Source of the DNA: Prochlorococcus sp. AG-402-N10
GTDB lineage: Bacteria; Cyanobacteriota; Cyanobacteriia; PCC-6307; Cyanobiaceae
NCBI GenBank assembly: GCA_003216465.1
Contig: QCIU01000005.1
Coordinates: forward strand, 1 to 64,000
Direction: 5' to 3'
DNA: 64,000 nucleotides
Part shown: piece by piece, positions 1 through 64,000 of the stretch
Layout: each line of letters begins with the position of its first letter
How positions within the stretch are numbered: position 1 is the stretch's first letter
Translations under genes and position numbers: made by a program
Notes under the pieces: model-generated
Told to the model about the DNA's origin: nothing
The model's input: only the letters and a program-made list of their open reading frames with translations
The model's database searches: none

Positions 1-557
1 AATTCTCCATCAATATAAAAATTCAGTTCAGAAATAAAACGAAAACATCTTAAAATTCTTATTGGATCATCAGTTAAGTTCTTTTTTGAATTAGTTCTTA
101 GCAGAGAAAATTGGATATCTTTTATTCCATTTAATGGATCAATTAATAAGTTTTCTTCAAAAGAAAAGGCAATCGCATTTATAGAAAAATCTCTACTTAA
201 TAGATCAATTTCAATAGATTGAGAAGTTTGACAAGCGATATCTATTGAAATATGTTCAAAAATAATTCTTACTACATCTCTTACTTCATCAAGAATAATC
301 AATTTACCTTTAAAATTATCTGCAATTTTTTTTCCAATCTCAATAGCATGCGTAGGTACTACAATATCGATATCAATTTTTGAGGTTAATCTCCCTAAAA
401 TCAGATCTCTTATATATCCTCCTACTAAAAATGAACCCGCAGGTAAAAAAGATAAAATAAACTCCCAATTATAAATTTTTATACTTCTACGGATTTCATT
501 AATTATTAGTGTATGATCAGTTAAGATATTCTTTTTTTCTTCTTTGATTATGTGCAT
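1..557 (-). CDS. cca: tRNA nucleotidyltransferase / poly(A) polymerase family protein, N-terminal part (cut by window edge)
   Basis: Adds or repairs the CCA end of tRNA, or a close relative. The translated minus strand shows the class II nucleotidyltransferase head in order: a GGYIRD flexible loop, an IDIDIVVP stretch carrying the metal-binding DxD, an RDFSINAIAF motif, a DPLNGIKD motif and an ILRCFRF motif. The start is the ATG at 557, giving MHIIKEEKK; the first bases of the gene overlap the start of the divergent ycf34. The C-terminal half lies beyond base 1, so CCA-adding cannot be told from a poly(A) polymerase-like paralogue, although a single such gene is usual in picocyanobacteria. 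Confidence 0.85.
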   Translation of the reverse strand, partial: MHIIKEEKKNILTDHTLIINEIRRSIKIYNWEFILSFLPAGSFLVGGYIRDLILGRLTSKIDIDIVVPTHAIEIGKKIADNFKGKLIILDEVRDVVRIIFEHISIDIACQTSQSIEIDLLSRDFSINAIAFSFEENLLIDPLNGIKDIQFSLLRTNSKKNLTDDPIRILRCFRFISELNFYIDGE

Positions 558-801
558 TTGCATTAACTGTAAATGGGTTGATAAATGTATTACTTATCAT
601 GATGTTGAGAGTAATCATGGTGTTGAGCACATTTGTGATTTACCTCACTTTAATGCAAAAAAACCTTACATTCATGTAAGTATACTTAAAGATGATAATG
701 GCAACTACAAAACTGATTGGGATGTTCAATCTTGTTTAAGCTTTGTTGAAGAAATAGGAAAATGGACTAAGTGTAGACCAGGTTCAGAACTACCAGTTTA
801 A
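550..801 (+). CDS. ycf34: Ycf34 family Fe-S protein
   Basis: This is a small protein (83 residues) of the cyanobacterial and plastid Ycf34 family, reported to bind an Fe-S cluster and to matter for photosynthetic electron transport. The N-terminus MCICINCKWVDKC has Cys2, Cys4, Cys7 and Cys13 in the family pattern, followed by a TYHDVE stretch. The start is placed at ATG 550, because the family begins with Met-Cys-Ile-Cys; a TTG two codons upstream is less likely. It overlaps the divergent tRNA nucleotidyltransferase start by 8 bp and is followed 6 bp later by tsaB, so the two plus-strand genes are probably cotranscribed. Confidence 0.88.
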   Translation: MCICINCKWVDKCITYHDVESNHGVEHICDLPHFNAKKPYIHVSILKDDNGNYKTDWDVQSCLSFVEEIGKWTKCRPGSELPV

Positions 802-807
802 AGGTAA

Positions 808-1461
808 ATGTCTGACGATTTTACAAAAAAATCAAATCAATTAACTTTAGCCATCCATAGTACAGACGATTCGTTTGGATTTGGATTTAGAGAAAATAAA
901 AAAGATTTATCTGATACATTTTTTATTAAGAAGTTCGATAAAGATTTATGCAATAATTTGGTAGTAGATTTTGCAAATTTTATTACAAAAGAAAATTTAA
1001 AAAAAATTGATAAAATATCTGTCAGTATAGGTCCAGCAAATTTTAATGCATCAAGACAAATAGTAGTATTAGCAAGAACTCTATCTCAGCAAATAAATTG
1101 TTCTTTAGAGAGCTTTAGTTCTTTTGAATTAATGGCAAAAAGAATAGCGGTTAAAAATAATATTTATTCAAACAAAAAGTCATTCTGGATTTTTAAACAA
1201 CTAAAAAGAAAAGGATATATTGCAGGCCAATATGAAATTTCCATTTCAAAAAAATTTAAAAAAGTTATAACTATCAAAGAAAAAATTATTCCGAAAATAT
1301 TTGAAGAATTATCCGATAGAGATTCTTCATATCAAGCTGAATATAATGATTTAGAAGATTTAAAAGAATTACTTAATTTATCTAATAATAATTCTCAAAC
1401 TTTTAATTTTAATTCATGGGAAAAAGTATTGCCGTTATATCCAATATCTCCAGTTAACTAA
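808..1461 (+). CDS. tsaB: TsaB-like protein (tRNA N6-threonylcarbamoyladenosine biosynthesis)
   Basis: This is a TsaB/YeaZ-type ASKHA-fold protein of 217 residues. TsaB works with TsaD and TsaE to put t6A on ANN-decoding tRNAs and is itself non-catalytic. The N-terminal LAIHSTDDS corresponds to the family's first strand-turn, and the ISVSIGPANFNASRQIVVLA segment (residues about 70-90) to the GPGSFTGLRIG signature. The match is divergent, as often in Prochlorococcus: GPANFNASR replaces GPGSFTGLR. The gene lies 6 bp after ycf34 and converges on plsC with a 4-bp gap, leaving no room for a conventional terminator. Confidence 0.72.
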   Translation: MSDDFTKKSNQLTLAIHSTDDSFGFGFRENKKDLSDTFFIKKFDKDLCNNLVVDFANFITKENLKKIDKISVSIGPANFNASRQIVVLARTLSQQINCSLESFSSFELMAKRIAVKNNIYSNKKSFWIFKQLKRKGYIAGQYEISISKKFKKVITIKEKIIPKIFEELSDRDSSYQAEYNDLEDLKELLNLSNNNSQTFNFNSWEKVLPLYPISPVN

Positions 1462-1465
1462 AACT

Positions 1466-2086
1466 TCACTCAAGCATATTATTTATAGTTTCCTGCAAAT
1501 TATGAGTTACTCTAATCAAATCCTCTTTTGATCCAGTTTTTGGGGGTTCAATAGTTTTTCCTACCCTTATAACAATTTTTGTAAAAAAAGGAATAAAAAA
1601 CCTTAATTTAAATAATCTATGTGAATTAATAATTGCAACTGGTAACAAAGATTTTTGATTTTTGAAAGCGAGAAGTGCTGCGCCTTGCTTTGGCTTGTTT
1701 ACACGACCATCAATTTGACGGGTACCGTCAATAAAAATACCAATACTATTATCATTTGATAATTTTTGACATGCAATTTTAATAGTCGATTTATCCACAA
1801 TACCCCTCCTAACAGGATAGGCACCACAAGCTTTTATTATAAAACCAAGTAAAGGGACCCTAAAAAGTTCTGCCTTTGCCATAAAAGATATATTTCGACC
1901 AACAGCATGACCTAATAAAGGAGGATCAAGTAGTGAGCCATGATTAGATACCAATATAAAAGAACCTTTTTGAGGGATATTTTCTCTCCCAATTAAATTT
2001 CCTCTAAATATCAATTTATAAATAGGAAAAATAATTACTTGACTTACTAATTGATAAATTAATTTTTGATATAAAAAACTTTTCAT
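1466..2086 (-). CDS. plsC: 1-acyl-sn-glycerol-3-phosphate acyltransferase (PlsC family)
   Basis: Transfers an acyl chain to lysophosphatidic acid to make phosphatidic acid at the membrane. The HX4D catalytic motif is NHGSLLD (His49, Asp54). The second acyltransferase motif reads FIDGTRQ (residues 118-124), where most PlsC proteins have FPEGTR, so Asp replaces the usual Glu. A hydrophobic N-terminal stretch (about residues 9-27) suits membrane attachment. At 206 residues it has the usual short cyanobacterial length. It is last in the plsX-fabH-fabD-plsC run, 4 bp after fabD. Confidence 0.85.
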   Translation of the reverse strand: MKSFLYQKLIYQLVSQVIIFPIYKLIFRGNLIGRENIPQKGSFILVSNHGSLLDPPLLGHAVGRNISFMAKAELFRVPLLGFIIKACGAYPVRRGIVDKSTIKIACQKLSNDNSIGIFIDGTRQIDGRVNKPKQGAALLAFKNQKSLLPVAIINSHRLFKLRFFIPFFTKIVIRVGKTIEPPKTGSKEDLIRVTHNLQETINNMLE

Positions 2087-2090
2087 AAAA

Positions 2091-2987
2091 TCAGTATTTA
2101 ATTTGATCTGCAGAAGAAACTTGAGAAATTTTGATATCCTTCAAATGCCTTTTCCCTAAACCACCTAAGACATTTGAAGGGCCAATTTCTACCATATGGA
2201 GAATACTATTTTTTGACATTAAATCCATAGTTTCACGCCATCTAACACCATTACACATTTGACTTTTTAACCTAAACTTAAGCTCTTTAGGGTCATTACA
2301 TAGTGTTGGATTAGAGTTACTTATAACTGGTAATGAAGGTTGATTAAATTCAAGAGTGTCTAAATATTTTGTGAATTGAAGTGATGGTTCTTTCATAAAT
2401 GGCGAATGAAAAGCACCCGAAACATTTAATTTAAGGAATCTTTTTGCCGTGATTCGTTTTGAAATATCATCTAAAGCTTTTTCGCTTCCTGATAAAACAA
2501 CTTGAGAAGAACTATTGTCGTTTGCTATTACAAGATCATCAATCTCCTTAACCAATAAATCTAATTGATTTCTATCAAAACCAATTAATGCTGCCATAGA
2601 TCCCTTTGCGGCATCCGACATCAATGCAGATCTAACCTTTATGAGTGATACACAATCTTTAAAAGATAAAACATCGGCACAATATAAAGCCGTAATTTCA
2701 CCTAAACTATGCCCAGCAATACAGGTTGGTTTAAAACCATTTTCTTTTAAACAATCTAATAAGACTGATTCGACCAAAAAAAGACAAATTTGCGTGTTCT
2801 TTGTATTATTTAAATCATCAGTTGAATTTTTTATATCAGAACTTTGTTCACAAATTGCGACTAAATTCTTCTCGAAAATTTCAGATGCATAATCAAACCT
2901 ATTTTTTGCATTTGGCAAATTTATAATTTTATTTGCCATTCCTATTTTTTGCGAGCCCTGACCAGGGAATACCCAAGCAACTGTCAT
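2091..2987 (-). CDS. fabD: Malonyl-CoA:ACP transacylase FabD
   Basis: Loads malonyl groups onto acyl carrier protein for fatty acid elongation. The protein (298 residues) starts with the GQGSQ motif (9-13), has the active-site serine in GHSLGE (Ser94) and the catalytic histidine in GAFHSPFM (His194). The ATG at 2987 gives MTVAWVFPGQGSQ, the standard family start. It sits 18 bp after fabH and 4 bp before plsC on the same strand, so it belongs to the lipid-initiation operon. Confidence 0.95.
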   Translation of the reverse strand: MTVAWVFPGQGSQKIGMANKIINLPNAKNRFDYASEIFEKNLVAICEQSSDIKNSTDDLNNTKNTQICLFLVESVLLDCLKENGFKPTCIAGHSLGEITALYCADVLSFKDCVSLIKVRSALMSDAAKGSMAALIGFDRNQLDLLVKEIDDLVIANDNSSSQVVLSGSEKALDDISKRITAKRFLKLNVSGAFHSPFMKEPSLQFTKYLDTLEFNQPSLPVISNSNPTLCNDPKELKFRLKSQMCNGVRWRETMDLMSKNSILHMVEIGPSNVLGGLGKRHLKDIKISQVSSADQIKY

Positions 2988-3005
2988 AATTTACCTTTTT
3001 TATTT

Positions 3006-4013
3006 TTAACCCCATCGAATCAGGGCTGCACCCCAACTTAACCCAGCACCAAAACCACTGGTGGCAATAATATCATTTTGTTTAATTTTCTTATTTCTTA
3101 CAGCCTCATCTAGCATTAAAGGAATTGTTGCAGCTGAAGTATTTCCATAGTTACTTAAATTACTGAGAATCTTTTTTGATGGAACATTCAATCTTTCTCC
3201 TACAGAATCTAATATTCTTTGATTTGCTTGATGTAATAAAAGCCAATTAATTTTCTCAGAATTAAAATTTGTTTTCTTGAATAAATTATCAATAATTAAT
3301 GGTACTTCTCTTACTGCAAATTTATATACTTCTTGTCCATTCATCTCAATTGAAGAAAACCCTCCACTTGAATACTTAATATTATCCACAATTAGATCTT
3401 GATTCTTGTGAGAGGGGAGATTTAAGAAGGAGCCTCTTTGACCATCAGTCCTCATACTAAAGCCAATTAAATTATCTGATTCGTTAATTGCTTCTATTGC
3501 TATTGCACCTGCTCCATCTCCGAATAAGATACAACTTCGTCTATCGTTCCAATCTACATAACTTGAAAGTTGATCAGAACCAATTACTATAGCCCTCTTA
3601 TAACTTCCTGCTTTCAAAAATTGGGTAGCTGTAATTGCAGCAAATAAAAAACCACTACAAGCAGCTGTTAAATCAAAAGCAACAGCATTATTGGCGCCTA
3701 ATTTTGATTGTATTTCAGGCGCAGAACCAAATAAATCATTTGGAGTTGAAGTGGCTAATATTATGAGATCAATAGTTTGAATATCCCAATTAGCCATCTC
3801 AATTGCTGCCAATGCTGCTTTATGACCCATCTCACTAACATTTTCTAATAATCCAGATATTCTTCTTTGAGAAATACCTGTTCTTGATTTTATCCATTCA
3901 TCACTAGTATCTACCTTCTTACTAATTTCCTGATTTGTCAGGATTTGATTTGGTACATAACTTCCACTACCTTTAAATGAGACTCCAATTTGATTTAAAT
4001 TTATTCCTTCCAA
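3006..4013 (-). CDS. fabH: 3-oxoacyl-[ACP] synthase III (KAS III) FabH
   Basis: Condenses acetyl-CoA with malonyl-ACP to start fatty acid synthesis. The catalytic triad can be read as Cys119 in TAACSGF, His261 in LLHQANQR and Asn291 in YGNTSAA. At 335 residues it is full length. The reading frame opens with a TTG at 4013 (Met-Glu-Gly-Ile-Asn); no ATG fits better, and the homologous N-terminus starts at about this place. The 53-bp gap to plsX is the largest within the run and could hold an internal promoter. Confidence 0.94.
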   Translation of the reverse strand: MEGINLNQIGVSFKGSGSYVPNQILTNQEISKKVDTSDEWIKSRTGISQRRISGLLENVSEMGHKAALAAIEMANWDIQTIDLIILATSTPNDLFGSAPEIQSKLGANNAVAFDLTAACSGFLFAAITATQFLKAGSYKRAIVIGSDQLSSYVDWNDRRSCILFGDGAGAIAIEAINESDNLIGFSMRTDGQRGSFLNLPSHKNQDLIVDNIKYSSGGFSSIEMNGQEVYKFAVREVPLIIDNLFKKTNFNSEKINWLLLHQANQRILDSVGERLNVPSKKILSNLSNYGNTSAATIPLMLDEAVRNKKIKQNDIIATSGFGAGLSWGAALIRWG

Positions 4014-4066
4014 AAGAGTTATCTAATTACTTATATAAGTCAAACATAAATCTGACAAAATATGTT

Positions 4067-5467
4067 TTAAGAATTTAAAACTTGAAGCTTTTGAAGTTGA
4101 TTTAAATTTTTCATGACATTATGATTTACGGCAGAATGAGCTAAACGAAGAGCACTTACTACAGATAGAGACTTACTACTTCCATGCCCAATTACGCAGA
4201 TACCATTCACTCCAAGTAATAATGCACCTCCATGTTCTGCATGATCTAACCTTTTCTTAATTCTTAGTAAATTACTTTTTAAAAAAGCAGAACCAACCTT
4301 GCCCCTTCTTCCTCTTGGCAGTTCAGATCTTAAAATATCTAATAGTACCCCGCCAACTGACTCAAGAAATTTAAGTAGTATATTTCCTGTAAATCCGTCA
4401 CAAACAACTACATCAAAATCGCCAGATAAAACATCCCTTCCTTCACAATTACCTCCAAAATCAAAACTTTTTTCATTGGATAATAATTCAAATGTTTTTA
4501 CAGATAAGTCATTCCCTTTACATTCTTCTTCTCCAATATTTAATAAACCAATACGTGGTTTTTCTATTTGTAAAACATCTTTGGCATAAACATTACCAAG
4601 AAGGGCAAATTGATGAAGATAGGATGGCTTACAATCAGTGTTAGCTCCAACATCTAAAACTAATACAGGTCTAGTTTGATCTCTTGTAGGAAATAATGCT
4701 CCTATTGCAGGACGTTCGATACCTTTCAATCTACCTATCCTAAATATTGCAGAGGCCATAAGAGCTCCTGAATTACCTGCCGAATAAACAGCTTTTGCCT
4801 TATTAGTTTTGACTAAATCCATTGCAATATTTATACTTGCATCTTTTCTTTTTCTTACTGATGTTGCTTCTTCGTTCATCCCTATGGGATCTCCACTATC
4901 TATCAATTCAAGACGATTATTATCAATTTCTCTTTCTAGTAAATCTATTAAACCAACTTTTTCTGCTTCATATCTAACTCTTTCAATTCTCCCTACAAAC
5001 TTTATATTTATTGGAAATCTACTAATAGCATCTAGACAACCCTCTAAAATGGGAACTGGTGCATAATCTCCTCCCATACCATCAACTGCAATCCAAATCC
5101 TCTCAGAATTTAATACATCTTCTTTAAGTATCATATTATCATTGTTTTGCAACCTTTTTAAAGGGTCAAAAACTAGTGGCTGCAATGTATTCTTTGCAAT
5201 TGAACTAGCATTTGAAACTACACTGCTAGCAGTGTTTACAACTGATTCAGCACTAGATACTACATTCCCCGCTACATTGCCTGCCACATTACTTGCAGTA
5301 CTGACAACAGACCCTGCCCCAGAAACTACATTTCCCGCTACATTACTTGCAGTCACTGCAGAATTAGCCGCAGTATCAACTATTGTAGTCACAGCGGAAT
5401 TTCTTTTATACCAAATAACCAATCTTCTTATTGCTCTAGACTTTTTATTAGAAGAATCTTTTTCCAT
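4067..5467 (-). CDS. plsX: Phosphate acyltransferase PlsX with a long repeat-rich N-terminal extension
   Basis: Converts acyl-ACP to acyl-phosphate, the first committed step of glycerolipid synthesis in most bacteria. The catalytic core begins at about residue 124 with IWIAVDGMGGDYAP and continues to the C-terminus with typical segments (NSGALMAS, LDVGANTDCKP, VVCDGFTGNILLK, GHGSS). The protein has 466 residues; the family usually has about 330-350. The extra N-terminal segment holds a basic patch (RAIRRLVIWYKR, 11-22) and then a low-complexity Ala/Ser/Val/Asn/Gly stretch (about 27-91) with repeated AGNVVS and SVVSTAS units that looks like an amphipathic helix. The ATG at 5467 abuts the rpaB stop. 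A shorter version could start at Met112. Confidence 0.92.
   Translation of the reverse strand: MEKDSSNKKSRAIRRLVIWYKRNSAVTTIVDTAANSAVTASNVAGNVVSGAGSVVSTASNVAGNVAGNVVSSAESVVNTASSVVSNASSIAKNTLQPLVFDPLKRLQNNDNMILKEDVLNSERIWIAVDGMGGDYAPVPILEGCLDAISRFPINIKFVGRIERVRYEAEKVGLIDLLEREIDNNRLELIDSGDPIGMNEEATSVRKRKDASINIAMDLVKTNKAKAVYSAGNSGALMASAIFRIGRLKGIERPAIGALFPTRDQTRPVLVLDVGANTDCKPSYLHQFALLGNVYAKDVLQIEKPRIGLLNIGEEECKGNDLSVKTFELLSNEKSFDFGGNCEGRDVLSGDFDVVVCDGFTGNILLKFLESVGGVLLDILRSELPRGRRGKVGSAFLKSNLLRIKKRLDHAEHGGALLLGVNGICVIGHGSSKSLSVVSALRLAHSAVNHNVMKNLNQLQKLQVLNS
5197..5389 (-). repeat. Imperfect repeats coding for the PlsX N-terminal Val/Ala/Ser/Asn-rich segment
   Basis: This stretch of plsX encodes roughly residues 27-91. 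Units such as SNVAGNVVSGAGSVVSTAS recur with small changes, and the DNA shows matching repeats of gctac-att type codon runs. The spacing of small and beta-branched residues recalls the 11-residue lipid-binding repeats of synuclein or perilipin proteins. That comparison is an inference from residue pattern, not from alignment. Confidence 0.6.
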
Positions 5468-6214
5468 CTATTTACCATCGAAGGGAGATATATCGACTAT
5501 TCTCTGAAACAAATATCCTGTTCCTCTTGCAGTAAGAATTAATTCAGGATTTGCAGGGTCAGCCTCCAATTTTGATCTTAATCTCGATATATGAACATCC
5601 ACTACTCTTGTATCTACATGTCTTTCAGGAGTATAACCCCAAACTTCTTTCAAAATCTCTCCTCGACTAAATGGTTCTCCTGATCTACTTACTAAAAGTT
5701 CCAAAAGGCTAAATTCCATTCCTGTTAATCTGATTCGTTCATCACTTTTAAAAACCTGCCTTCGATTTGTATCGATTTTTATATCCGTAACCAAAATTAA
5801 ACCAGAATTTGGCATTCCAGGAATTTGTTCTTTATCAATTCTTCTTAAAACACATCTAATCCTAGCTTCTAATTCTTTTGGACTAAATGGTTTTACAACA
5901 TAATCATCAGCTCCTAATTCTAGTCCTGTAATCCTGTCCGCAACATCTCCTAAAGCAGTTAACATTACAATAGGTACGTCAGAATCCTTTCTTAATTCTT
6001 GACAAACTCCATACCCATCTAATTTTGGCATCATTACATCAAGGACTACTAAATCGGGATCATAATCTTTGAATAATTTTAATGCTTCTTTACCATCACA
6101 AGCAGTTACAACTTTGTAACCAATCATTGAGAGACGAGTCTCGAGAATTCTTCTAATGCTTGCCTCGTCATCTGCGACTAGGATTGTTTCTTTTGTTTGA
6201 CTAGATACAGCCAT
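5468..6214 (-). CDS. rpaB: OmpR-family response regulator RpaB (Ycf27)
   Basis: RpaB is an essential cyanobacterial regulator of high-light and photosystem genes that binds HLR1 promoter elements. It has a receiver domain (residues about 11-125) with phospho-acceptor Asp59 in LDVMMPKLDGYG, Thr86 and Lys108, then a winged-helix DNA-binding domain ending near GTGYLF. The receiver is nearly the textbook RpaB sequence (GADDYVVKPFSPKELEARIR), which separates it from RpaA. The stop codon directly abuts the plsX start with no gap, so the regulator and the lipid genes probably share an mRNA. The partner kinase (Hik33/NblS) is not in the window. Confidence 0.95.
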   Translation of the reverse strand: MAVSSQTKETILVADDEASIRRILETRLSMIGYKVVTACDGKEALKLFKDYDPDLVVLDVMMPKLDGYGVCQELRKDSDVPIVMLTALGDVADRITGLELGADDYVVKPFSPKELEARIRCVLRRIDKEQIPGMPNSGLILVTDIKIDTNRRQVFKSDERIRLTGMEFSLLELLVSRSGEPFSRGEILKEVWGYTPERHVDTRVVDVHISRLRSKLEADPANPELILTARGTGYLFQRIVDISPFDGK

Positions 6215-6321
6215 TTGTTTCTATTAGCTAATCAGTATGAGAATTTATTCTTAACCCAATCTAACTTGTAGAGGGGCAATATCCCAAACATCTAAGTCTG
6301 CGAACCTAATCAGGAAATTAA

Positions 6322-7671
6322 ATGTCTAGTAAATTTTCGACTTTTATTTGTCAAAATTGCGGATCTGAAACTTCTCAATACTTTGGTAGATGTGTAAATT
6401 GTAAAAAATGGAATACAATTGTTGAAGAAAAGAAAACCTCAAAATCTAAAACAACAAATATTAATAAAAGTAAAACTTCTAAGCTTTTTAATGAAATAGA
6501 AATTGAAAAGATTTCAAGATTTACAAGTGGGTTCTCAGAATTTGATAGAGTTCTTGGAGGTGGAATAGTTCCTGGATCAATAGTTTTACTTGGAGGAGAA
6601 CCAGGAATTGGAAAAAGTACAATCGTGTTGCAATCGGCGGGAGAGATATCACTAAATGAAAAAGTTTTATACATTACTGCTGAAGAATCTTTAGAACAAG
6701 TAAAAATCCGTTGGGAAAGATTAAATCAAAATAGCCTCGATTTAAAAATTTACGCTGAAACAAATTTATCTTTTATTATCCAAGAGATTAAATCAGTAAA
6801 GCCAAGTTTTGCCATTATTGATAGTATCCAAGCTATTAATAATGATGAAATGGAAAGTTCCCCAGGATCAGTTTCTCAAGTTAGAACTTGTTCATCTGAA
6901 CTGCAACAAATAGCAAAAGAAAATAATATCGCTCTTTTGATCATTGGCCATGTTACAAAAGATGGGGCTCTCGCAGGTCCAAAGACATTAGAACATTTAG
7001 TAGATGTCGTTCTTAACTTTGAAGGGGATAATATTGCGTCTCATAGATTACTACGAAGTGTGAAAAATAGATTTGGATCAACTTTTGAAATTGGTATTTT
7101 CGAAATGTTAGAAAATGGTTTAAAAGAAGTACAAAACCCTAGTTCAATCTTCACAAATAAGGAAAACATATCAGGTGTAACAACCACTATTACTAATCAG
7201 GGCTCTAGACCATTTGCTGTAGATATTCAAGCTTTGGTGAATAAAACTTTTTATAATAACCCAAGAAGAACAACCACTGGAGTTAATATCAACAGATTGC
7301 ACCAGATATTAGCAGTAATTGAAAAGCATGTTGGGATAAAATTATCAGATTATGACTGCTATATCGCAACAGGAGGTGGTTTTGAAATAAATGATCCTTC
7401 CTCTGATTTAGGTGTTGCAATATCAATCTTATCTAGCTTAAAAAATATTCCACCATCAAAAAATTGCGCCTTTATAGGGGAACTAGGCTTAAGCGGTCAG
7501 GTAAGGCAGGCAAGTAATCTTCGAGCAAAAATAGATGAAGCTATCAGATTAGGGATCAAAAATATTTTAATACCTAAAACAACTAATGAAATTAAAAATA
7601 ATTTTCGAGATATTATACAAATTAAAGAAATTTCCGATATTAACGAGGCAATGCGTTATGCATTGAGATAA
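6322..7671 (+). CDS. radA: DNA repair protein RadA (Sms)
   Basis: RecA-like ATPase that helps branch migration during recombination. Domains in order: an N-terminal C4 zinc finger (Cys10, Cys13, Cys24, Cys27), a RecA core with Walker A GGEPGIGKST (91-100), the RadA-specific KNRFG motif, and a Lon-like C-terminal domain. The 449-residue length is normal. It is transcribed away from rpaB across a 107-bp divergent promoter region and converges on ycf3 with a 14-bp gap. Confidence 0.95.
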   Translation: MSSKFSTFICQNCGSETSQYFGRCVNCKKWNTIVEEKKTSKSKTTNINKSKTSKLFNEIEIEKISRFTSGFSEFDRVLGGGIVPGSIVLLGGEPGIGKSTIVLQSAGEISLNEKVLYITAEESLEQVKIRWERLNQNSLDLKIYAETNLSFIIQEIKSVKPSFAIIDSIQAINNDEMESSPGSVSQVRTCSSELQQIAKENNIALLIIGHVTKDGALAGPKTLEHLVDVVLNFEGDNIASHRLLRSVKNRFGSTFEIGIFEMLENGLKEVQNPSSIFTNKENISGVTTTITNQGSRPFAVDIQALVNKTFYNNPRRTTTGVNINRLHQILAVIEKHVGIKLSDYDCYIATGGGFEINDPSSDLGVAISILSSLKNIPPSKNCAFIGELGLSGQVRQASNLRAKIDEAIRLGIKNILIPKTTNEIKNNFRDIIQIKEISDINEAMRYALR

Positions 7672-7685
7672 TAATTAAAAAAATA

Positions 7686-8207
7686 TTAAAGATAAATATC
7701 AATTGAACTTCTTCCAGAGGTCTTTAACCAATTTTCAATATCTAAGTATCCACCGGGATAAAGTCTGACGGCTTTATCCCATACTTGTGCAGCTTTATCG
7801 AACCAGATATCTCTTTGATCTAAATCACCATTTTGTTCGGCATCTCTTCCTCTTTTCTCATAAATCAACCCAATATTCTTAAGGCAAGATGGCTGTTTTG
7901 GATTTTCAACTAATGCTTTTTGATAAGTCTCAATAGATAAATCTTCTTGACCATTACTCATATATATAATTGCCATATTTTTCAAAGTTTCTCCTCTATC
8001 AATTTTATTTTCTTCCAGTAATAAGCTTTCATTATAGTAATCTAAAGCTTCAGAATAATCTCCATTATTTTGCGCTGCTAATCCATCACGATAATATATA
8101 TAAGCTTTTTTCTCTTTATCAGCAATTGGCATTAACTTAACAATAGATTCTGCTATTACGGTAAAAGCTTTATCAATAAAGTTGTCTCTGTTTTGATTAC
8201 TAGGCAC
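7686..8207 (-). CDS. ycf3: Photosystem I assembly protein Ycf3
   Basis: TPR protein that chaperones assembly of the PSI core (PsaA/PsaB) at the thylakoid. The 173 residues carry three TPR units (about 35-68, 72-105 and 120-153) and the conserved opening [19 protein letters not shown]. The reading frame starts with a GTG at 8207 (Met-Pro-Ser-Asn), matching the family N-terminus. It is a single gene, convergent with radA and divergent from the copper ATPase. Confidence 0.95.
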
Positions 8208-8325
8208 TTTTTTTATTTAATAAAATTATAATAGTCAATTAATTACCAACTATTTAAAAATTCTATAACATTTATTATTATAGTTATGAAAAACAATGCA
8301 TTAATTTGCTTTAATTGCAAAAAAT

Positions 8326-10623
8326 ATGGGTAGTATTCAAATAAGTATCGATGGCATGAAATGTGGAGGATGTGTCAACACGGTAGAAAATATATTAAAA
8401 AATTCTGAAGGTATAGAAAATGTCTCTGTTAATTTGCTTACTGAAAGTGCCTATTTTGACATTAATAATACTTATTTAAATATTGATGTAGTTCTAGAAG
8501 ACCTTAAAGAAAATGGATTTCCCTCGAAGATTTACGTAAATGACTTTTCAAAAAAAGTCAATAAAGCCGAATTAGAAAAAAAAAAGGCTTGGATTGATGA
8601 ATGGAAAAAACTTAATTTTGCCCTTTTACTTTTATTATTTTCAGGTTTAGGACATTTAGCAGAGGGAGGTTACCTAAATTTACCAATTTTAGGAAATTTA
8701 TTATTTCACGCAGTATTGGCTACCTTAGCATTATTGTTTCCAGGAAGGAAAATAATAATAAAAGGATTTCAGTCATTTATAAAAAATAGACCCGATATGG
8801 ATTCTTTAGTTGCTCTCGGAGTGACAAGTGCATATACAACTAGTTTATTATCACTAGTATTTCCCTCAACAGGTTTCCCTTGTTTTTTTAATGAACCCGT
8901 AATGCTTCTAGGGTTCATACTGATTGGACGTTTTTTAGAAGAAAGAGCAAGATATCAAACGGGTTCTTCTATTGGAGAATTACTAGATCTCCAGCCAGAA
9001 ATGGCAAATATCTATATAGGAAATAATGAAGTTAAATCCGTAAGAGTAAAATCTTTAAAAATAGGAGATGAAATACAAGTATTAGCTGGAGATAGGGTTC
9101 CAGCTGATTGCATTGTTATTACAGGAAAGTCATTTATAGATGTGTCACATATTACAGGGGAATCTAAACCTATAAGTGTTTCTCGAGGTGTAAATTTACT
9201 CAATGGTTCTTTAAATCTAAATTCAACATTAAAACTAAAAGTTATAAAAGTCGGGGGAGAAACTTCCCTAGCAAAACTTGTAAATCTTATTGAATCGGTT
9301 CAAGCTAACAAACCTCCTATTCAAAGAATTGCAGATCAAATAGCAGGTAAATTTACGTATTTTGTTCTCTTACTTGCAACTTTAAGTTTCTTTTTTTGGT
9401 GGAAAGGAGCGAAACAGATTTGGCCTGATTTATTAATACACAATCATCATGGATTAATGACAAGCTCCAACCATACATTACATAATTCATTAGGTAGCAA
9501 TGCTGATAATTTTTTAAGCTTAGCCATTCAACTCTCAATTGCTGTTTTAGTAATAGCATGTCCTTGCGCATTAGGTCTTGCTACTCCCACTGTAATAACT
9601 GTTGCTTCAGGAAAGGCTGCAAAGAAAGGGGTTTTATTTAAGGGAGGAGACAAAATAGAAATGGCTTCAAAAATTAATCAAATTATTTTTGATAAAACAG
9701 GTACATTAACAAGGGGAAAGCCTCACATAATTGATTTCAAAAATAATTATGATAATTTATTTCTATTAAAAATAGCTGCAAGTTTAGAAATTCAAAGTAA
9801 GCACCCAATAGCTAATGCATTAGTTAAAGAAGCTAAAAAACAAAATCTCATTTTACTTCCAATTAAAAGTATTAATACAGAATCAGGTAGAGGTATTGAA
9901 GGAGAACTTGATTCTATTGATGGATTTATTAATATAGGAAGTATTGAATGGTTAACCAGCAAAGGAGTAATTATTGATTCTGATTCTAAAAAAGTATTAG
10001 AAACAGAAGAGAACAAACCTCATTCTGTAGTTGGGGTAAGTATTAATAATAAATTACTTGGATTGATTTTATTAGGCGATTTGCTAAGAGAGGATTCTAT
10101 TACTTCAGTTCAAAAACTAAGAAAAGATAATTACAAAATCCATATTTTAAGTGGAGATAGAAAAGAAACTGTTGTTGAATTAGCCAAAATCCTAAATTGT
10201 CCAGATGCTGAAATAAAATGGGATCTTCTTCCTGAAATGAAGTTAAATATTATTGAAAATTTAAAAAATAATAATAAGGTTGCAATGATAGGAGATGGAA
10301 TCAATGATGCGCCTGCTTTAGCATCTTCAAACTTAGGAATAGCTGTAGGCTCTGGCACTCAGATTGCTAAAGCTAATGCAGATGTATTGTTAATGGGTGA
10401 TCAACTGAATGGATTACCTTATGCATTTAGTCTCTCAAAAAGAGCAATAAGAAAAATTAAACAAAATCTTATATGGGCTTTTGGTTATAACTTAATTGCA
10501 ATTCCAATAGCAGCTGGGATTTTATTGCCTAAATATGGAATTCTTCTTACACCCTCAATAGCTGCATTATTAATGGCCACAAGCTCAATTACAGTTGTAA
10601 TTAATGCATTATCTTTAGACTAA
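8326..10623 (+). CDS. Copper-transporting P-type ATPase (CopA/CtaA/PacS type)
   Basis: P1B-type ATPase, probably moving Cu(I) for plastocyanin and cytochrome oxidase or for detoxification. An N-terminal heavy-metal-associated domain has GMKCGGCV (Cys13, Cys16). The membrane CPC motif is ACPCALG (Cys412, Cys414), the phosphorylation site is DKTGT (456-460), the actuator motif is TGES (277-280), and a GDGINDAPA hinge and SKHPIA motif follow. The extramembrane loop just before the CPC helix is unusually His-rich (HNHH, NHTLH; about 366-392). The 765 residues are full length. CtaA (import to thylakoid) and PacS (thylakoid membrane) cannot be told apart by motif alone. It is directly followed by tmk. 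Confidence 0.9.
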   Translation: MGSIQISIDGMKCGGCVNTVENILKNSEGIENVSVNLLTESAYFDINNTYLNIDVVLEDLKENGFPSKIYVNDFSKKVNKAELEKKKAWIDEWKKLNFALLLLLFSGLGHLAEGGYLNLPILGNLLFHAVLATLALLFPGRKIIIKGFQSFIKNRPDMDSLVALGVTSAYTTSLLSLVFPSTGFPCFFNEPVMLLGFILIGRFLEERARYQTGSSIGELLDLQPEMANIYIGNNEVKSVRVKSLKIGDEIQVLAGDRVPADCIVITGKSFIDVSHITGESKPISVSRGVNLLNGSLNLNSTLKLKVIKVGGETSLAKLVNLIESVQANKPPIQRIADQIAGKFTYFVLLLATLSFFFWWKGAKQIWPDLLIHNHHGLMTSSNHTLHNSLGSNADNFLSLAIQLSIAVLVIACPCALGLATPTVITVASGKAAKKGVLFKGGDKIEMASKINQIIFDKTGTLTRGKPHIIDFKNNYDNLFLLKIAASLEIQSKHPIANALVKEAKKQNLILLPIKSINTESGRGIEGELDSIDGFINIGSIEWLTSKGVIIDSDSKKVLETEENKPHSVVGVSINNKLLGLILLGDLLREDSITSVQKLRKDNYKIHILSGDRKETVVELAKILNCPDAEIKWDLLPEMKLNIIENLKNNNKVAMIGDGINDAPALASSNLGIAVGSGTQIAKANADVLLMGDQLNGLPYAFSLSKRAIRKIKQNLIWAFGYNLIAIPIAAGILLPKYGILLTPSIAALLMATSSITVVINALSLD

Positions 10624-11256
10624 ATGAAAGGAAAATTTATTGTTATAGAGGGAATAGATGGTTGTGGCAAAACAACTCAAATAGATAAGATTTCTTCATG
10701 GCTTCCTAGTAGTGGACTAATGGAAAAAAATTCTAAATTAGTAAAAACTAGAGAACCTGGTGGAAGCTTATTAGGAAGAAAACTTAGAAGTTTAATTCTT
10801 GATAATAATAAGAATAATAAACCTTCTTCACTTACTGAATTATTACTTTATTCTGCTGATAGAGCAGAACATGTTTCAAAAATAATATCCCCTGCATTAG
10901 AGAACAATAACTGGGTTCTTAGTGATAGATTTTGTGACTCGACTCTTGCTTATCAAGGATATGGCAGAAATATCAATCTAGAAATAATAAAAAATATTGA
11001 ATCTATTGTATGTCAAGGGAAATACCCAGACCTTACTATTTTTTTAGAAATTTCTGCTAAGGATAGTATTCTTCGTAGAAAAAATTTAATCCCTGATAGG
11101 ATTGAATCTGAAGGTATAAAATTTTTAGAAAAAGTTAATGAAGGATTTAAGTTAATAGCTAAAGAAAAAAACTGGAAAGTAATCTCTGCTACGAAAAATA
11201 TTAATGAGATATCAAATGAAATTAAAGAAACTTTATTAAAAAATTTTCATAATTAA
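10624..11256 (+). CDS. tmk: Thymidylate kinase
   Basis: Phosphorylates dTMP to dTDP. The P-loop is GIDGCGKTT (10-18), the DR(Y/F) motif is [14 protein letters not shown], and a REPGG motif lies near residue 47. The 210 residues are the usual length. Its ATG immediately follows the ATPase stop codon (no gap) and holB starts 3 bp after its own stop, so copper ATPase, tmk and holB look like one transcript. Confidence 0.94.
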
Positions 11257-11259
11257 ATA

Positions 11260-12246
11260 ATGATTGATCTTAAAAATGAAAATGTTTTAATTAATAGAGA
11301 GGTAAATAAACATCTAGAAAGTATTCTTAAAAGAAAAGAATTTTCTAACGGCTATATTTTCCATGGTCCTGAGGGTATAGGAAAAAAACATACAGCTATT
11401 CAATTTATTAAAGCAATTTTTCAGCAATATACGTCCGATTTAAATATTGAAGAAAAGATTATAGAAAATAATCATCCTGATTTTTTATTAATAGAGCCTA
11501 CTTATTTACTTAAAGGTAAGATTATAAATCGTTCTGAAATTGAATCTCCGAAAACGAATAAAGGAATTATCAGAATTGAGCAAATACGCAAGATAAAGAA
11601 TTTTCTAGGTCAAAAATCTATTGAATCAGAAAAAAAGATTATATTAATTATTGATTCACACTCTTTAAATGAAGCCGCATCAAATTGTCTTTTAAAAACT
11701 CTAGAAGAACCCACTAATGGGATATTTATTTTATTAACTTCTAAATTAAATTTACTTTTAGATACTATTATTTCAAGATGTCAGATTATAAGATTTAAAT
11801 CGTTTTCATCTAAAGAATTTCAGATTTTCATAAAAAATAATTTAGATTCTTCAATCTCAAATATCATTGAAAAACAAAACTTGCAAGTTTTTATTAATTC
11901 AGCAAACGGATCTCCAGGTAAAATAATAAATGATATTAAAATTTGGAAAGCATTACCTAATGAAATTAAATATAAATTAAACTTACCATTGATTGATAAT
12001 TTAGAGATATTGGAAACTGCAAAACAAATAACTGAGGAACTAGAAATTAGTGAACAAATTTTTTTAGTTAATTTTATCCAGCATAAATGGTGGAAGAAAA
12101 CTAAAAACCAAGAAATACTTAAAAAATTAGAAGATTTAAAATCACATCTAAATAATTTTATTCAACCAAGGATTGCATGGGAAGTAACATTATTAAAAAT
12201 AGCAAATGAGGATTTATTAAAGATACACAATCCTCATATTGATTAA
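11260..12246 (+). CDS. holB: DNA polymerase III delta-prime subunit (clamp loader)
   Basis: AAA+ clamp-loader subunit: GYIFHGPEGIGKKHTA at the P-loop, an IIDSHSLNEAASNCLLKTLEEP segment corresponding to Walker B and sensor regions, and SRCQIIRF. The P-loop lacks the usual Ser/Thr after Lys (GKK), which fits the non-hydrolysing delta-prime role. No Cys cluster is visible between the P-loop and the NHPDFLLIEP segment, where delta-prime proteins often have a zinc module. The tmk-holB pair is a common bacterial arrangement and supports the call. It converges on rpaA with a 3-bp gap. Confidence 0.88.
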   Translation: MIDLKNENVLINREVNKHLESILKRKEFSNGYIFHGPEGIGKKHTAIQFIKAIFQQYTSDLNIEEKIIENNHPDFLLIEPTYLLKGKIINRSEIESPKTNKGIIRIEQIRKIKNFLGQKSIESEKKIILIIDSHSLNEAASNCLLKTLEEPTNGIFILLTSKLNLLLDTIISRCQIIRFKSFSSKEFQIFIKNNLDSSISNIIEKQNLQVFINSANGSPGKIINDIKIWKALPNEIKYKLNLPLIDNLEILETAKQITEELEISEQIFLVNFIQHKWWKKTKNQEILKKLEDLKSHLNNFIQPRIAWEVTLLKIANEDLLKIHNPHID

Positions 12247-12249
12247 TTT

Positions 12250-13005
12250 TTAATTTCTAGATTCCGCAAATTCTTCATTTGCTCTATCAACTTGAGCCCC
12301 CACAGGAAGTTCTAGACAATATCCAGCACCATAAACAGTTTTTATATATATTGGCTTGCGAGGGTCAGGCTCAAGTTTAGTTCTTAGATGTCTAACATGA
12401 ACTCTTATTGTCTCAATATCATCGTCAGGCTCATAACCCCATACTTCTTTGAGAATTAGGGCAGGTGATACGGTTTGACCATGTCTTTGTAGCAAACAAT
12501 GAAGCAACTCAAACTCTAAATGAGTAAGTCTTACAGGAGATTCAAACCAGATAGCCTCAAATCTTTCAGGGACAAGTGTTAAGGGACCATAATTTAAGAT
12601 TTCTTGTTGATTTGTTGAATTTAACTGAGCCCTATTAGTTCTTCTTAACAAAGCTTTAATTCGAACGTGTAATTCTTCAAGATCAAATGGTTTTGTAATG
12701 TAATCATCAGCACCTGAATTAAATCCAGTTACTTTATCTTTTAATCCACCCAAAGCTGTAATCATCAAGATAGGTATGTTGCTAGTTCTTTCATCTCTTC
12801 TTAGTCTTTGGCATAATGTGAGACCGTCAACACTAGGAAGCATCAAATCTAAAAGTATGAGATCTGGTGAATATTGAAGGGCTAAAGCTTGCCCCTTGAT
12901 ACCATCTTCAGCTTTTTGAACGTCAAAACCAGAATGCTCAAGATGCCCAGCTACTAATTCACGCATATCACGGTCATCTTCTATTAAAAGGATTGAAATT
13001 TTCAT
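12250..13005 (-). CDS. rpaA: OmpR-family response regulator RpaA (circadian output)
   Basis: RpaA receives phosphate from SasA and carries clock output to most rhythmic genes. The receiver domain has Asp53 in [20 protein letters not shown], Thr83 and Lys105. Between the domains lies the RpaA-specific [18 protein letters not shown], and the winged helix ends with [13 protein letters not shown]. These stretches match RpaA rather than RpaB, which is encoded at 5468-6214. Length is 251 residues. A long AT-rich leader region lies upstream (13006-13356). Confidence 0.94.
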
Positions 13006-13356
13006 ATTTATTGATTATTAACTTGTATTAGAATTTTGGTATTATGATTCTCTCAATAATTTGTATATTTCGCAGATTTAAAACAAAATCTCTATTATGT
13101 AAGAATATTGATAAATATCAATTATAGCAAGAGTTTATAAGGAAAAAACAGCCTTAAACAAAGATTAAACTTTATAATTTCTTTCGATTTATTTAATAAT
13201 TGCTTAATAATTTCTTGCAAATTCGTAATTTAATTTGAGAATATAGGTGGCAATATTTCAATAAAAAATCACTCAGCTAGTATTTAATTTAAAAAAATTA
13301 AAAATCTTTTTACTATAAAAATAGTTAACTTTATTTAAAAACAAATTCAATATCCA
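13006..13356. other. 351-bp AT-rich intergenic region upstream of rpaA
   Basis: There is no open frame with a credible start here on either strand. It separates the divergent rpaA (minus) and the hypothetical gene at 13357 (plus), so it must hold both promoters. The only structure seen is an inverted repeat ATTGATA-aa-TATCAAT at 13107-13122. No Yfr1-like ACTCCTCACAC motif and no hairpin plus T-run were seen. Its length is unusual for this compact window and would suit a regulated rpaA leader or an unannotated small RNA. Confidence 0.5.
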
Positions 13357-13716
13357 ATGAAAAAGAAATCTATTATTTATTCTGATTTATCTAAGAAGCA
13401 ACTTCAACATCTTAAAGAACTCTATATTCAAAAAAAAGTTGAGAGCATGACTCTTAAAGAACTTCAAGAATTTGTTTTAGAAATTATTAGCCATCAAATA
13501 AATGACACTATAGACAAAGAGGAAGAAATGGAAGCATGGCGAGAAATGTCAAGTTTTTTCAACGAGCAGTTTGAAATTATTATTCGAGAAATTCAACAAA
13601 AATATGAAGATCTTGAAAACTTGCAAAATTTTGAAGAAGATACTCAAAAACATAGATTAGAATTACTAGAAAAGAATAAGATTGAAGCTATTAAAAAAGA
13701 TATGTGGGATGATTAA
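13357..13716 (+). CDS. Hypothetical protein, alpha-helical, acidic (119 aa)
   Basis: I do not recognise the family. The protein is highly charged and predicted helical, with a basic start (MKKKSIIYSDLSKKQ) and a Glu-rich, coiled-coil-like middle (DKEEEMEAWREM and later QKYEDLENLQNFEEDTQK). It has no cysteines, no signal peptide and no membrane segment. It lies alone between the long rpaA leader and the tRNA-derived repeat at 13890, so it may belong to the variable stretch ending at tRNA-Asn. Codon use looks like the neighbours, and the frame is clean, so I take it as a real gene. Confidence 0.65.
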   Translation: MKKKSIIYSDLSKKQLQHLKELYIQKKVESMTLKELQEFVLEIISHQINDTIDKEEEMEAWREMSSFFNEQFEIIIREIQQKYEDLENLQNFEEDTQKHRLELLEKNKIEAIKKDMWDD

Positions 13717-13889
13717 TAATTATTTAATTTGCATTTAAAAAAAATTAAAATTTAAATCACAATAAATTTAAATAACACAGATATTATTTTTATTCAGAAC
13801 ATAGCTTATAAAAATTAAATTTAATATTTATTATTTAAATTAAAAAACATTGAGTTATTAAATGTGATCTTGTATTTATTATTAAATAT

Positions 13890-13903
13890 AACTCCCCGGG
13901 CGG
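13890..13903 (+). repeat. Partial copy of the tRNA-Asn 3' end (candidate att site)
   Basis: The 14 bases aactccccgggcgg are identical to bases 14850-14863, the 3' end of tRNA-Asn plus flanking bases, in the same orientation 960 bp away. Similarity stops abruptly after base 13903. A GC-rich 14-mer repeated by chance in such AT-rich DNA is unlikely. It is too short to be a functional tRNA. Confidence 0.7.
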
Positions 13904-13996
13904 TCGAGCGTTTAACAAAATATGTCTTGATATGACGCGATTTATCATGAAATATATGAAAGAAATAAGGAATAGACGAATATTTTTACGAATAAA

Positions 13997-14314
13997 TTAG
14001 TTTTTTATTTTTTTAATTTTTTCTAAATTCCATTTATCAAATATTAATTTCATTTCTCTTTCGTAGTATCTTACTTTCTTTGAGAAAGGTAGTGTTTGAA
14101 TAATTATCCCAAAGGGAAATTTAAAGAAAGAAGAAACATAAACAATATAAAACTCGATGAAGGAAGGTTTTTCAGGAAGAGGTAAATTTTTTAAATATGC
14201 CCAATCAATGCATGATTTTAGTTGCTTATCACTAGCAGCAATATTTTTTTTACATCTCCAGTAAGAGAATAGATAAATGCAAATAAAAATCGGTAAAGGA
14301 AGAAGTCGCAACAT
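13997..14314 (-). CDS. Hypothetical protein with N-terminal membrane segment (105 aa)
   Basis: The family is not recognised. The N-terminus (MLRLLPLPIFICIYLFSYWR) is a single hydrophobic helix followed by positive residues, so the protein is probably membrane-anchored or exported. A second partly hydrophobic stretch lies at about residues 56-80 (FYIVYVSSFFKFPFGIII). The C-terminus is basic and helical (KWNLEKIKKIKN). It lies inside the candidate tRNA-Asn element, divergent from the 57-residue gene at 14483. No homologue-based evidence is available, so it could be a spurious frame, but its length and hydrophobic pattern favour a gene. Confidence 0.5.
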   Translation of the reverse strand: MLRLLPLPIFICIYLFSYWRCKKNIAASDKQLKSCIDWAYLKNLPLPEKPSFIEFYIVYVSSFFKFPFGIIIQTLPFSKKVRYYEREMKLIFDKWNLEKIKKIKN

Positions 14315-14441
14315 TAAATATCAAGGATTATTTTTCTTTTCATTGATTCTATAAAATAATAGTTTAGTTTTTATGAAAATCTTGATGATACCCCAAAGAA
14401 CTTCTACTCGGGTAATAATACTCTATGAATTTTAAGTTAAT

Positions 14442-14478
14442 AGGAGGACAATATAGATATACATATAGATCTAGGAGG
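14442..14478 (+). promoter_or_regulatory. Doubled Shine-Dalgarno region
   Basis: Two perfect AGGAGG cores (14442-14447 and 14473-14478) stand 31 bp apart, with two copies of ATATAGAT between them (14451-14458 and 14463-14470). The second core lies 4 bases before the ATG at 14483. Most genes in this window have weak or no Shine-Dalgarno sequence, so this stands out. Confidence 0.55.
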
Positions 14479-14482
14479 TCTT

Positions 14483-14656
14483 ATGAAACTATTCAATGTT
14501 CTTCCAAGATACCTAACTGCATTTAATTATGCAGGTTTAAACTTGAACAAAACTCCAAAAGAATTAGAGCAATGTCATCAAGAATTCCGCAATTTTTGGG
14601 ATAAGGAATGTAGAAAACATCCGACTAATCAGAATTGTTTAATTTATTGCGACTGA
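14483..14656 (+). CDS. Small four-cysteine protein (57 aa), unknown function
   Basis: The frame runs MKLFNVLPRYLTAFNYAGL and on to a C-terminus ending in CLIYCD. Cysteines are at positions 31, 43, 52 and 56 (CHQEFRNFW, DKECRKHP, NQNCLIYCD), which could form two disulfides or bind a metal. The N-terminal 18 residues are hydrophobic but not a classical signal peptide. It is preceded by a strong AGGAGG. The ending resembles small picocyanobacterial hypothetical proteins I have seen, but I cannot name a family. It lies within the candidate tRNA-Asn element, which makes it possible cargo. Confidence 0.65.
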   Translation: MKLFNVLPRYLTAFNYAGLNLNKTPKELEQCHQEFRNFWDKECRKHPTNQNCLIYCD

Positions 14657-14800
14657 GGATAAAAACGTGAGAAATAGCAATAAAAGTGACTAAAAATCTG
14701 GACGCATATTTTTACTAAAAGACGAATACTGGACAAATAGAATTGCACTAAAATATCATTATTCGTCTAGACATTTTTCACTGAGAAGATAGTCATAGAC

Positions 14801-14827
14801 AAAAAAAGTCACCCAGAAGGTGACTTT
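14801..14827 (-). terminator. Rho-independent terminator of tRNA-Asn
   Basis: Arms AAAGTCACC (14805-14813) and GGTGACTTT (14819-14827) form a perfect 9-bp stem with a 5-base loop. Read on the minus strand, the stem is followed by a run of seven T (14807-14801). It lies 25 bp after the tRNA 3' end, the right place to end that transcript. Confidence 0.85.
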
Positions 14828-14851
14828 GAATGATTTTTCGAGACTTTAAAA

Positions 14852-14923
<72 letters not shown>

Positions 14924-14953
14924 ATATAATAAAATTTAACTCTTACATGTACC

Positions 14954-15661
14954 CTATGACAAGGGGTAAACATTATTTTTATTGAAGTTGGATGGTTTTT
15001 GCCAATCTGATAAATTCCCATCCTTCATCTCTGCAACTGCGCTAGCAAAACCTAATTCCTCAAAACGATGAGTAATCCATAAAACAGTCAGTGGGTTCTT
15101 TTTATTATTAGTAAGATCTTTTATTATTTCTAAGACTTTTAATTGACTAGAGCTATCCAATAGTGCAGTTGGCTCATCCATTAGAATGAAATTCTTATCG
15201 CTTATCAATGCACAAGCTATAGTTAAACGTTGTTTTTGCCCTCCACTCAAAGTATGAATTGGTCTTTTATCAAACCCATCTAATCCAACTTTATTTAGTA
15301 CAGTATAAATTTTACTATTAGCTTCTTTTCTACTTAATTTTAATTTTTGATTAATGTTCAGAATAAGTTCACTCCTACAGTTTGGCATTAATATTTGATG
15401 ATCAGGATTTTGAAAAACCATACCAACATTCGCAAAGCAATTTACAACTCCATTACTTGGTTTAACAAGGCCATTTATTAGTTTTAGCAACGTACTCTTT
15501 CCGCTTCCATTTTGTCCAACAATCATCCACAACCCTGACTTATTAATTGAAAAACTGCAATTATTGATTACATACTTAATTTTTCCAGGCCATGAAAAAT
15601 TGACATCTCTAAAAGTGATATTTGGTATTTTATTTCTTAAAGAATCCTCAATCTTTATCAT
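14954..15661 (-). CDS. ABC transporter ATP-binding protein (CbiO/EcfA-like)
   Basis: ATPase subunit with Walker A GQNGSGKST (49-57), Q-loop VFQNPDHQILMPNC, signature LSGGQKQR, Walker B FILMDEPTALLD and H-loop WITHRF. The FQNPDHQ form of the Q-loop is typical of energy-coupling-factor ATPases for metal or vitamin uptake. No membrane subunit lies beside it. It starts exactly where the small UPF0367-type gene ends (no gap), so the two are cotranscribed. Substrate unknown. Confidence 0.82.
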   Translation of the reverse strand: MIKIEDSLRNKIPNITFRDVNFSWPGKIKYVINNCSFSINKSGLWMIVGQNGSGKSTLLKLINGLVKPSNGVVNCFANVGMVFQNPDHQILMPNCRSELILNINQKLKLSRKEANSKIYTVLNKVGLDGFDKRPIHTLSGGQKQRLTIACALISDKNFILMDEPTALLDSSSQLKVLEIIKDLTNNKKNPLTVLWITHRFEELGFASAVAEMKDGNLSDWQKPSNFNKNNVYPLS

Positions 15662-15931
15662 TTAGTTGTCTAGAGAAAACCCTGGTCTTTTGGAACCACC
15701 AGCTACTGCAGACTTTTCATATATCTGAACAGAAATAACCTCTTTTGCAAGAACAGTGATCAATTTATCCTGAACTTTTTCGCAACTTAACTCAATTAAA
15801 GTGGGGTTTTGGTTATTGTTATTCATAAAATCTTTGATTTCATCATAGATTCTTTTAACATCCTCATAATCTTTCTTCTGAATAGAAAGGGGAAATGGAG
15901 AATATCTGAGACTTATTTCTAGAGAATACAT
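15662..15931 (-). CDS. Conserved cyanobacterial protein, UPF0367-type (89 aa)
   Basis: A small soluble protein beginning MYSLEISLRYSPFPLSIQKK and ending AVAGGSKRPGFSLDN. Sequence and length fit the UPF0367 family of cyanobacteria, as I recall it; function is unknown. It has no cysteine-based motif apart from one Cys in ELSCEKVQ and no membrane segment. The stop codon abuts the ABC ATPase start, suggesting a linked role or at least a shared transcript. Confidence 0.7.
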   Translation of the reverse strand: MYSLEISLRYSPFPLSIQKKDYEDVKRIYDEIKDFMNNNNQNPTLIELSCEKVQDKLITVLAKEVISVQIYEKSAVAGGSKRPGFSLDN

Positions 15932-16086
15932 AAAAAATTTAGATATACCTAATTATAAACAAAATATAGAACAATCTTTTCTAAGAAGTTATTTTGATAT
16001 TAAGTTCAATTAAAAAATTTTTTATAAAACATCTTTAAATGCATTTATGATGAGATTAAGCAAAGTAATTTTGTAGACATTATTTC

Positions 16087-17055
16087 ATGGAAATCGCAAA
16101 TGATATTACCTCTTTAGTTGGCAATACACCTTTAGTAAAATTAGATCGAATAAAAAAATACTGTAAATGTAACTCAGAAATAATAGCGAAACTTGAGAGT
16201 TTCAATCCATCAGCATCTGTCAAAGATCGTATCGCCTACTCAATGTTAAATTCAGCAGAAAAAGATGGTTTAATATCTCCAGGGGAAACAACCTTAATTG
16301 AAGCAACAAGTGGAAATACTGGTATAGCTTTAGCAATGGTTGCAGCAGCTAAAGGATATAGATTGATATTGACTATGCCCGATACAATGAGTATTGAAAG
16401 AAGGTCAATGCTTCGAGCATATGGAGCAGAATTACAACTTACTCCAGGCCAAGAAGGAATGAAAGGGGCCTTAGATTTAGCGAATGAATTATCTTTAAGT
16501 ATTCCAAATAGCTTTCAGTTTAATCAGTTTGAAAACCTCGCGAATCCAGATATTCATGAAAGGACAACAGCTAAAGAAATTTGGGATCAATCTAATCAAA
16601 ATATTGATGGATTAGTTACAGGAGTTGGCACTGGGGGAACTGTAACTGGATGTGCTCGATTTCTAAAAAAAGTTAATCCAAATTGCAAAATATATGCAGT
16701 CGAACCAGCAAAAAGTGCAGTAATTTCAGGAGAAAAAGCAGGCTCTCACTTAATTCAAGGTATTGGTGCAGGTTTCGTTCCGAAAGTACTTAATACCCAA
16801 TTAATAGATGAAATTATCAAGATAGATGATGATGAAGCATTCTATTACGGAAGATTACTAGCTCGATTAGAGGGCCTATTATCAGGGATTAGTAGTGGTG
16901 CTGCTTTGGCAGCAACAGTAAAAATAGGTCAAAGGAAAGGACTTTTTGATAAAAGATTAATAGTAATCCTTCCAAGCTTTGGTGAAAGATATTTATCCAC
17001 AGCAATGTTTGAATCAAATACTAATATTGAAGCTAGACAAGACGGTTATTTATAA
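16087..17055 (+). CDS. cysK: Cysteine synthase A (O-acetylserine sulfhydrylase)
   Basis: Makes cysteine from O-acetylserine and sulfide with pyridoxal phosphate. The PLP lysine is Lys46 in SASVKDR, the substrate loop is TSGNTG (74-79), and the phosphate-binding GVGTGGTVTG follows near residue 180. The 322 residues are full length. The 155 bp upstream, free of genes, carries its promoter; 16 bp downstream a DnaJ-domain gene follows on the same strand. cysH at 51096 supplies the sulfite branch. Confidence 0.95.
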   Translation: MEIANDITSLVGNTPLVKLDRIKKYCKCNSEIIAKLESFNPSASVKDRIAYSMLNSAEKDGLISPGETTLIEATSGNTGIALAMVAAAKGYRLILTMPDTMSIERRSMLRAYGAELQLTPGQEGMKGALDLANELSLSIPNSFQFNQFENLANPDIHERTTAKEIWDQSNQNIDGLVTGVGTGGTVTGCARFLKKVNPNCKIYAVEPAKSAVISGEKAGSHLIQGIGAGFVPKVLNTQLIDEIIKIDDDEAFYYGRLLARLEGLLSGISSGAALAATVKIGQRKGLFDKRLIVILPSFGERYLSTAMFESNTNIEARQDGYL

Positions 17056-17071
17056 ATAAAGCTATTTAAAT

Positions 17072-17749
17072 ATGACCAAAAATCTTTATGAAGAATTAGG
17101 CTTAAGAGAAAATGCAAGTCAAAGTGAAATTAAATCTTCTTATCGTCGATTAGTAAAAAAACATCATCCTGATGCAGGAGGCAAAAAAGATAGATTTCTC
17201 GCAATACAAGATGCATGGGAGACCCTTAACGATCCATTTAAAAAAGAACAATATGATAAAACTCTTTTTTCTCTAAAGCAATCATCTAATTTGAGAAATG
17301 AAAATTGGGAAGAGAAATTTAATTCAAAAAAATACAATTCAACAATAAAAGATAATGAAGTTAAAAATTGGATTAAAAATATTTATAATCCCACAAACAG
17401 ATTGATTAGCCAAATAATCAAACCTTTGAGTAAAGAAATAAAAGAACTATCTGCTGATCCATATGATGAAGAATTAATGGATAATTTTTGCTGTTACATT
17501 AATACTTCCCAAAAAAAAATTGAAAAAGTTGATAAACTTTACAAGTCGATTTCTGTCCCGAATTCAATATCTACTTTAGGTTTAGATCTATATCATTGTT
17601 TTTCTCAAGTTAAAGATGCCTTATCAGAACTAGATAAGTATACACAAGGATATGTGGATGATTATTTATTTGATGGCAAAGAAATGATGAAAGAGGCAAA
17701 AAGAATCCAATCAAAAATGGCTTATGATAAAAAATCTATAATTTCCTAA
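17072..17749 (+). CDS. DnaJ-domain protein (J-domain only)
   Basis: An N-terminal J domain (residues about 3-64) with the HPD motif at 32-34 (KKHHPDAGG) would stimulate an Hsp70 partner. The rest (65-225) is helical and has neither the Gly/Phe-rich linker nor the zinc fingers of DnaJ, so it is a type III J-protein with its own targeting domain. A DYLFDGKEMMKEAKRIQSKM helix ends it. It follows cysK by 16 bp and converges on ndhO with a 4-bp gap. The client is unknown. Confidence 0.82.
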   Translation: MTKNLYEELGLRENASQSEIKSSYRRLVKKHHPDAGGKKDRFLAIQDAWETLNDPFKKEQYDKTLFSLKQSSNLRNENWEEKFNSKKYNSTIKDNEVKNWIKNIYNPTNRLISQIIKPLSKEIKELSADPYDEELMDNFCCYINTSQKKIEKVDKLYKSISVPNSISTLGLDLYHCFSQVKDALSELDKYTQGYVDDYLFDGKEMMKEAKRIQSKMAYDKKSIIS

Positions 17750-17753
17750 ATAG

Positions 17754-17996
17754 TTATTCTGCAAAAATATATTCTTTCAGTTGGTCTAATCTAAACCAGA
17801 CATCTGGGACAGGTCTTCGCCATCGAACTTGAGCATATTCCTCTTTAATACCCAAAATTTCTCCTGGCCCTGTAAATACATAGCTAGGTAAATCTCTATC
17901 ACTAGACAAAGCTTCAACACTAGTTGAATAATTATCTTTATCTAAATAGACTAAGCTACCTTTTTTAAGAGGCTTCTTGGGTATCGACTCACTCAT
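17754..17996 (-). CDS. ndhO: NAD(P)H-quinone oxidoreductase subunit O
   Basis: A small peripheral subunit of the cyanobacterial NDH-1 complex at the thylakoid. The 80 residues match the family in LKKGSLVYLDKDNYSTSVEA, YVFTGPGEILGIKEEYAQVR and the closing VWFRLDQLKEY. The ATG at 17996 gives MSESIPKKPLKKG. It stands alone between a convergent DnaJ gene and a divergent SDR gene, as ndhO often does in picocyanobacteria. Confidence 0.9.
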   Translation of the reverse strand: MSESIPKKPLKKGSLVYLDKDNYSTSVEALSSDRDLPSYVFTGPGEILGIKEEYAQVRWRRPVPDVWFRLDQLKEYIFAE

Positions 17997-18134
17997 GATT
18001 AAATTTATAAAATTATATTTCTAAATTTATTATACAAAAACTTCTTTAATTAATTTTTTTAAATTGATTACATCATAATCATTTCAATAGACACAAAAAT
18101 TTAATATCGTTAAATAATTACTTAATTAAAAAAT

Positions 18135-19067
18135 ATGCGTCTTTTACTTCTTGGATGTACTGGTTTTGTAGGGAAAGAATTAGTGCCAGCTTTGCTCAAA
18201 GAAGGTCATGAACTTTGTATTATCAGTAGAAAAAATATTAACAAATTGAAGATAAATATCCCACTAAATAAATTTAAATTTCTTAAGGTTGATTTATCAA
18301 AAAAACAAAACTGGAAAAATGAAAATCTTTTAAGTAATTTAAGAAATTCTGATGGGATAATTAATTTAATAGGTGAACCAATAGCAGATAAAAAATGGAC
18401 TAATAAGCAAAAAGATGAGATTGAAAAAAGTAGGATTAATTCAACTCAGTTTTTAATGGAAACGCTTAAAGAATCCAACATTAACCCAAAGGTAATCATA
18501 AATGGGTCAGCAATAGGTTTTTATGGAACAAGTTTAACTAAAGAATTTAATGAAAAAAGTAAGGCTGGTAAAGATTTCTTAGCTAACCTGTGCAAAAAAT
18601 GGGAGGAAGTTGCTAACAGTAAACCTTTTTTTTCAAGATTAGTAATATTCAGGATTGGAATAGTCTTAGAAGCAGAAGGAGGTGCACTAGGAAAAATGCT
18701 TCCTGTATTTAAAGTTGGATTGGGAGGTCCAATAGGAGATGGAAAACAATGGATGAGTTGGATTCATAGAAGTGACTTATGTGGATTAATTATTAAAGCA
18801 TTAGTAGATAAACAATTTACTGGGGTATTTAATGCTGTTGCACCAGATCCAGTATTAATGAAAGATTTCTCTAAGACTTTAGGGAGATGCTTAAATAGAC
18901 CAGATTTACTCCCAGTGCCCGGAACAATACTTAAATTATTATTAGGAGATGGGGCCAAATTAGTACTAGAGGGGCAAAAAGTAATAAGTATTAAACTGAA
19001 AGAAAAAATATATAAATTCAAATATCCTCTTCTTGAGAAAGCCATTTTCGCCTCCACCAAGAATTAA
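18135..19067 (+). CDS. TIGR01777-type NAD-dependent epimerase-like protein (SDR family)
   Basis: Extended short-chain dehydrogenase fold: nucleotide-binding GCTGFVG (8-14), NLIGEPIADKKWT, NGSAIGFYG with the active-site Tyr region, and a C-terminal domain with LPVPGTILKLLLGD. These are marks of the TIGR01777/SDR39U1 family found in cyanobacteria, plastids and proteobacteria, whose physiological substrate is unknown. Full length at 310 residues. Its last 50 bases overlap the 3' end of the convergent gene at 19018. Confidence 0.85.
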   Translation: MRLLLLGCTGFVGKELVPALLKEGHELCIISRKNINKLKINIPLNKFKFLKVDLSKKQNWKNENLLSNLRNSDGIINLIGEPIADKKWTNKQKDEIEKSRINSTQFLMETLKESNINPKVIINGSAIGFYGTSLTKEFNEKSKAGKDFLANLCKKWEEVANSKPFFSRLVIFRIGIVLEAEGGALGKMLPVFKVGLGGPIGDGKQWMSWIHRSDLCGLIIKALVDKQFTGVFNAVAPDPVLMKDFSKTLGRCLNRPDLLPVPGTILKLLLGDGAKLVLEGQKVISIKLKEKIYKFKYPLLEKAIFASTKN

Positions 19068-19287
19068 TTCCATTAACTAAAGAACTTACAATTAAAATTG
19101 TTATTAGTGGAACTATGAGAGGATTCCAAATATTCTGGAAGAAATTCAGGAAAATATAAATTCCATTGATCTGCATAATTACTGCAAAAATAAAAAATAT
19201 TGCCAAAAAGATAACAACGAACAAATTTATTAATAAAAAATTATCAATAATCTCTTTGAACCTTTCTTTGAATTTCTCCTTAGTCAT
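19018..19287 (-). CDS. Conserved two-helix membrane protein (89 aa)
   Basis: A basic N-terminus (MTKEKFKERFKEI) is followed by two hydrophobic helices (about 18-40 and 52-68) joined by a short NIWNP loop; the C-terminus is charged (WWRRKWLSQEED). The family is not recognised by name. It starts 3 bp after the LpxB-like gene ends, so it is translated from the same mRNA. Its 3' end overlaps the convergent SDR gene by 50 bp, longer than any other overlap here. Confidence 0.7.
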   Translation of the reverse strand: MTKEKFKERFKEIIDNFLLINLFVVIFLAIFFIFAVIMQINGIYIFLNFFQNIWNPLIVPLITILIVSSLVNGINSWWRRKWLSQEEDI

Positions 19288-19290
19288 TTT

Positions 19291-20481
19291 TCATGACGCT
19301 TTTATATCGTCTATTATTTTAGTACATGCATTACAATCTCCTATCCTTAGATTTGCGTTATCAAGACAAGAACTCAAAAATTTGCTGTCTATCTGTATCA
19401 GATAAATAACTTTAATGATTAGATTAATTGTTTGATTAATTTGATCTTTCTTATTTTTATAATTTGTGGCACAAAAAACATATCTACCAAGTAATCGTCT
19501 TTGAGCTTCTGCAAAAGATTTCGTAAATTGCGGACCTTTTCCTTCAATTTGAATAACTGGCTTTGCTAATCCGATAGCTTGTTCTGCCGCAGTTCCAGCA
19601 GTACTAATAACAAACTTACTTTTAAATAATATTTCTTCAAAGCCGTTCCAGTTAAAGTTAATTGTAATAAATCCATATTTAAATTCTAAACCGCTGTTTT
19701 CTATTGTTTTTTCTAGATAAATCCATTTTCTTTGATTTAGCATCTGCCTAATTTTTTCCAACTTGAGAGCATTTACAATGGCAAAATCGAATTTAACATT
19801 GTCAAAATATTTCAAATTAGACATTGTCTCTAAAACTTCTAGGATCATTTGCAAATTATCTAAAATTTCAGGAAATCTGCTTCCAGGAAATAATCCAATA
19901 TTAAAAGGTAAAGTTCTTGATTTTTTTTCAAAAAAAGAGAATTTATCCATAAATGGGTTACCCAAAAAATAAACTCTTTTTCTTAATTGTTGAGTTAAAT
20001 CATTTGCTGTTAAAAAATCTCGAGCGTATATTTTTTTCGCATATTTGGATATTAAAAAAAATTTGCAAGGCCAAGGTAATTTCAATTTTCCTTCATAGTG
20101 ACTTGAATATGCGACTAAATATGTAAAAAAATCTTTTTTTGCAAACCATGCAAAAAAAATAGGAACTATATCTCCAATGACAAAATAAAAATCATATTTA
20201 TTTCTTAATTTGTAAGACAAATATAATTTTTTTAATAAATAAATAATTTGCCCCCCAAATATTTCCTGCATTCTTCCTTTAAAAGAATTGTAACCAATAC
20301 CACCAGTCTTAAATTTTTTAGTTTTACCAATAATTCTTATATTTAATTTTTTATAATTTTCGCCATCACCAACGATTGGTAGAGCCTCAACAAGGTCACC
20401 TTTATTTACTAAATATTTGGCTAGCAAACTACCTGATAAATCTTCACCATGTCCGTTACTTATTAATAAAATTCTGGACAA
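19291..20481 (-). CDS. Lipid-A-disaccharide synthase-related glycosyltransferase-like protein
   Basis: Fits the cyanobacterial LpxB-related family (TIGR03492-like) rather than LpxB itself. The N-terminus is LLISNGHGEDLSGSLLAKYL, a GT-B type first strand; VIGDIVP and FFLISKYAKKIYARD lie mid-protein, and GTAAEQAIGLAKPVIQIEGKGPQF near the C-terminus resembles the UDP-sugar site of GT-B enzymes. The acceptor is unknown. The frame begins with TTG at 20481, 1 bp after the TPR gene. Low-complexity Phe/Lys-rich composition reflects the AT-rich genome. Confidence 0.75.
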   Translation of the reverse strand: MSRILLISNGHGEDLSGSLLAKYLVNKGDLVEALPIVGDGENYKKLNIRIIGKTKKFKTGGIGYNSFKGRMQEIFGGQIIYLLKKLYLSYKLRNKYDFYFVIGDIVPIFFAWFAKKDFFTYLVAYSSHYEGKLKLPWPCKFFLISKYAKKIYARDFLTANDLTQQLRKRVYFLGNPFMDKFSFFEKKSRTLPFNIGLFPGSRFPEILDNLQMILEVLETMSNLKYFDNVKFDFAIVNALKLEKIRQMLNQRKWIYLEKTIENSGLEFKYGFITINFNWNGFEEILFKSKFVISTAGTAAEQAIGLAKPVIQIEGKGPQFTKSFAEAQRRLLGRYVFCATNYKNKKDQINQTINLIIKVIYLIQIDSKFLSSCLDNANLRIGDCNACTKIIDDIKAS

Positions 20482-20482
20482 T

Positions 20483-20911
20483 TTAAAATTCTAACCATTT
20501 ATTGATTTTATTTAATTCTGGCCAGTTTGGATATCTTTTAAAGCCATCTTCAACAGACTCTTTTAACTCAGTCTTTACATCAGGAATCATCATAGCCATT
20601 TTTTTAATTAATTCAACATGCTCTCTAACCCCTTTATTATTTGTAGCCAAAAGTGCTAGCGATAAATTCATTCTTGCTTGAGGATCTTGCTGATTTAAGC
20701 GAACCGCCTGTCTAGCTGCTGCTAATGCCTCTTGATTATTCTTTAATAACAATTGTAGCCAAGATAGGCATGTCCAAGCGGCAAAGTGATTAGGTATTTG
20801 TTGAATGATTTTTTGAAAATCTTCTACAATGGATACTAACTCTTGACCATCTTGATATCTTGATAACGCTGCATTGAAATCGGATTCAATTGGATTAATA
20901 TCATCTGTCAT
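20483..20911 (-). CDS. TPR-repeat protein (142 aa)
   Basis: A soluble helical protein with about two TPR units: AAWTCLSWLQLLLKNNQEAL-type and ARQAVRLNQQDPQARMNLSL-type helices at residues 40-90. No catalytic motif is visible; such proteins are adaptors. It lies in a minus-strand run, 9 bp after the sufA/iscA-type gene and 1 bp before the LpxB-related gene. A partner cannot be inferred from sequence. Confidence 0.75.
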   Translation of the reverse strand: MTDDINPIESDFNAALSRYQDGQELVSIVEDFQKIIQQIPNHFAAWTCLSWLQLLLKNNQEALAAARQAVRLNQQDPQARMNLSLALLATNNKGVREHVELIKKMAMMIPDVKTELKESVEDGFKRYPNWPELNKINKWLEF

Positions 20912-20920
20912 ATATTTTTT

Positions 20921-21313
20921 CTAAACTGCAAAAGAGCTTCCGCATCCACATGTTTGGGAAGCATTGGGATTAACAAAATTAAATCCTCCTCCAATTAAAT
21001 CCTTACTAAAATCTAATTGCATTCCGTAGATATATAAAAGGCTTTTTGGGTCACATACTACTTTAAAGGTTTGTTCTGAATACAATGAATAATCATATAC
21101 CTTATCGTCAGGATTTATTTCATCCCCTCCTATGAAATCCATCGTATAACTCATACCACTGCATCCACCAGATCTAACACCAACTCTAAGGGCTTTTTTA
21201 TCAGTCTGATTCTTCAATAAAGAAGATATTTGTTCTATAGCATCATTTGTAATTAAAATTCCCTTACCATCGTCTGAGGTCTTTGTTTTTTCTTCTATTT
21301 TTACATTTTCCAT
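20921..21313 (-). CDS. A-type Fe-S carrier (SufA/IscA/HesB family)
   Basis: Carries or repairs Fe-S clusters. The three conserved cysteines are Cys51 (GGCSGMSY), Cys122 and Cys124 (TCGCGSSF). The 130 residues include an N-terminal extension of about 18 residues before the ILITNDAIEQI start of the fold. It is far from sufBCDS (58.6 kb) but would serve the same pathway. It is transcribed divergently from zds, with about 98 bp between them. Confidence 0.9.
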   Translation of the reverse strand: MENVKIEEKTKTSDDGKGILITNDAIEQISSLLKNQTDKKALRVGVRSGGCSGMSYTMDFIGGDEINPDDKVYDYSLYSEQTFKVVCDPKSLLYIYGMQLDFSKDLIGGGFNFVNPNASQTCGCGSSFAV

Positions 21314-21393
21314 AGATACAGATATTCACACACCTATACTATAAAAAATTCAGACACATCATGCACAGAACTAACAATTTACAAAGTTGATTT

Positions 21394-21401
21394 GTTATAA
21401 T
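21394..21401 (+). promoter_or_regulatory. Candidate extended -10 promoter of zds
   Basis: GTTATAAT, preceded by T at 21393, reads as an extended -10 (TGn-TATAAT; hexamer 21396-21401). The GTG start lies at 21412, so a transcript starting 6-8 bases after the hexamer would have almost no leader. No convincing -35 and no Shine-Dalgarno sequence is seen. Confidence 0.4.
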
Positions 21402-21411
21402 TTAGAAAAAA

Positions 21412-22866
21412 GTGAAAATTGCGATAGTAGGTTCAGGATTAGCTGGTTTAACAGCAGCAGTTAATTTAGTTGATGAAGGTCATGAAGTAGATATTTATGA
21501 AAGCAGATCATTTTGGGGAGGGAAAGTTGGAAGTTGGGAAGATAAAGATGGTAATCACATCGAAATGGGATTACATGTATTTTTTTATAACTATGCAAAT
21601 TTATTTAAACTGATGAAAAAAGTTGGAGCATTAGATAATTTGCTTCCAAAAGAGCATACTCATTTATTCATAAATAATGGCGGTAATTTAAAATCTTTAG
21701 ATTTCAGGTTTGCTTTAGGAGCTCCTTTTAACGGACTAAAAGCCTTTTTCACTACAGAACAACTTACTTGGGTAGACAAATTGAGAAATGCATTAGCTTT
21801 AGGAACCAGCCCAATAGTAAGAGGATTAGTAGATTATGAAGGTGCGATGAAGATAATTAGAGACTTAGATAAAATAAGCTTTAAAGAATGGTTTTTAAAT
21901 CATGGCGGTAGCATAAGAAGTCTTGAAAGGATGTGGGATCCCATTGCTTACGCATTAGGTTTCATTAATTGTAAAGATATTTCAGCAAGATGTATGTTAA
22001 CTATTTTTATGATGTTTGCATCTAAGACTGAAGCATCTAAGCTTAATCTTTTAAAAGGATCCCCTCATAAATGGCTAACACAACCTATAGTTGATTACAT
22101 CTCAAAGAAAGGCTGCAAAATCCATCTAAATCATAAAGTCGAAGAAATTATTTATCAAAAAGAATCCTCTTCATACTCTGTCACGCAATTAAAAATATCA
22201 ACTCCAGAAGGTCCTAAAGCTATATTTGCAGATACATTTCTTGCTGCTTGTGATGTGCCAGGAATTAAAAAAATTGTTCCCAAAGAATGGTATCAATTTA
22301 AAGAATTTGAAGGTTTAAAAAAACTAAGAGCAGTCGCAGTAGCAACAATACAATTAAGATATGATGGGTGGGTTACTGAAATAAATAAAGATAACAAAAG
22401 TCAGATTCCTACAGGTTTAGATAATCTTTTATATTCTGCTGATGCTTCTTTTAGTTGTTTTGCAGATTTAGCTTTAGCAAGTCCAGTAGATTACAAAAAG
22501 GAGGGAATGGGATCTCTACTCCAATGTGTTTTAACTCCCGGAGATCGTTGGATGGGTAGATCGACAGAAAGAGTAACCAAAGAGATTGATGCTGAGGTAC
22601 GTCGACTATTTCCTTCTTCAAAAAATCTTAAATTGCTGTGGAGTAATGTAGTCCAAGTGCCACAATCACTTTATAGAGAGTCTCCAGGTATGGAACCTTT
22701 TAGACCAGATCAAAGAACTTCCATATCGAATTTCTTTATGGCAGGTAGTTATACAAAGCAGGACTATATTGATTCTATGGAGGGAGCTACTATGAGCGGT
22801 CATCTTGCAGCAGCAGCAATCTTAGATAAGAAAGCTCAATTAGCAAAAAATCTTGCGGTTAGCTAA
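21412..22866 (+). CDS. zds: Zeta-carotene desaturase (CrtQ/Zds)
   Basis: Plant-type FAD desaturase that turns zeta-carotene into lycopene precursors for carotenoids in the thylakoid. The N-terminus is KIAIVGSGLAGLTAAVNLVD with the FAD dinucleotide fold; WGGKVGSW, MGLHVFFYNYANLF and the C-terminal FMAGSYTKQDYIDSMEGAT are diagnostic. Full length at 484 residues. The start is GTG 21412. A coenzyme-A-free SRPBCC gene starts 2 bp after its stop, the same pairing as crtQ-slr0941 in Synechocystis as I recall it. Confidence 0.94.
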   Translation: MKIAIVGSGLAGLTAAVNLVDEGHEVDIYESRSFWGGKVGSWEDKDGNHIEMGLHVFFYNYANLFKLMKKVGALDNLLPKEHTHLFINNGGNLKSLDFRFALGAPFNGLKAFFTTEQLTWVDKLRNALALGTSPIVRGLVDYEGAMKIIRDLDKISFKEWFLNHGGSIRSLERMWDPIAYALGFINCKDISARCMLTIFMMFASKTEASKLNLLKGSPHKWLTQPIVDYISKKGCKIHLNHKVEEIIYQKESSSYSVTQLKISTPEGPKAIFADTFLAACDVPGIKKIVPKEWYQFKEFEGLKKLRAVAVATIQLRYDGWVTEINKDNKSQIPTGLDNLLYSADASFSCFADLALASPVDYKKEGMGSLLQCVLTPGDRWMGRSTERVTKEIDAEVRRLFPSSKNLKLLWSNVVQVPQSLYRESPGMEPFRPDQRTSISNFFMAGSYTKQDYIDSMEGATMSGHLAAAAILDKKAQLAKNLAVS

Positions 22867-22868
22867 CT

Positions 22869-23339
22869 ATGGGTACTTGGCTTAAACATGAAGTAATTAC
22901 GATTGTAAATGCTCCATTAGATAACGTTTGGAACACCTGGAGTGATTTGGATTCTATGTCTCTATGGATGAGCTGGATTGAATCAGTTAAAACAGTTGAC
23001 CAAGAAACATCTACATTACCTGATTTAACTGAATGGACTTTAGCTGCTAATGGATTTAAATTTAAATGGAAAGCACAAATAACAGAAAGGATTGAGAAGA
23101 ACAAATTGAAATGGAAATCTATAGGAGGATTACCAACTCAAGGATCTGTTATTTTTGAATCAAAAGGAGACCAATCAACGTCAGTTAACTTAGCTGTTAC
23201 ATATGAATTACCTAAAATGATTGCTCGATTTATGGAAGAAAAAATTTTGGGTAAAATGGTGACTAATGAATTACAATCAAATATTAATAGATTTCGAGAC
23301 TTAGTAGAAAAAAATTACAAAAATGAATTATCTAATTAA
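22869..23339 (+). CDS. SRPBCC/polyketide cyclase-like protein linked to zds
   Basis: A 156-residue START-like (SRPBCC) lipid- or pigment-binding fold: HEVITIVNAPLDNVWNTWSD at the start and a hydrophobic-cavity pattern after it. It begins 2 bp after the zds stop, so the two are cotranslated. In other cyanobacteria a similar gene also sits beside crtQ, which suggests a carotenoid role such as substrate handling; this is inference. It converges on hemD with an 8-bp overlap. Confidence 0.78.
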   Translation: MGTWLKHEVITIVNAPLDNVWNTWSDLDSMSLWMSWIESVKTVDQETSTLPDLTEWTLAANGFKFKWKAQITERIEKNKLKWKSIGGLPTQGSVIFESKGDQSTSVNLAVTYELPKMIARFMEEKILGKMVTNELQSNINRFRDLVEKNYKNELSN

Positions 23340-24129
23340 AAATATCAATCGCAGCATCTAGCAATCCTTCAAAGGTATATTTGACTGCTTGGCTATCTAC
23401 TCTGCCAAAAATTTTTTTACATGTTTTTGAAGTTTGAGGGCCAATAGTTAAGAGTTTTGCTTTATCTAGAAATGTTAACCATTCTTTCCCAAATTCTTTT
23501 TCAAGCAAAAAAGCAGAATTTAATACTGTTTTACCACTTGAAAAAACCATTGCATCCACTCTTCTGTTGACTATTGCATTAATAGTTTCTAAAGGAATTG
23601 AATCTGGACATCTTGTTTCATAAGCCGCAACCTCTACAACACGTGCACCAGAATTCCTAAATTCATCAGCAATTAAATTCCTTCCACCTGTTTGAACTCT
23701 TGGCAAAAAGACTCTGAGCCCATATCCTGATATAGGAAAATTTTCAATTAAACTTTCTGCTACAAATTCTGGGGGTACGAAATCAGCCTCTATTCCTAAA
23801 TCGGAGAGAGTTAAAGAAGTTTTCTCCCCTACTACAGCAATTTTTATTTTATTCGAACATTCTTTTAATGAACTATTTAAATTTCTTAATCTCTCATCTA
23901 CAAATTTTATTCCATTACTACTAGAAAAAATAATCCAATGAAAATCATTTATTTCGCATAATGCATCATCAAGAGGATTTAAATCATCTGGATATCCAAC
24001 ATAAATTGCTGGAAAATCAAATATTTGCGCTCCTTTATTAGTGAATATTTTTTTTATATCAGATATCTTATCTTTTGATCGAGTAATAATTATATTTTTT
24101 TGATCCAAAGGGAGCTCAACTATTGACAT
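23332..24129 (-). CDS. hemD: Uroporphyrinogen-III synthase
   Basis: Closes and inverts ring D of hydroxymethylbilane to give uroporphyrinogen III, the common precursor of heme and chlorophyll. HemD is poorly conserved; here the family is recognised from NIIITRSKDKISDIKKIF, DFHWIIFSSSNGIKF, VVGEKTSLTLSDLG, VAAYETRCPDSIP and LLTIGPQTSKTCKK. The ATG at 24129 (MSIVELPLDQKN) is preferred over a TTG at 24141, since it shortens the overlap with rbfA from 26 to 14 bp. Length 265 residues. Confidence 0.85.
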   Translation of the reverse strand: MSIVELPLDQKNIIITRSKDKISDIKKIFTNKGAQIFDFPAIYVGYPDDLNPLDDALCEINDFHWIIFSSSNGIKFVDERLRNLNSSLKECSNKIKIAVVGEKTSLTLSDLGIEADFVPPEFVAESLIENFPISGYGLRVFLPRVQTGGRNLIADEFRNSGARVVEVAAYETRCPDSIPLETINAIVNRRVDAMVFSSGKTVLNSAFLLEKEFGKEWLTFLDKAKLLTIGPQTSKTCKKIFGRVDSQAVKYTFEGLLDAAIDIFN

Positions 24130-24514
24130 TATTTTCCTCAACTTTTGAATCTTGATTTTGATTTTTATTTTTTAATTCCTCAAGAATCTTAAGTACTGAA
24201 GATCCTTTTTCCAATAATATATCATCTTTGAAAGTTATTTCTGGTACTCTTCTCATCTCTATTCTTTTACCTAAAGTATGTCTTATAAAATTTTTGGCGA
24301 GATTTAAATTTTCAATAATTTCTTTTCTTATCTCCTTTTCAGCAGTTGAAGTTACGTAAATCTTGCAAAATTGCAAATCTCTTGTTAAATCTATTTTGGA
24401 AATATTAATGAAATTACTCCTCAATAAATCATTTTCCAGATCGTTCTGCAAAATAAGAGTTAGCTCCTTTTTCAGCAGTGAAGAAACTTTTGCAATCCGA
24501 TAATTATTAGGCAT
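24116..24514 (-). CDS. rbfA: Ribosome-binding factor A
   Basis: A KH-like 30S maturation and cold-shock factor. RIAKVSSLLKKELTLIL begins it and KIYVTSTAEKEIRKEI plus RRVPEITFKDD follow in the family order. The 132 residues include a polar C-terminal tail. Its ATG at 24514 overlaps the stop of the upstream DUF751 gene by one base, and its 3' end overlaps hemD, so all three are translationally coupled. Confidence 0.92.
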   Translation of the reverse strand: MPNNYRIAKVSSLLKKELTLILQNDLENDLLRSNFINISKIDLTRDLQFCKIYVTSTAEKEIRKEIIENLNLAKNFIRHTLGKRIEMRRVPEITFKDDILLEKGSSVLKILEELKNKNQNQDSKVEENNVNS

Positions 24515-24723
24515 TATGGTTGTAAGTTAATTGGATTAGTCATTGCTTGTAGTACGAAATAAACTGTTATGAAAGCACTAATTACGGAAGATATTAAACC
24601 CACTAAGGTTAATGGATTTGATTTATTCTTAAATAAAGGTTCAAGTAATGCAACTAAACCTCCAGCAATAATTGAAATTAAATACTTAGGATATCTTGCA
24701 ACATTTGAGAAGAATTCGCCCAT
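24514..24723 (-). CDS. DUF751/Ycf33-like small membrane protein
   Basis: A 69-residue protein with two hydrophobic helices (FFSNVARYPKYLISIIAGG and LVGLISSVISAFITVYFVLQ) separated by a LEPLFKNKSN loop. This matches the cyanobacterial and plastid DUF751 (Ycf33-related) family; function unknown. The ATG at 24723 is preferred over the GTG three codons upstream, as the family begins close to the FFxNVxRYPKYL segment. It leads the rbfA-hemD run. Confidence 0.75.
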   Translation of the reverse strand: MGEFFSNVARYPKYLISIIAGGLVALLEPLFKNKSNPLTLVGLISSVISAFITVYFVLQAMTNPINLQP

Positions 24724-24777
24724 TTGCTCCACAATTAGATTACTTTTTTAGCTAAGTTTTAACAAACATTAAACAGC

Positions 24778-25503
24778 ATGATTACATTATATCAATTTAG
24801 ACATAGTGCTTTTTGCCTCAAGACAAGAATGGCACTTCAAGCCAAGAAATTACAATATAGAGTAGAAGAAGTTACCCCAGGTATCGGGCAATTTGAAATC
24901 TTTAAGATATCTGGTCAAAAACAAGTTCCAATTATTGTTGATGATAATGATCAAATTGTTAGTGACTCTTCAATTATTTGCGAATATATAAATAAAAAAA
25001 ATGATAACAATCCACTTTTCCCTGAAGATCCTCTTTTGTTTGCAAAATGCAAATTAATAGAAGATTGGGCTGATACTACTATGGCTTCAACTTGTAGAAA
25101 AGCTCTAATTAGATCGGCGATAGAGAATCCACAGCTGCGCACTGCTTTACTTCCAGACGAGATACCATCTTCAGTAAAAGGATTAGTTGATAAATTACCT
25201 TTTAAAAATCTTAGTAAAATTTCTAATGTGGTTTTATCTTCTAAAGATAATTTAGAACTGCAAAAAATATTAGAGTCTTTATCAAAAGCATTAATTAATA
25301 AAAAATATCTAATAGGTGATAATTTATCAATAGCGGATATTGCAATTGCTGCACAATTATCTCTTCTTAAGTTTCCAAAGTCTTCAGGTCCTATTCTTTC
25401 TGGAGAAGGTTGCCAAGAATATATAAACAATCCTTACTTAGAAAATCTATTTATATGGAGAAATAATTTGGAAGAATCTATTTTTAGTGCTAATTCCCAA
25501 TAA
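24778..25503 (+). CDS. Glutathione S-transferase-like protein
   Basis: A thioredoxin-fold N-terminal domain (ITLYQFRHSAFCLKTRMALQ; possible active residues Ser10 or Cys13) with the cis-Pro motif KQVPIIVDD and SSIICEYI is followed by an all-helical C-terminal domain (about 90-235) with LSIADIAIAAQLSLL. The substrate is unknown; cyanobacterial proteins of this type are close to plant-like or Omega-like GSTs. 241 residues. Its 3' end overlaps the convergent lumenal-protein gene by 14 bp. Confidence 0.85.
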   Translation: MITLYQFRHSAFCLKTRMALQAKKLQYRVEEVTPGIGQFEIFKISGQKQVPIIVDDNDQIVSDSSIICEYINKKNDNNPLFPEDPLLFAKCKLIEDWADTTMASTCRKALIRSAIENPQLRTALLPDEIPSSVKGLVDKLPFKNLSKISNVVLSSKDNLELQKILESLSKALINKKYLIGDNLSIADIAIAAQLSLLKFPKSSGPILSGEGCQEYINNPYLENLFIWRNNLEESIFSANSQ

Positions 25504-26200
25504 ATTTAAAAGTCAGTTTATATTTATTAGTTTTTATTGCATGAACTGAAGGATCACCAACTTTGGATCCATATGAAGCAATATATTGAACACCGCATAT
25601 ATCGTTTTTTTGATTATCTTTAAATTTTAAATTGAATCGATCACATTTTTGAAATTTACTAATTGTCTCTACCTGATTAATCCTTGAAGCACCTGGCTTA
25701 TGCGCTGTTTGAATAACTAGCTCATCAGCAAAAAAAATATCATCATCTTGGATCTGATTTCTCCCTGTAATTCTTGAATCAATATAAAAATCATCTTTTA
25801 AATAAGTAATTTGATTATTAATAGATTGAGGATCATTTACAACCTTGATTAAGATGTCACCAAATATTGCTTTTCCAATCGACTCAGAGTTTTTTGCACG
25901 ATTACCAACAATTAAATCTGAATCATTCTTAAAGAAATTTACTTTATAAATAACTGGCTCTTCTGAATCATTAATTATATCTTGAGAGGTGACAAGCCAA
26001 TTCCCCTCGAACCATTTAGGATAAATTAAATCTTTAGAAGTATCAGATAATTTAAAATTTGGCAAATATAATTCTGGCCATTGATTTACACGATTTTCCA
26101 AAAACTCTCGTAAGTTAGAATCTACTACAGCAAAAGAACTTTCTATAAAAATTACTTGCAAAGTCAAGCAAAGAATTAATCCAAGAAGAATTTTCATCAT
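25490..26200 (-). CDS. Exported conserved protein, probably lumenal or periplasmic (236 aa)
   Basis: A clear Sec signal peptide (MMKILLGLILCLTLQVIFIE, with probable cleavage after SFA near residue 24) precedes a beta-rich soluble domain. YPKWFEGNWLVTSQ and a stretch of DIFFADELVIQTA are its most ordered parts. Similar proteins occur in cyanobacteria and plant chloroplasts (DUF6816-like, from memory); function unknown. The ATG at 26200 overlaps the ATG of the divergent CRR7-family gene by two bases. Confidence 0.75.
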   Translation of the reverse strand: MMKILLGLILCLTLQVIFIESSFAVVDSNLREFLENRVNQWPELYLPNFKLSDTSKDLIYPKWFEGNWLVTSQDIINDSEEPVIYKVNFFKNDSDLIVGNRAKNSESIGKAIFGDILIKVVNDPQSINNQITYLKDDFYIDSRITGRNQIQDDDIFFADELVIQTAHKPGASRINQVETISKFQKCDRFNLKFKDNQKNDICGVQYIASYGSKVGDPSVHAIKTNKYKLTFKFIGN

Positions 26201-26456
26201 GTCAAATCCACTAATAAGAGCATCAGATCATTATGTATTATTAGAGCCAGATTCAAAAGAAAAAATTGTATCAAAGCAAGAAGCAATTTTATGGTTGAAG
26301 AATTGGCTTAGCAAGACAGAAACACAAACAATATATCAAAAAATAGAAGATCCTGATATGGAATTTTTTGAAGAATTATTGGAAAGCACTTATGAATTAG
26401 AAGTAAAATTAGGATACGTTATCAAATGGTTTGCAGTAAGAATTGAACCAGATTAA
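26199..26456 (+). CDS. CRR7-family protein (NDH-1 assembly factor family)
   Basis: The 85-residue protein matches the cyanobacterial homologues of plant CRR7 (chlororespiratory reduction 7, DUF3571): DHYVLLEPD near the start and LGYVIKWFAVRIE at the end. In plants CRR7 is needed to assemble chloroplast NDH; a role for NDH-1 here is inference, but NdhO is also encoded in the window. It shares bases with the divergent start at 26200 and converges on aroK with a 4-bp overlap. Confidence 0.8.
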   Translation: MSNPLIRASDHYVLLEPDSKEKIVSKQEAILWLKNWLSKTETQTIYQKIEDPDMEFFEELLESTYELEVKLGYVIKWFAVRIEPD

Positions 26457-27010
26457 CTAATTATTTCTTCATGAATTGCATTGATTATTTTCATAGCAAC
26501 TTCTTCAATATTTTCCCTTTTTACCTGAATTCTTAAATCTGCTTGAGAATACAAATTTTCTCTAGATTGAAAAATGCTCATATATAAATCATTTAGATTC
26601 TTTCCCTGAAGTAGTGGCCTGTTTTCAATTTCATTTTTCAATCTTTCAATTGCTATATCTTTGTCAATATCTATCCAAGCAATTATTCCTTGTCTTAAGA
26701 TTCCCCAGTTTTCCAATTTGGTAACTATTCCTCCCCCAGTTGAGATTACTAATGAGGGAATTTTGATAGTTTCTTTGAGGCAGTTTGCTTCTAATTCACG
26801 GAAATTATCTTCTCCTTCATCATTAAAAATTTGATTGATAGATTTTTTTGCCAACTTCTCTATTAATGAATCTAAATCAATATATTTATACTTCAATAAT
26901 TCAGCCAGCTTCAAACCAGTTTGTGACTTACCAGAACCCATCATTCCAATTAAAAATATGCTTCTGCCCTTGATAGTATGAACTGTTTTTTCGATAATGG
27001 ATTGTTCCAT
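26453..27010 (-). CDS. aroK: Shikimate kinase
   Basis: Phosphorylates shikimate in aromatic amino acid synthesis. Walker A is GMMGSGKS (22-29); substrate-binding Asp45/Asp47 lie in YIDLDS, Arg71 in NFRELE, the triple glycine at 92-94 in STGGGI, and the lid Arg in NRPLLQGK. 185 residues, the usual length. It is divergent from the tandem PTPS gene across 50 bp. Confidence 0.93.
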   Translation of the reverse strand: MEQSIIEKTVHTIKGRSIFLIGMMGSGKSQTGLKLAELLKYKYIDLDSLIEKLAKKSINQIFNDEGEDNFRELEANCLKETIKIPSLVISTGGGIVTKLENWGILRQGIIAWIDIDKDIAIERLKNEIENRPLLQGKNLNDLYMSIFQSRENLYSQADLRIQVKRENIEEVAMKIINAIHEEIIS

Positions 27011-27060
27011 AAAGACAAAAGCGTATTTAAAACCTTAAGATAGTATTATCGCAGAAAGGT

Positions 27061-27987
27061 ATGACTTCTACACAATCCAAACCATTACATGGAAAAGGAC
27101 GTGAATGCGTCATAACTCGACGTGCCTGCTTTAGTTCTAGTCATCGTTATTGGCTTCCTGAAAAAAGTCCAGAAGAAAATTTTTCTCTTTTTGGAAATTG
27201 CAGTATTGCACCAGGTCATGGTCATAATTATGAACTTATTGTTTCAATGGGTGGAGAACTAGACTCTGATGGAATGGTACTTAATCTCTCTGATGTAAAA
27301 CACTCTATTAAAGATAAGGTTACCGGACAATTAGATTTTCGTTTTTTAAATGATGTCTGGCCTGAATTTAATGTTAACAATCAAGAGGGTATACTTCCCA
27401 CAACTGAAGCATTAGTAAAGGTTATTTGGAGTCGTCTAAAGGATGATTTACCTCTTACAAGTCTAAGACTTTATGAAAACCCAAATTTATGGGCCGATTA
27501 TTTTGGAAAAAACATGGAAGCATTTTTAACAGTTCAAACTCATTTTGCAGCCGCTCATAGACTTGCAAAAGAAGAGATATCCTTTGATGAAAATAAAAAA
27601 ATCTATGGTAAATGTGCCAGAGTTAATGGTCATGGTCATAACTATCTTGTCGATATAACTGTAAAAGGAGATATTCATAAAAGAACAGGAATGGTTTGCG
27701 ACTTATCTGCTCTCCAAGAGATAATTAATGATTTGGTTGTTGAACAACTTGATCATACTTTTCTAAATAAAGACATCGAATTTTTCCATAATTGTGTTCC
27801 AACTGCTGAAAATATAGCTTTATATATTTCTGATATTCTTAAAAAACCAATACAAAACCTTGGTGCAACATTACACAAAATAAGACTCCAAGAGAGCCCA
27901 AATAATGCTGCAGAAATTTATGTTGATCAAAAGTTAACCAATTCATTGAACTTGAAATTTGAAAATAGTTTAGTAACGCAAACTTGA
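27061..27987 (+). CDS. Tandem 6-pyruvoyl-tetrahydropterin synthase / QueD-like protein
   Basis: Two PTPS-fold domains in one chain of 308 residues. Domain 1 (about 14-150) has SSSHRYW (His28), Cys47 and GHGHNYE (His53, His55). Domain 2 (about 155-300) has AAAHRL (His166), Cys185 and GHGHNYL (His191, His193). The catalytic Asp-His pair is present in domain 2 (QLDHTFLN, Asp231-His232), but domain 1 has QLDFRFLN, with Phe93 in place of His. It could make a pterin or act as 6-carboxytetrahydropterin synthase. A RibD_C reductase gene overlaps its 3' end. Confidence 0.88.
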   Translation: MTSTQSKPLHGKGRECVITRRACFSSSHRYWLPEKSPEENFSLFGNCSIAPGHGHNYELIVSMGGELDSDGMVLNLSDVKHSIKDKVTGQLDFRFLNDVWPEFNVNNQEGILPTTEALVKVIWSRLKDDLPLTSLRLYENPNLWADYFGKNMEAFLTVQTHFAAAHRLAKEEISFDENKKIYGKCARVNGHGHNYLVDITVKGDIHKRTGMVCDLSALQEIINDLVVEQLDHTFLNKDIEFFHNCVPTAENIALYISDILKKPIQNLGATLHKIRLQESPNNAAEIYVDQKLTNSLNLKFENSLVTQT

Positions 27988-28640
27988 GTATCCCAAGAGT
28001 AATAATTGTTATAGCATCTAGTCTTGATGGGAGAATTGCATTTCCTAGAGGTGGAGAATCGCATCTTGGAAGCGAAGAAGATAAAAAAATTTTAAATCAA
28101 AACTTATCATTGGTTGATGCCACCATTTTTGGGTTAGGTACTTTAATAGCTCATCAATCAACTTACCTAATTAAAAATCTCAATGATAATGACGAAGCGA
28201 ATATATCAAAAAGCCAACCAATTTCTATAGTTGCTTCAAATAGCAAAAAATTTAACAGTAATTGGAAATACTTTCGTCAACCAATTAGAAGATGGCTAAT
28301 AAGCTCAAGTAAAGTTGATAATTCCTCGAATAATTACTTTGAGAAACAACTCTTTTTCGAAGATTCATGGGGGAAAACTTTAATTTCACTCAAAAAAAAA
28401 GGTATAAATGATCTAGCTCTTTTAGGAGGTGCAAAACTTATAAATTCATTTATAACAGAGGATCTAATAACAGATATAAAAATTACAATAATCCCACGAA
28501 TTATTGGAGGTAAGTATACATGGATCCCTCCAGAACATACAAATGAGATTTTTAATCTAAAAAGACTATGGGAAATAAAATCAATTAAAAATTTAATGAA
28601 TAATGAAATCCACGTTCATTACAAAAAAATTTTGAAATAG
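27984..28640 (+). CDS. RibD C-terminal-like (DHFR-fold) reductase
   Basis: A 218-residue RibD_C domain: VIVIASSLDGRIAFPRGG, DATIFGLGTLIAHQSTYL, LALLGGAKLINSF and a final strand typical of pyrimidine or pterin reductases. It lacks the RibD deaminase domain. The start is a TTG whose bases overlap the stop of the PTPS gene (TTGA), so it is translationally coupled to it. This pairing suggests a pterin reductase rather than riboflavin synthesis, an inference from context only. Confidence 0.8.
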   Translation: MSIPRVIIVIASSLDGRIAFPRGGESHLGSEEDKKILNQNLSLVDATIFGLGTLIAHQSTYLIKNLNDNDEANISKSQPISIVASNSKKFNSNWKYFRQPIRRWLISSSKVDNSSNNYFEKQLFFEDSWGKTLISLKKKGINDLALLGGAKLINSFITEDLITDIKITIIPRIIGGKYTWIPPEHTNEIFNLKRLWEIKSIKNLMNNEIHVHYKKILK

Positions 28641-28652
28641 ATTCAATAATAA

Positions 28653-29807
28653 ATGAACCAAAAAATACATAAAGTTGAAGTCAAATTATCAATTAAGGCA
28701 ATCTCCAAAGAGATATGGAATGAATTCGCAAATGAAATCAATAATCCATTTTATGAATGGACCTGGCTTAAAAACCTCGAAATATCAAAAAGTGTTTCGA
28801 GAGAAACTGGTTGGCAGCCTCTATATTTTGTTGCTTATAAAAATGAAGAGATATTAGGAATTGCTCCACTATTTTTAAAAAGTCATAGCTATGGAGAATT
28901 CATTTTTGATCAATCATTTGCAAAATTGGCTCAAGAGCTGAATTTAAATTATTACCCTAAATTAATTGGAATGAGTCCTTATAGTCCTATAAATGGATAT
29001 CAATTTCTTTATAAAAAAAATAAAGATAAGAAAGAAATTACAAATTTACTTATAAACCATATCGAAAGCTTTGCGATTAAAAACAAAATTTTAAGTTGTA
29101 ATTTTTTATATATCGATGAAAGCTGGGGCAACCATCTTAAATCTTTGGGATACCATAAATGGATAAATTCCAGCAGTGAATGGAGGAGTAATGGAGAAAA
29201 AACGTTTGATGATTTTCTTTCTAGATTTAACTCTAATCAGAGAAAAAATATAAAAAAAGAGAGGAAATCAATTACTAAACAAGACATTAAAGTAGAAATT
29301 TTTAATGAAGATGATATCAACCAAGAAATCCTCAAAAAAATGCATAATTTTTATGAACAGCATTGTTCGAGGTGGGGAGTTTGGGGAAGTAAATATCTAA
29401 CATCTTCATTTTTCGAAAAAATTGTTGATAATAAAAAAAATCTTTTACTTTTTAGCGCATCAAAAAATTATTCAAATGATATTTTTGCTATGTCGATGTG
29501 CGTTAAAAATAAAAACAACTTATGGGGTAGATATTGGGGTAGTCAAGAAGAAATATCTAATTTACATTTTGAATTATGCTACTACCAGCCAATTGAATGG
29601 GCAATAAAAAATAGTATCTATTTGTTTGATCCTGGAGCGGGTGGTAAACATAAAAGGCGGAGGGGGTTTTTTGCAAAAAACACCATTAGCTTGCATAAGT
29701 GGTTTGACAAAAATATGGAAAATATAATTTATCCTTGGCTAAATGAAGTAAATAAACAAACTGAAATGGAAATTGATTTTGAAAATAAATCTATACCCTT
29801 TAAATAA
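28653..29807 (+). CDS. FemAB/GNAT-like acyltransferase-type protein (DUF482)
   Basis: Matches the FemAB-like DUF482 family (double GNAT fold): NPFYEWTWLKNLE near the start, GIAPLFLKSHSYGEFIFD, RFNSNQRKNIKKER mid-protein, and YFELCYY-type then FDPGAGGKHKRRRGF near the end. Related families transfer amino acids or acyl groups to peptidoglycan or other amines; the substrate here is unknown. Full length at 384 residues. It follows the RibD_C gene by 12 bp. Confidence 0.8.
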   Translation: MNQKIHKVEVKLSIKAISKEIWNEFANEINNPFYEWTWLKNLEISKSVSRETGWQPLYFVAYKNEEILGIAPLFLKSHSYGEFIFDQSFAKLAQELNLNYYPKLIGMSPYSPINGYQFLYKKNKDKKEITNLLINHIESFAIKNKILSCNFLYIDESWGNHLKSLGYHKWINSSSEWRSNGEKTFDDFLSRFNSNQRKNIKKERKSITKQDIKVEIFNEDDINQEILKKMHNFYEQHCSRWGVWGSKYLTSSFFEKIVDNKKNLLLFSASKNYSNDIFAMSMCVKNKNNLWGRYWGSQEEISNLHFELCYYQPIEWAIKNSIYLFDPGAGGKHKRRRGFFAKNTISLHKWFDKNMENIIYPWLNEVNKQTEMEIDFENKSIPFK

Positions 29808-29866
29808 AAAATTATTTGCTTTACTAAAGATTATATTAGTAATATAGTTTTTATTAACTTCTAAGA

Positions 29867-30253
29867 ATGGATTCTAGTAAAAGTTTAGATGAAAAAATAA
29901 AGCTTGATAATAATCTATCCAACCGATATATAGACTTAGATCCAAACGGTTATTTTATTATAAAAGTAGATTTAGAAGAAAACAAAATAATTTTAGAGCA
30001 CTTTCTAAATAATATTAATGATGACGGATATGCTCTTGACCCAGAAACAAATGAACCAATTAAATGCGACTCTCAAAATAAAAGAGTTATTAATAAAGTT
30101 TTTGAAGGTATTAGTGCGAAACAACTTGGTATATTGATCACTGAAGAAAGAAATGACTTCATAACCAGATTCGATCATGCTCTATATTTAGGCCGGGAAC
30201 TACAAAAAGCAGAAGAATGTTTATACAAAAAATTACCATATATCCAAGATTAA
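29867..30253 (+). CDS. DUF4346 domain protein (128 aa)
   Basis: A soluble protein with LDPNGYFIIKVDLEENKIIL, YALDPETNEPIKC and FDHALYLGRELQKAE. This agrees with the cyanobacterial and plastid-linked DUF4346 family, function unknown; in some cyanobacteria the domain is fused to thymidylate synthase-like proteins, as I recall. The 59-bp gap upstream may carry its own promoter. No membrane segment. Confidence 0.72.
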   Translation: MDSSKSLDEKIKLDNNLSNRYIDLDPNGYFIIKVDLEENKIILEHFLNNINDDGYALDPETNEPIKCDSQNKRVINKVFEGISAKQLGILITEERNDFITRFDHALYLGRELQKAEECLYKKLPYIQD

Positions 30254-30317
30254 GAAATTAAACGAAAAAATCTAATCTTTTCATCTGATGTTAAATTAAA
30301 TAAAAATAAAAAGATTA

Positions 30318-30410
30318 ATGAACATCATTTTCTATTTTGCATTTATTGGTTTTGGTTTTGGAGCTGCTTTCGCATTAGATAAGCTCTTAAGAGCAGTTAA
30401 ATTAATTTAA
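30318..30410 (+). CDS. petL: PetL-like cytochrome b6f subunit (30 aa)
   Basis: A single membrane helix (IIFYFAFIGFGFGAAFAL) followed by a basic end (DKLLRAVKLI). Size, topology and the closing KLI fit the small b6f subunit PetL and differ from PetM, PetN and PetG as I know them. It was found by reading the gap between the DUF4346 gene and rimO, since it is too short for most gene finders. PetL stabilises the b6f dimer in other organisms. Confidence 0.6.
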   Translation: MNIIFYFAFIGFGFGAAFALDKLLRAVKLI

Positions 30411-30425
30411 AAAAAACTACAAAAT

Positions 30426-31781
30426 TTAAATAGTCTCTCCATACAAATCATATTCATCCGCAAAACAAATATTTGCTTCAACAAATTTACCAATATAATT
30501 TTTCAAATCATTATTAGCATTAATAGATAAAATCACATTTCCGTCAATTTCAGGCGCGAAATTGTAGGACCGACCTATTAATTCGTTATTATCAGATATT
30601 TTTTCTACCAAAATCTTCATTTTTGAACCAACATATGACTGATTTTTATCTTTAGAGATATTTTGTTGAACTGAAATAACGTTATCTTTTCTTGCCTCTG
30701 CAACCTCTAGGGATACTTTATTTGGCAAATCAAAAGCTGCAGTTCCTTCCTCAGGAGAAAAAATAAACACTCCCACATGATCAAATTTATGCCTATCCAA
30801 AAATTCGAGAAGATGTTCAAAATGTTCTTTTTTTTCTCCTGGAAAACCAACAATGAGACTAGTTCTTAATACAGCAGATGGAATTTCTTCTCTAATTTTC
30901 TCCAAAATTGATTCATTCAAAGAAGCCTGCCAAGGTCTATTCATACTCTTCAACACATCTGGATGACTATGCTGAAGTGGCAAATCAAAGTAAGGAACTA
31001 TATTCTTTGAATCTTTGAAAGCTCTAATAACTTCATTAGTTAAACCCGTTGGATAAGCATAATGTATCCTTATCCAAGGAATTGGAACTTTAGAAAGCTC
31101 ATTCAAAAGTTTGGCTAATGATGGTTTTCCATAAATATCCTGACCATAATTAGTTGTTATTTGACTAATTAATATGATTTCTTTAATACCCTCCTTTGCA
31201 AGACTTTTGGCTTCTGAAACTATAGATTCTATTGTTCTACTTCTTTGAGGACCTCTTAACTTAGGAATAATACAAAAAGCACAATTATAGTTGCAGCCTT
31301 CAGCAATACGAAGATAAGCAACAAATTTGTTTTTATCTACAAAACGAGGTATTTCCTCATCTGCAATAAATTCCGGTATTTTTGAAACTTCATTAACGAT
31401 TTCCCCTTTTTCTACTCTGTCTAAAACTTTAGCTATCTTTTGATAATCACCTGTTCCAACCAAACCTTTTATTTCAGGGATTTCTTTTAGAAGTTCATCT
31501 TTAAAATGCTGAGCCATACAGCCTGCAACTATTACTTCCTTTCCTTGATTTGTATATTCTAAAATTTTTCTAATAGATTCCTCTCTAGCTGTTTCAATAA
31601 AACTGCAAGTATTTACAACAACAACTTTTGCATCATTTATATTGCTGTCAACTTCATAACCCTCTTTATATAATAAGCCTTGCATATGTTCAGTATCAAC
31701 AAGATTTTTCTCGCAACCAACATGACTGAATGCAATTTTAGATGGTTTTTTTTCTTTTACATTGAGACTATTTTGTTTCAC
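30426..31781 (-). CDS. rimO: Ribosomal protein S12 methylthiotransferase RimO
   Basis: Radical SAM enzyme that methylthiolates an aspartate of ribosomal protein S12. Two Fe-S clusters are marked by Cys23 ([13 protein letters not shown]), Cys59 and Cys88 in the N-terminal domain and by CNYNCAFC (Cys163, Cys167, Cys170) in the radical SAM domain; a TRAM domain ends the protein. The [11 protein letters not shown] signature distinguishes RimO from MiaB. 451 residues. It converges on the petL-like gene. Confidence 0.95.
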
Positions 31782-31886
31782 AGCTTGAAAAATAAGGATT
31801 AAAAGATTTAAAAAGCATTTCGTATATAACTCTCATGCCAAGATAATATTAGGATAGATAATGTAAATAACAAACTTTCATTTTAT

Positions 31887-32822
31887 ATGGCCTTTGAGAC
31901 TTTAAACAGAATAAATAAAAAAAATTTGAAATGGCCAAAAATCATAATCGCAATTCTTAGCACTATAGGCATCGTTGATACAGGTTCGATTACTTTAAAA
32001 AACTGGGGATTATTTACTTCGCTTTCATGCCCAGGGATACAAAATGGTTGTGAAACAGTTTTAAATAGTCCTTGGGGTACTTTATTTGAAAATAATCAAA
32101 TTAATATACCTCTCTCATTAGCTGGATTTATAACGTATTTATCAATATTAGTTATCACAATAATACTTTCGCTTAATTTAATTTCCCCAAAAGAAAAACT
32201 AAATAAGTTTTTATGGTGGTTAGTATTTCTAATATCTTGTGCATCATCAACATTTAGCTTTTTATTAATCAATATAATGTTTTTTAAGATTCAAGCATAT
32301 TGCTTTTTTTGTATACTTTCAGCAATTTTATCGTTTTCTATCTTTATAATTTCTATGATTGGAGCAAAGTTTGATAGTAGAGAACCTATGATTTTTAGAG
32401 GTTTCATTGTAGCCATTAGTGTCCTGCTGGGGGGGCTAATTTGGTCAACAAACGTTGACCCCTCTAATGCTATTGATGTTGAAAGCCCCACTGAAAATGT
32501 ATCGCCAATAATTACCACTTCAAGCTCTCCCCAGAAGGTGAAATTTGCACAATTTTTAAGTGAAAACAATATTGTTATGTATAGTGCATACTGGTGCCCG
32601 CATTGCCACGATCAGAAACAATTATTTGGTAAGAAAGCAGTTAAAGAATTAAAAGTAGTTGAATGCGCTAAAGATGGGAAAGATAATGAGTATAAGCTAT
32701 GCCAAACGAAAGGAATTAGTGGATTTCCTTCTTGGGAAATAAATGAGAAAATTTATAGTGGTACCTTAGACCTAAATGATTTAGCCATAATGACGGACTA
32801 TCAAGGAGATTCTAATTTTTAA
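31887..32822 (+). CDS. VKOR-thioredoxin fusion (disulfide-forming membrane protein)
   Basis: A vitamin K epoxide reductase domain with four to five membrane helices carries Cys48 and Cys55 (SCPGIQNGC) and the quinone-side pair Cys139/Cys142 (YCFFC). A C-terminal thioredoxin-like domain has WCPHC (Cys237, Cys240) and two more cysteines (260, 272). It oxidises cysteines in lumenal and periplasmic proteins, like LTO1 of chloroplasts. The 311 residues match the cyanobacterial fusion. Its 3' end overlaps nadB by 11 bp. Confidence 0.92.
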   Translation: MAFETLNRINKKNLKWPKIIIAILSTIGIVDTGSITLKNWGLFTSLSCPGIQNGCETVLNSPWGTLFENNQINIPLSLAGFITYLSILVITIILSLNLISPKEKLNKFLWWLVFLISCASSTFSFLLINIMFFKIQAYCFFCILSAILSFSIFIISMIGAKFDSREPMIFRGFIVAISVLLGGLIWSTNVDPSNAIDVESPTENVSPIITTSSSPQKVKFAQFLSENNIVMYSAYWCPHCHDQKQLFGKKAVKELKVVECAKDGKDNEYKLCQTKGISGFPSWEINEKIYSGTLDLNDLAIMTDYQGDSNF

Positions 32823-34479
32823 TAAATCTTCTACTTATTTTTTTATTTAATTGCTGTCTGGTATGGCATTTCCACTGAATATCTTTAGTAGGGAAATCAT
32901 CCCTATAATGACCTCCTCTACTCTCCTCTCGAAAAAGACAAGCTTTTAACAATAGTAATGTTGTGATTTGTCTATTATACAAATCAAGCAATAGATTAAG
33001 GCCTCTTCTATTTGGCTCACTAAGTTTTAATTTTTGGTAAATTTCAATTTTTTCAAGACTATTAAGCAATGGTTTTTTTTGTAATTGATCTATCTCACTT
33101 TGAAGAGTTTTTAGAAGTTGTATCATACTTTTTTTGTTACGAGAAACCCCTAAATTGGACCAACATAATTTTCTTAAATTATCTATTTTTTCAGAAATAC
33201 TTAAAATAAAATCCTCTTTAGGGTTATCCATATGAATTTCCTTGATGGATCTATCAAACCTTCTTGAGTTAAAAGGAGTATTCAATTCAATAGAAGACAT
33301 TTTTCTTGCAAATACAAGGCATTCCATCAATGAATTACTTGCTAGTCTGTTAGCACCATGTACTCCAGTAGAGGCTACTTCTCCAACGGCATATAGTCCT
33401 TTTGTTGTTGTAGAAGCATTTAAATCAGTATGTACACCTCCCATCCAATAATGAGCTGCTGGCGCAACAGGAATCACCTCGCTAAGGGGGTTAACTCCAT
33501 AATCTTGACATCTACTCAAAATAGTTGGAAATCGTTCTACAATTTTTTCTGGATCAATAAATCTTAAATCAAGGCCAACATGATCAACATCGTTTTTTTG
33601 CATATTATTCATAATTGCTCTACTAACTTGATCTCTAGAAGCTAAATCACCATTCTTTAAATGACTTACTGGACTTTCGCCATTCTTATCTACAAGAACT
33701 GCTCCCTCTCCTCTAAGAGCCTCAGAGATTAAGAAGCAAGGAGAACCATAAAACTTCAAAGCTGTAGGATGAAATTGTATAAATTCCAAATCCTCAATTG
33801 CAGCTCCAGCTTTCCAGGTAAGAGCAATTCCTTCTCCAGAAGATTGTGCAGGATTTGTAGTGTTGGTAAATAAGTGACCTCCTCCTCCTGTTGCTAAAAC
33901 AACAGCTTTAGAAGTAATCCAATATAAATTAGATCCATCAAGTACTTGAACTCCCTTACATTCTTCATTATCAATAAACAATTCAGTTACTCGCACACCT
34001 CTACAATGCAAAATATTTTTCTTGTTTTCGATATGGTCTTCTAAAACTTCTACAAGTGCTCTACCAGTTCTATCTTTAACGTGTAAAACTCTTCTACAAG
34101 AATGAGCAGCTTCTAAAGTTGTTGCTAATTGATCGGAAGTATGATCAAATATCATACCTAAGTTTTGCAACCTACGAACACAACTAGGGGCTTCTTTAAC
34201 AAGCATTTCAACGGCAGCAATATCACATAGATCATCTCCAGCATTTAATGTATCTTCTACATGAAGAGCAAAAGAATCTTCAGGCCTGACTACTGATGCT
34301 ATTCCTCCTTGAGCCCATCTGCTCGATGATCTTTTACTTGTATTCCTATTTAAAAGAAGTACATTTAAATTCTCTGGTAATTCCAAACAAGTCATTAAAC
34401 CAGCTGCTCCTGCCCCAATAACAATCACATCCCATTTATCAATAGATATTGGTTCTTGCGAAAATGGCGGCCTTAACAT
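32812..34479 (-). CDS. nadB: L-aspartate oxidase
   Basis: First step of NAD synthesis: oxidises aspartate to iminoaspartate. FAD-binding GAGAAG (22-27) and SRWAQGGIASVV are followed by the HPTALKF and catalytic regions of the succinate dehydrogenase-like family, and the C-terminal REESRGGHYRDDFP. 555 residues. It starts at the base where the upstream DUF3120 gene ends. Confidence 0.93.
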   Translation of the reverse strand: MLRPPFSQEPISIDKWDVIVIGAGAAGLMTCLELPENLNVLLLNRNTSKRSSSRWAQGGIASVVRPEDSFALHVEDTLNAGDDLCDIAAVEMLVKEAPSCVRRLQNLGMIFDHTSDQLATTLEAAHSCRRVLHVKDRTGRALVEVLEDHIENKKNILHCRGVRVTELFIDNEECKGVQVLDGSNLYWITSKAVVLATGGGGHLFTNTTNPAQSSGEGIALTWKAGAAIEDLEFIQFHPTALKFYGSPCFLISEALRGEGAVLVDKNGESPVSHLKNGDLASRDQVSRAIMNNMQKNDVDHVGLDLRFIDPEKIVERFPTILSRCQDYGVNPLSEVIPVAPAAHYWMGGVHTDLNASTTTKGLYAVGEVASTGVHGANRLASNSLMECLVFARKMSSIELNTPFNSRRFDRSIKEIHMDNPKEDFILSISEKIDNLRKLCWSNLGVSRNKKSMIQLLKTLQSEIDQLQKKPLLNSLEKIEIYQKLKLSEPNRRGLNLLLDLYNRQITTLLLLKACLFREESRGGHYRDDFPTKDIQWKCHTRQQLNKKISRRFIKN

Positions 34480-35246
34480 TAAACCAATCCACTAAGAGTT
34501 GGTTGAATAATTGCCAATAAAATAAAAATGCCATCAACAATTAATGTAGTTTGAATTACATAACTTGATACTAAAAAAGCTTTTCCATTTTTCGAATTAG
34601 TTATAGCAGAATTAGAAATTTCTTTTGATATAAACCAAAGTATTAAAGCCGCCAAAATAATAATAAACAAAGATTTCAACTGAATTAGATTTTCTGAAGT
34701 TTGCTGAAGTATTAATGGAGCACTATCAGAGTCCGCATTAATAACCTCTTGCCATTGATCCATTATTCCTGTAAGAAATATTGTCACATCCGTAATCGCT
34801 GTTCCGAATAAAGAAGAAATATAAAAACTTGAACCTATTTTCCATTTTGTTCCTATTCCTACCATAGCAAGAGGCAATACAACTGCCTCAACAGGGATAT
34901 GGAGAATAGGATATGCACTTAACCAGCCCCAAAATAAACATCCACCAAGCCAGCTTCCTGAGACTCCTAATAATAAGGAGCCTACAATAAACCATTTATT
35001 TGACTCTTTTCTAGATAATAAAAATGCCACAAAAAGAATAATAAAAGTAAAACAAAGAGCACTAATAGGTTCCAATCTGACCCATGGTGCTTGAACAAAA
35101 ATTGGCAAAATTACAAAAAAAGAAGACCATAGTCTTAAAGCAAGTGGTCTAGATAAAAAATTAGTTTTATAATCATCAAATTCACTATGAAAGCTAGGTT
35201 TCAAATTATCTTCCACTTCTAAGTTTTTAGTAATTAATTCTTCCAA
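34479..35246 (-). CDS. DUF3120 membrane protein (255 aa)
   Basis: Cyanobacterium-only integral membrane protein with about six helices; LALRLWSSFFVILPIFVQAPWVRLEP and LGGCLFWGWLSAYPILHIPVEA fit the DUF3120 family. Function unknown. It shares one base with nadB, so they are cotranscribed. The 183-bp gap upstream to the divergent radical SAM gene shows no further gene. Confidence 0.8.
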   Translation of the reverse strand: MEELITKNLEVEDNLKPSFHSEFDDYKTNFLSRPLALRLWSSFFVILPIFVQAPWVRLEPISALCFTFIILFVAFLLSRKESNKWFIVGSLLLGVSGSWLGGCLFWGWLSAYPILHIPVEAVVLPLAMVGIGTKWKIGSSFYISSLFGTAITDVTIFLTGIMDQWQEVINADSDSAPLILQQTSENLIQLKSLFIIILAALILWFISKEISNSAITNSKNGKAFLVSSYVIQTTLIVDGIFILLAIIQPTLSGLV

Positions 35247-35429
35247 TGCAATAAGTATTTAAAAAGTGAATTAATTTAGATCTAGTTTAATAAAACTGCA
35301 CATTGCTTATTTTATTAATTAAACAGTTAAAATAAATTAAATATATTTAGTATTTTAAGAGTATTTAATATACTTTGAGTCTGATATCAGTTTACAATAA
35401 ATATAGAATTAAAAGTTAGGCCTTAAATT

Positions 35430-36842
35430 GTGTGGCAAGAAATTAATTACAAAGATTATTCGAACGATCTTTTGATTCCCAATATTAAACATCCAATTAA
35501 TCCAGCTGAAATTGAAAGTGTTGAAAATAATTCTATTGCTAAAGAAGTAGGCTTTGAATCCGGAGATTCAATTATTAGTATTAATGGAAAGAAACCTAGA
35601 GATCTTATTGATTATCAGATTTTAATTAGTGAAGAAATTTTAAATATATTAGTCTTAGACAAAAACAAACAAATTCACAAAATCAATATCGAAAAAGACC
35701 AAGATGATAATTTAGGAATTAATTTCAAAGATGCTCTATTTGACTCGATTAAAAAATGCAATAACAAGTGTCCTTTTTGCTTTATAGATCAACAACCAAA
35801 TGGGAAAAGAAAAAGTCTATATATAAAAGATGATGACTATAGGTTAAGTTTTCTATATGGTTCCTATCTAACACTAACGAATTTAAACAAAGAGGACTGG
35901 AATAGAATATCTATTCAAAAACTATCCCCCCTTTTTATTTCTATACATGCCACTGATCCGAAAACCAGAGAACTATTATTAAAGAATAAAAAAGCAAGTC
36001 AAATTCTTGATCATATTGAATGGTTTGAGCAAAATTCAATTCAAATACATGCTCAAATAGTTGTATGTCCCAAAATTAACGACGGTCAGATCTTAGAAAA
36101 ATCAATTTATGATCTTGCGAAATTCCATAAAAAAAGAATTAAAACAGTTCTCTCTACAGCAATAGTTCCAGTAGGTCTAACAAAGTTTAGGCCTGAAAAT
36201 GATGGATTAATATCAATTAGCAAAGAATATGCAATAAAAACTATTAGGCAAGTGGAAAAGATTCAAAACTCTCTTCAAAAAAGTCTTGGCACGCGCTTTT
36301 GTTGGCTTTCAGATGAATGGTATTTAATAGCTGGAATTAAATTACCAAGTTACAAAACATATGAAAATATGCCTCAAGAATCTAATGGAGTAGGTTCAAT
36401 AAGAAGTTTTCTCAAAATATTAGAAACCAAAACCAAATCTCTTCCTGAAAGGGTAAAAAGACAAAGAAAAGTTAGTTGGGTTGTTGGAAAATTAGTGTAT
36501 GAGGCACTGCTACCTACAGTAGAAAAACTGAATAAAATTGATGGACTTACAATTAATTTATTTGGCTTACCAAGTTTATATTGGGGTCAAGATCAAGTCG
36601 TTACAGGACTTTTAACTGGTGAAGATTTAATTTCCGGGCTACAAGATAAAGATTTAGGAGAAAGTATTTATATACCATCACTAATGCTAAAACTTAATAG
36701 TGATTTGTTTTTGGATGACAAAAGTGTAACTGAAATTTCAAATCAACTAAAAACCAATATTCACGTTCTTGATGATACAAATGATATTATAAATAATTTA
36801 ATTGGTATATCTAATAATCAAAAAATATTTAATTATGCTTAG
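35430..36842 (+). CDS. DUF512 radical SAM protein with PDZ-like N-terminus (cyanobacterial FeS oxidoreductase)
   Basis: A PDZ-like domain (about 25-90; AKEVGFESGDSIISINGKK) is followed by a radical SAM motif (Cys110, Cys114, Cys117 in KKCNNKCPFCF) and the DUF512 C-terminal domain. This is the cyanobacterial member of the TIGR03279 group; substrate unknown. It starts with GTG at 35430. The TolC-like gene overlaps its end by 8 bp (ATGCTTAG). Confidence 0.85.
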   Translation: MWQEINYKDYSNDLLIPNIKHPINPAEIESVENNSIAKEVGFESGDSIISINGKKPRDLIDYQILISEEILNILVLDKNKQIHKINIEKDQDDNLGINFKDALFDSIKKCNNKCPFCFIDQQPNGKRKSLYIKDDDYRLSFLYGSYLTLTNLNKEDWNRISIQKLSPLFISIHATDPKTRELLLKNKKASQILDHIEWFEQNSIQIHAQIVVCPKINDGQILEKSIYDLAKFHKKRIKTVLSTAIVPVGLTKFRPENDGLISISKEYAIKTIRQVEKIQNSLQKSLGTRFCWLSDEWYLIAGIKLPSYKTYENMPQESNGVGSIRSFLKILETKTKSLPERVKRQRKVSWVVGKLVYEALLPTVEKLNKIDGLTINLFGLPSLYWGQDQVVTGLLTGEDLISGLQDKDLGESIYIPSLMLKLNSDLFLDDKSVTEISNQLKTNIHVLDDTNDIINNLIGISNNQKIFNYA

Positions 36843-38265
36843 AAGATTTATAAATCCAATTTTAGCTTTTCCTATTTGTTTATCCATTAATTCACATGAA
36901 GCAATATTAAGTCAGACCAAAAATAATATTGAAGAAATCCTACAAGAAAAAGAAAATCAAATATTAATTAATTATTCAGAAATAGATAATATTACTCTAA
37001 AAAATAATCAAGAACTCAAAGCATTAGAGAATTTAGTAATTTCATCAAATTTTAATCTTTCGAGCAAAATCGCCAAAAGATATCCCTCAATAGATTTGCA
37101 AGCCAGTGGATTACCTAAATATGTTTCTGGGAAAAATTACAATAGTATTTTAAGCAGTACAAAAACTTCTCAATTTTCAGCAAATCCAACAATTAATATT
37201 AAATTAAATTTAATAGACCCACAAAGGCGATCTGAAATTAAAATAGCTAAAAATAATTATGAAATAGCAAAAAACAACTTTGAAATTAAAAAGAAAGATC
37301 TAATACAAGAAGCAAAAGCAAGATACCATAAATTCCAAAAATCTTACGAGGATATTAAAAATAAAAAATTATCGCTTGATTTGTCAATTACTAGCTTGAA
37401 CGACGCTAAGTCAAAGTTTGATGCAGGTATTGGTACAAAATTTGAAGTCCTTGAAGCTAATGCTCAATTATCTAGAGATAGGATCTCACTAAATGAAAAA
37501 AAAATTCAGCATGAGATTAATAAACTTGCTATCAAAGAAATCTTAAATATAAAAGGTGATTTCGCAATTAATCAAAAGCAAAAATTAGTAGGTTTCTGGA
37601 ATCACAAATTAAACAAGAATATAATTGAAGGTTTAGATAAGAGTCTTTCCCTCAAGAATATTAATCTAAAAAAATCAATCAAACAAAATCAAGCTAAAAA
37701 TTATCTGAATGCTTACAAACCAAATATTTATATTAGTAATACATTCGCCAGCTCTTTTTCTAAAGGTGATGCCTTAGTTGAAGAAATAAATCCTGAAAAA
37801 TATGGATCTTCATATACAAATACTGTCAGCTTGAACTTTAATTGGAATATTTTTGATGGTGGGCAAAATACAAATTTATATAAATCAAGCAAAGCTGATG
37901 CTAAATCAGAAGACTACTCCTTTAACAATCTTGAAAATATTTTAAAAACCAATATTAGTAAAGCCTATTTGAATTTAAAGTTAAATGAAGAAAAAATCCT
38001 ATCATCTCAAAAAGAGATATCTTCTACTAAAGAGTCTCTGAGACTTGCTAGATTAAGGTATGACGTAGGAATATCTACACTTAAAGACGTTCTCGTAAGA
38101 CAAAAAGAGTTAAGTAATGCTAATTCAAAAAATATTGATGCAATTTATAATTACAATTTAAATTTAGATGAATTAGAGAGATTAACTTTTCTTCGAATAA
38201 GTAATATTTGTAATGAAAACGATAGTTTTATAAAAAATAACATTCAATCTATTTGCAATATCTAA
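36835..38265 (+). CDS. TolC-like outer-membrane efflux protein
   Basis: OEP-type protein that forms an outer-membrane channel with an export pump. A signal peptide (MLRRFINPILAFPICLSINS) is followed by two helical-hairpin repeats: LTTSQKE-type helix pairs and a RLRYDVGISTLKDVL-type repeat that echoes the earlier AKSKFDAGIGTKFEVLEA. The ATG at 36835 is preferred over one at 36802: it gives a normal signal peptide and an 8-bp overlap with the previous gene. 476 residues. The partner pump is not in the window. Confidence 0.85.
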   Translation: MLRRFINPILAFPICLSINSHEAILSQTKNNIEEILQEKENQILINYSEIDNITLKNNQELKALENLVISSNFNLSSKIAKRYPSIDLQASGLPKYVSGKNYNSILSSTKTSQFSANPTINIKLNLIDPQRRSEIKIAKNNYEIAKNNFEIKKKDLIQEAKARYHKFQKSYEDIKNKKLSLDLSITSLNDAKSKFDAGIGTKFEVLEANAQLSRDRISLNEKKIQHEINKLAIKEILNIKGDFAINQKQKLVGFWNHKLNKNIIEGLDKSLSLKNINLKKSIKQNQAKNYLNAYKPNIYISNTFASSFSKGDALVEEINPEKYGSSYTNTVSLNFNWNIFDGGQNTNLYKSSKADAKSEDYSFNNLENILKTNISKAYLNLKLNEEKILSSQKEISSTKESLRLARLRYDVGISTLKDVLVRQKELSNANSKNIDAIYNYNLNLDELERLTFLRISNICNENDSFIKNNIQSICNI

Positions 38266-38267
38266 AT

Positions 38268-39068
38268 ATGAATAAAAATAATTTAACCAATCAACAATTT
38301 AAAGATTTAGATTCCTTATTTGAACTGGTTAGTGATCGCCAATTAAAAGATTTTGGAAACATCAGTGCTAGTAATAAATCAGACGGTTCATTAATTACCA
38401 GTTGTGATTTATGGAGTGATAAAACAATTGTAGAAGCTTTATCTATGATTGCTCCGGATGAGGGCGTTCTTAGTGAAGAAGGAGGGAAGTTAGTTCCTAA
38501 AACTAATGCCTATTGGATAGTTGATCCTCTTGATGGAACCACAAATTTTGCTGCAGGAATTCCGTATTGGTCTATATCGGTAGCAAGATTTGTCGACGGA
38601 ACTCCTCAATGTTCTTTTCTAGTCATTCCTACATTAAAGAAAAAATTTGTAGCAATCAAAGGAGAAGGTGTATGGCTGAATAATAAGAAAATAGAAGTTA
38701 ATAACAATAATCAAAAAAGTGAATGCGTCTCTTTGTGTAGTAGATCTATTAAAATTTTACAAAAAAAACCAAATACCATTTTTCCTGGAAAAATAAGACT
38801 TCTTGGGGTATCTAGTTTAAATTTAACAAGCGTTGCAATGGGACAAACTTTTGGGGCCATAGAATCAACTCCCAAAATATGGGATATTGCAGCAGCATGG
38901 CTATTACTTGAGGAGCTAAATTGTTCAATTGAATGGTTAGAAATAAACCCTCTGTATTTGACCGCAGAACAAGATTTACAAGATACTAATTTTCCCTTAA
39001 TTGCTGCAAGGACAAAAGAAAAAATTCAAATCTTAAGACCATGGGGTAATTTATTAGTGAAAAAATAG
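38268..39068 (+). CDS. Inositol monophosphatase family protein
   Basis: Mg-dependent sugar phosphatase family: SEEGG (69-73, metal Glu), WIVDPLDGTTNF (Asp86, Asp89, Thr91) and WDIAAAWLLLEE. Substrate could be inositol-1-phosphate, histidinol phosphate or fructose-type phosphates; motif reading cannot decide. ATG 38268 is preferred; an upstream ATG would overlap the TolC-like gene. 266 residues. Confidence 0.85.
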   Translation: MNKNNLTNQQFKDLDSLFELVSDRQLKDFGNISASNKSDGSLITSCDLWSDKTIVEALSMIAPDEGVLSEEGGKLVPKTNAYWIVDPLDGTTNFAAGIPYWSISVARFVDGTPQCSFLVIPTLKKKFVAIKGEGVWLNNKKIEVNNNNQKSECVSLCSRSIKILQKKPNTIFPGKIRLLGVSSLNLTSVAMGQTFGAIESTPKIWDIAAAWLLLEELNCSIEWLEINPLYLTAEQDLQDTNFPLIAARTKEKIQILRPWGNLLVKK

Positions 39069-39141
39069 TTGAATCATAAATATATATAGGACTTGAAAAA
39101 TATAACCATTAGATACAATAAAAAAGATTTAGGAAAAGTAT

Positions 39142-40068
39142 TTGAAAGAAATTAATATGCAGCGAAGTTCAACTTGGATAATTAAAAGTTTATGGGGAGC
39201 TTGTGAAAGATGGAGTAAATCAGATTGTATTGATTTAAGCGCCGCTTTTGCATATTACACACTCCAATCATTCTTTCCCATACTTCTTATTTCTCTTTCA
39301 ATAGCTTCCTGGTTTTTAGGGAAACAGGAAGGTTTAGATGAACAAATAATATCTGTTGCCGCACAAATTTTACCTCCATCCATTGTTGAATTAGTTGAAA
39401 CAACAGTATTTAAATTAATTGATCAAGGCTTTGGAGCAGGTATTTTAGGCGCAATGTTTTTACTTTTTACTGCTGGAAACGCATACTTATCACTGCAAAG
39501 AGGTTCAGATAGGCTTTGGGAAGACGAGCTACCTTCAAGGAAAGTAAATTCTGCATGGCAAGAACAAGCCTCAAGATTTCTTAGAAATAGAATTGAAGCT
39601 TTTTTAATAGTATTCTTTATAGGTTTTTTGATGGTATTAGATCAAATTAGTGCAAATCTCAGAATGATTCCAACTACAGTTTTAGAAAATCTATCTAATT
39701 ACAACAACTATTTTTCTGATTTCTTTATCAAATTACCACTACTACAAGTTGGTCAATTTGCATTTCCACTCGTAGGATTTTCATTAATGGCTCTACTACT
39801 TCAAGCACTCTTACCTAGCAGAAAAGTTCCTTTAAAGCCTCTAATACCAGGTTCCATTCTCATTGGAATTGGACTTACTACTCTTAATCTAGCAGTCAGT
39901 AAAAGTATTCTGTCCCTCGGGGTAAGATTTCAAGCATATGGATTTATTGGAGGTTTTTTAGTACTAACTTTATGGGTATGGCTGTTAGGAGTTATTTTAT
40001 ATTTTGGACAATGTTGGAGTGTAGTCATAGCTAGTATGTCATTAGTACATAGAAAAAGAAAAAATTGA
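39142..40068 (+). CDS. YihY/BrkB-family membrane protein
   Basis: Integral membrane protein with about six helices of the YihY/BrkB family (formerly named ribonuclease BN). ALAFAYYTLQSFFPIL-type opening (here SAAFAYYTLQSFFPILL), and a C-terminal VWLLGVILYFGQCW are conserved. Function uncertain. The frame starts with TTG 39142 (a nearby AGGA favours it) or ATG 39157. 308 or 303 residues. Confidence 0.8.
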   Translation: MKEINMQRSSTWIIKSLWGACERWSKSDCIDLSAAFAYYTLQSFFPILLISLSIASWFLGKQEGLDEQIISVAAQILPPSIVELVETTVFKLIDQGFGAGILGAMFLLFTAGNAYLSLQRGSDRLWEDELPSRKVNSAWQEQASRFLRNRIEAFLIVFFIGFLMVLDQISANLRMIPTTVLENLSNYNNYFSDFFIKLPLLQVGQFAFPLVGFSLMALLLQALLPSRKVPLKPLIPGSILIGIGLTTLNLAVSKSILSLGVRFQAYGFIGGFLVLTLWVWLLGVILYFGQCWSVVIASMSLVHRKRKN

Positions 40069-40080
40069 TTCAAAAATGAT

Positions 40081-40425
40081 ATGATTTCTTTCCTTAAAAT
40101 AAATAAAAGTTTAGTTACCTATTCTTTAATATTTCTAATAATTATTCCCATTTTTGGATTTAACTTTTTAATAAGTTTTATTGGTAATATTTTATTACTC
40201 ATATTTTTAGTGCCTATTTTAATATTATTGATAACGTTGATAAGTTTCAATTCTTTCAATTCAAAAACAAATACATGTAATAAATGTGGAACTATATCAT
40301 TAGGATTAAATGATACTTGTATGAATTGTGGGGCAGATTTAGGTGATATAAGTGCAAAAAACTTTGAAAATTCTCAAAAACCAAGTGAAACTATTATTGA
40401 AGTAAAAGCAGAAGAAGTTAACTGA
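40081..40425 (+). CDS. Membrane-anchored zinc-ribbon protein (114 aa)
   Basis: Two hydrophobic helices (about 10-30 and 31-55) are followed by a zinc ribbon with Cys66, Cys69, Cys80 and Cys83 (CNKCG and CMNCG) and an acidic tail. The family is not recognised. It starts 12 bp after the YihY gene and may be cotranscribed with it. Confidence 0.7.
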   Translation: MISFLKINKSLVTYSLIFLIIIPIFGFNFLISFIGNILLLIFLVPILILLITLISFNSFNSKTNTCNKCGTISLGLNDTCMNCGADLGDISAKNFENSQKPSETIIEVKAEEVN

Positions 40426-40451
40426 TTGATCTTGAATATCTCCAAAAAAAT

Positions 40452-40598
40452 TTAACCAATTCCAATTTGTCTTAAAATACTTTGACCAGTAATAAGTTCG
40501 GTACCTAAACCTATTAATATTCCCATCATTGCCATTCTGCCATTCCATGTTTCTGCAAAGTTGACAAAACCAAATCTTGGTTGATTATCTTCATTCAT
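40452..40598 (-). CDS. hli: High-light-inducible protein (Hli/SCP), 48 aa
   Basis: A one-helix chlorophyll-binding protein of the Hli family that protects photosystems or helps chlorophyll handling. The chlorophyll-binding motif is ETWNGRMAMMG (Glu16, Asn19, Arg21) within GFVNFAETWNGRMAMMGILI. The 48 residues start at ATG 40598 and stop at 40452. It is too short for length-filtered gene lists. The 69 bp upstream (40599-40667) hold its promoter; I could not make out a clean HLR1 repeat there. Confidence 0.9.
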   Translation of the reverse strand: MNEDNQPRFGFVNFAETWNGRMAMMGILIGLGTELITGQSILRQIGIG

Positions 40599-40667
40599 AT
40601 TAAGTTGTTAAAGTATTAAGAATATCTTAGCGTTTAACGGTTTGATTTATGGAAAATAATTAAAGAT

Positions 40668-41051
40668 TTATCTAACGTGTCTAATTCCATCTACTGGTTT
40701 ATATTCGTCGCCAGTTAATTCCTCATATATTATCGCAGGTAATCCTGTTTCGAACATGGTTTGAAGTGCCTCTTTGAGCATTGGGTTCCAACCTCCAGTA
40801 CTTACTTTTCCATGTCTTACAGTCCAATCCCATGTACCTTGTAAATCTCTAGGCATTTTACCTTCTCTGTCTCTTCTAGCAACTAAATCTAGAGACTCAA
40901 CTAATCCAACAATTACAGGATTTTTTCCATAAGCAGGAGTTAAACTTAACTCCAATCTTACTGGGTCTTCTTTTACTATTTTAAGACGAAATCTTGGAGG
41001 TAATTTAAGTGTTCTTATTACTCCAGTGACAATTTTAGTTCTTAATTCCAA
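40668..41051 (-). CDS. Conserved cyanobacterial protein, unknown function (127 aa)
   Basis: A soluble protein, with LKLPPRFRLKIVKEDPVRLE and MPRDLQGTWDWTVRHGK as its most regular stretches. No cysteine, signal peptide or helix is seen. The family is not recognised. It lies between hli and a DUF2973 gene on the same strand, 28 bp from the latter. Confidence 0.75.
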   Translation of the reverse strand: MELRTKIVTGVIRTLKLPPRFRLKIVKEDPVRLELSLTPAYGKNPVIVGLVESLDLVARRDREGKMPRDLQGTWDWTVRHGKVSTGGWNPMLKEALQTMFETGLPAIIYEELTGDEYKPVDGIRHVR

Positions 41052-41079
41052 TTTCTTTACCTAATATATTTTAAAAAAT

Positions 41080-41346
41080 TTAATCAGTTGTGGTACCTCT
41101 TTCTTCCAAAGTAGAGTCAGAATCGTTAGAAAATCTGACTGTTAATAATTCTTCTTTAGTTATGTTTCCAGATTTATCAAGTAATTCAGGGTGAATAGTA
41201 TACTTTTTTTGACTGATATTAGTATTCAAAGATGGATGTGATGATTCTTTATCAAATGCTCCCCAACCATTGGACATTACTTTGAAAGCCTTCCAAACAA
41301 GATAAGTAAGAGCTGCTGAATAAATGATTGGGAATAAAAAAGACAT
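41080..41346 (-). CDS. DUF2973-like protein with N-terminal membrane helix (88 aa)
   Basis: A single N-terminal helix (FLFPIIYSAALTYLVWKAF) is followed by a soluble tail with YTIHPELLDKSGNITKEELL and TVRF. The HPELLD...LL...RF pattern fits cyanobacterial DUF2973 proteins as I recall them; function unknown. Confidence 0.65.
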   Translation of the reverse strand: MSFLFPIIYSAALTYLVWKAFKVMSNGWGAFDKESSHPSLNTNISQKKYTIHPELLDKSGNITKEELLTVRFSNDSDSTLEERGTTTD

Positions 41347-41494
41347 TAAATTTATAAATTATTAATATATAAATTACATAATAGCTCGAAAAAAATTAAT
41401 TTAGCTATATTTATGAAACAACTTTTTCTAGTTTTTTAATAAATTCAGTAATTTAAATAATTATTGTTAATAAAGCTAATATATAAATAAAAGA

Positions 41495-42646
41495 ATGTTT
41501 TTGAAGGAATTAAAACAAACAATATCAAATAAATTTTCTTTTAAAAAATTATTTTTTTTCTCGTACTTAACTCTTGGCTTACTAAACAAACCAAACTTAA
41601 TATCTCAGCCGATTGCAAATCAGAATCTTGATACAGAATCTAAAAGTTCAGATGTTTCTTTCATAACAAAAGCAATAAACAAAACAGGTGCTTCTGTAGT
41701 AACTATTGACACTCAAAGATTAGTTAGAAACAAACAATTTTCAGAAGATTCAAGAATTTTATTAGATCCATATTTTGAAAGGTTCTTTGGCTTACAGCTA
41801 CCTCGTAAAACACAACAAAGAATAGAACAGAGTCAAGGAAGCGGTTTTATATTCGGAGATGGTCTCGTAATGACTAATGCTCATGTTGTTAATGGATCTG
41901 AAAAACTAGTGGTTGGCTTATCAAATGGTGCTAAATATAAAGGCAAGTTAATAGGGCAAGATTTACTAACTGATTTAGCAGTTATCAAACTTGAAGGTAA
42001 AGGCCCTTGGCCAAAAGCAATATTAGGTGATTCAACAAAAATTAAAGTTGGTGATTGGGCAATAGCTGTTGGTAATCCTTTTGGACTAGAAAACACAGTG
42101 ACTCTAGGAATAATTAGTAATTTAAATCGAAATGTCTCACAATTAGGTATATACGATAAAAAATTTGAATTAATACAGACAGATGCTGCGATAAACCCAG
42201 GCAATTCTGGAGGACCATTATTAAACAGAAATGGAGAGGTGATTGGAATTAATACACTTATTAGATCAGGACCAGGGGCAGGCTTAAGTTTTGCAATTCC
42301 AATAAATAAAGCTAAAGATATTGCTTCACAGCTAATAAAAAATGGGAGCGTAATACACCCCATGATTGGTATTAACTTAATAGACGAAACTTTCTTTGAA
42401 ACTAATAAGAATATTGTAAAAGTAGGTTACGTTGTCCCAAATAGCCCTGCTGAAGAAAGTGGGATCTTTACTAATGATATAATCTTAAGAGTTGGTAAAA
42501 AAAATATTAATAGTTCTTCAGACGTTATAAATGAAATAAGTAATAATGGAATTAATAAGTTTATAAAAATAACCTTAAAAAGAAAAAATAAAATTATTAC
42601 CCTAAAAGTAAAACCAATCGATATTAAAAATTTATCAAAAAGATAA
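41495..42646 (+). CDS. HtrA/Deg-family serine protease
   Basis: Periplasmic or lumenal quality-control protease. A hydrophobic N-terminal segment (about 17-31) acts as signal or anchor; the catalytic triad is His130 (TNAHV), Asp160 (TDLAVIK) and Ser238 (GNSGGPL). One PDZ domain covers about 290-375. 383 residues, single PDZ, so nearest HhoA/HhoB/HtrA of cyanobacteria; which of the three cannot be fixed. Confidence 0.92.
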   Translation: MFLKELKQTISNKFSFKKLFFFSYLTLGLLNKPNLISQPIANQNLDTESKSSDVSFITKAINKTGASVVTIDTQRLVRNKQFSEDSRILLDPYFERFFGLQLPRKTQQRIEQSQGSGFIFGDGLVMTNAHVVNGSEKLVVGLSNGAKYKGKLIGQDLLTDLAVIKLEGKGPWPKAILGDSTKIKVGDWAIAVGNPFGLENTVTLGIISNLNRNVSQLGIYDKKFELIQTDAAINPGNSGGPLLNRNGEVIGINTLIRSGPGAGLSFAIPINKAKDIASQLIKNGSVIHPMIGINLIDETFFETNKNIVKVGYVVPNSPAEESGIFTNDIILRVGKKNINSSSDVINEISNNGINKFIKITLKRKNKIITLKVKPIDIKNLSKR

Positions 42647-42650
42647 GTTT

Positions 42651-42794
42651 TTAATTTTCATCATCTCTAAGTATTTCTACACATTTGGAGATACAAATAC
42701 CATCAGAGATATCACAACTGGAAATACACTCAAAATAACTTTCTACTGGATCAGAAGTAAGATAATTACTTTCTTTAAAATCATACTTTTTCAT
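42651..42794 (-). CDS. Small twin-CxxxC protein (47 aa)
   Basis: From ATG 42794 the frame reads MKKYDFKESNYLTSDPVESY and then two CxxxC motifs (CISSC and CISKC) separated by seven residues. The cysteine pattern suggests a helical hairpin with two disulfides, like twin CX3C proteins. Similar small proteins occur in picocyanobacteria, from memory; no function known. A longer frame from 42839 is less likely. Confidence 0.65.
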   Translation of the reverse strand: MKKYDFKESNYLTSDPVESYFECISSCDISDGICISKCVEILRDDEN

Positions 42795-42938
42795 AAGTAT
42801 TTTTAATAAAAATAAATTCGTAATTATTACATTAAACAAAGTCCTGAAGTATGTAAAGATAAATAAGTGATCTTGCCTAGAGGATTGTAAAGTTTTCTGA
42901 ATAAAACAAAAATACCTAATAGATAATTTTTGATATTA

Positions 42939-44561
42939 TTATTTATTAATCCTTTTTTTCTCTAAGAAATATTCATAATTACCATTAAAAGATAATAATC
43001 TAGATTCCTTAATTTCAATAATTCTATTAGCAACTTTGGAAATAAAATACCTATCATGCGAAATAATAAATACCGTTCCTTTATATTTATTTATTGCAAC
43101 TTCTAGATTCTCTTTTGATTGCAGATCTAAATGATTTGTAGGTTCATCAAGAAGTAAAAAATTGCTTGGATTCATAATCATCAAAGCTAATGCTAATCTC
43201 GCTTTTTCTCCTCCACTAAGCTGCTTAACATATTTAAAAACAGCATTATTGTGGAATCCAAAACCTCCTAGAAATGTCCTTACTTTTTGTTGCGACCAAT
43301 CTGGTGCTTTTGCATATATTAAATCGATAACCTGTTTTTCAATAGCAAGGGCTTCAGCCTGATTTTGCTCATAATAACTTGTAATTATATTATGTTTGCC
43401 TAAATTTACTTCTCCTATTTCAGGTTCTATTTTTTTCATAATTAACTTAAGCAAAGTAGATTTACCACATCCATTAGGACCTAAAATTGCTATTTTTTCT
43501 CCCGCCGAAACCTTTAAATTAATATCAACTAATAGTATTTTTTCCTCAAAACTATGACTTAAATTCTTAATTTGAAGAACTGTTTTACCTGAGCGTGGAC
43601 TCTCTGGAAAACTAAAAGAAGGACTTTTTATTCTTGAAATAGGTGCTTCAATTTTTATAATTTTTTTTAATTTCTTCTCCCTGCTTTTAGCTTGCGTACT
43701 CCTTGTTGCACTTGCGCGAAATCTTTCAATATACTTTCTTTGTATTTCAATCTCTTTTTGCTGCAACTGAAAAGCTTTACTCTGAGATTCTTCATTTAAA
43801 GATTTCTGTTCAACAAAAAAAGAATAATTACCATTATAAGTTTCAGAAATTCCTCTTTCTATATATATAATCTTTTTGCACAATTTATCTAAAAAATATC
43901 TATCATGACTAATTAATATAATTGCTATTTTTAAAGATAATAAATATTCTTCAAGCCAAAAAATCGTATCCAAATCTAAATGATTAGTTGGCTCATCGAG
44001 TAAAAGTAAATCTGGTTTTTGCAAAATAATTTTTCCAAGAGCTACTTTCATCTGCCAACCTCCTGAGAAATTACCGACTAATTTGTCAGCATCTTCTTTA
44101 TCAAAACCTAGTTTTGGTAATAATTTTTCTACTTCTGCTTGCATTTGATAGCCACCTAAATTTTCAAACTTTTCTTGATAGATTGCTAGTCGATTTACAA
44201 GATGGTCAAGTGTTTTATGGTCCTTGCTAGTCTCTATTTGTTTCATTTCATTTTCAATCTCTAAAAGTTTATTTGAGACTAATTGAATATCTTCAAAAGA
44301 ACTTTCTAGTTCCTCTCTAACAGTTCGACTTAAATTACAATCTAATTCCTGTTTTAAATGAGAAATTTTGGGACTTCCTTCCTTAAAAACTTGCCCGCTT
44401 GTTTGGTCTTCCTCTCCAATCAAGATTTTAAATTGAGTGGATTTTCCTGCTCCATTTGATCCAACCAAACCAATCTTCTCTCCCTTCTTGATCTCCCAAT
44501 TAATATTTTTTAAAACAACGTCAGTAGAGTAAATTTTGCTTATGTTATCAAATCTAATCAC
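42939..44561 (-). CDS. ABC-F family ATPase (translation factor type)
   Basis: Two ABC domains without membrane segments: Walker A GSNGAGKST (34-42) and GPNGCGKST, signatures FSGGWQMKVALG and LSGGEKARLAL, and two LLDEPTNHLDL Walker B motifs. A charged linker with FRASATRSTQAKSREKKLKK joins them. ABC-F proteins act on ribosomes (EttA/Uup type). The frame starts with GTG 44561. 540 residues. Confidence 0.9.
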   Translation of the reverse strand: MIRFDNISKIYSTDVVLKNINWEIKKGEKIGLVGSNGAGKSTQFKILIGEEDQTSGQVFKEGSPKISHLKQELDCNLSRTVREELESSFEDIQLVSNKLLEIENEMKQIETSKDHKTLDHLVNRLAIYQEKFENLGGYQMQAEVEKLLPKLGFDKEDADKLVGNFSGGWQMKVALGKIILQKPDLLLLDEPTNHLDLDTIFWLEEYLLSLKIAIILISHDRYFLDKLCKKIIYIERGISETYNGNYSFFVEQKSLNEESQSKAFQLQQKEIEIQRKYIERFRASATRSTQAKSREKKLKKIIKIEAPISRIKSPSFSFPESPRSGKTVLQIKNLSHSFEEKILLVDINLKVSAGEKIAILGPNGCGKSTLLKLIMKKIEPEIGEVNLGKHNIITSYYEQNQAEALAIEKQVIDLIYAKAPDWSQQKVRTFLGGFGFHNNAVFKYVKQLSGGEKARLALALMIMNPSNFLLLDEPTNHLDLQSKENLEVAINKYKGTVFIISHDRYFISKVANRIIEIKESRLLSFNGNYEYFLEKKRINK

Positions 44562-44631
44562 TTTAAAAAAATTGAATTTACAAATTAGAGACTTTTTACC
44601 AAAAAAATTTTTTGTGGAATAAAATTATATT

Positions 44632-44808
44632 ATGAAAAGAATAGAACAAATCGTAGTAATTTTCATAGCTGCAGCACTAGCAATACCTAGTTATTGGTTT
44701 TTTTGGACATTAGCAGGAGGAGGGGGATACAACAAAAGAATAAAACCAGTTACTAATCCTGATAATAGCTTTTTAAGGCCGCTTACTAAAGACCACCTCG
44801 AGCCTTAA
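44632..44808 (+). CDS. Small membrane-anchored protein (58 aa)
   Basis: One hydrophobic helix (IVVIFIAAALAIPSYWFFW) followed by a Gly-rich and basic tail (LAGGGGYNKRIKPVTNPDNS) and ending in DHLEP. No family recognised. The clean start, codon use and position between the ABC-F gene and a convergent gene support it as real. It overlaps the 3' end of the gene at 44786 by 23 bp. Confidence 0.6.
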   Translation: MKRIEQIVVIFIAAALAIPSYWFFWTLAGGGGYNKRIKPVTNPDNSFLRPLTKDHLEP

Positions 44809-45016
44809 TTAACCATAATTTAGTCGCTTCATCATCAATAGTGGAAATATATTCTATAACCTCTTCTTTTGTAACCTGAATATCAAGTTCTCTACCAATT
44901 TCGCATATTTTATCTAGAGCTGATTTTGGATTATTAAGAGCCATCAAAAATAAACTTTGTTTTTTATTTGAATCATTTGCGATTAAATTATAAAGTCTTT
45001 CAGCATTACTAGTCAT
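44786..45016 (-). CDS. Nif11-like small protein ending in GGL (76 aa)
   Basis: A helical protein: AERLYNLIANDSNKKQSLFL, then ALNNPKSALDKICEIGRELD and a C-terminus LWLIKARGGL. The length and the pattern of helices with a following Ile-Gly turn resemble Nif11-type leader peptides, and the double glycine at the end is where leader and core meet in such peptides. Here no core follows. The resemblance is weak and unaligned, so this is a suggestion only. Confidence 0.5.
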   Translation of the reverse strand: MTSNAERLYNLIANDSNKKQSLFLMALNNPKSALDKICEIGRELDIQVTKEEVIEYISTIDDEATKLWLIKARGGL

Positions 45017-45051
45017 TAGTTTTATTTAATTCATATAATTAGATTATTCCC

Positions 45052-45390
45052 TCAAGCAACATTTTGTTGATTATATTTATTTAAAGTTAAATCATGATCA
45101 GTATCGTTTATCTCTTTCGCTGAAGCATCTGCCATACTTCTTGCATCTAAACATAAAACTTTTCTTAGTTTTGCAAAATTAGCAGCATGAGAAATACGTC
45201 CATCTTGCTGGGCATAATATTCAGATCGCTGAAGAATTTGATGCAGATGTGTCAATAAATATGGGCTGATCACTGCAGATACCAATACATCACTATTTTC
45301 GTTAGTTAAAACGTCAGACTGTATTAACTTTTTTTTCTTTTTATCAATTGTTGATCTTTTTGACGAATCAAGTTTTCTTGAATTTTTCAT
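45052..45390 (-). CDS. Hypothetical protein (112 aa)
   Basis: A basic, polar N-terminus (about 1-25, Lys-rich) is followed by a helical region LVSAVISPYLLTHLHQILQR and ISHAANFAKLRKVLCLDARS. No motif is recognised. It is divergent from the ribbon-helix-helix regulator across a 118-bp region with repeats, so it may be one of that regulator's targets. Confidence 0.6.
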   Translation of the reverse strand: MKNSRKLDSSKRSTIDKKKKKLIQSDVLTNENSDVLVSAVISPYLLTHLHQILQRSEYYAQQDGRISHAANFAKLRKVLCLDARSMADASAKEINDTDHDLTLNKYNQQNVA

Positions 45391-45438
45391 AGAGTAAGCA
45401 AGTAACTAATTGATCAAGGGCTTATATATCCTTACTAC

Positions 45439-45498
45439 TAATATACACAAAGATACTACCCTTGACTAACAGTGTATACTAAGAAGTAACAGTTATAC
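45439..45498. promoter_or_regulatory. Repeat-containing divergent promoter region (candidate operator)
   Basis: An inverted repeat TAATATACAC (45439-45448) / GTGTATACTA (45472-45481), 9 of 10 matched, and a direct repeat TAACAGTGTATAC (45467-45479) / TAACAGTTATAC (45487-45498) lie between divergent starts at 45390 and 45509. Ribbon-helix-helix proteins often bind such repeats in their own promoters. Confidence 0.45.
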
Positions 45499-45508
45499 AG
45501 TTTAACTC

Positions 45509-45817
45509 ATGGCAACCCGTCAAAACTCAACTAACGGGAAGCCGAAATCCCCTAGAATACAAGTTGTTATTCCAGAATTAATTTGTAAACAACTTACTAT
45601 TTTAGCTGAGAATCAATCAAGGACAGTAAGTAATATGGCTAAGGTTTTAATTCAAGAAGGTATTAAAAAACATTTAGAAAAAGAAAATAATTCACTTATG
45701 TCTGGTAATAAATTAAATACTGATAATTTTAGAGATTCTTTAGAAAGACAAAGTATAAAAAGATTAAAAGGTGCTCCTCAAAGAATTAGATATCTAAAAA
45801 AATCAGACAATAAATAA
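45509..45817 (+). CDS. Ribbon-helix-helix (CopG/Arc-type) DNA-binding protein
   Basis: Residues about 15-52 form a ribbon-helix-helix motif: IQVVIPELICKQLTILAENQ then SRTVSNMAKVLIQEGIKKHL. A basic tail follows. It is probably a small transcriptional regulator; the target is unknown. The gene converges on ktrA with no gap. Length 102 residues. Confidence 0.78.
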   Translation: MATRQNSTNGKPKSPRIQVVIPELICKQLTILAENQSRTVSNMAKVLIQEGIKKHLEKENNSLMSGNKLNTDNFRDSLERQSIKRLKGAPQRIRYLKKSDNK

Positions 45818-46522
45818 TTAATTTTGAGGTAGTTTTTGTAAATCTACGGTTTTCCCCATAACTACCAAAATATTTCCTCTCTCCAGTATGTATTTTGCAG
45901 GTGGATTTACTGTTAATTGTTCGGCAGGACCAGCAGCAAGAACATTAACTAAATAATTTTTTCTTAAATTAAGATCTCTTAAAGATCTACCAATAAACTC
46001 TTCCGGGACTGTTATTTCATCTATTCCAGTTTTATTATCCAATTCTAGTCTTTCTATCAGATTAGGTCTTACAAGTTCTAAACCTAATCTTTCACCTTGC
46101 ATTCTAGAAGGAAAAACAACTTTATCAGCTCCAACCCTTTTTAACATCTTTTCATGCAAATCACTCGTAGCTCTTGCTATTACTCTTTTAACTTTTGTCC
46201 CTTCACTATCCTTAGCAATAAGAGTAGTTGTAATACTAGCTTCAATTGGCTCACTTATGCCTACCACAACAGTATTCATTTCTAAAATCCCTGATTCTTT
46301 CATTGATTCTTCATCAGTACAATCGATTACTCTTGCCTCAATGGAAGGTTCTAGTTGTCTTAAATCATCAATAGCCTTCTCTGAAGAATCTGCAGCCAAG
46401 ACATCTGCGCCATTACTTATAAGTTCTCTACAAACAGCTGTCCCAAATCTACCAACCCCTACTACTGCAAAAGTTAGAGATTCGTCTTCTTTTTTTGGAG
46501 CCCATTGCCACCAATCAGCCAT
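45818..46522 (-). CDS. ktrA: Potassium uptake regulatory subunit (KtrA/TrkA type)
   Basis: RCK regulatory subunit of a Na+-dependent K+ channel-like uptake system. NAD/ATP-binding GVGRFG (22-27) starts an RCK_N domain (about 16-145), followed by an RCK_C domain (LELDNKTGIDEITVPEEFIG to the C-terminus). 234 residues. It lies 18 bp after ktrB, in an operon that begins with an SLC13 gene. Confidence 0.9.
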   Translation of the reverse strand: MADWWQWAPKKEDESLTFAVVGVGRFGTAVCRELISNGADVLAADSSEKAIDDLRQLEPSIEARVIDCTDEESMKESGILEMNTVVVGISEPIEASITTTLIAKDSEGTKVKRVIARATSDLHEKMLKRVGADKVVFPSRMQGERLGLELVRPNLIERLELDNKTGIDEITVPEEFIGRSLRDLNLRKNYLVNVLAAGPAEQLTVNPPAKYILERGNILVVMGKTVDLQKLPQN

Positions 46523-46540
46523 AATTAATTTTAGTAAAGG

Positions 46541-47944
46541 CTATACATAAAGATCAGCTTTTGGATAGCCAATTCTTTTTTGTCTTTCTATTCTACTCCT
46601 ATATAGAGCCTGCCAAAGAGCACTCAAAAGCAAAAGAATTCCTAGTCTCCCAACGAACATACCAACAATAAGAATAAACTGGCCAAAATGGTTTAATTTA
46701 GCAGTTAAACCGATATCAAAACCTACAGTCGCGAATGCAGAAATGCAAGTGAAAAGTATTTCAAGAAATGTAAAAGATTCTTTTTTAATAAAAGTATTGG
46801 TCGTACTTAACAACATAGCCATAAAAAGAACAAAAAGTAAAGAACCAACAGTTATCCCAACTGCCTTCAAAATAACTTTATCTGAAATTAATCTATTACT
46901 AATAATTACATCTTTTTGTCCTCTTAAAGTTGATCTAGTTGCGGCCATTAAAGCGATAAATGTTGTTGTTTTTATTCCGCCACCAGTGCCGCCCGTACTT
47001 GCTCCAATAAACATCAATGTCATTAATAATAAAAGGCCAGTATCTGAAATTGAATTTAAAGATATTGGGAAATTTGTAAACCCTGCTGTTCTTGCGCTAA
47101 CAGTTTCAAAGATAGAGGATAAAACCCTTTCAAAGAAGTTTAGATCACTGAAAAATTGGCTATTTAATAATGTCTCTATTACAAAAAAACCTAACGATCC
47201 GAATATTATTAAGGAAAAACTTGTCCTAATTACTAATCTAGAATGAAGACTCAGTCTCTTATATGAAAGATTTTTTCTATTACTCCAAAGGTCGTCAATC
47301 ACTCTCCAACCAAGTCCACCCATAACAATTAAAAAAATGAATACAATATTTACAACAAAATTTGATCGGTAATCTTGAAGACTATTAGACCATAATGAAA
47401 AACCTGCATTGTTATAAGCAGAAATACTATGGAATATTGAAGACCAGAGTCTTTGCCAATTATTCTGAATTTCTAAAAATCCAAAAAAGTATAGCACTAT
47501 CGCTCCCAAAGAAATAATAGAAGTAGCAGTAATAACAATACTTTGGAAAGTCCTACCAATGCCACCAACTCCAAATTCATCCAGAGTCTTACCTTTATCC
47601 AATCTGGTTCTAAGCTCAGTTCCTTTTACAACAAATCCTTGCAAGAAAGTAGTAATAGCCATTAAACCCAAGCCACCTGATAAAAGCATAAAAGCCAATA
47701 AAATTTGCCCAAAAATATTTAGATCTACTCCTACATCAATGATAGTTAACCCCGTCACGGTTATTGCAGAAGTAGAAGTAAAAAATGCTTCCCACAAACC
47801 AACATCTGAAGAGGAACATAATGGAGAACTTAAAATTAAGGTTCCAAAAAAGATAATAAATAAACCTGTGACAATTGTGAATTGAGGTACAGATAACTTT
47901 CTGTATACTTCTTTTAATTTATAAAAAAAATTATTTATTTTCAC
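46541..47944 (-). CDS. ktrB: Potassium/sodium uptake membrane subunit (KtrB/TrkH type)
   Basis: Four-repeat cation transporter; each repeat has a selectivity-filter-like turn: ITVTGLT (61-67), NNAGFS, SARTAGFT and ATVGFDIG. 467 residues with about ten membrane helices. The start is GTG 47944. It pairs with ktrA downstream. Potassium uptake for osmotic balance is the family role. Confidence 0.92.
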   Translation of the reverse strand: MKINNFFYKLKEVYRKLSVPQFTIVTGLFIIFFGTLILSSPLCSSSDVGLWEAFFTSTSAITVTGLTIIDVGVDLNIFGQILLAFMLLSGGLGLMAITTFLQGFVVKGTELRTRLDKGKTLDEFGVGGIGRTFQSIVITATSIISLGAIVLYFFGFLEIQNNWQRLWSSIFHSISAYNNAGFSLWSNSLQDYRSNFVVNIVFIFLIVMGGLGWRVIDDLWSNRKNLSYKRLSLHSRLVIRTSFSLIIFGSLGFFVIETLLNSQFFSDLNFFERVLSSIFETVSARTAGFTNFPISLNSISDTGLLLLMTLMFIGASTGGTGGGIKTTTFIALMAATRSTLRGQKDVIISNRLISDKVILKAVGITVGSLLFVLFMAMLLSTTNTFIKKESFTFLEILFTCISAFATVGFDIGLTAKLNHFGQFILIVGMFVGRLGILLLLSALWQALYRSRIERQKRIGYPKADLYV

Positions 47945-47954
47945 TTTAATGAAT

Positions 47955-49763
47955 TTATTTAAAATTTAAAATTATCAAGGCCGGAATAGTTAGTGACATT
48001 ATAAGTGTTAAACCTGCTCCGTATTTTGCAATATCAAAAAATCTATATCTTCCTGGTCCATACACCATTAGATTTGTTTGGTAACCCATTGGAGTTAAAA
48101 AAGATTGACTTGCTCCAAATAATACAAGCATTATTAAAGCATTTGGTGAAATACCAAGAACGGATTTTAACTCAATAGCGACAGGCAATATCAGCGCAAC
48201 TGAAGCAGCATTACTAATAAATTGAGTAAGAATTACAGTAGATATGAAAATCACCATTAATGCGAAATATAAAGGCATCCCGTTTAAAACAAAATTTAAA
48301 TTTATTGCTATCAAATCTGCTAGTCCAGTTACTTGCATGGCTACGCTGAAACTGGATAACGATCCTAATAATAAAATTATATCAAGCCTAATTGATCTTT
48401 GAATTTCTGCAGGACGTAAACATCCAAACGCAACCATTGCGATAACTGCCAAAAGAACTGAACCTACTAAAGGAATATTAGTTAATGAAGGTAAGAGAAC
48501 CATACCTATTGCTATTGCAATTGCAATAGGTTTTCTAATTAAAACGGGTAAATCATCTTCAAATTGATCCAAAATCAATAAATCATTACTCGCTTGAAGA
48601 CCTCTTATTGAATCAAGAGGTGCTTGAAGCAATAATACATCTCCTGCTCTTAAGACGGCTTGACCTAGCCTTTCCTGCACAGTTTGTTGTCCTCTTCTCA
48701 GTGCTAATACTGTTGCGTTATGTCTTTGCCTAAATCTTAGCTCTCTTAAACTTGCTCCTGCTAAAGTTGAACCTGATGGTAGTAAGGCTTCAAAAGTTTT
48801 TGTACCCTCTTCAGTAGAAAGAAGATTACTACCTGCTAAAGATCTCTTATTTTCAGCTAATAAAATTGTATGTTCTTGTTGCAAGCGCAATAAATCAGCC
48901 CTCGTAACACGTATTATTAATCTATCTTCAGGTTCAAATTTGCGATCAGCAAGAGGTGGCAATATTACCTTTCCGTTCCTTTGCAACTCAAGAACATCAA
49001 CATCAAATCGTCTTTGCAATCTACTATTTCTTACTGATTGACCTACTAATTCAGATGCAGCAGGAATAGTAACTTCTGTAAAATAAATGTTCATGTTACC
49101 ATTTTTTATAAAATCTTTATTTCTTCCTCTATCTGGCAGAAGTATATCTGAGGCAAGGATCATATAGATTGTGCCTATTAACCAAACCGGTAACCCTATT
49201 GAAGTCAAGCTAAATAACTCAAGGGCACCATATCCTAGTTGTTGGCTAATATCACTCACTAAAAGATTTACTGAGCTCCCTAAAAGTGTAAGTGTTCCTC
49301 CTAATAAAGTTGCAAAAGATAAAGGTAAAAGGACTTTAGAAGGTGAAATATTTCGCCGCTCGCACCAACCTTCAATTAATGGTAGAAGTGAAGCCACGAC
49401 TGGGGTATTAGGTACAATTCCAGATATTGGAGCTATTAAAAAAGTTATCAATGAAATTAATTTCTTAGGAGTTTTAATATTTTCAGAAGATATAAGCTCT
49501 CTTACCCTATCTAAAGCACCGCTTTTAAATAATGCAGATGAGACTGCAAATAAACCCATCAACGTAATTAAAGAAGGACTTCCAAATCCAGCTAAAGCTT
49601 TTTCAGGAGTAAGTACACCGGTTACAATAAATATTCCAACGCATAATAAGCCAGTCAATTCAGGGGCAATCGTATTTCTTATAAATAAAATTAATGACAA
49701 GAATATTACTAATACTGTTATAAAAGCATCGAAATTATTACTAAAAAAAGAAATTAAATTCAT
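47955..49763 (-). CDS. SLC13-type anion transporter with two RCK_C domains
   Basis: Na+-coupled divalent anion transporter family (sulfate, dicarboxylate or arsenite relatives). N-terminal and C-terminal membrane blocks flank two TrkA_C (RCK_C) domains (about 225-290 and 330-400), as in the SAC1/YfbS-like group. The SNAASVALILPVAIEL stretch is a typical SLC13 motif. 602 residues. Its stop lies 10 bp before ktrB, so it leads the operon. Nearby cysH hints at sulfate, but the substrate is not proven. Confidence 0.85.
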   Translation of the reverse strand: MNLISFFSNNFDAFITVLVIFLSLILFIRNTIAPELTGLLCVGIFIVTGVLTPEKALAGFGSPSLITLMGLFAVSSALFKSGALDRVRELISSENIKTPKKLISLITFLIAPISGIVPNTPVVASLLPLIEGWCERRNISPSKVLLPLSFATLLGGTLTLLGSSVNLLVSDISQQLGYGALELFSLTSIGLPVWLIGTIYMILASDILLPDRGRNKDFIKNGNMNIYFTEVTIPAASELVGQSVRNSRLQRRFDVDVLELQRNGKVILPPLADRKFEPEDRLIIRVTRADLLRLQQEHTILLAENKRSLAGSNLLSTEEGTKTFEALLPSGSTLAGASLRELRFRQRHNATVLALRRGQQTVQERLGQAVLRAGDVLLLQAPLDSIRGLQASNDLLILDQFEDDLPVLIRKPIAIAIAIGMVLLPSLTNIPLVGSVLLAVIAMVAFGCLRPAEIQRSIRLDIILLLGSLSSFSVAMQVTGLADLIAINLNFVLNGMPLYFALMVIFISTVILTQFISNAASVALILPVAIELKSVLGISPNALIMLVLFGASQSFLTPMGYQTNLMVYGPGRYRFFDIAKYGAGLTLIMSLTIPALIILNFK

Positions 49764-49812
49764 ATCAAACTTATTTAACCCAATATACCTATAAACAATA
49801 TGTCAAAAAAGT

Positions 49813-51006
49813 TTAAACTTCTTTTGGATATTTGTTAATAAATTGATTTAAGAAAGATTTTTTTTGAAATAACCAAGAAGCTCCTGATTTTAAGGTTTTA
49901 CTAATAGCAGGCATTTTAGAAGCATATATCAATCTTCTCGCCTCAAATGCAAATTTCCCTGATAAAGTTACACCTAACGCAGAAATTGATGCTTCCCCTA
50001 TCCCTAAGCTAATCATTTCACCATTATCTTGGAATTCAAAAGGCAAAAGCTCTTTTTCAAGACAAAGTAGTTCCAGATTTTTAGCGAGATGATTTCCTTC
50101 TTGCATAGCAACTTGTGCAGTCAAAGGTAAATCTTCCATGCCTTCTATAATTGAAATATCACCAATAGCAAAAGAATTTACATAATTATTGATCTGAAAA
50201 TTTTCATTCACTAGAATTCTTCCATCTTTTTGAGCAATTTTTTCATCAATATAGGGTAGGTTAGGTTTAACGCCCGCAGTCCAAACGACGAGATCATGAT
50301 CTAAATCTTGAATTCCAGAATCGTTTGAAATACTAATTTTTTGTTCTGAAATTTCTTTTACAGTTGTATTTAAAAGAATATTTATTTTTCTATTTTCTAA
50401 AGCTTTCTCAGCTTCTTCTCTATTGAAAATCTTATTTTTACTTAAAATCTCATTAGATCTTTCAACTAAGTAAATATTAAATTTATTTTCATGTATATCA
50501 TAAATCTTACAAGCTATTTCTACTCCAGAAGGACCAGCTCCAATTATAAATAAGTTCCTTTTAATATTATCTTTTTGAATTTTTAATAAAAAAGTTTTTA
50601 ATTTGTTAAGGTCATTTAAATTATTAAAAAAATAACAATGTTCTTCGACACCTTTTACTAATAAATTATTTGATATAGATCCTGTACAAAGAACTAAAAA
50701 TTCATATCCAACTTTTAATTCATCACTAAATTCAAGAATATTTTCATCGAAATTAATTTTTGTTAAACAATTTCTGAGAAAAGTTATCCCTGAATTAGAA
50801 AATATATCAGAAAATTCAGGAGCAGCTTCCCACATTGGTAATTCTTCGCTTAAAACTTCATACATTAGGGGTTTAAACATGAAATTTGCTTCAGAATCAA
50901 CAACTAGAATTGGTAAAGAAGGATTAAGTCGCTTTAAATTTGAAGCAACTGTCATACCACCAAAACCTGCGCCAACTATTACTATTGGTTTTTTTATTGA
51001 TTTCAT
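49813..51006 (-). CDS. Type II NADH dehydrogenase-like FAD oxidoreductase
   Basis: Two Rossmann folds: FAD-binding IVGAGFGGM (10-18) and NAD-binding FIIGAGPSGVEIA (about 155-167), then AIGDISIIEG near residue 290, the order of NDH-2 (Ndb) proteins. 397 residues. Near residues 350-397 a hydrophobic-aromatic tail may attach to the membrane. It transfers electrons from NADH to quinone, by family role. Divergent from cysH. Confidence 0.85.
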   Translation of the reverse strand: MKSIKKPIVIVGAGFGGMTVASNLKRLNPSLPILVVDSEANFMFKPLMYEVLSEELPMWEAAPEFSDIFSNSGITFLRNCLTKINFDENILEFSDELKVGYEFLVLCTGSISNNLLVKGVEEHCYFFNNLNDLNKLKTFLLKIQKDNIKRNLFIIGAGPSGVEIACKIYDIHENKFNIYLVERSNEILSKNKIFNREEAEKALENRKINILLNTTVKEISEQKISISNDSGIQDLDHDLVVWTAGVKPNLPYIDEKIAQKDGRILVNENFQINNYVNSFAIGDISIIEGMEDLPLTAQVAMQEGNHLAKNLELLCLEKELLPFEFQDNGEMISLGIGEASISALGVTLSGKFAFEARRLIYASKMPAISKTLKSGASWLFQKKSFLNQFINKYPKEV

Positions 51007-51098
51007 AAAGGATATATTGTTAAACCTAAATGTATTATTAAATTAAACGAATAAAATTAAAACTGAGCGAAATAACCTCTAATCCCTAACTACATTTG

Positions 51099-51824
51099 AT
51101 GATGATTGAGAAAACGCTAGAAAGTATTCAACTTAATTTAGAAGAGCATAATCGTAATTTTAAAAAAATGAATCCCAAAGAAATAATATTATGGGGTTAT
51201 AAAAACTTTGAGAATCACTTTGCTATAACAACAAGCTTCGGTATACAATCATCAGTTATTTTACATATGGTGCAGCAATGCTCACTCCAAAAAAAAATTA
51301 AGATTTATTGGATAGATACAGGTTACTTACCATCAGAAACTTATAACTATGCTGAGAGACTTATTAATGATTTGTCTTTAGAGATAGAGGTTTTACAAAG
51401 TGAATTATCGCCAGCAAGAATGGAATCTTTATATGGAAAACTTTGGGAAACTAATAAATCAAAGGATTTGGATAAGTACCATGAAATAAGAAAAATAACA
51501 CCTTTAGAAAATGCTTTAAATAAAAACCAAATATATTGCTGGGCTAGTGGTGTGAGATCAGAACAAACAGATAATAGGAATAAAATGGAATTTATTGATT
51601 TAATCCGGGAAAGACTTTCTTTGAGACCTTTGTTGAACTGGACAAACAAAGATATTTTTTATTACATGAAAGAAAATAAATTACCTTCTCACCCACTTTT
51701 CTTAAAAGGTTATTCCACTGTAGGAGATTGGCATTCTAGCTCTCCTGATAGTATCCACAATAAAGGTCGATCAACAAGATTTGGCGGGAGGAAGCAAGAA
51801 TGCGGGATTCATACTGAAAGTTAA
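51099..51824 (+). CDS. cysH: Phosphoadenylyl-sulfate (PAPS) reductase
   Basis: Reduces PAPS to sulfite using thioredoxin. It has the PP-loop-like TTSFGIQSSVILHM, WIDTGYLPSETY and the active-site Cys in the C-terminal KQECGIH. The Cys pairs that bind Fe-S in APS reductases are missing, so PAPS is the likelier substrate. The ATG at 51099 (or 51102) is preferred over a TTG at 51096. About 241 residues. coaX follows after 17 bp. Confidence 0.92.
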   Translation: MMIEKTLESIQLNLEEHNRNFKKMNPKEIILWGYKNFENHFAITTSFGIQSSVILHMVQQCSLQKKIKIYWIDTGYLPSETYNYAERLINDLSLEIEVLQSELSPARMESLYGKLWETNKSKDLDKYHEIRKITPLENALNKNQIYCWASGVRSEQTDNRNKMEFIDLIRERLSLRPLLNWTNKDIFYYMKENKLPSHPLFLKGYSTVGDWHSSSPDSIHNKGRSTRFGGRKQECGIHTES

Positions 51825-51841
51825 AATTTTATTTCATAACG

Positions 51842-52522
51842 ATGGTCGAAGATATTAATTTTTTATTAGTTGGCAATAGTAGGCTTCACTGGGCAGAATA
51901 TTTACAAAATAAGTACAAGTTCTATCACACACAAAGTAATAATAAGATTCCACAAAATATCAAGTTAAATAATTTAATTTGGGCATCAGTAGGTAAATTA
52001 CCTTATTTATTTCTTAAAAAAGAAAATGAAATCAAGACTAAAGATATTAAATTAAAAAACCTTCCTGATTATTTTGGGGTTGATAGAGCTCTTGGATGTT
52101 TGGAAGCTCTAAAAATAATAGAAAACCCTCTCCAAAAGAATCTATTAATAGCTGATTGCGGCACAACTTTATCACTTACTAAGTTAACTGCGAAGGGCTC
52201 TATTATTGGTGGGCAAATAACACCTGGTTTTCTCACACAATTAAAATCTATGGAAAAATATACCAAGAATCTCAAGGCTCCTAAAAAGTACGAAATTCCT
52301 TTGGAGGATTTTTTAATTAGAACAGAAGATTCAATGTTAAAAGGGGTATATAACTCTCTCATAGGTGTAATTAACTTATCATTTGACCAAACAAAAGATA
52401 TTTTAATTATGTGCGGAGGAGATTCTGAATTAATAGGTGATGGATTAAAACAATATTACAAAGGAATTATTATCGCCCCTAATTTAGTTATGCAAGGAAT
52501 GATCTCACACTTCAATAATTAA
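51842..52522 (+). CDS. coaX: Type III pantothenate kinase
   Basis: First step of coenzyme A synthesis. The ASKHA fold is recognised from LLVGNSRLHWAEY, GVDRALGCLEAL, IADCGTTLSLTKL and IIGGQITPGF. 226 residues, slightly short for the family. It is convergent with the peroxiredoxin gene. Confidence 0.9.
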   Translation: MVEDINFLLVGNSRLHWAEYLQNKYKFYHTQSNNKIPQNIKLNNLIWASVGKLPYLFLKKENEIKTKDIKLKNLPDYFGVDRALGCLEALKIIENPLQKNLLIADCGTTLSLTKLTAKGSIIGGQITPGFLTQLKSMEKYTKNLKAPKKYEIPLEDFLIRTEDSMLKGVYNSLIGVINLSFDQTKDILIMCGGDSELIGDGLKQYYKGIIIAPNLVMQGMISHFNN

Positions 52523-52525
52523 AAA

Positions 52526-52993
52526 TTACTTTAATCGTAAATCTGCAATGATGTGGTCTGCCATTATAGCTGCTTTAACCTTTAGGTAAATTTTTTCAAC
52601 TTTACCATCAGTATCAATTAAAAAAGTATTTCTCATCATTCCCATATATTCCTTTCCCATAAATTTTTTAAGACCATAACTATCATAATCAGAAGAAACT
52701 TTATAAGGTTCAGGATCAGTCAAGAGAATAAAAGGTAAGTCAAATTTTTCTATAAATTTCTGATGTGAAGAAGCACTATCTTTGCTAATTCCAAGAACTA
52801 CAAAATTATTTTCTTTAAGTAAATCCCAATTTTCCTTAAAATTACAAGCCTCTTTAGTACAACCTGGAGTGTTATCTTTTGGATAAAAATATAGTATTAT
52901 TCGTTTACCTTTAAAGTCCTTTAAAGATACGTCTTTTTCACAAGAGTCTTTTAAATTAAACTCTGGTGCTTTATCACCAACCTTAAGAGCCAT
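52526..52993 (-). CDS. bcp: Peroxiredoxin Q / bacterioferritin comigratory protein
   Basis: Thiol peroxidase that detoxifies hydroperoxides. Peroxidatic Cys45 and resolving Cys50 lie in NTPGCTKEAC; MALKVGDKAPEF is the family start, so ATG 52993 is chosen over an upstream in-frame start. 155 residues. Its start codon shares a base with the start of the divergent phosphopantetheinyl transferase. Confidence 0.94.
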   Translation of the reverse strand: MALKVGDKAPEFNLKDSCEKDVSLKDFKGKRIILYFYPKDNTPGCTKEACNFKENWDLLKENNFVVLGISKDSASSHQKFIEKFDLPFILLTDPEPYKVSSDYDSYGLKKFMGKEYMGMMRNTFLIDTDGKVEKIYLKVKAAIMADHIIADLRLK

Positions 52994-53649
52994 TGAAATT
53001 ATTAAATAACTATGAATATAAAATACCAAAAATCTGGTTACATGAAATCAAAGGTGTACAAGATGTCGCAACACTGAAAGAACTTGAAATTGCAAATAAG
53101 CTCTCAAGGCAAAGAGCAAATATTTTTTTAGAAAGCAGAGCTTATATAAGAAAATCTTTAGGGACTCTTTTTAATATAAATCCATTAGAAATACCAATAA
53201 TTGCAAATCCAGGAGAGCCTCCTAAATTACCTAAAGGTATGGGACATTTAAGTTTTAGTCATTGCAGTGATGCCATTATATTAGTCTGGCATACAAAAAA
53301 AATTGGAATTGATATTGAAAGACTCGATAGAGATTTTAATTATACAAAATTAGCAAAAAAATATTTCTTTAACTCAAAAAGAACAAATAATACTAGTAAA
53401 TTAGACAAAAACTCCATCTTAAATCAATGGTGCGCTATCGAGGCTGCTATAAAATGCGATCATGGGAAGCTAGCTAAGGATATAAAAGAATGGCAATATA
53501 ATGAAAACGAAAAAACGCTATTTCATAAAAAAAAGAAACTAAAGTTTAAATTTTCCCAAATCAATTTTTATAAATGGACAATCTCTTTAGCTTATAAAGA
53601 AAGATCTTTCTATAAACCTAATATAATTTGCAGCTCAAAAATAGTTTAA
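52993..53649 (+). CDS. 4'-phosphopantetheinyl transferase (Sfp type)
   Basis: Activates acyl carrier protein with phosphopantetheine. GIDIE (105-109) binds Mg and the following WCAIEAAIK (146-154) matches the WxxKEAxxK motif, except that Ile149 replaces the Lys. Glu150 and Lys154 are kept. The start is TTG 52993, immediately overlapping the peroxiredoxin ATG; no ATG lies near. 218 residues. Confidence 0.85.
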   Translation: MKLLNNYEYKIPKIWLHEIKGVQDVATLKELEIANKLSRQRANIFLESRAYIRKSLGTLFNINPLEIPIIANPGEPPKLPKGMGHLSFSHCSDAIILVWHTKKIGIDIERLDRDFNYTKLAKKYFFNSKRTNNTSKLDKNSILNQWCAIEAAIKCDHGKLAKDIKEWQYNENEKTLFHKKKKLKFKFSQINFYKWTISLAYKERSFYKPNIICSSKIV

Positions 53650-54935
53650 CTTTTTCGTCTTTTACGCAAATCTTCGTTTTTATTTTTTTCCCATCCAGAA
53701 TCTTTAGGTTTCCAAAATTTCATTCCTTTTAAATCAATTGGTAGATATTCTTGTTTTAACCAATTTCCTTGATAATTATGAGGATTTAAGTAATTTGTAG
53801 CATTATTTTTTAGATGATTAGGAACTAGCGATATGTTTTTAGACTTGATTACATCTACTGCTTTAAAAATTGACTTAGTACTATTACTTTTTGGAGAAAT
53901 TGCTAAATATAAAGAAGCTTGAGATAGGAAAAATAATCCTTCTGGGAAACCAACTCGATCAAAAGCATCACAACAAGATTGAACAACAACAATAGCATTT
54001 GGATCTGCAAGACCTATATCCTCAGAAGCAGAAATCAAAAGTCTTCTAAAAATAAAATTGGGATCTTCACCAGCCTCTACCATATTGGCAAGCCAATATA
54101 ATGCGGCATCTGGGTCTGACCCTCTAATGGATTTTATAAAAGCACTAATAACATCAAAATGATTTTGGCCATTTTTGTCATATAAAATATTTTTCTTTTG
54201 AATTGCATCTTCTGCAATTACAAGATCAATAAAAATTATTTTATGTTTATTTTCTTTTGTAATACTTATACCAAACTCTAAAGCGTTTATAAGATTCCTC
54301 GCATCTCCTCCAGAAAATTTTATTAAATGATTAATTGCCTCTTCTGTTATTTCGATAGTTTTAGATTCTTTAAGAGAAGAATAATACTTTATTACTTTTT
54401 CAATAATTTTTTTTAGATCATATTTACTTAAAGGTAGTAATGAAAAAATACGAGCTCTACTTATAAGAGCTTTATTTACAGCAAAAAAAGGATTTTCTGT
54501 TGTAGCACCAATAAAAGTAATAGTGCCATTTTCTATTGAGGGCAACAAAGCATCTTGTTGAACTGCAGTAAACCGATGTACCTCATCAATAAATAAAATT
54601 GTTTTCCTATTTGCACTATTTAACCTTTCTTTCGCATTTTGTATTTCATTTCTTAACTCCTTAATACTAGACAAAACAGCATTTATTTTTATCAAAGAGG
54701 AACGAGTATTAGAGGATATAATCTCAATTAAAGTCGTTTTACCAACCCCTGGTGGTCCAGAAAAAATAATATTACCTACCTTGTCATTCAAGATGGCATT
54801 TCTCAATAGAGAATTGTTTCCTAAAAGGGATTCTTGTCCATAAAAGTCGTCGAAATTCTTCGGTCTTAGTTTTTCCGCTAAAGGAGCGTTACTTTCTGCT
54901 GGAAAAGTATTACTAAAAAGATTATTTTGCTCCAT
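53646..54935 (-). CDS. rarA: Replication-associated recombination protein RarA (MgsA)
   Basis: AAA+ ATPase linked to stalled replication forks: Walker A GPPGVGKTT (60-68), Walker B LFIDEVHRF, sensor IGATTENPFFAVNKALISRA and the C-terminal AAA_assoc and MgsA region. 429 residues, a single-domain RarA; some cyanobacterial relatives carry an extra domain. Four-base overlap with the convergent phosphopantetheinyl transferase. Confidence 0.92.
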   Translation of the reverse strand: MEQNNLFSNTFPAESNAPLAEKLRPKNFDDFYGQESLLGNNSLLRNAILNDKVGNIIFSGPPGVGKTTLIEIISSNTRSSLIKINAVLSSIKELRNEIQNAKERLNSANRKTILFIDEVHRFTAVQQDALLPSIENGTITFIGATTENPFFAVNKALISRARIFSLLPLSKYDLKKIIEKVIKYYSSLKESKTIEITEEAINHLIKFSGGDARNLINALEFGISITKENKHKIIFIDLVIAEDAIQKKNILYDKNGQNHFDVISAFIKSIRGSDPDAALYWLANMVEAGEDPNFIFRRLLISASEDIGLADPNAIVVVQSCCDAFDRVGFPEGLFFLSQASLYLAISPKSNSTKSIFKAVDVIKSKNISLVPNHLKNNATNYLNPHNYQGNWLKQEYLPIDLKGMKFWKPKDSGWEKNKNEDLRKRRKS

Positions 54936-54967
54936 ATTTTTAATCTCAGAATAAATTATTTAAAAAT

Positions 54968-56605
54968 TTATGTAATAACACTAGGATTTTCCATTTTAGT
55001 TAGTTTTGTAATATTTAATAAATGATCTAAATCATCAATTAAAGTTTTTAGAGCAACTTGAGGATTTAAAGCTAAATTTTCTTGAGAACTTGCAAATTTT
55101 TCGAAATACAATCTTAAAGTTGAACCTTTAGTACCAGTCCCTGACAAACGTAAAATTACCCTGGAATTATCCTCAAGTATAATTCTTACTCCTTGATTTT
55201 TACTAATCGACTTATCTACTGGATCTGTATATGAAAAGTTATCTGCTACCTTTACCAAATTCCCTGCAAACTTATTTCCTTTTAAACTTGGAAGCTTAGA
55301 AGTTAAATTATTGAATATTTCATTAGCAATAGTAGATGGTATGGCCTCATAATCATGTCTTGAATAATAATTTCTTCCATATTGTCTCCAATGATTTTGA
55401 ATTAATTCACTGACTGAACAATTTTTCACAGCTAAAATTTGAAGCCAATATAAAACCGCCCATAACCCATCTTTTTCTCTGACATGACTACTACCAGTTC
55501 CAAAGCTTTCTTCACCACAAATAGTAATTAAATTAGAATCTAAAAGATTTCCAAAAAATTTCCATCCTGTTGGTGTCTCATAACATGGAATATTTAAAGT
55601 AGTAGCAACACAATCCACTGCTGAACTGGTCGGCATAGAACGTGCTACGCCTGTAATGCCATCTTTATATCCAGGGACACAATTGGTATTAGCAGTAACA
55701 ACTGCAAGGCTATCACTAGGATTAACAAAACATCCCTTACCTAAGATCATATTTCTATCACCATCACCATCACATGCAGCTCCAAAACTATAAGATTTCT
55801 GAAGTAATAATAAATCTGCCAAATTAGAAGCATAAGTAAGATTTGGATCAGGATGTAAACCTCCAAAATCTTCTAACGGAACTCCATTCATTACACAATC
55901 ATTTGCAAGACCCATTTTTTCTACGAAAATTTTTTTTGCATATGGACCTGTAACTGCATGCATAGCATCAAAAATTAAAGAGAAATCTTTTTTCAGAAAA
56001 TCGCTAATTTGATCTAAATCAAAAATATTCTCCATTAAATCTGAATAGCCCTTTAATCCATCAATTATTTCTACTGAGGTTAAACCAAACGAGAACACAC
56101 CAAACTTATCTAAGTCTGGAACTTTAATTTTGCTAATTTTATAACTCTTAAGTGATTGAGAACATTGAAAAATTTGATTTGTAATTGACTCCGGAGCAGG
56201 CCCACCATTAGAAATATTTAATTTCACTCCAAAGTCGCCATTTATTCCTCCAGGATTATGACTTGCTGAAAGAATAATCCCTCCGATAGCTTCTTCTTTT
56301 CTAATCAAATTAGAAGTAGCAGGTGTTGATAATAAGCCATTTTTAGGAATAATAACTTTTCCAACTTTATGAGCTACACAAATTTGAATAATCTTCTTAA
56401 TTGCTTCTAAATTTCCATATCTACCATCACCACCGACTATCAAAGTTGAGCCTTGCAAATCTTTTAGCGATTTAAATATTGCTTCTATAAATATTTCTAA
56501 GTAATGTTCTTCCTGAAACCTTAACGTACTTTTTCTTAATCCAGAAGTACCTGGTTTTTGATCTTGAAAAGGAACTTTTATATTAATAACGTTTACTTCA
56601 GTCAT
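54968..56605 (-). CDS. pgm: Phosphoglucomutase
   Basis: Interconverts glucose 1- and 6-phosphate for glycogen and sugar-nucleotide synthesis. GTSGLRK (19-25), the catalytic serine in SASHNPGG (Ser115), metal loop DGDGDRN and sugar loop GEESFGTGSSHVREKDG. 545 residues, the long (pgm1-like) form. Convergent-free: followed by rarA after 32 bp on the same strand. Confidence 0.94.
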   Translation of the reverse strand: MTEVNVINIKVPFQDQKPGTSGLRKSTLRFQEEHYLEIFIEAIFKSLKDLQGSTLIVGGDGRYGNLEAIKKIIQICVAHKVGKVIIPKNGLLSTPATSNLIRKEEAIGGIILSASHNPGGINGDFGVKLNISNGGPAPESITNQIFQCSQSLKSYKISKIKVPDLDKFGVFSFGLTSVEIIDGLKGYSDLMENIFDLDQISDFLKKDFSLIFDAMHAVTGPYAKKIFVEKMGLANDCVMNGVPLEDFGGLHPDPNLTYASNLADLLLLQKSYSFGAACDGDGDRNMILGKGCFVNPSDSLAVVTANTNCVPGYKDGITGVARSMPTSSAVDCVATTLNIPCYETPTGWKFFGNLLDSNLITICGEESFGTGSSHVREKDGLWAVLYWLQILAVKNCSVSELIQNHWRQYGRNYYSRHDYEAIPSTIANEIFNNLTSKLPSLKGNKFAGNLVKVADNFSYTDPVDKSISKNQGVRIILEDNSRVILRLSGTGTKGSTLRLYFEKFASSQENLALNPQVALKTLIDDLDHLLNITKLTKMENPSVIT

Positions 56606-56639
56606 GATTTTTATAAAAACTAAAAAAAATCTAACTAAA

Positions 56640-56810
56640 TTAATGTGGCATTTCGGAAGTTCTTAACATAGCGATAAACCATAAAGAAGAAATAACTAAT
56701 GCGCTGAGAATACCATAATTAACTCCGAACTTAGAAATTGTGATAGGAACTATAAGAGGAAAAGTTAAGGCTCCAAATAAAGGTGTAAAAGCTACTATAT
56801 TTTTCAACAT
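56640..56810 (-). CDS. Small conserved membrane protein (56 aa)
   Basis: Two short hydrophobic helices (IVAFTPLFGALTFPLIVPI and GILSALVISSLWFIAML) and the ending RTSEMPH. Found by reading the gap between pgm and the DUF4912 gene. Similar small proteins ending MLRTSEMPH occur in cyanobacteria as I recall; no name or function known. It starts 5 bp after the DUF4912 gene stop. Confidence 0.7.
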   Translation of the reverse strand: MLKNIVAFTPLFGALTFPLIVPITISKFGVNYGILSALVISSLWFIAMLRTSEMPH

Positions 56811-56814
56811 TTAT

Positions 56815-57915
56815 TTAAAACCATTCTTTCTCAGCATTATCTTTTGCATTTGTATCATCGAGAGGGGTCACTCTATCAAATTTCATTGTAATACTTTTTT
56901 CTTGTTCACCAGAAAAGTCAGTCGCTTTAATTTCATATTTTTGAGTGCCATCCCTAAAAGGAACTTGAAGCCTAAAAGTACCATCTGCAGCTAGAGGGAC
57001 TTCTTCTTCACCAATAGTAAGTTTTGCAGATGGATCTGTTGCTCCATAAACTATTAATTCTGCATCAGCAACTAACCAAAAAGATCTATTTTTAACTAAC
57101 CCAGTGCCAGACTCATTTAATCCTGAAGACCACTGACCTGCTCCTGAATCAGTAAGATCAGAATTGAAAGCTGTTGAATTTTTATCTTCCATAAACTCCT
57201 CAGATCCTATTTTTCTTCTTGTGGGATAACTTGTTGCTGCTTGATATAATCTTTCATGCAAGCCATTAACTTCTTTGCCTCGAGGATTTTCTATTGCTGA
57301 AGGAGTATTGGATGATGAATCAAGGTTAAATGGAACAAATTTATCCAAAATTTGTTCGGACGGATGAGAGCCTGGAACATGACTTGTTGAAGAAAAAGCT
57401 AATGACATCCATTTGAAGCCATATTTATAACCTAATTCAACCTGATAGTCCTTATCTGCAAGAGGGATTGGCAAATACCATTCAGTACTGTAGCTATCTA
57501 CAGTAATTTCTCTTAATGTTCCCTGATTTAATTTTCCTTCTCCATTACCTGAAGCATCAAACAAACGCAAACATAATTTACTAGCCCCTAAAGACTGAGC
57601 TTTTTCCCTATCACCTTCTGAAATTTGCCAAAAAACATAAGCCCACTCTGGGTCTCTGGGCAAAAACACAACTTTTGTCTTAACTTCCTCAATTACGCTA
57701 GATGTAATTGGATCTGAATTATTTTGGAAAGTTTTAGAAGGTAATATTTTTTTTGTTATTTCTAAACCTTTTTTTTGGTACTTAATTATCAGATCAACTA
57801 ATACTGCTTTAGTTTTTCTACTATAAAGAGGGACAGATAATTTACTAGCTTCTTGACGCAATTGTCTGAGGGTTAGATTAAGTAAATGATCTTTTTTCAT
57901 GATCCCATCAGCCAC
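56815..57915 (-). CDS. DUF4912 domain protein with Rho_N/SAP-like N-terminus (366 aa)
   Basis: An N-terminal helix-extended-helix (LTLRQLRQEASKLSVPLYSR, about 12-45) resembles Rho_N/SAP nucleic-acid-binding folds. It is followed by a DUF4912 domain (about 75-200; VFLPRDPEWAYVFWQISEGD) and a second beta-rich part near the C-terminus (DAELIVYGATDPSAKLTIG), like a sugar-binding or Ig-like fold. Start GTG 57915 has GGAG 8 bases upstream; ATG 57900 is the alternative. Function unknown. Confidence 0.8.
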   Translation of the reverse strand: MADGIMKKDHLLNLTLRQLRQEASKLSVPLYSRKTKAVLVDLIIKYQKKGLEITKKILPSKTFQNNSDPITSSVIEEVKTKVVFLPRDPEWAYVFWQISEGDREKAQSLGASKLCLRLFDASGNGEGKLNQGTLREITVDSYSTEWYLPIPLADKDYQVELGYKYGFKWMSLAFSSTSHVPGSHPSEQILDKFVPFNLDSSSNTPSAIENPRGKEVNGLHERLYQAATSYPTRRKIGSEEFMEDKNSTAFNSDLTDSGAGQWSSGLNESGTGLVKNRSFWLVADAELIVYGATDPSAKLTIGEEEVPLAADGTFRLQVPFRDGTQKYEIKATDFSGEQEKSITMKFDRVTPLDDTNAKDNAEKEWF

Positions 57916-57916
57916 T

Positions 57917-58028
57917 TCAAATCTCCGTTTTTTGTTTGGGATCAGTATGTTCTTTTTTTTTGCCGAATGCGTGGCATTCAGGGCAGTCGTCAGCGTTTTC
58001 TGACTACTTTAAAATTTATGAAATTCAC
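57917..58028 (-). pseudogene. Candidate split small CPEC-motif reading frame (frameshifted)
   Basis: From GTG 58028, with a GGAG six bases upstream, the frame reads VNFINFKVVRKR and stops at TGA 57990-57992. Shifted by +1, the next frame is open: DDCPECHAFGKKKEH, then TDPKQKTEI, stopping at 57917-57919, one base before the DUF4912 start. The stop context CGC-TGA-C resembles sites of programmed +1 frameshifting such as prfB. Alternatives: a decayed gene, a sequencing indel, or a fortuitous open frame. A nine-A homopolymer (minus strand, 57953-57961) lies within. Confidence 0.4.
57961..57985 (-). other. GC-rich hairpin in the leader of the DUF4912 gene
   Basis: Arms GAATGC (57965-57970) and GCATTC (57974-57979) with loop GTG, extended by TGCC (57961-57964) and GGCA (57982-57985) past a two-base bulge. 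The stem stands 46 bp before the DUF4912 start. A run of A follows it on the minus strand, so it is not a terminator for that strand. Confidence 0.5.
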
Positions 58029-58176
58029 AACTTTCTCCAAAATAGTTGATATCAAAAGATTTAGAACAATTTAAGAAATAAAGAATATATGAATTAATTT
58101 TCTTTTTTTTTAAATTTTATTACCTTGAATTGTTAAGAACTCAACAAAAATATATTTTTTCTTCGGGATCAAGGCC

Positions 58177-58542
58177 TTACTTATCCTCGCTATCTTGTGT
58201 GACTAAACTAATTAAATCCTCTAGTTTTAATTCTTTAAATTTTTTCCCCGTTCTCATTGAAAAAACATTTAATTTTTTGGCTGCAGAAGACATTTGTTCA
58301 TAAAAGAGTTCATTAAATTTTTTGTCATTAAATCTCTTAGATTGTCTTTCACACCATTCTCTAAGCTTCTCTTCCTCTTCAAATAAAGGCTTTTTATCTT
58401 TTGCAATTTCTTTAAAAATTTCTAGGCAATGAGCAAGTAGCCTTATATGGTGTTTTTGCACTACAGGTAAATTTAGGTTATCTATTGTTTGAACAATCTC
58501 GTCGTTCAGTGGATTTGAAGAAGAATTAGTTTGATTAGACAT
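58177..58542 (-). CDS. Hypothetical helical protein divergent from suf (121 aa)
   Basis: Charged and helical throughout; QKHHIRLLAHCLEIFKEIAK and LREWCERQSKRFNDKKFNEL are the main helices, and ELKLEDLISLV ends it. Two cysteines. No DNA-binding motif is clear and it is not SufR, which is longer. It lies 98 bp upstream of sufB on the other strand. The family is not recognised. Confidence 0.7.
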   Translation of the reverse strand: MSNQTNSSSNPLNDEIVQTIDNLNLPVVQKHHIRLLAHCLEIFKEIAKDKKPLFEEEEKLREWCERQSKRFNDKKFNELFYEQMSSAAKKLNVFSMRTGKKFKELKLEDLISLVTQDSEDK

Positions 58543-58640
58543 TAATTTTTTAATTTAATTAAAGATAAAAAGTCAATATTGGGGGTTTCTTTCGTTAGAG
58601 TATAGAAAAACTAATTGTAATAGATTAATTTTTAGAAATT

Positions 58641-60083
58641 ATGGTAAGTGAAAATTTAGTTAAGGATGTCGTAACTGAGCCATACAAATATGGGTTTATT
58701 ACTGATATTGAAACTGAAAAGATTTGCAAAGGGCTAACTGAAGATACTATTCGATTAATTTCAGCAAAAAAAGATGAACCCGAATTCCTTCTTAATTTCA
58801 GACTTAATGCTTTTAAAAAATGGCAAAAAATGAAAGAGCCTAATTGGGCAGAAATAGGCTATAAAGCAATTGATTATCAAGATATAATATATTACTCAGC
58901 ACCAAAACAAAAAGAAAAAATATCTAGCTTGGATGAAGTTGATCCTAAACTCTTAGAAACTTTTGATAAATTAGGCATTCCTCTTACTGAACAGAAGAAA
59001 CTTACGAATGTTGCAGTGGACGCTGTATTTGATAGCGTTTCTATAGCTACAACTTTTAGGAAGGAACTTGCTGAACACGGTGTTATATTTTGTTCTATAA
59101 GCGAAGCTGTCAAGGATCACTCAGACTTAATAGAAAAATATTTAGGTTCTGTAGTTCCAGCGAATGATAACTATTTTGCCGCATTAAACTCTGCTGTTTT
59201 TAGTGATGGATCTTTCGTTTACATACCAAAAGGAGTTACATGTCCCATGGACCTTTCTTCCTATTTTAGAATCAATAGTGGAGATTCTGGTCAGTTCGAA
59301 AGAACTTTAATCATCGCAGAAGAGTCAAGCTCTGTAAGCTACCTTGAAGGATGTACTGCTCCAATGTTTGATACAAATACTTTACATGCAGCAGTAGTTG
59401 AATTAATCGCCTTAGATGATGCCTCTATTAAATATTCAACAGTTCAAAATTGGTACGCTGGTAATGAAGAAGGAGTTGGTGGAATTTTCAATTTTGTTAC
59501 CAAACGCGGCAAATGTTTAGGTAAAAGGAGCAAAATAAGTTGGTCCCAAGTCGAAACAGGTTCCGCCATAACATGGAAATACCCCAGCTGCCTTCTTTTA
59601 GGAGAGGAGTCAGTTGGAGAATTTTATTCTGTAGCGCTTACTAATAACCTACAACAAGCCGATACAGGTACAAAAATGATTCATATTGGCCCTAAAACGA
59701 AATCAACAATAGTCAGTAAAGGAATTAGCGCCGGTAACTCGGTGAATAGTTATAGAGGTCTCGTAAAAATGGGTTCAAAAGCTATTGGATCAAGAAACTA
59801 CAGTCAATGTGATTCAATGTTAATAGGAGATCAAGCTGCTGCGAACACATTTCCTTATATTCAATCTCAACAACCAAATTCTGAAATTGAACACGAAGCA
59901 AGTACATGTAGAATTTCCGAAGATCAACTTTTTTATTTACAAAGCAGAGGGATTGAATTTGAAGAGGCTGTATCAATGATGGTTAGTGGCTTCTGTAGGG
60001 ACGTCTTTAATCAACTCCCGATGGAATTTGCGGCTGAGGCAGATAAACTCCTTGCCCTTAAGTTGGAAGGCTCTGTTGGTTAA
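58641..60083 (+). CDS. sufB: Fe-S cluster assembly scaffold SufB
   Basis: Scaffold subunit of SufBCD. Full length at 480 residues with [20 protein letters not shown], the beta-helix core, and the C-terminal [21 protein letters not shown]. First gene of sufBCDS, 15 bp before sufC. The 98-bp upstream region holds the promoter. Confidence 0.96.
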
Positions 60084-60097
60084 TTAATTTATAAAGT

Positions 60098-60886
60098 GTG
60101 ATGCAAAGCAAAACGAAAGAATTAAATCCAGTATTAGAAGTAAATAATCTTTTTGCATCTACAGAAGATCTTCCAATTTTAAAAGGAGTAAATATTGCAG
60201 TTAATCCAGGCGAGATTCACGCAATTATGGGGAGAAATGGCTGTGGAAAAAGTACTCTTTCAAAGATTATTGCAGGGCATCCATCCTACAAAATTACCAA
60301 AGGCGAAATAAAATTCACAGGACAAGATATTCAGTCTTTAGAACCAGAACAACGTGCTCAATCTGGTATTTTTCTGGGTTTTCAATATCCAATTGAAATT
60401 CCAGGAGTCAGTAACCTTGAGTTTCTAAGAGTTGCGACAAATGCAAGAAGAAAATTTCTTAAAAAAGAAGAATTAGATACTTTTGATTTTGAAGACTTAG
60501 TGAGAGAAAAACTAGAATTAGTAAAAATGGATTCTGCCTTTTTATCAAGGAGTATTAATCAAGGGTTTTCAGGTGGGGAAAAGAAAAGGAATGAAATATT
60601 ACAAATGGCATTATTGGAACCAAAAATTGCAATTCTGGATGAAACCGACTCAGGATTAGATATTGATGCCTTGAGAATAGTTGCTTCTGGCATTAAAAAG
60701 ATATCTAATAAGAAAACTGGAATTATTTTAATTACCCACTATCAAAGATTATTGGATGAAATAAAGCCTAACTATGTTCATGTAATGTCAGATGGTCAAA
60801 TCATAAAAACTGGAGACAGTGATCTTGCCCTGGAACTTGAGAAGTATGGATATGAATGGACTGACAATTTCTTAAAAAAACAATAA
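60098..60886 (+). CDS. sufC: Fe-S cluster assembly ATPase SufC
   Basis: ABC-type ATPase of SufBCD: Walker A GRNGCGKS (45-52), signature [10 protein letters not shown], Walker [13 protein letters not shown]. 262 residues. Start GTG 60098 or ATG 60101. It lies between sufB and sufD with small gaps. Confidence 0.96.
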
Positions 60887-60890
60887 ATAA

Positions 60891-62108
60891 ATGCAAATTA
60901 TTGAAGAAATCAAAAATAATGAACTAGTAAGTAATCCATCAGAGATACAAAAAATTTGTCTTGATAAATTAAAACTAAATCCTTTACCAAATGTCAAAAG
61001 TGAATTATGGAGACTTTCTAATAAATCCAAATTTTCAAGTTTCTTAGATTACTCTCATAAAAACAAAGAATCTAAAGTTTGTATCCCATATAAAAATTCG
61101 TCTCAAAATATAATCAGATTGATAATAGGTGAGAATAGTAAAATCAATTTGGAAGAAGAAAACTATTCTATAAAAGAATTAAAAGACTCAGAAATAGTAG
61201 ACTACATTAAAAAAAATATCTCTACTTTTGATCAAAATGATCATTGGAGTGATCTACTAAATCATTGTTTAAGTTCTAAAAAAAATATCTTAGGTTTAAA
61301 TATTTCTGGAAATAAAATTCCTTCTATTGAAATATTAAGCGCTTCTTCATCGGACTCTTTTAATGCAAAAACACTGATTTTATTTTTTAAACAGGATTGC
61401 AAGGTAGATTTATTACAAATTAATCTGGGAGACGAAAATTCTTCACTATCTCAGTCAACTTATTTATGTTTAGAGGAAAATACTTCGGTAAATCATGGAG
61501 TAGTTTCTTATGGAGAGAACAAATCTAACTTATTAAATTCCTTAAATGTAATACAAAAGGCAAAAAGTTCTTACAGTCTAGGATCTTTACATTTCAAATT
61601 TAATTATGCAAGATTTGAAATCCGTATTAATCAATTAGAGGGAGATGCAAAAACAATAATAAAGGGTATTCAAATCACTAAAAACAAGGACCAAATAGCT
61701 ACTTATACAAAAATGGAATTTAACGGACCAAATGGGATTTTAGATCAAGTTAACAAATCCTTAGCAGACGATAAATCACATGCAGTCTTTGAAGGCACAA
61801 TAATTGTTCCGAAAACTGCTCAAAAAACCGATGCATCACAACTAAGCAGAAATTTACTGTTATCTAAAAATGCAAAAATAGATACTAAGCCTCAGTTAGA
61901 AATAATAGCTGATGACGTAAAGTGCAAACATGGTGCAACGATTTCTCAATTAAATGAAGAAGAACTTTTTTATATGAGATCAAGAGGACTCACATTAGAA
62001 GAAGCTAGTAAACTACAATTAAGTTCCTACTTCCAAGAAATAATTTCATGTATTCCTGTTTCAAAAGATAGATGGAATTTGCTTGATAAACTTTTAGAAG
62101 AAACTTAA
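60891..62108 (+). CDS. sufD: Fe-S cluster assembly protein SufD
   Basis: SufB-related scaffold partner. The C-terminal beta-helix region has the conserved KTDASQLSRNLLLSKNAKI, TKPQLEIIADDVKCKHGAT and LFYMRSRG. The N-terminal third is divergent. 405 residues. Its stop overlaps the sufS start by one base. Confidence 0.94.
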   Translation: MQIIEEIKNNELVSNPSEIQKICLDKLKLNPLPNVKSELWRLSNKSKFSSFLDYSHKNKESKVCIPYKNSSQNIIRLIIGENSKINLEEENYSIKELKDSEIVDYIKKNISTFDQNDHWSDLLNHCLSSKKNILGLNISGNKIPSIEILSASSSDSFNAKTLILFFKQDCKVDLLQINLGDENSSLSQSTYLCLEENTSVNHGVVSYGENKSNLLNSLNVIQKAKSSYSLGSLHFKFNYARFEIRINQLEGDAKTIIKGIQITKNKDQIATYTKMEFNGPNGILDQVNKSLADDKSHAVFEGTIIVPKTAQKTDASQLSRNLLLSKNAKIDTKPQLEIIADDVKCKHGATISQLNEEELFYMRSRGLTLEEASKLQLSSYFQEIISCIPVSKDRWNLLDKLLEET

Positions 62109-63361
62109 TGGAAACAATTCAGAATTTACCAAAAATAGATAAAAAAGACTTTCCTCTATTAGAAAATAATTTTAAAAGTAAAAATAAAATTATTTATCTA
62201 GATCATGCTGCAACAACGCAAAAACCAATTCAAGTTCTAGTAAAACTTGACGAATATTATAGAAATTTCAATGCAAATGTTCATAGGGGGGCTCATCAAT
62301 TGAGTGCAAAAGCAACAGATGAATTTGAAAAAGCAAGATCTTTAATTGCTAGATATGTAAATGCTTATTCAACCAAGGAAATAATTTTCACAAGGAACGC
62401 TACTGAAGCTATAAATTTAGCAGCTAGATCATGGGGAGAATTCACATTAAAAGAGAATGATGAAATCCTTTTATCAATAATGGAACATCATAGTAATATT
62501 GTCCCTTGGCAAATGGTAGCTGCAAAAAATAAATGTAAACTCAAATTTGTAGGTATAGATCAAAATGGGAGATTAGATATTGATGATTTAAAGTCGAAAT
62601 TAACAACAAAGACAAAATTAGTAAGTCTATTACACATCAGCAACACTTTAGGTTGTTGTAATCCAATCAAAGAAATAACTAAATTAGCAAAACAACAGGG
62701 TTCCTTAGTTTTGTTAGATGCTTGCCAGAGTTTAGCTCATCAAAAGATAGATATTCGTGATCTAGAGATAGATTTTTTGGCTGGTTCAGGACATAAGTTA
62801 TGTGGCCCGACAGGTATAGGATTTTTATGGTCTAAGAGAGAAATTCTAGAAAAAATTCCTCCTTTTTTTGGGGGTGGTGAAATGATCCAAGATGTTTTTG
62901 AAGAGACAAGTACTTGGGCAGAACTTCCCCACAAATTTGAAGCAGGTACACCAGCTATTGCAGAAGCAATAGGATTAGCAGAAGCAATTAAATATATTAA
63001 CAATATTGGATTAGATAATATTAAAGAGTATGAAAAAGAGATTACTAAATATTTATTTGAACAATTAAACCAAATAAAAGGCCTTGAAATAATAGGTCCT
63101 TGTCCAAAAATAGACCCAAACAGAGCTTCGTTAGCAACTTTCTATGTAAAAGGGATACATTCAAATGATATTGCTGAAATTCTTGATTCGAAAGGTATTT
63201 GTATTAGAAGTGGTCATCACTGCTGTCAACCGTTGCATAGACATATCGGAATTAATTCAACCGCAAGAGTTAGTATGAACTTCACTACTACCCAAGAGGA
63301 AATAAATACTTTTATCGAGAAACTTAAAGAAACTATTAGTTTTTTAAATATAAATTCTTAA
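62108..63361 (+). CDS. sufS: Cysteine desulfurase SufS
   Basis: PLP enzyme that releases sulfur from cysteine. YLDHAATTQKP at the start, MEHHSN (His127/His128), PLP Lys230 in GSGHKLCGPTG, and the persulfide Cys in RSGHHCCQPLH (Cys372 or 373). 417 residues. Last gene of sufBCDS; converges on the peptidase gene with a 4-bp overlap. No sufE or sufU is adjacent. Confidence 0.95.
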   Translation: METIQNLPKIDKKDFPLLENNFKSKNKIIYLDHAATTQKPIQVLVKLDEYYRNFNANVHRGAHQLSAKATDEFEKARSLIARYVNAYSTKEIIFTRNATEAINLAARSWGEFTLKENDEILLSIMEHHSNIVPWQMVAAKNKCKLKFVGIDQNGRLDIDDLKSKLTTKTKLVSLLHISNTLGCCNPIKEITKLAKQQGSLVLLDACQSLAHQKIDIRDLEIDFLAGSGHKLCGPTGIGFLWSKREILEKIPPFFGGGEMIQDVFEETSTWAELPHKFEAGTPAIAEAIGLAEAIKYINNIGLDNIKEYEKEITKYLFEQLNQIKGLEIIGPCPKIDPNRASLATFYVKGIHSNDIAEILDSKGICIRSGHHCCQPLHRHIGINSTARVSMNFTTTQEEINTFIEKLKETISFLNINS

Positions 63362-64000
63362 ATATTTAAAGTTTTCTCTAAAAATTTTTGACTTTTTAAA
63401 AGAACTTTTTTCTTATTATCAATATTTCTAAAACCATGGCCCTCATTATCAAAAAAGATAACTTCTGAATACTTATTATTTTTAAGAATTTCTTCTTTAA
63501 TTTTTAATGTTTGTTTGTATGAAATAACTAAATCTTCTTTGCCATGAAATAATAACATTGGCTTTTTTAATTCACTAATTTTATTAATTGGTGATCGAAA
63601 TTTGTACTCATTACGAAATTTTGAATATTCACCTATGAGAGAATTTAGGTAAGCTTTCTCAAATCTATGAGTTTTATAATGCATATCATTTAAATCAAGC
63701 ACTGGGTATTTACAAATCGCTACTTTAAAAAGGTCACTTTCACATAATGAATTAATTGCAGTTAAACCGCCAGCACTATTTCCAAAAATTGCGACCTTAG
63801 CACTATTAACTAAATTTAACCTAATCAAATTTAGTACTAGTGCTTTACAGTCATAGGAATCAACAATTCCCCATTTATAATTCAATCTCTCTCTATACTC
63901 TCTACCAAAACCAGATGAACCTCCATAATTAACTTCAGCAACAGTAAATCCTAGCGAAGTCCAATATTGCACTTCCGAATTTATAGACCCATCAAAGTAG
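63358..64000 (-). CDS. Prolyl-oligopeptidase (S9) family peptidase, C-terminal part (cut by window edge)
   Basis: The visible part is the alpha/beta-hydrolase domain: QYWTSLGFTVAEVNYGGSSG, GFGREYRERL, catalytic Ser in IFGNSAGGLT, Asp in HGKEDLVIS and His in NEGHGFRN. The frame stays open to base 64000 (DGSINSEVQYW), so the GTG at 63972 is not the true start; the N-terminal beta-propeller lies outside the window. Acylaminoacyl-peptidase-like. Confidence 0.88.
   Translation of the reverse strand, partial: YFDGSINSEVQYWTSLGFTVAEVNYGGSSGFGREYRERLNYKWGIVDSYDCKALVLNLIRLNLVNSAKVAIFGNSAGGLTAINSLCESDLFKVAICKYPVLDLNDMHYKTHRFEKAYLNSLIGEYSKFRNEYKFRSPINKISELKKPMLLFHGKEDLVISYKQTLKIKEEILKNNKYSEVIFFDNEGHGFRNIDNKKKVLLKSQKFLEKTLNI

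Follow-up and report, generated by a model that had tools for sequence, protein, structure and literature searches.

The window, that is, the whole stretch of 64,000 nucleotides that was analysed, carries a reverse-strand gene cluster at 1466-6214 that comprises rpaB, plsX, fabH, and genes with Acyl_transf_1 (FabD-like) and Acyltransferase (PlsC-like) domains. The upstream neighbour of plsX scored as RpaB, and fabH is the downstream neighbour. The rpaB stop codon TAG (5468-5470) abuts the plsX start ATG at 5467 (TAG ATG), an arrangement that suggests translational coupling of a response regulator to lipid synthesis. An ORF of 217 aa at 808-1461 (+) adjoins the cluster and gave no Pfam match at E ≤ 0.001.

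The PlsX protein and its N-terminal arm

The plsX product was assigned by its domain to the PlsX acyl-ACP:phosphate acyltransferases (PF02504, 339.3 bits; TIGR00182, 358.6 bits; the domain is complete and over the cut-off), and its activity is predicted to be acyl-phosphate synthesis. PlsY is encoded in the same genome. PF02504 covers residues 126-453 only, in keeping with a sequence-only reading of this DNA in which about 120 residues were said to precede the PlsX core. The interval given there for the extension (5197-5467) holds residues 1-90 only; the full extension, referred to here as the arm, reaches to about 5108 and comprises residues 1-120 of the 466-residue PlsX. The order from the N-terminus is M1, repeat, M2, linker, and core, and the features are as follows.

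4067..5467, reverse strand: plsX gene, an ORF of 466 aa.
5372..5440, reverse strand: M1, putative anchor, cationic and aromatic, residues 10-32, SRAIRRLVIWYKRNSAVTTIVDT; almost unchanged across the family, dN/dS 0.052.
5186..5371, reverse strand: V/A/S/N/G amphipathic repeat, residues 33-94; periodicity of 100 degrees per residue, length differing among relatives.
5147..5185, reverse strand: M2, residues 95-107, LQPLVFDPLKRLQ; nearly invariant and the most constrained segment, dN/dS 0.008.
5108..5146, reverse strand: linker from M2 to the core, residues 108-120; fast-evolving, dN/dS 0.365.
4070..5107, reverse strand: PlsX catalytic core, residues 121-466, with PF02504 at residues 126-453.
4292..4324, reverse strand: hairpin tip ELPRGRRGKVG, residues 382-392; ungapped alignment to Bacillus subtilis PlsX.
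4307-4309, reverse strand: Arg387 codon, aligning without gaps to the membrane-docking Leu254 of B. subtilis PlsX.

In single letters, the cationic aromatic segment M1 is RAIRRLVIWYKRN... The basic patch and the V/A/S/N/G repeat described earlier are both present, and the 71-residue spacer between M1 and M2 contains V16 S15 A14 N9 T7 G5 and three charged residues.

The protein also belongs to the NCBIfam model NF010419 (PRK13845, 'putative glycerol-3-phosphate acyltransferase PlsX'), a PlsX equivalog model of 440 positions, which matched with 871.4 bits against a cut-off of 729. Its N-terminal part matched the extension given alone (E = 2.5e-38), and thus an annotated family model already takes in the extension; its one-line description is silent on it. 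With the arm as query, Pfam matches were far below the cut-off (best E 0.45) and NCBIfam returned only PRK13845 and one chance match, so that no known domain was found in these two collections. A second arm copy was not found in the same genome, where plsX was the sole match.

Distribution, translation, and selection of the arm

The arm is typical of the family to which the window belongs (Prochlorococcus and relatives) and was present in most parsed genomes of that family. In a search of 60 relatives, same-genus matches ran through the extension, and other families matched the core only. A search of 400 family genomes gave matches in 366. M1 was found in 253 of 274 parsed PlsX-core loci and was absent in 21 (20 other-family genomes and G529, a single genome represented by two loci, L196 and L336). 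The 253 M1 loci, 231 of them distinct in DNA, comprised 174 assigned by code to f1, the family of the window (35 genera), and 79 named Prochlorococcus or Synechococcaceae; 22 pairs did not differ in the first 900 bases counted from M1, including L001 and L195, which are both the window's own gene. The 80 loci named by NCBI (77 Prochlorococcus and three 'uncultured Synechococcaceae') included several identical in DNA to loci of genus g1, that of the window, which is accordingly most likely Prochlorococcus in NCBI naming; the family is Cyanobiaceae in GTDB. Neither M1 nor an arm was found in 50 other-family genomes (20 examined by pattern and 30, G529 among them, by reading N-termini), and most of the PlsX in these families have a start codon a few residues ahead of the core. 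The earlier statement that the family normally lacks the extension therefore stands for the other cyanobacterial families examined and fails for the window's own lineage.

An arm profile was also searched against 388 genomes of the class, of which 214 matched at E ≤ 0.01. Among the matches listed, non-family ones began at profile position 119 or later (at least 119, the core edge), except in four genomes. The match in G529 covered positions 99-152 across two stops (the DNA shows no arm), those in G042, the N-terminus of which was read, and G606 covered 109/110-152 across stops, and G504 gave a separate repeat-like match of 40 residues at positions 54-93.

The family loci were drawn from score-ranked listings, after which lower-scoring genera and truncated hits were examined on purpose; it was in this deliberate sample, where 21 of 30 loci reached the N-terminus and nine lacked it, that repeat-less arm forms were found. 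In genera g47, g55, and g67 (12 loci; L277-L287 and L298), PlsX carries M1 without the repeat, M2 is not recognisable, and the protein mostly starts MAEP.SL.G; this is possibly a minimal or reduced arm form. In genus g32 (eight loci, L288-L295), a degenerate and very basic arm (RRRAIRRIRRIRRL in most, also given as RRRAIRRIRRIRRLSRQ in most) stands in place of M1, with neither repeat nor M2, and is perhaps a second way to build a cationic anchor. The single g48 locus carries an arm whose repeat is short. In a core tree made by a quick method (106 rows), the M1-only (12 rows) and basic-arm (eight rows) sequences each fell on one side of a starred branch. The support for the repeat group was 47 and long branches meet, leaving the tree compatible with either a repeat gained after M1 or one lost in those lineages.

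Selection was assessed by dN/dS on 800 same-length pairs taken among 127 loci, the spacers of which have 71 or 75 residues, with identical DNA counted once. M1 had 0.052, the repeat 0.088, M2 0.008, the core 0.061, and the linker 0.365; M1, repeat, and M2 are thus under about the same constraint as the enzyme core. For loci with these spacers, the contrast argues strongly for an arm that is translated, almost certainly so, and selected, with the linker a loose connector. The sequence-only reading had named relatives that start at about Met112 with no extension as a finding fatal to its proposal; this was contradicted, Met occurring at that position in only three of the 127 loci. An internal start at Met112 was rejected on the same count, two of the three loci (L001 and L195) being the window's own gene.

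An in-frame ATG, GTG, or TTG lies upstream of M1 in all 251 loci that have both motifs. In 106 of these 251 family loci the upstream choice is limited to GTG or TTG, which leaves the true start codons of these 106 uncertain. In GC-rich family loci (e.g., L083, L088, and L092), the frame is open and alike upstream of M1 (CSSASS.PLPPKD..). The match of L025 (G034) contained one TAA; its open frame has 464 codons, and the TAA is thus near the C-terminus. The C-terminal part of the L148 ORF is unlike all others, perhaps through a frameshift or sequencing error.

Helical periodicity, spacer lengths, and resemblance to known helices

In the window spacer, hydrophobicity has its spectral peak at 100 degrees per residue, with a power that none of 5,000 shuffles reached, which agrees with the amphipathic helix pattern proposed from the sequence. 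Averaged over 194 unique spacers, the hydrophobic power spectrum peaked at 100 degrees with a value of 10.4 (shuffle mean 1.02; maximum of 200 shuffled sets 1.36). All 36 genus-label representatives beat their shuffles (p < 0.05) with peaks at 99-101 degrees, Prochlorococcus being counted under more than one label. The 94 long spacers (66-100 aa; 89 of them from Prochlorococcus) peaked at 99.6 degrees, with a power of 12.75 at 100 degrees, 9.97 at 98.2 degrees (11/3), and 1.76 at 102.9 degrees (heptad). The shorter classes peaked at 100.2 and 100.8 degrees with the angles less well separated: the power at 102.9 versus 100 degrees was 5.58 versus 9.57 for 33 middle spacers and 6.3 versus 7.56 for 67 short ones. 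Compared across cyanobacteria, as the sequence-only reading had proposed, the PlsX N-termini of the window's family carry a conserved, selected, and strongly periodic amphipathic helix pattern.

On the helix, A/V sectors are sharply apart from S/N/G/T sectors. Charged residues make up 3.6% of the spacers and F/W/Y 0.1%, and the spacers have the sequence features of a long amphipathic helix, with periodicity near 100 degrees and no proline breaks save two prolines in all 194. As the GC content of the core rises from 0.34 to 0.72, Asn falls and Gly plus Ala rises; the whole-length moment was kept at 0.26 over this range (SD 0.025), with a moderate fall with GC (r = -0.53). The hydrophobic moment (muH), taken as the mean over 18-residue windows at 100 degrees on the Fauchere-Pliska scale, was 0.257 for the family mean and 0.283 for the window, and the hydrophobic fractions were 0.47 and 0.45, respectively. 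When the arm alone was modelled with AF2, the best of five models was a single helix over residues 5-119 (mean pLDDT 69.6), the other four scoring 49-58; full-length PlsX was modelled with low confidence (pLDDT 50.1, arm mostly below 50).

Spacer lengths were obtained from 251 of the 253 M1 loci, as L198 and L249 lacked a match to the M2 start; a further locus, L191, had been left out for want of a core. They took 23 distinct values between 24 and 93 aa. The phase coherence of these lengths at 100 degrees was R = 0.666, reached by none of 100,000 random sets and none of 20,000 random sums of 4 and 7, for lengths that are related by descent and in which slippage of an 18/5-periodic repeat would yield part of the signal. 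When angles between 60 and 180 degrees were scanned freely, the maximum fell at 99.5 degrees, and none of 3,000 random sets reached this maximum at any angle. Twenty-one of the 23 lengths lay within 75 degrees of the mean phase; those off phase were 40 (one sequence, 125 degrees) and 52 (two sequences, 115 degrees). Extrapolated along one straight helix, the faces of M1 and M2 keep constant offsets from that of the repeat, of about 92 degrees (R 0.90) and about 121 degrees (R 0.92), respectively; without kinks, M1, repeat, and M2 would thus not share a flat surface. Two prolines occur in M2.

The repeat had been called synuclein-like. Of this, the resemblance to alpha-synuclein and Plin4 in hydrophobic fraction and moment held, and the literal likeness in charge, periodicity, and homology did not. 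Those helices are likewise long and repetitive, with small hydrophobic residues and almost no aromatics. Their muH values, 0.257 for Plin4 and 0.30 for alpha-synuclein in Table 1 of PMC5889406, compare only roughly with those of the arm, as 11-mer helices were plotted there as 3-11 helices and the arm was taken at 100 degrees. Their charge is 15% and 24%, respectively, against 3.6% in the arm (PMC5889406). Their phase is 11/3, whereas the arm is somewhat nearer 18/5 (12.75 versus 9.97 in the long spacers). The KTKEGV motif of synuclein was not seen in the arm. In a PDB profile search, homology to alpha-synuclein was not detected, the best match being at chance level (E = 2.1). Eleven of the 15 rows up to E = 10 were alpha-synuclein (E 2.1-9.4), and the others were the PlsX core edge (E 0.017-0.1) and one viral chain (E 0.41). 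Judged on its residues, with no homology detected and no charged Lys/Glu polar face (charged fraction 0.036, 194 spacers), the arm is placed outside the alpha-synuclein family.

ALPS-type sensors have a polar face rich in Ser, Thr, and Gly, as in the arm, and use bulky Leu, Phe, and Trp. The hydrophobic face of the arm is Ala/Val instead, and its helix is longer. Charges are few in both, with a fraction of 0.05 given for the ALPS protein GMAP210 (PMC5889406) versus 0.036 in the arm. On these figures, the composition of the arm lies between the Plin4/synuclein type, with its small V/A face, and the uncharged packing-sensor helices. In CCT, the helix is C-terminal to the catalytic domain. CCT is a phospholipid-synthesis enzyme with a long amphipathic helix beside its catalytic domain (PMC10720463), and this helix is highly charged (0.49; PMC5889406) compared with the arm (0.036). 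By analogy, the closest working likenesses would be Plin4/synuclein for the hydrophobic face and ALPS for the uncharged polar face, and the closest architecture would be that of CCT, with the arm a member of none of these groups.

Proposed role of the arm and alternative explanations

The B. subtilis PlsX structure 6A1K has the same enzyme core (E = 1.4e-64) and is that of a known peripheral membrane enzyme; its aligned chain begins at the core, without an arm, and its Leu254 corresponds to Arg387 of the window protein. B. subtilis PlsX, a dimer, docks via a 9-residue amphipathic peptide at the hairpin tip, and the Leu254Ala substitution shifts it to the cytosol (PMC6702220). PlsX binds phosphatidylglycerol, and in cells it becomes cytosolic when the tip carries glutamates; the glutamate-tip protein of B. 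subtilis still bound phosphatidylglycerol in vitro, superficially (PMC10146087).

The Leu254-equivalent residue was R in 248 and Y in one of the 249 family loci with a readable tip. In the other families it was L/W/I/V/M in 41, T in two, and K in one of 44 read by pattern, and L, W, or I in six more read by eye; it was hydrophobic in 47 of 50 other-family genomes. No tip match was obtained for 34 family loci, most of them from stretches ending about 700 bases past the arm, and for seven other loci, which were read by eye. It is as if the arm took over docking from the hairpin tip. The M1-only relatives also carry Arg at this position, and because the tip change is common to the family and to all arm forms, the link between tip and arm is one correlated, family-wide event (n = 1), a correlation only. 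By analogy, the Arg-rich tip may itself bind anionic lipid.

We consider it probable, reading from the sequence features, that the arm is a membrane-surface tether for PlsX. The sequence-only reading had suggested such a tether or a response to membrane curvature, both of them conjectural. M1, which is net positive and contains L, V, I, W, and Y, would seed binding to anionic lipids of the thylakoid or plasma membrane; the weakly hydrophobic repeat would then fold on the membrane, probably only there, through many small contacts; M2 would end the helix; and the linker would free the dimer to pass acyl-phosphate on to PlsY, a membrane enzyme. Membrane affinity would be tuned by the length of the repeat, with register-keeping lengths mostly retained. 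We counted in favour of the tether the family-typical selected arm, its 100-degree helix and phased lengths, the moment kept across the range of core GC, the Arg at the tip together with the effect of Leu254Ala in B. subtilis, the single helix of the best arm-only AF2 model, and the presence of a PlsY gene. The cyanobacterium in which PlsX has been localised is presumably Synechocystis. PlsX of one cyanobacterium was mapped to thylakoid membranes (PMC6878006).

Counted against the tether was the low hydrophobic moment (0.26-0.29). Two Plin4 33-mers (66 aa) of similar strength remain cytosolic in HeLa cells (PMC5889406), and the repeat alone may therefore be too weak. Plin4 coats droplets stably without bulky hydrophobic residues (PMC8064757), so weak helices can hold a lipid surface when they are long. 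The repeat is also dispensable in some lineages, since g47, g55, and g67 have M1 only and g32 has the basic arm only. Further points against the tether are the offset faces of M1 and M2, the two off-phase spacer lengths, the low scores of the full-length AF2 model and of the other four arm models, the single-event nature of the tip change, and the lipid binding retained by the glutamate-tip protein of B. subtilis.

Few photosynthetic cells are as abundant as those of Prochlorococcus and its relatives, and a conserved helical arm on PlsX would offer a direct handle on the placing and pacing of their membrane-lipid synthesis. The phase-preferring lengths constitute a natural series in which the same enzyme carries one amphipathic helix, lengthened or shortened, and are useful for tests of length against affinity. 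More speculatively, and in our estimate unlikely, picocyanobacterial PlsX could be a bacterial counterpart of CCT, in which docking by the tip gave way to a long helix, uncharged and tunable in length, that senses lipid packing in the thylakoid or plasma membrane; the gain or loss of whole helical turns would then be the means by which a species adjusts how sensitive its membrane synthesis is. Among the papers listed in a literature search by titles and abstract starts, mostly outside subscription journals, none described such a PlsX arm or its periodicity, length variation, or role.

The likeliest alternative to a membrane tether, though we regard it as unlikely, is a helix for protein docking or oligomerisation, which would pack by its A/V face on another helix (a second PlsX arm, FabH, ACP, PlsY, or a thylakoid protein) in a rod-like scaffold. 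An Ala/Val face without aromatics suits tight helix packing, plsX adjoins fabH in a lipid-synthesis cluster, phase-locked lengths are likewise expected of a rod, and PlsX is dimeric (PMC6702220). The heptad power of the long, mainly Prochlorococcus spacers (1.76 versus 12.75 at 100 degrees), however, is unlike that of a canonical left-handed coiled coil, the short spacers being closer (6.3 versus 7.56), and uncharged helices rich in Ser, Gly, Asn, and Val are generally poor autonomous coiled coils. The canonical heptad coiled coil is weakened as a candidate, the long and middle spacers lacking a 102.9-degree periodicity and the short ones not deciding.

A sensor of the CCT kind, in which the arm would inhibit or activate catalysis according to lipid packing or charge and so provide feedback on phospholipid synthesis, we regard as improbable. 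It would share the architecture class of CCT, in which an enzyme of lipid synthesis bears an inducible amphipathic helix of some length (PMC10720463), the uncharged polar face is as in packing-defect sensors (PMC5889406), and arm length differs between species. Contact between the arm and the active site, however, would have to be supposed, the full-length AF2 model having the low confidence given above.

Compared with the membrane tether, a disordered and functionless product of low-complexity DNA slippage is very improbable. The repeat has short units in variable copy number, and many length steps equal unit sizes; on the other hand, the repeat has a dN/dS of 0.088 and its flanks one of 0.008-0.052, the periodicity is kept over genera of 34-72% core GC, and the arm occurs in 35 coded family genera. 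The repeat is weak at the DNA level: Tandem Repeats Finder reported only a short 12-base array, and a DNA repeat search gave one 65-nt direct repeat (75% identity, spacing 66). Least probable of all is a transmembrane helix or hairpin in which small residues follow a GxxxG-like pattern, for although GC-rich genera show VAGSVAGS patterns with a small residue every four positions, none of 194 extensions has a 19-residue window at a mean hydropathy of 1.6 (top genus value 1.58), and the polar face in Prochlorococcus is rich in Asn. An antisense ORF of 121 aa at 5142-5507 (+) spans the repeat and is probably a by-product of its composition.
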